From a virus: 23,835 nt of DNA. Positions 1-23,835 of the stretch are shown here, piece by piece. How positions within the stretch are numbered: position 1 is the first letter of the stretch; every line of letters begins with the position of its first letter. Location: positions 1 through 23,835 of IMG/VR virus record IMGVR_UViG_3300042691_001939; one strand, 5' to 3'. The position numbers were made by a program, and so were the translations under genes. The notes beneath the pieces are model-generated. The model was not told the origin of the DNA, did no database searches, and saw nothing but the letters and a program-made list of their open reading frames with translations.

Positions 1-39
1 GAGCCCATCCTTGCAACGGGTGACGATGAGCCCTTCTGA
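1..39 (+). CDS. 3' end of an upstream gene (partial)
   Basis: From the first base an open frame runs 12 codons (EPILATGDDEPF) to a TGA at 37-39, 11 bases before the exonuclease start. The acidic tail and the tight spacing fit the end of the preceding gene in the same plus-strand operon. Only the last residues are visible, so no family can be named. In relatives this neighbourhood holds replication genes, but that is context only. Confidence 0.35.
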   Translation, partial: EPILATGDDEPF

Positions 40-50
40 GGCATCCTAGA

Positions 51-920
51 ATGTATGAGCTAACTCGTATTCTGCTTGATGCGGACTCTCTGTTGTATCG
101 CTGCGGCTTTGCAGCAGAGGGTGAGGAAGTTTCGCACGCATTGCACAATCTGAAGAGCCAGATTGAGAAGATCAAGGAATATCTGCATTGCGATAACATG
201 GATATTTATATCAAAGGGAAAGGTAACTTCAGGAACGAGTTGGCTCAGACTACCGTGTACAAGGGTACACGGGCATCAGCGGTACCCACACATTACCGCG
301 CTCTAAGGGACTATATCATTGGAGTCCACGGAGCAAAGGAAGTGGATGGCATGGAAGCTGACGATGCTGTTTCAGTAGAACTCTGGCAGAACAGAGATCC
401 TTCTTCTGGAGTTGTATTGGCAGCAATGGACAAAGACCTCTGGAACACACCGGGATGGCACTTCAATTATGATCCAAGAAAGTGGCGGATCGAATATATT
501 ACCCTTCAGGAAGCTAACAGGAACTTCCTCCACCAGCTCCTCTCGGGAGACAGGACGGATAATGTCCCCGGACTCCCATATTTTGCGCGAATGGCTGAGA
601 CTGTATATGGAATTAGAGGAAGAGTTGGAGAGAAAAAGGCGCAGTACTTTATTGAAGGTTGTAGCAACAAGCAAGCCATAATCCGTATATGGGAAGCATA
701 TAAATGGTACGGAGAGGAACAGGGCTGGGAGGAAAGCGTAAGTCGCGAGTACTTCCTAGAGCAAGGAAGGCTGCTGTGGATGACAAGAGAGTTAAACGAA
801 GACGGGACACCAGTCCTGTGGGAACCTCCGAGCTTTCTCTGGCATCCCGAGACATCAGAGCCTACCGAGAGCAGCAACTGCTTGCTCAGGGAGGAATCTG
901 TCCTCTCTGTGGTAGAGTAA
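51..920 (+). CDS. 5'-3' exonuclease, T7 gp6 / flap-nuclease family
   Basis: This 289-aa protein is a 5'-3' DNA exonuclease of the PIN/FEN type, which in T7-like phages degrades host DNA and removes primers. The metal-binding acidic residues are visible in order: LDADS (D10, D12), EADD (E102, D104, D105), MDKD (D127, D129) and GDRTDNVPG (D167, D170). A helix-hairpin-helix-like stretch GEKKA follows. The C-terminal QGRLLWM..ELNEDGTPVLWEPP is typical of the phage family. A GAGG at 38-41 lies about 9 bases before the ATG. The last 48 codons or so overlap the next gene, endonuclease VII, in another frame, and the final residues after WEPP are not conserved-looking. Family assignment is firm; the in vivo role is inferred from T7. 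Confidence 0.93.
   Translation: MYELTRILLDADSLLYRCGFAAEGEEVSHALHNLKSQIEKIKEYLHCDNMDIYIKGKGNFRNELAQTTVYKGTRASAVPTHYRALRDYIIGVHGAKEVDGMEADDAVSVELWQNRDPSSGVVLAAMDKDLWNTPGWHFNYDPRKWRIEYITLQEANRNFLHQLLSGDRTDNVPGLPYFARMAETVYGIRGRVGEKKAQYFIEGCSNKQAIIRIWEAYKWYGEEQGWEESVSREYFLEQGRLLWMTRELNEDGTPVLWEPPSFLWHPETSEPTESSNCLLREESVLSVVE
763..770 (+). promoter_or_regulatory. Ribosome binding site deciding the endonuclease VII start
   Basis: AAGGAAGG ends 5 bases before a GTG at 776. It lies inside the exonuclease gene and supports an internal GTG start for the next gene rather than the earlier in-frame ATG at 704. Confidence 0.6.
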
Positions 921-1147
921 TCCAGCATGAAGAAGCTGCTCTTGATCACTGCCACAAGACTGGTAATATCCGTAGAGTCCTTCATCGTTGGTGCAATTCT
1001 GTCCTTGGTCGTATTGAGAATTGGGCATCTCGTAGCGGAACAGATAAGGTAGAATTCTTAAAGGCTGTGGTAAGATACATAGAGCATCCGCAGACTGATA
1101 TAAAGCATCCCACTCACGGGAAGAAGCGCAGAAGGAGAAGGAAATGA
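776..1147 (+). CDS. Recombination endonuclease VII (HNH, zinc-binding)
   Basis: From the GTG at 776 this is 123 aa. Endonuclease VII of T4 and its phage relatives cuts four-way junctions and branched DNA so that concatemers can be packaged. The core is CPLC (C42, C45), LDHCHKTG (D57, H58, H60), then VLHRWCNSVLG (H70, C73, N74) and the helix GRIENW. The second zinc pair normally reads CxxC, and here the first cysteine is His. The N- and C-termini are very basic (KKRRRRRK end). A longer version from ATG 704 is possible but would lie deeper in the exonuclease gene and lacks a better ribosome site. The stop overlaps the next ATG (ATGA). Family assignment is strong; the start is less sure. Confidence 0.88.
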   Translation: MDDKRVKRRRDTSPVGTSELSLASRDIRAYREQQLLAQGGICPLCGRVIQHEEAALDHCHKTGNIRRVLHRWCNSVLGRIENWASRSGTDKVEFLKAVVRYIEHPQTDIKHPTHGKKRRRRRK

Positions 1148-1323
1148 AAGTCTACGTAGTCGAATCGAAGGACTCTATCTTCTGGTCAGAACGCAAAATG
1201 GATGCTACGTATAAGCACGTGCAGTTCTTGTATGGGCAAGCTAAGTTCTACCAAGCTGATAAGTCTGAACTTCCAGAGAAAGGAAAGAAGATTGTCCAGA
1301 TCCAGCTTGAGGAGGATTTCTGA
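1144..1323 (+). CDS. Hypothetical protein, 59 aa
   Basis: A 59-aa frame starts at an ATG that overlaps the endonuclease VII stop (ATGA) and ends with a TGA whose last base begins the next gene. A purine-rich GAAGGAGAAGG precedes the ATG and can act as ribosome site. The protein begins MKVYVVES and ends KKIVQIQLEEDF. It is charged, with no membrane segment or cysteine. I do not recognise it. The exact chaining with both neighbours is the main argument that it is real. Confidence 0.75.
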   Translation: MKVYVVESKDSIFWSERKMDATYKHVQFLYGQAKFYQADKSELPEKGKKIVQIQLEEDF

Positions 1324-1508
1324 TGCCTGATATCAGTATGTGCTACGGCCATGGCTGTCCTCAGAAAGCCATGTGCTGGCGGGCACAAGCAAAGCCTAGT
1401 CCTCATCGACAAGTATATTTTAATGCTCCTCCCATGGAGGATGACCTGAGTTGTGACTACTTCTGGCCTATGCGAGAAACCAAGAGGAAAGTTAATGAAA
1501 GCGAATGA
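1323..1508 (+). CDS. Small cysteine-rich phage protein, 61 aa
   Basis: The start ATG overlaps the previous TGA by one base, with a GAGGAGG at 1311-1317 just upstream. The 61-aa product carries four cysteines: C7, C12 and C18 in a CYGHGCPQKAMC arrangement, plus C44. It also has a RQVYFNAPP segment and several tryptophans and histidines. The cysteine spacing suggests a small metal-binding fold. Similar tiny C...CP...C..A..P proteins occur in many phages near replication genes, but no function is known to me. The 3' end overlaps the next gene by 14 bases. Confidence 0.75.
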   Translation: MPDISMCYGHGCPQKAMCWRAQAKPSPHRQVYFNAPPMEDDLSCDYFWPMRETKRKVNESE

Positions 1509-1683
1509 GTACCGTATCCTAGTGCAGGCTGTTGAGGATGGTGTGCGTGGCGGGATTATGCGGGCCTATAAGCACGAGAGCGACTATCACCCTCCTACGG
1601 CCACCCAAGAAGATGTCATTATTGACAATGTAATAAACAGTATTTGCGAATGGTTCGCATTTGAAGATATCCACGAAGAATAA
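1495..1683 (+). CDS. Hypothetical protein, 62 aa
   Basis: I choose the ATG at 1495 because AGAGGAAAG lies directly upstream. An in-frame GTG at 1453 exists but would lie wholly inside the cysteine-rich gene. The product is 62 aa, beginning MKANEYRILVQAVEDG and ending acidic (FEDIHEE), and it looks helical and soluble. The overlap of 14 bases with the gene before and a 3-base gap to the gene after fit one operon. No family recognised. Confidence 0.7.
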   Translation: MKANEYRILVQAVEDGVRGGIMRAYKHESDYHPPTATQEDVIIDNVINSICEWFAFEDIHEE

Positions 1684-1686
1684 TTT

Positions 1687-2004
1687 ATGTTCATGATGCG
1701 GCTACCCAAGGAAGCGGAAGAACTGCTTTATATATTACAAGCAGATTATCCGAGAGCTTCTGATGGGATACGCTGCATGTGGGGCCCAGAAAAAGATAAC
1801 CTTGCTTTTTTTAAGGATCTGTTGACTTACCAATCAGATGCCAGCAAGCAAGGGTTCTCTCCAGAGGCTTTCTCACTTCTTTCAAAGATTAGGGATATCT
1901 ATATCCGAGAGTATATAGAATTTAAATGCATCAGTCTCTCAAAGGTAGAGGCAGAGACCTTCCGAAGAAATATCATGGATGTCTGGGATAGGGCACTCTT
2001 CTAA
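1687..2004 (+). CDS. Hypothetical protein, 105 aa
   Basis: A 105-aa frame begins with ATG at 1687; in-frame ATGs at 1693 and 1696 are equally plausible starts. The upstream GAAGAA is a weak ribosome site, so translation may be coupled to the gene before. The sequence looks mixed helical, with charged and aromatic residues (MRLPKEAEELLYILQADYP) and no clear motif, signal or membrane span. Its stop lies within the ribosome site of the phosphoesterase gene. I do not recognise it; its position suggests an accessory early or middle function. Confidence 0.7.
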   Translation: MFMMRLPKEAEELLYILQADYPRASDGIRCMWGPEKDNLAFFKDLLTYQSDASKQGFSPEAFSLLSKIRDIYIREYIEFKCISLSKVEAETFRRNIMDVWDRALF

Positions 2005-2009
2005 AGGAG
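2003..2009 (+). promoter_or_regulatory. Ribosome binding site deciding the phosphoesterase start
   Basis: AAAGGAG ends 5 bases before the ATG at 2015. It overlaps the stop codon of the previous gene and fixes the start there rather than at the earlier in-frame ATG at 1979. Confidence 0.65.
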
Positions 2010-2014
2010 CTAGA

Positions 2015-2779
2015 ATGAAAATCATCATGATTCCCGATACTCAGGTAAAGCAAGGCGTCCCTTTGCAACACCTAGGTGCGCTTGGGAACTACATTACGGA
2101 CAAGAGACCGGATGTTGTGGTACACATAGGGGATCATTTCGATATGCCATCTCTTGGAACCCATAACTCCAAGGGGCATATTGTTTATGAGGGAGCAAGG
2201 ATGCTATCCGACCTAGAGGCTGGATGGGAGGGTATGGATACTCTCCTGTCGCCATTGAATACTCTGAATGCTCAGAGGAAAAAGAATAAAAAATTAGGCT
2301 ACAAGCCGAGGATGGTCTTTTGTCATGGAAACCATGAAAACAGACGCGACCGCCTTATGTCGCAGGAACCCTTCCTCAGGGGAGCTTTGCCCGATTACAA
2401 TCTGGAGCAATACGGATGGGAGGTGCATCCTTTTCTGTCCCCAGTGCGCGTGGAAGGTGTCAACTTCTGCCACTACGCTCAGGGAGGTGCCATGGGCCGA
2501 CCTATTTCCCGAGCCCATCTCATCGCAGTCAAGAAGCACGAATCATGGATCGTAGGACATCAGCAGACCTTTGACTACTATATCTCTCCGCATGTAAAGA
2601 CTGACGGTAGTAGGGTCCAGTGCATCATTGCAGGGGCCTTCTACCAGCATGAGGAAGACTACATGCAGATCCAAGGTAATCAGCATTGGAGAGGCGCACT
2701 CATGCTTACAGAAGTTCGCAATGGCTCCTTTGATGTTGTGACCCTCTCGACGGATTATCTCTTGAGGAACTGGCTGTGA
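2015..2779 (+). CDS. Metallophosphoesterase (calcineurin-like), 254 aa
   Basis: The product belongs to the two-metal phosphoesterase superfamily, whose members hydrolyse phosphomonoesters or phosphodiesters, including nucleotides and nucleic acids. The motifs are in order: IPDTQ (D8, with Gln where the classical DxH has His), GDHFD (D40, D43), GNHE (N106, H107), an HY near 153 and VGHQQTF (G181, H182). Length is usual for phage versions. The ATG at 2015 follows a good AAAGGAG. The gene ends with TGA overlapping the GTG of the DUF3310 gene. The substrate cannot be told from sequence; placement among replication and nucleotide genes suggests a nucleic-acid or nucleotide target. The D-x-Q variation may alter metal preference. 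Confidence 0.85.
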   Translation: MKIIMIPDTQVKQGVPLQHLGALGNYITDKRPDVVVHIGDHFDMPSLGTHNSKGHIVYEGARMLSDLEAGWEGMDTLLSPLNTLNAQRKKNKKLGYKPRMVFCHGNHENRRDRLMSQEPFLRGALPDYNLEQYGWEVHPFLSPVRVEGVNFCHYAQGGAMGRPISRAHLIAVKKHESWIVGHQQTFDYYISPHVKTDGSRVQCIIAGAFYQHEEDYMQIQGNQHWRGALMLTEVRNGSFDVVTLSTDYLLRNWL

Positions 2780-3033
2780 GTGATGACTATGTGCCTCTAA
2801 AGAAATATACTGCTGTTAATCCCGAACACTATAAGAAGAGCCCTTCAGGGGTTGAGTGCATTCAGATCACTGAGCATCTGAATTTTTGTGTAGGAAATGC
2901 CATGAAATACTTGTGGCGTGCTGGATTGAAGAACGATACTATAGAAGACTTGCTCAAAGCCAAGTGGTACATTGAGCGAGAAATTGAAAGACTTAAGAAA
3001 GCGAGGGAAAACCATGTCGGAATTCAGGAATAG
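2776..3033 (+). CDS. DUF3310 family protein, 85 aa
   Basis: This is a small phage protein of the DUF3310 family, recognised from NPEHYKK near the start, then IQITEHLNFCVGNAMKYLWRAGLK, followed by DLLKAKWYIEREIERL. Members are common in phage nucleotide-metabolism and replication blocks and are sometimes loosely called nucleotide kinases, though no kinase motif is visible here. The start is GTG, overlapping the phosphoesterase TGA, with GAGG about 8 bases upstream. Its 3' end overlaps the ribonucleotide reductase start by 20 bases. Biochemical role unknown. Confidence 0.85.
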   Translation: MSDDYVPLKKYTAVNPEHYKKSPSGVECIQITEHLNFCVGNAMKYLWRAGLKNDTIEDLLKAKWYIEREIERLKKARENHVGIQE

Positions 3034-4642
3034 TTTTGGCGAGAATATCTTCAAGAACAAGTACGCTCTCACTAAGGAGCAGACTTGGGCAGAGAAGTCT
3101 CACGATATTGTCAAGGATGTCACTACTAATCTGTTCCAGAAGGACCATCAGGAACAGCTAGAGAAGTTCATCGCTGGTTTTAAATTTATCCCGGGAGGGA
3201 GGTATGTCTACTACGCAGGGCGACCCGCACGATTCTATAATAATTGCTACCTCCTCAAAGGAGAAGAAGACACTCGTGAGGAGTGGGGCCGCTTGCTTAA
3301 AAGAGCTAGTGATTGCCTTATGTCTGGGGGCGGGATTGGGGTGGATTATTCTGTCTTCCGTCCTTATGGGTCAACTCTTGGGCGCACTGGAGGTATCGCG
3401 TCAGGGCCTATTCCTCTCATGCATAGTATTAACGAAGTCGGAAGGAATGTTATGCAGGGTGGGAGCCGACGCTCAGCTATTTACGCCTCCCTCAACTGGC
3501 GACACGGAGACGCAGAAACCTTCCTCAAAGTGAAGAACTGGCGATCTCTGAAAATCCGAGATGGTTACACTTATCACGATGCAAAGAAGGATAACTTCAA
3601 TTTCCCTGCACCGTTGGATATGACAAATATCTCTCTGAACTATGACGATGCATTCTTGGATGCAGTGCAGCAGGGGTACATCCCTTCTGTGTTTATTGAC
3701 AACTGTCGCCAAGCCATGTCCACTGGTGAGCCCGGATTCTCTTTCAACTTCGGAGATAAAGAGAATGAAACACTACGTAATGCGTGTACTGAAGTTACTT
3801 CCAGTGACGATAGTGATGTTTGTAATCTGGGTAGCATTAATCTTGGACGCATTGATACCCTTCAAGAGTTTCGGGAAGTGGTTCGTCTTGCGTCAGGTTT
3901 CCTTGTATGTGGCACTGTCACAGCGGATCTTCCTTACAAGAAGGTTTACGAAGTACGCAAGAAAAACCGTCGATTGGGTCTGGGACTCATGGGAATTCAC
4001 GAATGGCTCCTCAAGCGAGGGTATCCGTATGAAGTAGTCCCAGAACTTCGGCAATGGCTGGAGGTATATCGTGAAGAATCAGAACGAGCCGCTAATAGTC
4101 TATGTGATCGTCTCAGTATCAGTCGCCCTGTGGCTTACCGTGCTATTGCCCCCACCGGCTCAATTGGAATCATTGCTGGCACAACTACTGGTATTGAGCC
4201 TCTTTTTGCTGTTGCTTACAAACGAAGATATCTGGTAGATGGGGACAAGTGGAAGTACGAGTACGTAGTGGATGCTACGGCTGATGCATTGATTAAAGAA
4301 GGTATCAATCCTAACCAGATTGAGACTGCTATGGATCTAGTGCCTGATTGGGAACGACGAGTAAGGTTTCAAGCGGATGTCCAAGACTATGTTGATATGT
4401 CTATTTCTAGTACAATTAACCTTCCTGCTTGGGGGAGTGATCTCAATAACGATGATCGTGTTAGGGAGTTCTCCGGGATTCTGGCTAAGTACGCTCATCG
4501 GCTGCGTGGCTTTACCTGCTACCCTGACGGCGCTCGTGGAGGCCAGCCGCTTGAAGCCATCTCTTACAAAGAAGCTGTGAAGCACAAGGGTGTCGTTTTC
4601 GAGGAGAACGATGCGTGCAAAGGAGGGGTATGTGGAATCTGA
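3014..4642 (+). CDS. Ribonucleotide reductase, class II (adenosylcobalamin-dependent) type
   Basis: This 542-aa enzyme reduces ribonucleotides to deoxyribonucleotides for phage DNA synthesis. Visible catalytic residues are FYNNCYLL (C78, the first redox cysteine), RNACTE (N256, the thiyl-radical C258, E260), SDVCNLGSINL (C270, second redox cysteine), APTGSIG (380-384) and a C-terminal CKGGVC pair (C535, C540) that re-reduces the active site. There is no N-terminal ATP cone, and no small radical-carrying subunit gene is adjacent. With the compact length, this points to the monomeric class II enzyme found in SIO1-type phages; the class call rests on remembered similarity. The ATG at 3014 follows GCGAGGG; a TTG further upstream (2972) is rejected. 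Confidence 0.88.
   Translation: MSEFRNSFGENIFKNKYALTKEQTWAEKSHDIVKDVTTNLFQKDHQEQLEKFIAGFKFIPGGRYVYYAGRPARFYNNCYLLKGEEDTREEWGRLLKRASDCLMSGGGIGVDYSVFRPYGSTLGRTGGIASGPIPLMHSINEVGRNVMQGGSRRSAIYASLNWRHGDAETFLKVKNWRSLKIRDGYTYHDAKKDNFNFPAPLDMTNISLNYDDAFLDAVQQGYIPSVFIDNCRQAMSTGEPGFSFNFGDKENETLRNACTEVTSSDDSDVCNLGSINLGRIDTLQEFREVVRLASGFLVCGTVTADLPYKKVYEVRKKNRRLGLGLMGIHEWLLKRGYPYEVVPELRQWLEVYREESERAANSLCDRLSISRPVAYRAIAPTGSIGIIAGTTTGIEPLFAVAYKRRYLVDGDKWKYEYVVDATADALIKEGINPNQIETAMDLVPDWERRVRFQADVQDYVDMSISSTINLPAWGSDLNNDDRVREFSGILAKYAHRLRGFTCYPDGARGGQPLEAISYKEAVKHKGVVFEENDACKGGVCGI
4619..4628 (+). promoter_or_regulatory. Ribosome binding site inside the reductase 3' end
   Basis: AAAGGAGGGG lies over the reductase codons for its C-terminal CKGG motif and ends 3 bases before a GTG at 4632. 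It supports that GTG as the start of the next gene. The same bases therefore encode part of a redox motif and a ribosome site. Confidence 0.5.
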
Positions 4643-4874
4643 TATATCAGAGTTAGGGAAGATTAAGAACTTCCCTAAACCTAAGCGACAGACTCCAGAG
4701 GACTTAGAGTGTATGCCACTGGCGCATCATTGTTCTATTGAGAATGATGTCCCAGTGGTTCAGAATTTCAAGTGGATCATTCACTTGAATGGGAAAGGGC
4801 TGCATATGATTTGCAGCAATTGCGGAACTGTATTAACCCTAGAGGAGGTGCTCAATGCCTACGAAGAAGACTAA
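4632..4874 (+). CDS. Hypothetical protein with CxxC pair, about 80 aa
   Basis: The favoured start is GTG at 4632, because AAAGGAGGGG sits just before it; an ATG at 4611 would give 87 aa. The 80-aa product has a C..HHC segment and later MICSNCGTVLTLEEV, so a small zinc-ribbon-like fold is possible. It overlaps the reductase by 11 bases and the following gene by 20. I do not recognise a family. The CSNC pair could instead be redox-active, of interest next to a reductase that needs a disulfide reductant, but there is no thioredoxin-type WCGPC motif. Confidence 0.65.
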   Translation: MESDISELGKIKNFPKPKRQTPEDLECMPLAHHCSIENDVPVVQNFKWIIHLNGKGLHMICSNCGTVLTLEEVLNAYEED

Positions 4875-5130
4875 GCCGAAGCGTAAAGAGATCGACATTC
4901 TTCGGCGTATTAACCAGTACTCAGTGCTGGATGTACGCACCCGCGAAGGAGATGTGGATGTTTACCTGAACAAGGAGAACGTCTACTCTGCTTGCATCTG
5001 GGAGGAGAAGTACCGTCGAGATGCTCTCAAAGAGCTAGAGGAACTGATTGATGCCTTCATCCGAGTGAAGGCTTACATTGAGGGATACGATTACTCAGAC
5101 AAGAAATTGGAACTAATGTCCAAGATTTAA
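4855..5130 (+). CDS. Hypothetical protein, 91 aa, last gene of the plus-strand block
   Basis: A strong AGAGGAGG at 4841-4848 precedes the ATG. The 91-aa product has a Lys-rich start (MPTKKTKPKRKE), a central region and a probable C-terminal coiled coil (RRDALKELEELIDAFIRVK). No family is recognised and there is no membrane segment, so it is not an obvious holin. It ends at a TAA that shares four bases with the stop of the opposite-strand endolysin gene, making it the convergence point of the two gene blocks. Confidence 0.75.
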   Translation: MPTKKTKPKRKEIDILRRINQYSVLDVRTREGDVDVYLNKENVYSACIWEEKYRRDALKELEELIDAFIRVKAYIEGYDYSDKKLELMSKI

Positions 5131-5462
5131 CGCATACCATCATGTTCAAGGGAGTAATGGTTGCCGTCTTGGAATCTCCCTCCCCAAGATCCACCCATTG
5201 ACTCCCACTTTTCTCCAAGAGGACGATGATCCTCGGTAAGCTGTAACAGCTTACCTTCCTTGAATAGATTGAGGTCCACGGCCAGTCGAATCTTATGAGT
5301 AGACTTCGGATGGCCGTACCCTTTCTTCTCTCCCAGAACTCCATGAAGCCTCGGATCTCGGTAAGCATCCCCGAAGGTTAGCTCGTACCCTTGATCGTAT
5401 GCCCACTGGATTAACTCTGCCACCATCAGAGTAAACTTGCGTTGCTTCTGACCTAGCGTCAC
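5127..5462 (-). CDS. Endolysin, M15 peptidase (VanY / L-Ala-D-Glu type)
   Basis: This 111-aa protein is a zinc peptidase that would cut the peptide bridge of peptidoglycan at lysis. The family zinc-site pattern is visible: GDAYRD near 31-36, STHKIRLAVDLN (H56 and D63) and GRFQDGNHYS (H102), with WESMGGSWGG between. This is the minimal catalytic domain, with no cell-wall-binding domain, as in T5-type enzymes, and no signal peptide, so export needs a holin or another route. The start is GTG in a GTGA overlap with the previous gene, preceded by a strong GAGGAGG. It is the last gene of the minus-strand virion block. Confidence 0.9.
   Translation of the reverse strand: MTLGQKQRKFTLMVAELIQWAYDQGYELTFGDAYRDPRLHGVLGEKKGYGHPKSTHKIRLAVDLNLFKEGKLLQLTEDHRPLGEKWESMGGSWGGRFQDGNHYSLEHDGMR
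5235..5255. repeat. Perfect hairpin inside the endolysin gene
   Basis: GGTAAGCTG TAA CAGCTTACC is a perfect 9-bp inverted repeat with a 3-base loop. It lies about 105 bases beyond the last plus-strand stop codon and within endolysin codons for GKLLQLT. No long T-run follows on either strand (plus: TTCCTT), so it is not a standard intrinsic terminator. It might stabilise or end the plus-strand messages. Confidence 0.4.
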
Positions 5463-7333
5463 TGCGGGGCCTCCTCAGGCTGCGTCTGCTTGATTCCGAA
5501 GAACTCTTCAAGGAAGTAGATCCTAGCAAGCGTCTCGTCTTTCTGGGGCGCCCGCTTATCCTGCGCCCTAGTAGCGACCAAGCCATCCAGCATAGAGTTC
5601 ATCTGATCTACAATAGTCCTTACTCGCATATCAGGAAAGTTTCTTGCGAAGTATCCTTCTGCCGTAGTATCAGGATCACCGATCTTTGTTTGCAAAGTTC
5701 GCATAATAGCAGGTGCCGCATGCCTTGCAGTATCGTGGTACCTATCGGCTACACGAGTAGCTTGTGCAGGATCTGCTGCTCGCAGCGACTCGAAATTTTG
5801 AACAAAGTTAGTAGTCAATGGCCCTTTGATAAACAATTCTAGTTCTCGCGGACTCAACGAAGGTCCACGGACATCCATGGCATCCGTAGCTGCAACGAAC
5901 TGAATACCCCAGAAGTTAGCATCCCCCATATACTTAGAAAGTTCTGGATTCTGGTTTGTGAAAATTTTAAGAGAATTCTCTCGCCCTATTATTGCTTCAG
6001 GCTCTGACAGGCTACGCAAATCTCCTTTATTCTTGAATGTGCCTTCCGTAACTCTATTCAAAGTAGTTGTAAGGGCGGCTCCTGTTTGATCCGACAAAGA
6101 CTGAGCCGCTGGGCTCTGTCCCATTAAGAAATTCTGCAATGCATACCCAAGAATTGTATCCCCATAAACCTGCCTAAGTCTCAGCAGATCGCCTCCTGTT
6201 TGTAGCGCATCAAGACCCATTTGGTCTTTACCAAACTTCAATGTGTCGCTAACAGCTTTAATTGCTGAGTAATCTCCTGTAAGCAACTCATTAACTTCTT
6301 TTAGCCTATCTTCCAGATAAGTCCTTGCCCTATCTGCTGTCGCTTGTCCTCGCCCAGTTGTAGCAGGTATTGAATTTATCTTTTGCAAAATTTGACTTCT
6401 TACCGCAGCAACTCTGAGTCCCAGATTTTGTCTAAATTCAGGAGAACTCATTTGTTGCGGAGTCACTCTTCCGTTAGCCATAGGTTCCAGAAGTTCGTAA
6501 TAAAGAGCATTTCCAACAACACCGTCAACTAGTTTGGGAATTGTTGACATATGTTCGACTTCTAACTTTTCTAGATTTTGATTCTGTTGGGCTATATCGG
6601 CAGAGGTCATTGCAGCATTTGCAGTGGCAATACTCGCCTTCAACGACATAATCGATCTTTCTTCCTCTCTTGCTTGCCTCGCCCTTTGCTCATCAGTGAG
6701 CATTCCAATTACCCTCTGTCTTACGAGGTATCCTTCAGATAGTTCTTCATTAGTCATAGTGAAGGGATCTTTTGTAATCGCAACAAGACCCCCCGAATCC
6801 TTCTGAGCTTTTTCAAATCTTTTGATAAGCTCCCCTCTTGCATTGGATTCGCTCTGTGCTTGCCTTGCAGCGGATTCTTCTGCGGCAGTCCAGAACTGGA
6901 GAGTAGCATCGTAGTCACTGAGAACTTCTCGTGCTACTTGGCGATATACATTAGCGAATAGAGGGCTTGCTCCTGCCTTCTCTCTCGTCAATTTTTCTGC
7001 AAGAACGCTTGTGCGTATCCTTGTTCCCGGGCCGCCCTGAGCATAGACTTGTTTAGCCCTCTCAATCGCATCCCTGAACTCCTGAGTATCGGAAGGCTGT
7101 GCCTCTTGCGTTGAGGCAATTTTCATACCAATCTCTTGGTTGACTGCTGCGTCGAGTTCGCCTCTGAACTCCCTGCCTTTGAAAGCAGAAGTAAGTTCTA
7201 TCCCTTGCTCAAGTCCACTACCTGCCGCTCTCAGCAGGCCCTCTGCTGATCTATCTTGTGCACCTTCCTGCGGTCTAATAAAATTAGGAGTCTCGTAGGT
7301 TCCAGTTGCATTTGCTCCGAACTCAGCCATCAT
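5459..7333 (-). CDS. Internal virion (ejection) protein, 624 aa
   Basis: The 624-aa product is long, soluble and predicted helical, with many Ala, Gln, Glu and Arg residues (for example EEERSIMSLKASIATANAAM) and no membrane segment or enzyme motif that I can see. Size, composition and its place after the 1542-aa protein and before the endolysin match the internal core or ejection proteins of T7-like podoviruses (T7 gp15 position), which leave the head with the DNA and help cross the cell envelope. ATG overlaps the previous TGA (ATGA), and GGAGAAG precedes it. An alternative second ATG is 3 bases later. The specific gp15 equivalence is inference. Confidence 0.7.
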   Translation of the reverse strand: MMAEFGANATGTYETPNFIRPQEGAQDRSAEGLLRAAGSGLEQGIELTSAFKGREFRGELDAAVNQEIGMKIASTQEAQPSDTQEFRDAIERAKQVYAQGGPGTRIRTSVLAEKLTREKAGASPLFANVYRQVAREVLSDYDATLQFWTAAEESAARQAQSESNARGELIKRFEKAQKDSGGLVAITKDPFTMTNEELSEGYLVRQRVIGMLTDEQRARQAREEERSIMSLKASIATANAAMTSADIAQQNQNLEKLEVEHMSTIPKLVDGVVGNALYYELLEPMANGRVTPQQMSSPEFRQNLGLRVAAVRSQILQKINSIPATTGRGQATADRARTYLEDRLKEVNELLTGDYSAIKAVSDTLKFGKDQMGLDALQTGGDLLRLRQVYGDTILGYALQNFLMGQSPAAQSLSDQTGAALTTTLNRVTEGTFKNKGDLRSLSEPEAIIGRENSLKIFTNQNPELSKYMGDANFWGIQFVAATDAMDVRGPSLSPRELELFIKGPLTTNFVQNFESLRAADPAQATRVADRYHDTARHAAPAIMRTLQTKIGDPDTTAEGYFARNFPDMRVRTIVDQMNSMLDGLVATRAQDKRAPQKDETLARIYFLEEFFGIKQTQPEEAPQ

Positions 7334-10300
7334 TCTTCTCCAGTTTGTTGAAATCTCAGCGATTCTTGATTCTTATAGAGGAAGCCCTCTACATCGCTTC
7401 TCTTCGCATAATTAACCAATTGGATAATTTCCATACGGTCTTCCCAAGAAGCTATGCCTCCATATAGTATAGAGGCAATTTCCATCCGACCTTTTGCTTT
7501 ATCCATATCACCATCTCTGCGAGCCATCTCACCTTCCATTTGGAGTTTAGAGATCATGTTTGCGACTTCTTGAATACGTTTCTTTCGCGATTCCTTGCTT
7601 TCAATTGCATCCCATTTCTTCCACTCAAGATTGCTGCGGATACCCATAGCAGTAAGGAATGCGCTGTATCCTGAATCGTATTCGATAGGAAGTCCTTTAT
7701 TGTCTCGTAGTACTCCGTACTGTGTCAGATAATATGCTTTATTCGCGTTGGACATAGAACGGACGATATTTCCAAGCTCCGTCATGGTTATCTCTGTTGC
7801 TTCAGAGATTGCTTCAGGACTTACGCTCATCAAGTTCTCATTGAATGCAATTGCGTACCATAGCGTTCCTGCATTAGAGAAAGCATCACTAATCTTAGTA
7901 ATAGAGTTAAGGGCGATACCGCCAGAAAGACCAATAGGAGAGTTATCTCCATAGAGATCCTTGATAAACTCTCCTACGAAGTTACCAGAACCGAAGGTAG
8001 AACCCGCTGCTGTCTCTGATCCAGTCATCTTCCCGATGGCTACATCCAAGAGGCCCAGCATAGTTTTCTCGTAGACTTCCTCTGTTGGCTTCTCTCCTGT
8101 TGCTGCTTCGTATCCCGGTAGCAGAACACCCTTAGCTGCTTCCGGCCCGAGAGGCACACCGTAGGCTCCGTAAAGCATCATATGGCCGATTATGAATCGC
8201 CAGCGTTCTGCTTCAGTGAACTCCTTGTTCATTCCAAGGAATACTTCCATGTACTTGAATGGATACTGGAAGAACTGCAAAGGAAGCTGAGTGAACTGGT
8301 TACGCTGCCACCATGTCTCCATACCGGACATCATGTTAAGCGTGTACTTGTTGGCAGTCTTCTGGATAAACTGGAAGTACTCTCCTGATCCTTCAGCGAA
8401 CTTACCCGCAGCTACAGCATCCTGAGCTTCACGGCGAGCAATACCAAAAGCAGTAATACGGCCAATGCGTTCACCCTCGTACAGCGGCATCCGCAGTTTA
8501 TCTCGGATGCTTTCCCATGCAGTATTAGCTCGCCCTCCGTCGCTTACAGCGCCAGCCCTATCAAGGGTAGCGTCAGTCCTTCCGACAAGGTGCATACCAG
8601 AGCGACGATAATCCTCTACCAGCTTAGTAAACTCGCCCTTCTTGAATCCAAAGAACTTGGATTGAGCAAGTCGCTTATCCAGCACAGCAATCATCTTAGG
8701 ATTGTAATCAGCAGCCGCTGCTGCCCGGATCAAGCCGTAGTCCTTAATAGCACCTGCCCCATGGATAGGATGCAGGATCGTAGCAGTCAAGGCAGCAGAT
8801 CCCTGAACTGCAAGCTGGCCTACGTTGAAGAAGCCGAGAGCAAGATCGTATGCAAGAGTACGAAGACCCCGAACAGCCGAAGTCTCAGTAACGATCTTAC
8901 CCGTACGGAAAGATTCGGGTACATCCTTATCGCCAAGAGAAGCAGCCAGCTTTTGGGCAAGTCTCGACTTAGCCTGCGAGATAAAGATATCTGATGCTCC
9001 CGGCTGCAAAAGAACGCGCTTAACGTACATTCTCTGGGACTCAGAGATATTCCTGAGCTTATTCATCTCAGGAGTATTCGGACCCTTCCATTCCCCATAA
9101 CGCAGAAGTTCATCTGAACTCGGGAAGACAACACCCGGAACTTCGTAGTTCTTTCCAAAAGTAGCAGCCCACTCTCCGACTTCTCGGATTGCGAAGTTCC
9201 GATAGGAGTTTGTATGCACCATACTGCCGATCTGGTTAGATAGGGCTACATATGGATCAACAAGAGGCGCTGGTGAACCATCTTGAAGAAGATGCTGCCC
9301 CCTCTCGGAGTAATACAGTTTACCACCGCGCTGATACGTCTTCAGGCGCTCCCAGTTTGGAGCATTGAACCCTGACATCATTTCGCGGTCATAGACAACC
9401 TCAAGCGGATTATTCAAATCCAATTTGCCTGTGGAAGCCATCTCTTCGATATCCTTTATCGAATACCCTAACTCCTGCAAACGAGTTTCGGCTGCTGCTG
9501 TAATCACAGCCCTATCTCGCTTCTTCAAAGCGCCTCGCTCTACACGAGCCAAGTCTGAGAGATAAGAGTTGTACGTAGCAACAGCTTGGTTCATCTCATC
9601 TACGTATTTTGCTGCATCTTCTTTAGTGCGGAATACGCCATGAGTCAATGGATTTCGAGCTACGTCCTTTCCGTTTATTTTCTGAACTGCACGCTGCTTT
9701 ACAAACCAGACATCAGAATAATTACGAGTACCTCCCTCGGTATACCCTAGTACATTGCGCTGAAGACCTCCCGTATAAGAGGTTTTCTTATCAGCCAGTA
9801 CATGCGAGAATCGCACTCCATCGTACTCAGCCTGTCCATAGGTTTCGATAATATCGAAATTCTTGAGATCATCATCTGATATTTCAGCACGCAGTACTAC
9901 TCTACCATCAGGTAGAAGCACAGAGAAGTCATCTGCAATGTTAGGAGAAACCTTCTTTCCGATAAGAGTACCAAAGGCATGATTTTTAAGCCGCCAAGTC
10001 TCTGCTCCTTCAGCAAGCATCTTGCTTCGCTCTACTTCATTACCAAGGACATATGCGAGATCGGATACAGCCTTATAAGAATAATAAGCGGTTGCTTCCT
10101 CTTTAGTTACGTTCCTTCCGTACTTAGTCATGTACAGGCGATCAAGTTCGCCGTAGTCGAACCACTTTCCTGTAGCTTCGGGATCAAGTCTCGACGGTTG
10201 CAACTTCCCGTAGTCGATAATTTCAGCAAGAGTTTTCTTTTGTTTACGAGAGAGTTTCTCAATAGGCGTCAGCATGTTCTCGACAACTGCGCCGAGCTTT

Positions 10301-11958
10301 GCTTTCTCTAGAGACGAAGACACAGCTTCGCGAGTAGTCCGATATATAGAAGTTACAGCAGGAGACCAGAAGTACCTACCAAAATCGGATTCATTGCCTA
10401 CAGCGCCCCTACGCCACATCTTGGCGAACCAGCCTGCCTTAACTTCGTTGCCAGCAACAAGTTCTGCTGCATCTTCTCCACGAAGCCAGCCTGCTTCATC
10501 TACACTTCGAGTTGCTTTAAGGAAATATCCATCCAATCCAAGATCAGAACCCTTGACAACTTCGTAGACTCCGAGAGCCCGTTCATTTGCTTTCTCAGCA
10601 GCTTTGAGGCTAGCGTAGCCTCTTCCTTTATTGTTGCCTACAAGGACTTCTACTTGAGTATCCCCTGCACCTTGTACAAACTTAGAACTTATCAGCCTCT
10701 TCCCGTACTCTCCTTCAAAGTTCCTAAGAACCTTTTCTACAGGTTTGCCAGTCAAGTTATCAATTCGGTTGACAATAACTCTGTCATTCAGAGCAGCATC
10801 AGCAAGAGCGTATGTCTTATTAATTTCAGATTGTACTTCAGGAACAATACTCAGATCATTAGGCACCAGACTCAGCATGTACCCAGTAGATTTTGAGCCA
10901 GTGCCTGCTGATTGTACTGCCTCACTAGCAGCGAGACGAGCCGCAGCCTTGCCACCAGCAACTCGCGATATAGTCTTGGGAATTGCTTTCAGGGCTGCGC
11001 CAGTCCCTAGTGCATCTAGGATACCGAAAGTATTCTGTACCCATTCGTCTCCAAAGAAAGCATCAATTTTTGACTCTGGATCCCAAACTTGCGGGAGAAT
11101 GCTAGGGATCTTTTCTCCGTTTACTATAATTTCTTTTTTGCTTGTAATGCGAATTGCGTTAGGATTCTCTGTTTGGGAAGTAAACAGAGATTCCGTCATG
11201 GCAGAAATGAGTGCTACAGGATTGTCAGCAAACTGCTTTTCTAGTTTAGCTTTCCACTCCTGTACAGCAGCATTGACCTCATTCAGATCCGCACTCTGGA
11301 ATTTTTTCCATGTCTCTTCCGACTCTCTTAGTGATTCAGTACCCGGAAGGATTGTATCCTTAGCTACAGCAGCTATCCCTTCTCCTTCCGATTTCTTTGC
11401 GGCATACCAGAAAGGAATAAACAATTGGAGGAACTGCCATGCATACGCACCAGTTGCTTTAATATTTTTAATTGCTTGGTCAGTATCCTCATCCCCAACA
11501 AATTGTGGAAGTTTAGCAAAGGCTTCCGTAAAAGCATTATTCAAAGCAAGGGCGAGAGCATTGTCTTTAACATCTTGGTCTGTTACTGGGTACTCAGGGG
11601 TATCCGTCATTTTAAGAGCAGCACCTGCTTCAGCGGCTGCTACTTCAGTAGCCATTTCAAAAGGGATCGTAGGCACTTCCCTAGTTATCAGGGCCTCTGC
11701 AAAAGGAACATCCCCTGCATCAATAGCATTAGAGAGCATCTCTTTGCGGCTCTCCACCGTTGCTTGCAACTCCCTGAGATACAATTCCTGACGCATTTGA
11801 CGCTCTTCGCCCATTTTTAGGCGATAAGCCTGCATCTTTATCACATCCTCATGCAGCGCCTGATTAGCTAGACTGTACTGCGGAAGATACGCACTGACCA
11901 CATCATCAGAGACAGGATCAGGTCGCGGATCAGGAATGATCGGAGTAAATTCATCCAT
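7330..11958 (-). CDS. Very large internal virion protein, 1542 aa
   Basis: This is the largest gene of the window. Its position between the small gp14-like protein and the 624-aa protein corresponds to the T7 gp15/gp16 ejection proteins, which enter the cell before DNA. The N-terminal 120 residues are acidic and helical. Hydrophobic stretches include AYAWQFLQLFIPFWYAA near residue 175, a glycine/alanine-rich NVGQLAVQGSAALTATIL past the middle, and FIIGHMMLYGAYGVPLG near 1265. The C-terminal 150 residues are charged and helical. I cannot find the lytic transglycosylase motif that T7 gp16 carries. Start ATG follows the previous stop as TAATAATG with no clear ribosome site, so translation is probably coupled. 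Its exact biochemical function is unknown. Confidence 0.72.
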   Translation of the reverse strand: MDEFTPIIPDPRPDPVSDDVVSAYLPQYSLANQALHEDVIKMQAYRLKMGEERQMRQELYLRELQATVESRKEMLSNAIDAGDVPFAEALITREVPTIPFEMATEVAAAEAGAALKMTDTPEYPVTDQDVKDNALALALNNAFTEAFAKLPQFVGDEDTDQAIKNIKATGAYAWQFLQLFIPFWYAAKKSEGEGIAAVAKDTILPGTESLRESEETWKKFQSADLNEVNAAVQEWKAKLEKQFADNPVALISAMTESLFTSQTENPNAIRITSKKEIIVNGEKIPSILPQVWDPESKIDAFFGDEWVQNTFGILDALGTGAALKAIPKTISRVAGGKAAARLAASEAVQSAGTGSKSTGYMLSLVPNDLSIVPEVQSEINKTYALADAALNDRVIVNRIDNLTGKPVEKVLRNFEGEYGKRLISSKFVQGAGDTQVEVLVGNNKGRGYASLKAAEKANERALGVYEVVKGSDLGLDGYFLKATRSVDEAGWLRGEDAAELVAGNEVKAGWFAKMWRRGAVGNESDFGRYFWSPAVTSIYRTTREAVSSSLEKAKLGAVVENMLTPIEKLSRKQKKTLAEIIDYGKLQPSRLDPEATGKWFDYGELDRLYMTKYGRNVTKEEATAYYSYKAVSDLAYVLGNEVERSKMLAEGAETWRLKNHAFGTLIGKKVSPNIADDFSVLLPDGRVVLRAEISDDDLKNFDIIETYGQAEYDGVRFSHVLADKKTSYTGGLQRNVLGYTEGGTRNYSDVWFVKQRAVQKINGKDVARNPLTHGVFRTKEDAAKYVDEMNQAVATYNSYLSDLARVERGALKKRDRAVITAAAETRLQELGYSIKDIEEMASTGKLDLNNPLEVVYDREMMSGFNAPNWERLKTYQRGGKLYYSERGQHLLQDGSPAPLVDPYVALSNQIGSMVHTNSYRNFAIREVGEWAATFGKNYEVPGVVFPSSDELLRYGEWKGPNTPEMNKLRNISESQRMYVKRVLLQPGASDIFISQAKSRLAQKLAASLGDKDVPESFRTGKIVTETSAVRGLRTLAYDLALGFFNVGQLAVQGSAALTATILHPIHGAGAIKDYGLIRAAAAADYNPKMIAVLDKRLAQSKFFGFKKGEFTKLVEDYRRSGMHLVGRTDATLDRAGAVSDGGRANTAWESIRDKLRMPLYEGERIGRITAFGIARREAQDAVAAGKFAEGSGEYFQFIQKTANKYTLNMMSGMETWWQRNQFTQLPLQFFQYPFKYMEVFLGMNKEFTEAERWRFIIGHMMLYGAYGVPLGPEAAKGVLLPGYEAATGEKPTEEVYEKTMLGLLDVAIGKMTGSETAAGSTFGSGNFVGEFIKDLYGDNSPIGLSGGIALNSITKISDAFSNAGTLWYAIAFNENLMSVSPEAISEATEITMTELGNIVRSMSNANKAYYLTQYGVLRDNKGLPIEYDSGYSAFLTAMGIRSNLEWKKWDAIESKESRKKRIQEVANMISKLQMEGEMARRDGDMDKAKGRMEIASILYGGIASWEDRMEIIQLVNYAKRSDVEGFLYKNQESLRFQQTGEE

Positions 11959-11960
11959 TA

Positions 11961-12410
11961 TTATTGACCGGGAGTTTGGTTAAAGATTCCTTGGCTAAAG
12001 AAGCTAGTCCCTTTAGCAAATATATCGCTGGCTGCTCCAAACGCCCCAGCCCTAGATTGGGCATTCGCTGCGGACTGGTTGAATTGAGAAATGTTCCTAG
12101 CTCCCTGAGCTTGCATGCCTTGCTGGCCTATTGCACTTCCTGCCATAGTCTGGATGCTGCCCATAGCTCCCGCAGCACCCGAGCCACGGGCTCCTGTATT
12201 CTGTGCAGAAGCTGCCACCATTGCAGAACGAATCCTTGCCTCACGCAGAGTCTGAATAGCTGCTTTACGATTCTGCTCTTGCTGAATCGCTTGCTCTACT
12301 CGCATAGCCTTCTTCTGCTCCCTTGCAGCATCTTTCTGCTGCATAGCGGATGCTACACCAGAACCCACAGACCCAATAAAAGAACCAATAGCCAGAGCTT
12401 CCAATCCCAT
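11961..12410 (-). CDS. Small internal virion protein, T7 gp14-like, 149 aa
   Basis: From ATG 12410 the 149-aa product begins with a glycine-rich hydrophobic segment (LEALAIGSFIGSVGSGVASA). A helical Gln/Arg/Lys-rich region follows (EQKKAMRVEQAIQQEQ), then a Gly/Ala/Gln-rich, low-complexity C-terminal half. This composition and the place just before the giant ejection protein match the small core proteins (gp14 type) that embed in the outer membrane during ejection. The ATG at 12410 lies 1 base past the previous TAA with GAGG 9 bases upstream. An ATG at 12446 would lengthen it by 12 residues but lies inside the gene before. Confidence 0.72.
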   Translation of the reverse strand: MGLEALAIGSFIGSVGSGVASAMQQKDAAREQKKAMRVEQAIQQEQNRKAAIQTLREARIRSAMVAASAQNTGARGSGAAGAMGSIQTMAGSAIGQQGMQAQGARNISQFNQSAANAQSRAGAFGAASDIFAKGTSFFSQGIFNQTPGQ

Positions 12411-12411
12411 T

Positions 12412-12702
12412 TTAATGTACCTCAAATTTAAACAAGGGGAATTCATTCCCGTCGATAGTGAACAAAGTTTTATCCGTTCCGTAGAAACCCATCATTGCTA
12501 GGAACTTCTCTTGCTTATCATCCATACGCGGAGCGTACAGAGGCTCTCGCAACTGCATCTGAATATTGCATACGGAACTCATCAAGTACTTACAGATCGT
12601 ATGGCTCCACTTCTTTACAGTGCAGTGCAGGACTACTTCTCCGCTAAGTACACGATCTCCCACAATGCGGTAATACAGATTCTCATCCAGTACCGTCATC
12701 AT
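12412..12702 (-). CDS. Hypothetical virion-block protein, about 96 aa
   Basis: The frame can start at 12702 (ATGATGA overlap with the previous stop), at 12717 or at 12750; I choose 12702 for its junction, with TGGAAC about 8 bases upstream. The product (MMTVLDENLYYRIVG...) has aromatic and charged residues and ends GNEFPLFKFEVH. Cysteines are scattered, and no motif or membrane span is seen. Sitting between the tail-protein C-terminal domain gene and the internal virion genes, it may be a small tail or assembly component, but I recognise no family. Confidence 0.65.
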   Translation of the reverse strand: MMTVLDENLYYRIVGDRVLSGEVVLHCTVKKWSHTICKYLMSSVCNIQMQLREPLYAPRMDDKQEKFLAMMGFYGTDKTLFTIDGNEFPLFKFEVH

Positions 12703-12986
12703 GGTTCGCTGTTCCATCCTAGTTCCATACTCCAGCCGAGAAGCTGACAATCTTTTCCGGGCTCAGTTCTGAACTTCAGAGATAGTGCCCTCCCTTTCCC
12801 TCGGATCTTGTTTCGGGTAGTGATAACAGAGTAGCCGTAACTTACTGTTGCAGTCTCTTCCAATGCGAAATACGGCTGTCTGAAACGATATGCTTGGAAC
12901 TCTTGTCCCCAACGTCCTGCATCATCGCTATCAGTCCACTCCCAGCGAGCTTGGACTAGGCATCCTGATTCGTTAGTAATTGGCAT
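12699..12986 (-). CDS. Detached C-terminal domain of a tail tubular B / stabilization-type protein, 95 aa
   Basis: The 95 aa read like the C-terminal domain of the podovirus tail tubular B/stabilization family: SGCLVQARWEWTDSDDAGRWG, then QAYRFRQPYF, then VITTRNKIRGKGRALSLKF, then EPGKDCQLLGWSMEL. In the relatives I remember this is fused to the end of one long tail-tube protein. Here it is its own gene, two genes after that protein. It starts with ATG overlapping the previous TAA (TAATG) and has only a weak ribosome site, so it is probably coupled to the LamG gene before it. It likely still docks in the tail tube as a separate subunit; that is inference. Confidence 0.75.
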   Translation of the reverse strand: MPITNESGCLVQARWEWTDSDDAGRWGQEFQAYRFRQPYFALEETATVSYGYSVITTRNKIRGKGRALSLKFRTEPGKDCQLLGWSMELGWNSEP

Positions 12987-14593
12987 TATATTTTACCCGG
13001 CAGGCCCCTATTATAATATGAACTAGTTGGCGGCAAAAAAGATGTTTGAGAGTATGCCGCAGTATGCAACATAAATCTAAATTCGTCAATATGACCCAAA
13101 TACACTCCTGTCCCGTTAGGAGCTAAAGAACTTCCACCTAGTGTAAATATATTCCTACTTTCAGAACCTATTGATGCAGTAACAGTAGAATTACCAATTA
13201 AATTTCCATTTATATACGCGGATACAATATTTAATGAATTGCATTCTATAGCAATATGTGTCCAAGTGTTTACAGAAATAGCAATAGTCGAACTCAGTAT
13301 TGGAGAATTATCTCCCCATTTAAATACAATTTTTCCATCATCAGTTCCATGGATTGCCAGAGATTCTATAGCTGTATCCGAGGAAAATTGTCTTCCTCTT
13401 GAATCAAAAATATAGCTTTTAGCTGATAATGTACTATCAGGATTTAACCAAAAATCAATAGTAAAACGGGATCTTCCAAGGACTGTCATTCTTGATTCAG
13501 ATGTTCTAAAAAAACCTCCAGAACATTTTAAAGAACTTGTTCCGAATTTATATTTAATATCTGATATGGCAGCGGAACCTAATGCAGAAATTGAAAAATA
13601 ATTAAAATTTCCATTGTAAAAACTTTTCCCGAACATTGTGTTATTAATTGTAGTCGGAGCGGATAACGTATTATCGAAATGATAAAGTATTCTCCATTTG
13701 TCTATTAGACGAATTGGAGGAGAAAAAGACAGAGTGTCCCCGTATACTACTTCATCCATTGTTATTCTGATGGAATCAATTATGCCGGAGGATGCTCCTA
13801 TCTTGTCTGCGTAATTGTATTCCTCTGGAGGATTAGTAAGATATGTATAGAATACTTGTAATGCTTGTGGAATACTCACTGAAGCTGAAAATTCATGGTC
13901 AGCTCTTAAAATTCTTTTTCCGTCTACAAAAAATGACCAAACATGCTTATTTCTTTCTAATACAATATGTCTCCATGTATTATCATAGATATTAAGCGTT
14001 GTTTCTACAAATGTCCATGAAATACTGGCCGTCTCCCCGAAATTATTTCCACCTTTTGAGGTACTTAAATAGAAATAAGGCGGTGTCGGTAGTTCGGGAT
14101 TCGCGTTTATCCAACCTAAAGCTATAGGGCAATAACTATTATTTCCTGAAAAGCCGAGAAGTCCTCCATGCTTAGGGCCGGGTTGAGCTGTATATCCAGC
14201 TTCTTCTAGTTTTACCCACATTTCTATTGTTACAATAGGAGGTAATTTACTTTGATAATTATATCCAGAATTTCCTATACCTTGAAGATAACTTCTAAAA
14301 TCACTTGATTTTGTTCTTTTAAATTGTATATATGGCTCATTTACTCCAGTCAACGAGCTAATTTCAAAAACACTATAGAAATTTGTTTCTATATCTTCAG
14401 GTATATTTTGGTCGAATGTAACAGGATAGCGAAATTCATTTGAATATACTAAAACTCCTATCCAAGATTGCATTATAGAAACAGAATCTGTTAAACTCAT
14501 AACAGAGTCACCAGCAATAAATTTTTCCGTTTTCCCGAAATGAATAGTAAGATACGGAGAATACTTATAACGAGAAGAACCTATATATGGCAT
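12986..14593 (-). CDS. LamG-domain tail protein with two lectin-like domains, 535 aa
   Basis: Residues 12-31 (SPYLTIHFGKTEKFIAGDSV) match the linker segment of tail tubular B-type proteins. After that come two LamG/concanavalin-like jelly-roll domains. The first, roughly 85-290, includes VTIEMWVKLEE, NTWRHIVLERN, FFVDGKRI and IDSIRITMDE. The second, roughly 325-525, includes FTIDFWLNPD, NTWTHIAIECN, AYINGNLIG and HIDEFRF. Such domains bind glycans and are common in phage host-recognition proteins. The gene is visibly AT-rich, unlike its neighbours. Its ATG follows the previous TAA by one base, and I see no Shine-Dalgarno site. It is probably a receptor-binding or tail-decoration protein; the ligand is unknown. 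Confidence 0.78.
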   Translation of the reverse strand: MPYIGSSRYKYSPYLTIHFGKTEKFIAGDSVMSLTDSVSIMQSWIGVLVYSNEFRYPVTFDQNIPEDIETNFYSVFEISSLTGVNEPYIQFKRTKSSDFRSYLQGIGNSGYNYQSKLPPIVTIEMWVKLEEAGYTAQPGPKHGGLLGFSGNNSYCPIALGWINANPELPTPPYFYLSTSKGGNNFGETASISWTFVETTLNIYDNTWRHIVLERNKHVWSFFVDGKRILRADHEFSASVSIPQALQVFYTYLTNPPEEYNYADKIGASSGIIDSIRITMDEVVYGDTLSFSPPIRLIDKWRILYHFDNTLSAPTTINNTMFGKSFYNGNFNYFSISALGSAAISDIKYKFGTSSLKCSGGFFRTSESRMTVLGRSRFTIDFWLNPDSTLSAKSYIFDSRGRQFSSDTAIESLAIHGTDDGKIVFKWGDNSPILSSTIAISVNTWTHIAIECNSLNIVSAYINGNLIGNSTVTASIGSESRNIFTLGGSSLAPNGTGVYLGHIDEFRFMLHTAAYSQTSFLPPTSSYYNRGLPGKI

Positions 14594-14594
14594 A

Positions 14595-15548
14595 TTAGGT
14601 ACACACTACAGTTGGATTAGCAGAAGTAGGAACAGTGAAGTTTGAGGTGTATCTTGCTACACCTTTTGTAATCCTTACATCATCTATGTACCCATTCATT
14701 GATCTATTATTAATCTGACCCATTATTAAAGGATAAGAGGCGCTGGATTGAGGAGTCCCACTGATCGCTACTGGGCTTGCCAAGCCTACTCCATTTACAA
14801 AAATATTAATTCCAGAGGAATTCTTCACTAAAGCTACGTGGTTCCAAGTATTTATACTTATTGTTTGCGTAGAGCTAACAACATTCTGGCTTCCGGTAAA
14901 ATAATAGAACCGTATCACTCCTGTGCTTATTGGGCCAAAAGACCAATAATTAACACCCGGAGCCCCGGGCTCAGCATTTGCTATTGCTACAGAAACTACG
15001 TTAGTTCCGTTACTAAAACTAAAAGTACTTAAATCATTAGCATATACCCAATATTCTAATGTAAAGTCTGTAGTCCACCAGTCAAATGCAACAGTTGTAT
15101 AAGGGATGGTGAGATAATCTCCTGTCCCATCAAAGTATGCACTGGCTCCACCAAACTTAGACTGGGTTGTTGATATCTGAGTATTTCCATTTCGAGTTAC
15201 TGTTTTTGGTGATGGACTGCTATCTGTGAAAGTAGTAGACCCGTTTGCACCATTCATTGGGAGAATCAAAGAAGTACTGTTGTAGTAGATATCGCAAGCA
15301 GCCGCCGCAGTTATAGAAGGAACTCCAAAAGCTGCCGTAGAATTCAAACCATTCATATAAACAATAGGAGTGCCCCAAGGCGGTATGGCACTTCCCGCGA
15401 TATACTGCTCTGTTCTCGTAAAGTGCATCATCAAATAAGGGTTTAGTTTATGCTTAGAAGGGCTGATAAACTGCTGCCTACGCTGATCTTCCTCAGTCAT
15501 CTGAGGCTGAACGCGGTTGAAAGCGCGTACTTTACGAGGACGCTTCAC
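14595..15548 (-). CDS. LamG-domain tail protein with one lectin-like domain, 317 aa
   Basis: The N-terminal 35 residues are basic. Residues 36-54 (NPYLMMHFTRTEQYIAGSA) match the linker of tail tubular B-type proteins. After about residue 85 a typical phage LamG unit follows: SLILPMNGANGSTTF, KFGGASAYFDGTGDYLTIP, FTLEYWVYAND, NTWNHVALVKN, INIFVNGVG and GYIDDVRITKGVARYT near the C-terminus. LamG modules in phage tails usually bind surface sugars. The start is GTG in a GTGA overlap with the tail tubular B stop, with CAGGATA about 8 bases before. It lies between the two halves of the tail tubular B-type protein, which suggests it is mounted on the tail tube. Confidence 0.8.
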   Translation of the reverse strand: MKRPRKVRAFNRVQPQMTEEDQRRQQFISPSKHKLNPYLMMHFTRTEQYIAGSAIPPWGTPIVYMNGLNSTAAFGVPSITAAAACDIYYNSTSLILPMNGANGSTTFTDSSPSPKTVTRNGNTQISTTQSKFGGASAYFDGTGDYLTIPYTTVAFDWWTTDFTLEYWVYANDLSTFSFSNGTNVVSVAIANAEPGAPGVNYWSFGPISTGVIRFYYFTGSQNVVSSTQTISINTWNHVALVKNSSGINIFVNGVGLASPVAISGTPQSSASYPLIMGQINNRSMNGYIDDVRITKGVARYTSNFTVPTSANPTVVCT

Positions 15549-17422
15549 AATACATATCCTGTAATTAAATAAGCCTCCGCATCCACTGCGGACCAGTCCT
15601 CAAAATTCTCATCATTGAAATAGTACAGAGCCATAGAATACGTTCTAGATGCTTTCTCTAGAAGCCCTGTATATCTAAAATCAGCTTCTACAATATTCCT
15701 GTATGCTACAGGGGTAGGCAGGTATCCAGTCACCCTTGGCGTAGCAGTTCCGCTGAGATCCGCAGTATCATAGAATTTAAATCGGCTCCACGCAGGCATA
15801 GAGAGATCCAGAATCAATTCATGCGTAAACTTCTGCGGAGAGGTCTCGTTAATTTCTTTTTGATAAAGCCAACGACAGCGATAAGAAGCATCGTCAAAGA
15901 AACCAACTGCATAGTTCTTAGAGAAATACGGAATACTATTATACAACCTCTGTATAGTATACTCTGTAAGAGATTTAAATTCTATACCAGTCTGCCCTAC
16001 TGCAAGAGCAAAAATACCGTTCCTGCTCCAATAAATAACTGCATCAGGGGTAACTACAATACTGTCAGGAGAGAGTACCCCGTTATTTGTCAGGAACTTG
16101 GATTGGTACTCCGTTGCAGTAAAGCCTCTGTCACCTCCTGCAATAGCCCATACACCGTTGTCAGCAAATACAAGAAGTTCACTCTTAAAAGGAACCAGAG
16201 CTTTGATATTCACTGCATCAGGAAGCTGGATATAACCTCCATCAATATCAATTAGGTCTGAGATATCCTCTGCCGTGGGATCAGCTTCTTGGTAGCACTT
16301 AGCCAAGTCCTCCTTGGAATCTACAAGTTTGCTAAAGAGAACAAATGTCCCTATATGCGGGCTACGAGAATCTCCTCCAGTCTCTCCAGCAGAACAAGCA
16401 TAAAAGATGCGGCCAGCGTATGCTGCAACAGCTTTGATACCGCCAGTAGACTGATCCGTAGGAATGCTTGTCTTATAGTTTTTACGAGCAGGCCAACCAG
16501 CAGCTAAATCCTCGTCATACGTATCTTTCCTGCCTTGGCTACGATCAAAAAGATCGATAATATAATGCCCGTTTGCAGCAGGGGTATTGCCTGAAACAAT
16601 GTTCTTTAGGGCATGTGGGTAGTACGCCTTACGGCCATTGGTGAGCATCGTAAGCGCAGTGAACAGAATATCCGCATTACTTGGATAGACACCCAGAGAG
16701 AGCTTGGTGCGCTCTACAGGATCTTCTACCGTACCGTTATTCATAGTGGTGGGATTGTCTGGATCAGAAGAACAAAAGAACTCAGGAACCCAGCCTTGGT
16801 TATACAAGTTGTAAGCGTGCAAATCAGTCAGAGTGCTGGTGCGTTCATCTGTAGCAAAGCCATCGTCTACTCCCCAGAAATCTCTGACTTTCAGACGTAC
16901 TTGTCCTAATGAATACGAAGCAGAAGCCAACCACTCGACAACTCTTAGCTGTTGATCCCCGACAGCTACAACTAAGTTTCCTTGGATACTAGAGAAAGAA
17001 AATTTTACATTAGTCGTTGCTGTGAGAGAAAGGGTTCCTCTAGGATTGCCTACAGCATTGGCTTTATTAGCATCATAGAAATACAGAAGATTTCCGTATT
17101 GGTAAACAAAAAGATTCCTATTAGGAGACTCGCCTACGTTCTCCCAGAGATAGGTCATAATAGAACGAGGCATAACACTATAGGTAGTACTGGCAGAAAG
17201 GCTAAAAGAAACCTGCCCAAGTTCTTGAACAGTGCTTACTCCAGCAGAGCCCCCAGCAGCACCAATGCCGTATCTACGTCTGCGAGTGCCATCACGGTTA
17301 AGTACAAAGTTCTCCTCATCAACAGAAGCACCTTCTGGGAAATTGAGAGGAGAGGCTTCGGTAATTAACCCCTTAACCCAGTTAGTAGCATCTATTGTTG
17401 TTTTAACTCGTAGCGGTCGCAC
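15545..17422 (-). CDS. Tail tubular protein B / stabilization-like protein, 625 aa
   Basis: The N-terminus, with NWVKGLITEASPLNFPEGAS followed by DEENFVLNRDGTRRRRYG, is characteristic of podovirus tail-tube/stabilization proteins (T7 gp12 position), which form the lower tail. Later stretches such as ELLVFADNGVWAIAGG and VIYWSRNGIFAL are typical beta-propeller-like repeats of the family. The protein ends AEAYLITGYVL. Known relatives continue after this TGY with a linker and a C-terminal domain of roughly 100-150 residues; both are found here in the next three genes instead. GTG start at 17422, overlapping the 66-aa gene by 20 bases; the upstream AAGAGAG is a modest ribosome site. Confidence 0.85.
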   Translation of the reverse strand: MRPLRVKTTIDATNWVKGLITEASPLNFPEGASVDEENFVLNRDGTRRRRYGIGAAGGSAGVSTVQELGQVSFSLSASTTYSVMPRSIMTYLWENVGESPNRNLFVYQYGNLLYFYDANKANAVGNPRGTLSLTATTNVKFSFSSIQGNLVVAVGDQQLRVVEWLASASYSLGQVRLKVRDFWGVDDGFATDERTSTLTDLHAYNLYNQGWVPEFFCSSDPDNPTTMNNGTVEDPVERTKLSLGVYPSNADILFTALTMLTNGRKAYYPHALKNIVSGNTPAANGHYIIDLFDRSQGRKDTYDEDLAAGWPARKNYKTSIPTDQSTGGIKAVAAYAGRIFYACSAGETGGDSRSPHIGTFVLFSKLVDSKEDLAKCYQEADPTAEDISDLIDIDGGYIQLPDAVNIKALVPFKSELLVFADNGVWAIAGGDRGFTATEYQSKFLTNNGVLSPDSIVVTPDAVIYWSRNGIFALAVGQTGIEFKSLTEYTIQRLYNSIPYFSKNYAVGFFDDASYRCRWLYQKEINETSPQKFTHELILDLSMPAWSRFKFYDTADLSGTATPRVTGYLPTPVAYRNIVEADFRYTGLLEKASRTYSMALYYFNDENFEDWSAVDAEAYLITGYVL

Positions 17423-17603
17423 GCTGTTTACGCTCTCTTGATTTTTGACTTACGTTAATAGCTCGACTGCGAACCATTGCTTGGAACATCTTAAGTGCTT
17501 CTTCAGCACGCTTCTTAGATACCCAATCTCCTTTCAGAGCATTAGGCAAAGGCCCACGGTCATTATGAATTCGCCAGTACTGCCCTTCTTGATATACTTC
17601 CAT
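17403..17603 (-). CDS. Hypothetical protein between tail tubular genes, 66 aa
   Basis: The ATG at 17603 lies one base after the stop of the tail tubular A-like gene (TAACATG), with AAAGGG just upstream. Longer frames reaching 17954 would lie within that gene and are rejected. The 66-aa product begins MEVYQEGQYWRIHNDRGPLP, then has WVSKKRAEEALKMFQ and a basic Ser/Arg-rich tail. Small proteins with the same YWRI.ND.GPLP pattern sit at this place in related podoviruses, as far as I recall; function unknown. Confidence 0.72.
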   Translation of the reverse strand: MEVYQEGQYWRIHNDRGPLPNALKGDWVSKKRAEEALKMFQAMVRSRAINVSQKSRERKQRATATS

Positions 17604-17604
17604 G

Positions 17605-18393
17605 TTACCCTTTATCAAGTAGTGGATTCTTTTCGTATCCGCTATATGCCTTACGGCGTCCGTAGTTAGGCAAGCGAATACCGCCCTTAGCTCGCCAAGC
17701 CTTGCGAGAAAGCCAGCGTTGCTGGCGAGTTGCTTTCTGTTCTGCCTTTTCGTTTGATACTTGCCGTAGTGTATAGAAAGCAGTACTCTTAGCTTCTTCA
17801 ACAAGTGCAGGAAAGGCTTCAGCAGGCAGATCAGGAATGCTGCTATCCAAGCCAGTCCACTCAGGATTCTTAACGCCCCAACAAGAATTCTTTGATTGCT
17901 GTAGCACTGAATCCACTGCGCTATCCCAAGAATCCATAACCAGTGTAGTGTCATCGAAAGATGTCCAATACTGCGGAGCTTGGTCCTTACGGATATTTAA
18001 ACGAACACCGCCGAAGTTAATCTTCTGTACATTACTTGCAGAAGAGTCCCTATGAGCGCAGTACTCAAAGAAATCCTCTGGCTGGAGATACTTTACTTCT
18101 TCGTATTTATCCTTTGTGTCCGTACTGTTCCGCTTGTTGTACCGAATCCATTTGACTTCTTTGATGTTATCGGGAATACGAAGACACGAAGGCTGGTTAG
18201 GATCTGCGAGAGAATCGCAATTAAAAGGAGTATGCATATGCGGCCAATTGCGATTAGCCAACATTTCAAGATAAGTAGTTTTGACAATTTGAGCGACTTG
18301 CTGGGATTCAATAGTGTCATTGACGGAGTTCACATTATCTCCGTCCATATCATTCATAATGTCTTGTACAATTTCGAGTAGAGTCAGCTTCAT
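17605..18393 (-). CDS. Tail tubular protein A / head-tail adaptor, 262 aa
   Basis: The 262-aa protein has the size and position of podovirus tail tubular A or gp4-type adaptors, which attach under the portal and start the tail. Visible marks are the helical N-terminus (MKLTLLEIVQDIMNDMDGD), TTYLEMLANRNWPHM, PDNIKEVKWIRYN, YLQPEDFFEYCAHRD, and the helical VEEAKSTAFYTLRQVSNEKAEQ with a basic C-terminus (RKAWRAKGGIRLPNYGRR). The gene has its own ribosome site (AGAGG) directly after the terminator, so it opens the tail-gene segment. Family assignment is by pattern and context. Confidence 0.82.
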   Translation of the reverse strand: MKLTLLEIVQDIMNDMDGDNVNSVNDTIESQQVAQIVKTTYLEMLANRNWPHMHTPFNCDSLADPNQPSCLRIPDNIKEVKWIRYNKRNSTDTKDKYEEVKYLQPEDFFEYCAHRDSSASNVQKINFGGVRLNIRKDQAPQYWTSFDDTTLVMDSWDSAVDSVLQQSKNSCWGVKNPEWTGLDSSIPDLPAEAFPALVEEAKSTAFYTLRQVSNEKAEQKATRQQRWLSRKAWRAKGGIRLPNYGRRKAYSGYEKNPLLDKG

Positions 18394-18404
18394 TGTAGCC
18401 TCTG

Positions 18405-18450
18405 AAATAAAAAAGGGGAGCGGGGTTATCCGCCCCTACTCCCCCAGTTT
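18405..18450 (-). terminator. Intrinsic terminator after the capsid genes
   Basis: Read on the minus strand: GGGGAG, TA, GGGG, loop CGGATAA, CCCC, G, CTCCCC, then TTTTTTATTT. That is a 6-bp plus 4-bp GC-rich stem with a small internal loop and a U-run (18409-18414). It begins about 20 bases after the stop of the post-capsid gene and ends 15 bases before the tail tubular A start. T7 has its main late terminator at the equivalent place after gene 10. It probably reduces tail-gene transcription relative to capsid. Confidence 0.85.
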
Positions 18451-18466
18451 TGTCAGCTAGTTATTG

Positions 18467-18916
18467 TTATACCTTCAGGCACTCAACAACAAAGCGACCC
18501 TTACCGCCTACGATCTTACCGGACTTGAGTCCGATAACAAGCGTAGTCGTTGCCGTCAGGCCCGTGCTAAACGTACCGTTCAGCGAGCAAGCCTTGAAGC
18601 CAACACCCACAGCGGAACCGGAAACATCCGCGCTGTTCGTCCCGAGTTGCCCTTCTTGGCCGAAGCAGAGCGAAGAACCTGCGCCCGAAAGCGACAGAGC
18701 TTCTTCTACTTCTACCCATGCACGAGTAGGCAGCACATTGCGAACAATCGTGATTGCTTGGTTAATGGAGCCATTGCGGATCAGGTCTGCGGACCAATCT
18801 GCAACAAGATGGATAAAACCATCTTGCGAGTGGAACGAGCCCCGAGCCCCATCCGGTACAGATACCGGACCATAGCGAGTGGATACACCCAAACCAGCAC
18901 TATTTTCTTTAGCCAT
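18467..18916 (-). CDS. Probable small virion (decoration-like) protein, 149 aa
   Basis: It lies 11 bases after the capsid gene with a strong AAGGAG, and ahead of the terminator. This implies expression as high as capsid. The 149-aa product is rich in Gly, Ser, Thr and Val with alternating beta-strand-like patterns (GTFSTGLTATTTLVIGLKSG, GKGRFVVECLKV) and contains no enzyme motif. These facts fit a head-decoration or other abundant structural protein, but I do not recognise the family. It is not a frameshift extension of the capsid, since it has its own start and ribosome site. Confidence 0.72.
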   Translation of the reverse strand: MAKENSAGLGVSTRYGPVSVPDGARGSFHSQDGFIHLVADWSADLIRNGSINQAITIVRNVLPTRAWVEVEEALSLSGAGSSLCFGQEGQLGTNSADVSGSAVGVGFKACSLNGTFSTGLTATTTLVIGLKSGKIVGGKGRFVVECLKV

Positions 18917-18927
18917 GATATTTCTCC

Positions 18928-19896
18928 TTACTCAGTGCGAGTTGCGTCGGTGACAATCACGCCAAGGGTGTCCTTGCGCTGAATGCCCATGCCCCAACGA
19001 GCAGTCGTAAGGAACTCATCGCGCTGGCGATCCTTGTTACGCTCACCCTCAACTTTCGGCTGCTGACGCCATGCCGTCATTACCGGCTTGGTGTTGTCAT
19101 CAGCGACGCACATAAAGAGGTTAGCGATACAGGTCGTGCTAGCGGACTGAGTGCTGGTGCCGTCTACGCTCGTACCAGCAGCAAGCTGCGGCAGGAGGTT
19201 CGAGGTCCAGATATCCCAGCCATGCAGACGCATTACGAACTGGTGCTCGTTATTAAAGCCATTCTCCATTACCTGCTGGTAAGCGGGCAGACGATCCAGT
19301 TGCGAAGTGATTACCACTTTCTTCTGGAACGTAGCAGCTACTACAGGGTCAACGATAGCGATACGGCCAAACTGCGGGACGTTCGCCTTGTCAAAAGCAA
19401 GACGCATATGGATCAGGTCATCCTCATCCATCGTCCAGTTGGCACCCGTTGCACGGAAGCGACGGGCAAAGCCGTTGACCGTGTTCGGGTTAGCAGCCGT
19501 TTGACCAGCATTGGTCACAGCAAGGAAGCGAGTCTCAAAGTGCTGCTGGATTGCACGGGTAGCTTCCTGTGCGCGAGCAGCCATAAGAGCTTCGATCTGC
19601 GAGCCATCCTGACGGAGGACATCCGTAACGTACCATGCATCGCCTACGTAATCCGTAATCGACAGCGTGATGTTACCAGTCTCAATCGGGTTATAAATCA
19701 GCGGGCTGTCTTCTTCAACTTCTTGAATCGTAGCCGTACCGATGGTTTTGATATTCAGCGTAGAGCCGTTGCCGAAATCCGACACATCCCGATAGAAAGT
19801 AGCGGGAAGGATCGCCGTCGGCAGGGTACGCAGAATGAACTGCGAATACTGTTGCGCTTCAATAAACGCATTAGTATTCAAGGTATAGTTGGACAT
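18928..19896 (-). CDS. Major capsid protein, 322 aa
   Basis: The 322-aa product forms the icosahedral head. It resembles T7-supergroup HK97-fold capsid proteins: a helical N-terminus (NAFIEAQQYSQFILRTL), LNIKTIGTATIQEVEEDSPL, ITDYVGDAWYVTDVLRQDG, the long helix RAQEATRAIQQHFETRF, the pattern RFRATGANWTMDEDDLIHMR, RIAIVDPVVAATF, and the terminal domain WRQQPKVEGERNKDRQRDEF...RWGMGIQRKDTLGVIVT. It follows the scaffold gene by 12 bases and has AGGAGA upstream. The strand shows good codon regularity and higher GC than the tail-fibre region. Confidence is high from sequence pattern and order. Confidence 0.92.
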   Translation of the reverse strand: MSNYTLNTNAFIEAQQYSQFILRTLPTAILPATFYRDVSDFGNGSTLNIKTIGTATIQEVEEDSPLIYNPIETGNITLSITDYVGDAWYVTDVLRQDGSQIEALMAARAQEATRAIQQHFETRFLAVTNAGQTAANPNTVNGFARRFRATGANWTMDEDDLIHMRLAFDKANVPQFGRIAIVDPVVAATFQKKVVITSQLDRLPAYQQVMENGFNNEHQFVMRLHGWDIWTSNLLPQLAAGTSVDGTSTQSASTTCIANLFMCVADDNTKPVMTAWRQQPKVEGERNKDRQRDEFLTTARWGMGIQRKDTLGVIVTDATRTE

Positions 19897-19908
19897 GGTA
19901 TTCTCCTA

Positions 19909-20619
19909 TTAAAGTCCAAGTTCCTTGTTTACTTCAGTCTTGATCTGTCGAAAGAAGTCCGTAACTTCACGAGTGCTTGCGCCCCACATGATGTTATCGG
20001 GAGCTTTTAGTTCTCCAGATCGCGGCTGAAGAGCCTGCGTGTTTACCGTACTCTGTACGGACGGAGCTACTGGCTTACTGTCGAAATAGCCAAGAACAGC
20101 TTTGGGTGAACGCGCCGCAAGAGCCCCGAGTTCTGCTACAGACAAACCAAGGTCATTGGCTTTGCTAGTCAGAACATCATTAACCTTGTCACCAAACTTC
20201 TCCTTAAGAGAGTTCAGGACAGTCTCGCGGTTAGCTTGCTCACGCTCTGCTGCTTTTTGCTTTTCAAGCACAGAAAGAACAAGTTTCTCCTGATCCTCGA
20301 CTTTCGGAATCGGGGTGTGGTCTGCACCCTTACCTACTTCAAGGCGCTGAAGGAGTTGCTCCATAGTCTCGACTTTCTTGGCAACAGTCCGCAATTCAGC
20401 GTTCTCTGCCTCAATTCGCTGGATATGCTCTTGGGCTTTAGCAGCCCCGATAAGCGCATCCGCGACAGTCTTGTACTTGGGCTTTCCTTCTTGGTTGGTA
20501 ATTGCTTGCAAGAACTCTGAATACTCAGGCTTGCCAGCCTCTACCATGGGTGCCTCTGGTGTCGGTGAACTACCTTCGGCTGCTTGGGGTTCGGTCCTCC
20601 CCATAAATTCTTCAGACAT
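19909..20619 (-). CDS. Scaffolding protein, 236 aa
   Basis: Placed between the portal-side small genes and the capsid gene, this acidic, Glu/Ala/Gln/Lys-rich protein has a central coiled coil (AQEHIQRIEAENAELR, VAKKVETMEQLLQRLEV) and a Pro-rich N-terminus (EGSSPTPEAPMVEAG). Its C-terminus is helical and basic-acidic (EVTDFFRQIKTEVNKELGL), which in scaffolds usually touches the capsid protein. This is the standard composition of podovirus scaffolds such as T7 gp9. AAGGAG lies just before the ATG. It directs capsid assembly and is then removed. Confidence 0.85.
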   Translation of the reverse strand: MSEEFMGRTEPQAAEGSSPTPEAPMVEAGKPEYSEFLQAITNQEGKPKYKTVADALIGAAKAQEHIQRIEAENAELRTVAKKVETMEQLLQRLEVGKGADHTPIPKVEDQEKLVLSVLEKQKAAEREQANRETVLNSLKEKFGDKVNDVLTSKANDLGLSVAELGALAARSPKAVLGYFDSKPVAPSVQSTVNTQALQPRSGELKAPDNIMWGASTREVTDFFRQIKTEVNKELGL

Positions 20620-20622
20620 TTG

Positions 20623-20874
20623 TTACTCCTTAAGGTCGATAATGCTCTGAACTTCCCTCAGCGCCCTGATATAGCCGGACGCATCTGCTTGAAAGTACGC
20701 ATAGCTAGGTAGCTCGTAGCATTTCGGCAGATTCCTTTCTGACTCTTTCTCCTTAATTTTTTCCTCAAGGATTCCGGTCAGAATCTCTAGAGCTTTGGCT
20801 GCTGAGACAATCTGAGAAGTTCTTTCCTTCTTGGACTGTTCGTCTCTAGCGCCTTTGAACCAGACTGTTTTCAC
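20623..20874 (-). CDS. Hypothetical protein, 83 aa
   Basis: The start is GTG, overlapping the stop of the 41-aa gene by one base (TAGTG), with no clear ribosome site, so it is probably coupled. The product is helical and charged (KALEILTGILEEKIKEKESE), followed by YELPSYAYFQADASGYIRALREVQSII. A similar 'SWAY.QAD..G..RAL.E' pattern occurs in small phage proteins beside portal and scaffold genes, as I recall. Function unknown; its gene ends 3 bases before the scaffold start. Confidence 0.72.
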   Translation of the reverse strand: MKTVWFKGARDEQSKKERTSQIVSAAKALEILTGILEEKIKEKESERNLPKCYELPSYAYFQADASGYIRALREVQSIIDLKE

Positions 20875-20999
20875 TACATTTTTCGCATAGTTCGTATTGT
20901 TGGTTTGGGTTTACGCTTTTGTTTAACAGAAGCCTCTTTTGGATGGACTCCTTTCGTTGGCTTTTTAACGTCACTTTTCATTTTTGGCATAGGTTTCAT
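20874..20999 (-). CDS. Very basic 41-aa protein
   Basis: A 41-codon frame from ATG 20999 to TAG 20874 has a good AAGGAA 9 bases upstream and chains exactly to both neighbours. The product holds 12 Lys and 3 Arg against one Asp and one Glu, plus six Pro (SVKQKRKPKPTIRTMRKM at its end). It is likely unstructured and nucleic-acid-binding by charge alone. It is too short for most gene finders. No family recognised. Confidence 0.65.
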   Translation of the reverse strand: MKPMPKMKSDVKKPTKGVHPKEASVKQKRKPKPTIRTMRKM

Positions 21000-21011
21000 T
21001 ATTAGGGTTCC

Positions 21012-21275
21012 TTAACAGTTCCACGCTCTGAGTGATTTATTGATCCTGCTGTTAGGATCACGTTTGGTTTTCTCACTAGTCAACTTTTCTTTCATACCCT
21101 GCATTCGGGCACAAAAGGACTTGCGTCGGCCAGCATCCTTCTTTGTCTTAGGGTTAGGTGCAGGAGGCTTTAGATTGCCTCCAGTTGCCTTGTTATAGCT
21201 GGCTCGGCCAGCAGCATTGAGACCCCCTTTAGGATCTTTGCCAGCTTTACGTTGCCATGCAGGGGATTTAGCCAT
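21012..21275 (-). CDS. DUF6321-like basic protein, 87 aa
   Basis: The sequence SPAWQRKAGKDPKGGLNAAG, followed by RASYNKATGGNLK, AGRRKSFCARMQGMKEKLTS and DPNSRINKSLRAWNC, is a conserved small phage protein type that I recall as DUF6321. It is strongly basic with two cysteines (within FCARM and at the C-terminus). It starts in a TAATG overlap with the previous gene and has only a weak purine run upstream. It sits between portal and scaffold genes, as in many phages. Its function is unknown; the family name is from memory. Confidence 0.78.
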   Translation of the reverse strand: MAKSPAWQRKAGKDPKGGLNAAGRASYNKATGGNLKPPAPNPKTKKDAGRRKSFCARMQGMKEKLTSEKTKRDPNSRINKSLRAWNC

Positions 21276-21409
21276 TACTTTTTCTTTTTGGCAGTCTTAG
21301 CAGCGTTCCTAAAATCTTGTGCAGTCGGAGCGCCTTTGGAACCCGGTTTCCGCATCTTCCCTCCACGCTCACGCTTGGCGTGGATGTTAGCGTAAAGTCC
21401 TTGGCTCAT
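21275..21409 (-). CDS. Small basic phage protein, 44 aa (YANIHAKR type)
   Basis: From ATG 21409 (ATGA overlap with the previous stop) to TAA 21275 (TAATG overlap with the next start) the frame encodes 44 aa. It contains LYANIHAKRERGGKMRKPG and SKGAPTAQDFRNAAKTAKK. The motif YANIHAKR...G.KMRKPGSKGAPTA is found in very many tailed-phage genomes near packaging genes, always as a hypothetical protein. It ends in four lysines. No upstream ribosome site is evident, so translation is probably coupled. Confidence 0.75.
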   Translation of the reverse strand: MSQGLYANIHAKRERGGKMRKPGSKGAPTAQDFRNAAKTAKKKK

Positions 21410-21849
21410 TTTGGCGCTCGTGCCCGATTGCTTTTGTTTCGGGCAGCAGTTACTCGTTTAGAGTATTCCATATTCTGTTGAGTTGCTGCTTTCTTTTCAC
21501 GCGAAGAAAGAGCAGCATCCACAAGGAATTTCTGGGCTGCTTTTGCTGGACTAGTGTCCTTTAGAGCGTTGCCTACCGCTGCGCCAATTTGTGCGGCTGC
21601 TGCTACAGGCACAGCACGAGAGATAAGTTTCCCAGCCGTCTTAAGCATCCCTTCTTTTGCAAATGCAGGAGCTGCTTGCTTTCCCATTTTCATTCCAAGA
21701 GATTTAGGCGGCGGGTTAGCTTTACGTGCTTCTTGAACTTTCTTTGCTTTCTTAGTAGCAAAGAAATCTACCATGCGCTGGGCTCCCCTGTTCAGGGGCT
21801 TGCCTTGTTTACTAGTGTTCTTTACAATTCGACGAGTTTCTTTAGCCAC
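21406..21849 (-). CDS. Basic hypothetical protein with a hydrophobic segment, 147 aa
   Basis: The 147-aa product has a Lys/Arg-rich start (MAKETRRIVKNTSKQGK), a central hydrophobic segment (LISRAVPVAAAAQIGAAVG, about residues 75-95) and a basic C-terminal third. A good AAAGGAA site precedes the ATG. One Ala/Gly-rich helix could insert into a membrane, but the rest gives no holin pattern. It lies between an HNH-like gene and two tiny basic genes. No family recognised; a minor virion protein is one possibility. Confidence 0.7.
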   Translation of the reverse strand: MAKETRRIVKNTSKQGKPLNRGAQRMVDFFATKKAKKVQEARKANPPPKSLGMKMGKQAAPAFAKEGMLKTAGKLISRAVPVAAAAQIGAAVGNALKDTSPAKAAQKFLVDAALSSREKKAATQQNMEYSKRVTAARNKSNRARAPK

Positions 21850-21860
21850 TGGAGTTTCCT

Positions 21861-22154
21861 TTATTTCCTCTTAGCTGCTGTGCGCCTGCCACCGATTTTG
21901 CCACCAGCCCTGCGGTTGGCTGATTTGTCAATAACTCTGGTATTAGACTTGTGATTCGATCCGCCGTGCGCGAATGGCCTTTTATGGTCTACTTCTTTGC
22001 CATCCCCATCGCGGACTCGCCCTTCTCGTTCTGCTTCTCGGCGAGCCTTGTTCCTAGCTGCCCGGTTCTTTTTTTGTTCTTCCGAGCCTTGGTAGCTTCT
22101 TTGACGCTTTGATCTTGCGTTTGCAGTACTTTTATACTGACCCTTACCAGCCAT
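21861..22154 (-). CDS. HNH-endonuclease-like basic protein, 97 aa
   Basis: The C-terminal half has GKEVDHKRPFAHGGSNHKSN followed by TRVIDKSANRRAGGK, which is the D-H...N...N pattern of compact HNH nucleases. The N-terminal half is a very basic helix (KKNRAARNKARREAEREGR). It lacks the zinc-binding cysteine pairs of many HNH enzymes. Such proteins often sit by packaging genes, where HNH enzymes can aid terminase cutting, but activity here is not shown. The start overlaps the portal stop (TAATG). Confidence 0.75.
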   Translation of the reverse strand: MAGKGQYKSTANARSKRQRSYQGSEEQKKNRAARNKARREAEREGRVRDGDGKEVDHKRPFAHGGSNHKSNTRVIDKSANRRAGGKIGGRRTAAKRK

Positions 22155-23835
22155 TATACCATTCCCCCTTGCCCCATGTCAACGCCCTCCGAAGACATCA
22201 TAGCAGCGTCTTCCCCTACAGCTTGCTCTTGCAGAACAGCCATCAACCGCTGTTGATCCGCTTGTTCCATAAGAGCAATGTTGTCAGAAATAAGCTGATA
22301 CCGTTCGATACCAAACAGATCCTCAGCCAGTTTAGCCAATTGCTTGCTTGATACATGCGGAGCAATTAGTTGTCCAACAGGACTATTAAACAAGCCAGTG
22401 AGGTTCTGTATAAGCTGTTGCTGACTAAAGAAGTGACGCGCGCCCACAGGTCGTAGTTTCCCATTAGCTGTGATTGTATCCTTAGTAACCGTTGCAAAGA
22501 TTTGCGCCCCAAGTTCGTCATCAAACACCCTTACAACATCCGCAGCATCCATGTTCCGCTTTGCTACTTCCAACATAGCGTTAAGCAAAGGCTCCAAAAG
22601 TTCTACTTCAAAGTTCTGGATTTTCTCTTTAAAGATCCGTCCTGCTGCACTTTCAAGAGTCTGGACTTCGTAAGCAGTCTTTTCACCCGGAGTACGGATA
22701 CCCATGGCTTGCTTAGGTGCCCCTGCGTAGTCCTCCATACGTTGCTCTAGAATTGCGATTTGCGTATCAGCTTGCAGTGCCGTCGTATCCGGTACAAGCA
22801 TTTCCACATCGCCTTCGACATCGATATGAATCTCTGCACCCGGAGCCCAATCGAACTCTTCTACCTCCCCTTTAATTTTGAGAGGAGGGAAGGCAATCAA
22901 GTCAAAGACATCTGCTTTGATGTTCTCAAGATGATCGATCCGATACTGCATGCCAACAAGGTTATGCAGAGGTCCCATTGCATAGAGGTTATCAGGTCGC
23001 AGTCGCCAACCTACATGGGCTTTGTTTCCCTTGGGTTGCCAACTTGGCATTTGTTCTTTGCGAATAACCCGCGAACGATCAATAACTGTAACTACATGGT
23101 TACGAAGAAGCGTATCTGAATACGGGTCGTACAAATCGCCCTCAAACTCAATAAGCTCTACATACGGAGATTGGTAGTACTCGTACAAGTTACCAAAGCC
23201 ATCGATGGTGTAGCCGACAGCCTTATCGAAGTCCTCAATTGAGTACTGCCCATTGGCAATATCGTGGCGGAACTTCATAGCTTTGTTGACAGCTTCCCTA
23301 ATCCAACCCTCTTCAGGGAAGTCCTCTGCCATTGCCTTAAGTTCACCAAGGTTCATGATCTTGCGAACCATCTTAGGCGAGTTCTTAAAGTTATTAGCTG
23401 CTGGGTTAATCAAGATATCAAATGGCGAGATACGAACTACTCGCGGGCCTACGTAACCCGGAATCTCTTCTCCAGTGAGAGGATCAATCTTTTTTTCGTT
23501 TACCCACTCAACATCAGCAAAAGCATTCCCGTAATCAATATAATCGTAGAGAAGCTGGGATATAGCCGTTCTAAAGCCACCCAGTCGAGTCTTGTTCTGC
23601 ATATAGGCTTCGATGGCTTCTCGCTTTGCTTTGACTGCATCGTCAAGAGTAAAACCCTCCCACTTCATCCACTGGTCATTAGGGAATAATGCAGCCATGT
23701 AGTTAGCGTGCAGGTTGTCCCTGATCTGGGTCAGCTTTGGCGTAGTTGTACTGTTCCGCCAAGGGAGCGTCCGATTGCTTGTCTTGCTAGTATCCGTAGC
23801 AAACAAATAGTTCCGCAGCTCCTTTTGTTCTTCTA
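22154..23835 (-). CDS. Portal (head-tail connector) protein, N-terminus outside window
   Basis: The frame stays open to the last base of the window, so at least 559 residues are visible and the true start lies beyond. A TTG at 23806 is not needed as a start. The portal is the dodecameric ring through which DNA is packaged and ejected. Recognisable stretches are LPWRNSTTTPKLTQIRDNLHANYMAALFP, then YDYIDYGNAFADVEW, VRISPFDILINPAANNFKNSP, PSWQPKGNKAHVGWRLRPDNLYAMGPL and KQAMGIRTPGEKTAYEVQ. The C-terminus is Met/Gly-rich. It opens the visible part of the virion operon, and the order portal, small genes, scaffold, capsid is standard. Confidence 0.9.
   Translation of the reverse strand, partial: EEQKELRNYLFATDTSKTSNRTLPWRNSTTTPKLTQIRDNLHANYMAALFPNDQWMKWEGFTLDDAVKAKREAIEAYMQNKTRLGGFRTAISQLLYDYIDYGNAFADVEWVNEKKIDPLTGEEIPGYVGPRVVRISPFDILINPAANNFKNSPKMVRKIMNLGELKAMAEDFPEEGWIREAVNKAMKFRHDIANGQYSIEDFDKAVGYTIDGFGNLYEYYQSPYVELIEFEGDLYDPYSDTLLRNHVVTVIDRSRVIRKEQMPSWQPKGNKAHVGWRLRPDNLYAMGPLHNLVGMQYRIDHLENIKADVFDLIAFPPLKIKGEVEEFDWAPGAEIHIDVEGDVEMLVPDTTALQADTQIAILEQRMEDYAGAPKQAMGIRTPGEKTAYEVQTLESAAGRIFKEKIQNFEVELLEPLLNAMLEVAKRNMDAADVVRVFDDELGAQIFATVTKDTITANGKLRPVGARHFFSQQQLIQNLTGLFNSPVGQLIAPHVSSKQLAKLAEDLFGIERYQLISDNIALMEQADQQRLMAVLQEQAVGEDAAMMSSEGVDMGQGGMV

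Follow-up and report, generated by a model that had tools for sequence, protein, structure and literature searches.

How can the nozzle, a core component of the tail and a single chain in nearly all relatives examined, be encoded in pieces with lectin-like genes between them? This question is raised by a 23,835-nt stretch of viral DNA (IMG/VR record IMGVR_UViG_3300042691_001939, hereafter the window), in which the nozzle, or tail tubular B, is divided between two ORFs of the minus strand. The larger one (15545-17422) encodes a 625-aa body, which ends at ..AYLITGYVL, directly before the linker strand, and matches columns 9-559 of phrog_8094 (family 'tail appendage', 769 columns; E 6e-135). The smaller one (12699-12986) encodes the C-terminal piece of the platform as a free protein of 95 aa, which begins at ESGCLVQA and matches columns 678-764 at the opposite end of the same family (E 7e-30). 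The one-polypeptide state, usual for a nozzle without defining it, is not met in these separate ORFs. Between them, on the same strand, lie LamG1 (14595-15548, 317 aa), with an N-terminal anchor and one LamG domain, and LamG2 (12986-14593, 535 aa), with an N-terminal anchor and two LamG-like stretches. The start of LamG1 overlaps the stop of the body by 4 nt (GTGA, 15545-15548, minus strand), a gap of 1 nt separates LamG1 from LamG2, and LamG2 overlaps the 95-aa ORF by 1 nt (TAATG).

The nozzle gene adjoins, within the tail module, the gene of a 262-aa tail tubular A or adaptor-like protein (17605-18393, minus strand; phrog_7592, E 2.5e-95), the putative partner of the nozzle platform. The boundary between adaptor and nozzle genes is spanned by a long second ORF of 183 aa (17403-17954), which overlaps the last part of the former and the first part of the latter; split relatives have its 3' part (~70 aa, starting MEV.Q.G.YW) conserved ahead of the nozzle start. 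On the other side, a 96-aa gene (12412-12702) without any PHROG or Pfam match overlaps the 95-aa ORF by 4 nt (ATGA) and is present in split and single-chain genomes.

Outside the split group, body and C-terminal domain occupy one ORF at 112 relative loci on viral contigs, these loci coming from overlapping fetches of fewer contigs. Their linker is ~27-40 aa long and usually contains PY...(H/Y)..RTE, the PYL motif varying in some of them. Reference phages, such as Salinivibrio phage CW02, MW202697, ICP2, SIO1, and CVT22, have both phrog_8094 matches in one gene, ~90-110 bases apart, and the relatives L006 and L008, whose bodies are 66-67% identical to that of the window, are single chains of 739 aa. 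Only two exceptions occur, namely L029, which is damaged or rearranged, and L034, which has one in-frame stop. In L034, a distant single-chain relative (7998-10391), this stop occurs shortly before the TGY strand and is followed by an ATG, and it is possible that it represents a second, independent split of the same protein.

The preliminary description of this locus, made from the sequence alone, had claimed the coordinates and the end of the 625-aa protein, the free 95-aa gene, the two LamG genes between, and 0-4 base overlaps or a 1-base gap joining the four frames, all of which held. The family motifs that it cited match the sequences of relatives, and the profile search that it proposed placed body and 95-aa protein in one tail tubular B family, phrog_8094. 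The two outcomes that it had named as refuting both failed. The two proteins are not separate members of unrelated families in relatives, being of the same family and in one ORF at the above 112 loci, and the 625-aa protein does not hold a complete C-terminal domain, as it stops before it. We rejected an unrelated family for the 95-aa protein on the same phrog_8094 match.

The split state is found in the window and in six contigs with bodies 78-84% identical to it, namely 3300010885 and 3300027973 (near-identical), 3300025889 and 3300006802 (near-identical), 3300010370, and 3300037189, body identity to relatives as a whole being 66-84%. The GTGA junction recurs unchanged in all six, again with anchored inserts, and the later junctions vary among split relatives (second junction: gaps of 1, 10, 4, and 0 nt; third: an overlap of 1 nt and gaps of 1, 1, and 9 nt). 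In the tree of the nozzle body the split group is one clade (support 100/99); the split has a single origin on this tree and is conserved in the clade. All split sequences are metagenomic. Profile and anchor searches found no split members beyond the six contigs, either anchor set alone retrieving only these same six, and the genome contigs searched for a host genome carrying the module yielded nothing but one distant relative, whose contig is titled Dependentiae MAG. All split members found belong to a small group of short-tailed phages that is related to Zobellviridae, a relation that rests on nozzle relatives, which include members of Zobellviridae genera at only ~28-34% identity, without a family-level phylogeny. 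Among the reference phages, CW02, ICP2, SIO1, and CVT22 are those that we take to be Zobellviridae. We found no prior description of a split or LamG-bearing nozzle in the literature searched, which misses most subscription journals and bioRxiv preprints.

A segment of ~30 aa with the motif PYL..HF.RTE is absent from both nozzle pieces and present at the N-terminus of each LamG ORF; it is missing from both pieces in every split record. We built a profile from the linkers of 70 single-chain relatives, without any split sequence, and ran it against the 504 six-frame ORFs of the window. It matched exactly two of them, LamG2 (E 8e-5) and LamG1 (E 3e-4), at the N-terminus in each case, with no further match up to E 1. 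This result and the recurrence of the arrangement in six other contigs show that the observation does not arise by chance. Together with the orthologue alignments, these matches place the first anchor strand, PYLMMHFTRTE, at 15408-15440 (minus strand, residues 37-47 of LamG1) and the second one, PYLTIHFGKTE, at 14525-14557 (minus strand, residues 13-23 of LamG2). The anchors are homologous to the linker missing from the nozzle pieces. The preliminary description had proposed a multi-subunit replacement for one polypeptide, of which the split held; it had not spelled out that both LamG genes encode their own copy of the strand that the nozzle pieces lack, which changes lectins inserted between the pieces into lectins that may complete the fold.

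The orthologue alignments sort the anchors into two orthologous sets, MK....ISPSRYKMAPYLTIYFTRTE and MRIGASRQKYSPWLIIHFGRTE, and the duplication is therefore probably older than the spread of the group. Anchor identity between the window and the other split members is 35-53%, lower than that of the body or of the C-terminal piece. The anchors are conserved, whereas the sequence behind them differs strongly in length and sequence among split relatives. L004 (contig 3300010370) ends inside its second inserted gene, so that the 95-aa piece lies beyond the contig. Its first inserted gene encodes only the anchor, 60 aa long with no lectin behind it, and the stop codon of this gene shares 1 nt with the following start. 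The best indication that the indispensable part is the anchor and not the lectin comes from this gene, and from this one contig only. In L012, a 333-aa protein takes the place of the bare anchor. The first inserted gene and the body end are wholly different between the two records (L004 9866-10048, L012 9866-10867), yet these are 97-99% identical over long flanking stretches, suggesting a recent exchange.

LamG1 matches PF13385 (Laminin_G_3, concanavalin A-like) with 60.5 bits against a curated cut-off of 27.6, and also phrog_24074 (E 3e-51); LamG2 matches PF13385 with 82.3 bits, in two stretches. A structure model of LamG1 was of low confidence (pLDDT 42) and was not used. The GC content of LamG2 is 34%, compared to 42-51% in neighboring genes, which suggests a recent acquisition. 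All six other split records have a match to the same Pfam family, which passes the cut-off in five, whereas the seven single-chain relatives searched, two of them 47 kb long, have none. Pectate-lyase-like beta-helix proteins show the opposite distribution, with five of the seven single-chain records carrying them (two copies in four) and none of the seven split records; three split genomes have only a short ~181-aa protein with the phrog_17462 spike anchor. As both kinds of records are fragments, this pattern is an association and does not prove the loss of a spike. We infer, without binding data, that the lectin-like proteins probably bind a cell-surface glycan and act as receptor-binding proteins.

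The fold of the nozzle was approached through L006, a single-chain relative 66% identical to the window. Its model (pLDDT 88.9, pTM 0.85, alignment of 56 sequences) has as best solved matches in Foldseek the podophage nozzles of cyanophage A4, Pa223, PhiM1, HRP29, and T7, and VIA-align gave Z 26.9 for SU10, 25.1 for Pa223, 24.2 for VP1, and ~20 for T7. A sequence search of solved structures returned tail tubular protein B of cyanophage A4 as the only strong match (E 2e-13). L006 is thus predicted to have the T7 gp12 nozzle fold, with propeller and platform; for the split chains this fold is inferred from their relation to L006. In T7 gp12 the platform, which contacts the adaptor, is a nine-stranded jelly roll, three strands coming from the N-terminal 45 residues and the rest from the C-terminal part (PMC6702177). 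The L006 model shows N-terminal strands at residues 6-12, 32-37, and 39-41 and six main C-terminal strands at 607-610, 626-632 (the PYL strand), 655-660, 698-704, 712-717, and 725-735. From this model we infer that the body would contribute ~4, the anchor 1, and the 95-aa protein 4 of the ~9 platform strands, their pairing being unseen.

Body and 95-aa piece are both under purifying selection, with dN/dS of 0.05-0.11 and ~0.03, respectively, for pairs of split relatives with an estimable dS. The corresponding anchor values, based on only 35-55 codons and excluding the second-anchor rows of L004, are noisy. Adaptor identity is 84-96% among split genomes and 74-77% between split and single-chain genomes, and the same divide is seen for the body (66-69% between the two kinds) and the C-terminal piece (63-66%). 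The portal, scaffold, and capsid proteins do not show this divide. Indeed, the scaffold proteins of L012 and L004 group with those of single-chain genomes (98/99), and the gene directly after the 95-aa piece in L012 is closer to single-chain genomes (76-81% vs 60-62%). The simplest reading is that adaptor, split nozzle, and lectin-like genes travelled together by recombination, although a reversion to the single chain remains possible. The tail genes are followed by two large proteins (7330-11958 and 5459-7333) that are mostly 23-77% identical among genomes with 86-100% identity in their portal and capsid proteins. By position they may be internal virion proteins, with no confirming family match for the 624-aa one.

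The absence of the short strand from the nozzle pieces and its presence at the LamG N-termini suggest that these proteins are mounted on the tail by completing the nozzle fold. In our best reading, which we hold with moderate confidence, the nozzle would be a multi-chain version of the one-chain nozzle (T7 gp12 / P22 gp10 fold). The genes would be translated as separate proteins, probably coupled through their overlapping or abutting stop and start codons, giving four chains. The propeller and about four platform strands would come from the body chain and the last four strands from the 95-aa chain, and the strand between them (PYL..HF.RTE) would be donated in trans by the N-terminal anchor of either lectin-like protein. 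The donor would thereby complete the platform sandwich and be fixed on the tail exterior near the adaptor-nozzle junction, where T7 carries its fibers (PMC6702177), its exposed LamG domains probably binding a host cell-surface glycan. Two anchors for six slots would make mixed occupancy possible. The split itself is shown; assembly in trans, strand donation, and receptor binding are inferred, and the pairing of the anchor strand with both other chains has not been seen, there being no model of the complex. The preliminary claim of a modular opening that mounts lectins is supported to this extent, the reassembly of the pieces in one complex remaining an inference. Against the best reading, two anchors for one slot type require an ad hoc sharing rule. 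A bolder version, a hetero-multimeric nozzle in which interchangeable lectins donate the lost strand, giving two receptor specificities per ring and a change of receptor without a change of tailspike, might as easily be wrong as right.

Known systems share parts of this arrangement. In the single-chain podophage nozzle (tail tubular B or 'tail appendage', phrog_8094; T7 gp12, P22 gp10, SU10 gp17), one end is homologous to the body and the other to the C-terminal piece. Unlike in the window, there are no separate ORFs with two anchored LamG genes between them, and the linker strand is not carried by LamG proteins. Receptor-binding proteins are also fixed through their N-termini at the nozzle or close to it in T7, by the fiber dock (PMC6702177), and in SU10, by the short-fiber dock loop, which extends propeller blade 1 (PMC9509320). 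Both of these nozzles, however, are complete and present a dock or loop for attachment, whereas in the split group a piece of the platform itself would be brought in by the protein that is mounted. Swappable tailspikes, e.g. those of Klebsiella phages (PMC12692247) or the phrog_17462 spikes found here, likewise combine a conserved N-terminal anchor with a variable distal domain exchanged between close genomes, but the anchor of the split group derives from the nozzle's own linker. In the donor-strand complementation of chaperone-usher pili, the N-terminal strand of one protein completes the sandwich of another. The likeness to the split nozzle, which has no chaperone or usher, is one of working only; strand pairing is inferred and no kinship is claimed.

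Among rival explanations, the one that survives best is that the nozzle is multi-chain and the lectin-like proteins merely hang on the exterior of the platform, the anchor being a relic or a surface hook. The existence of two anchors for one slot type and the variation of the PYL motif in some single-chain relatives make this possible; that the PYL segment is lacking in the two nozzle pieces of every split record, yet retained without a lectin in L004, speaks against it. It is unlikely that the LamG proteins serve for tail decoration or stabilization, or are transient cargo, instead of binding a receptor. LamG-like folds do occur in structural phage proteins, e.g. baseplate wedge subunits, but a role in host recognition agrees with how strongly the sequences behind the conserved anchor vary and are exchanged, and with the association between these proteins and the lack of beta-helix spikes. 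Recoding by programmed frameshift, stop read-through, or ribosome hopping could fuse the tightly abutting or overlapping ORFs into one chain with lectin domains. We consider this very unlikely, since the second and third junctions vary among relatives in frame relation and spacing, each ORF has its own start codon, and the fused chain would contain the anchor strand twice; no slippery heptamer was seen at the GTGA junction, by inspection by eye only. An artifact or decaying gene, conceivable as all contigs are metagenomic and L029 is a broken version of this gene in such data, is all but excluded for the group and was rejected, given that the split is present, with clean starts and stops, in seven contigs whose inserts differ, and that the free 95-aa ORF is under purifying selection.

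If our preferred reading of strand donation is true, receptor binding could shift from fibers or spikes to the tail tube, and, in its bolder version, one virion could bear two receptor specificities in the same ring. Strand donation in phage assembly would then have a case that can be tested, with the single-chain sister genomes (portal 88-96% identical to split ones) and the bare-anchor genome L004 as natural controls.
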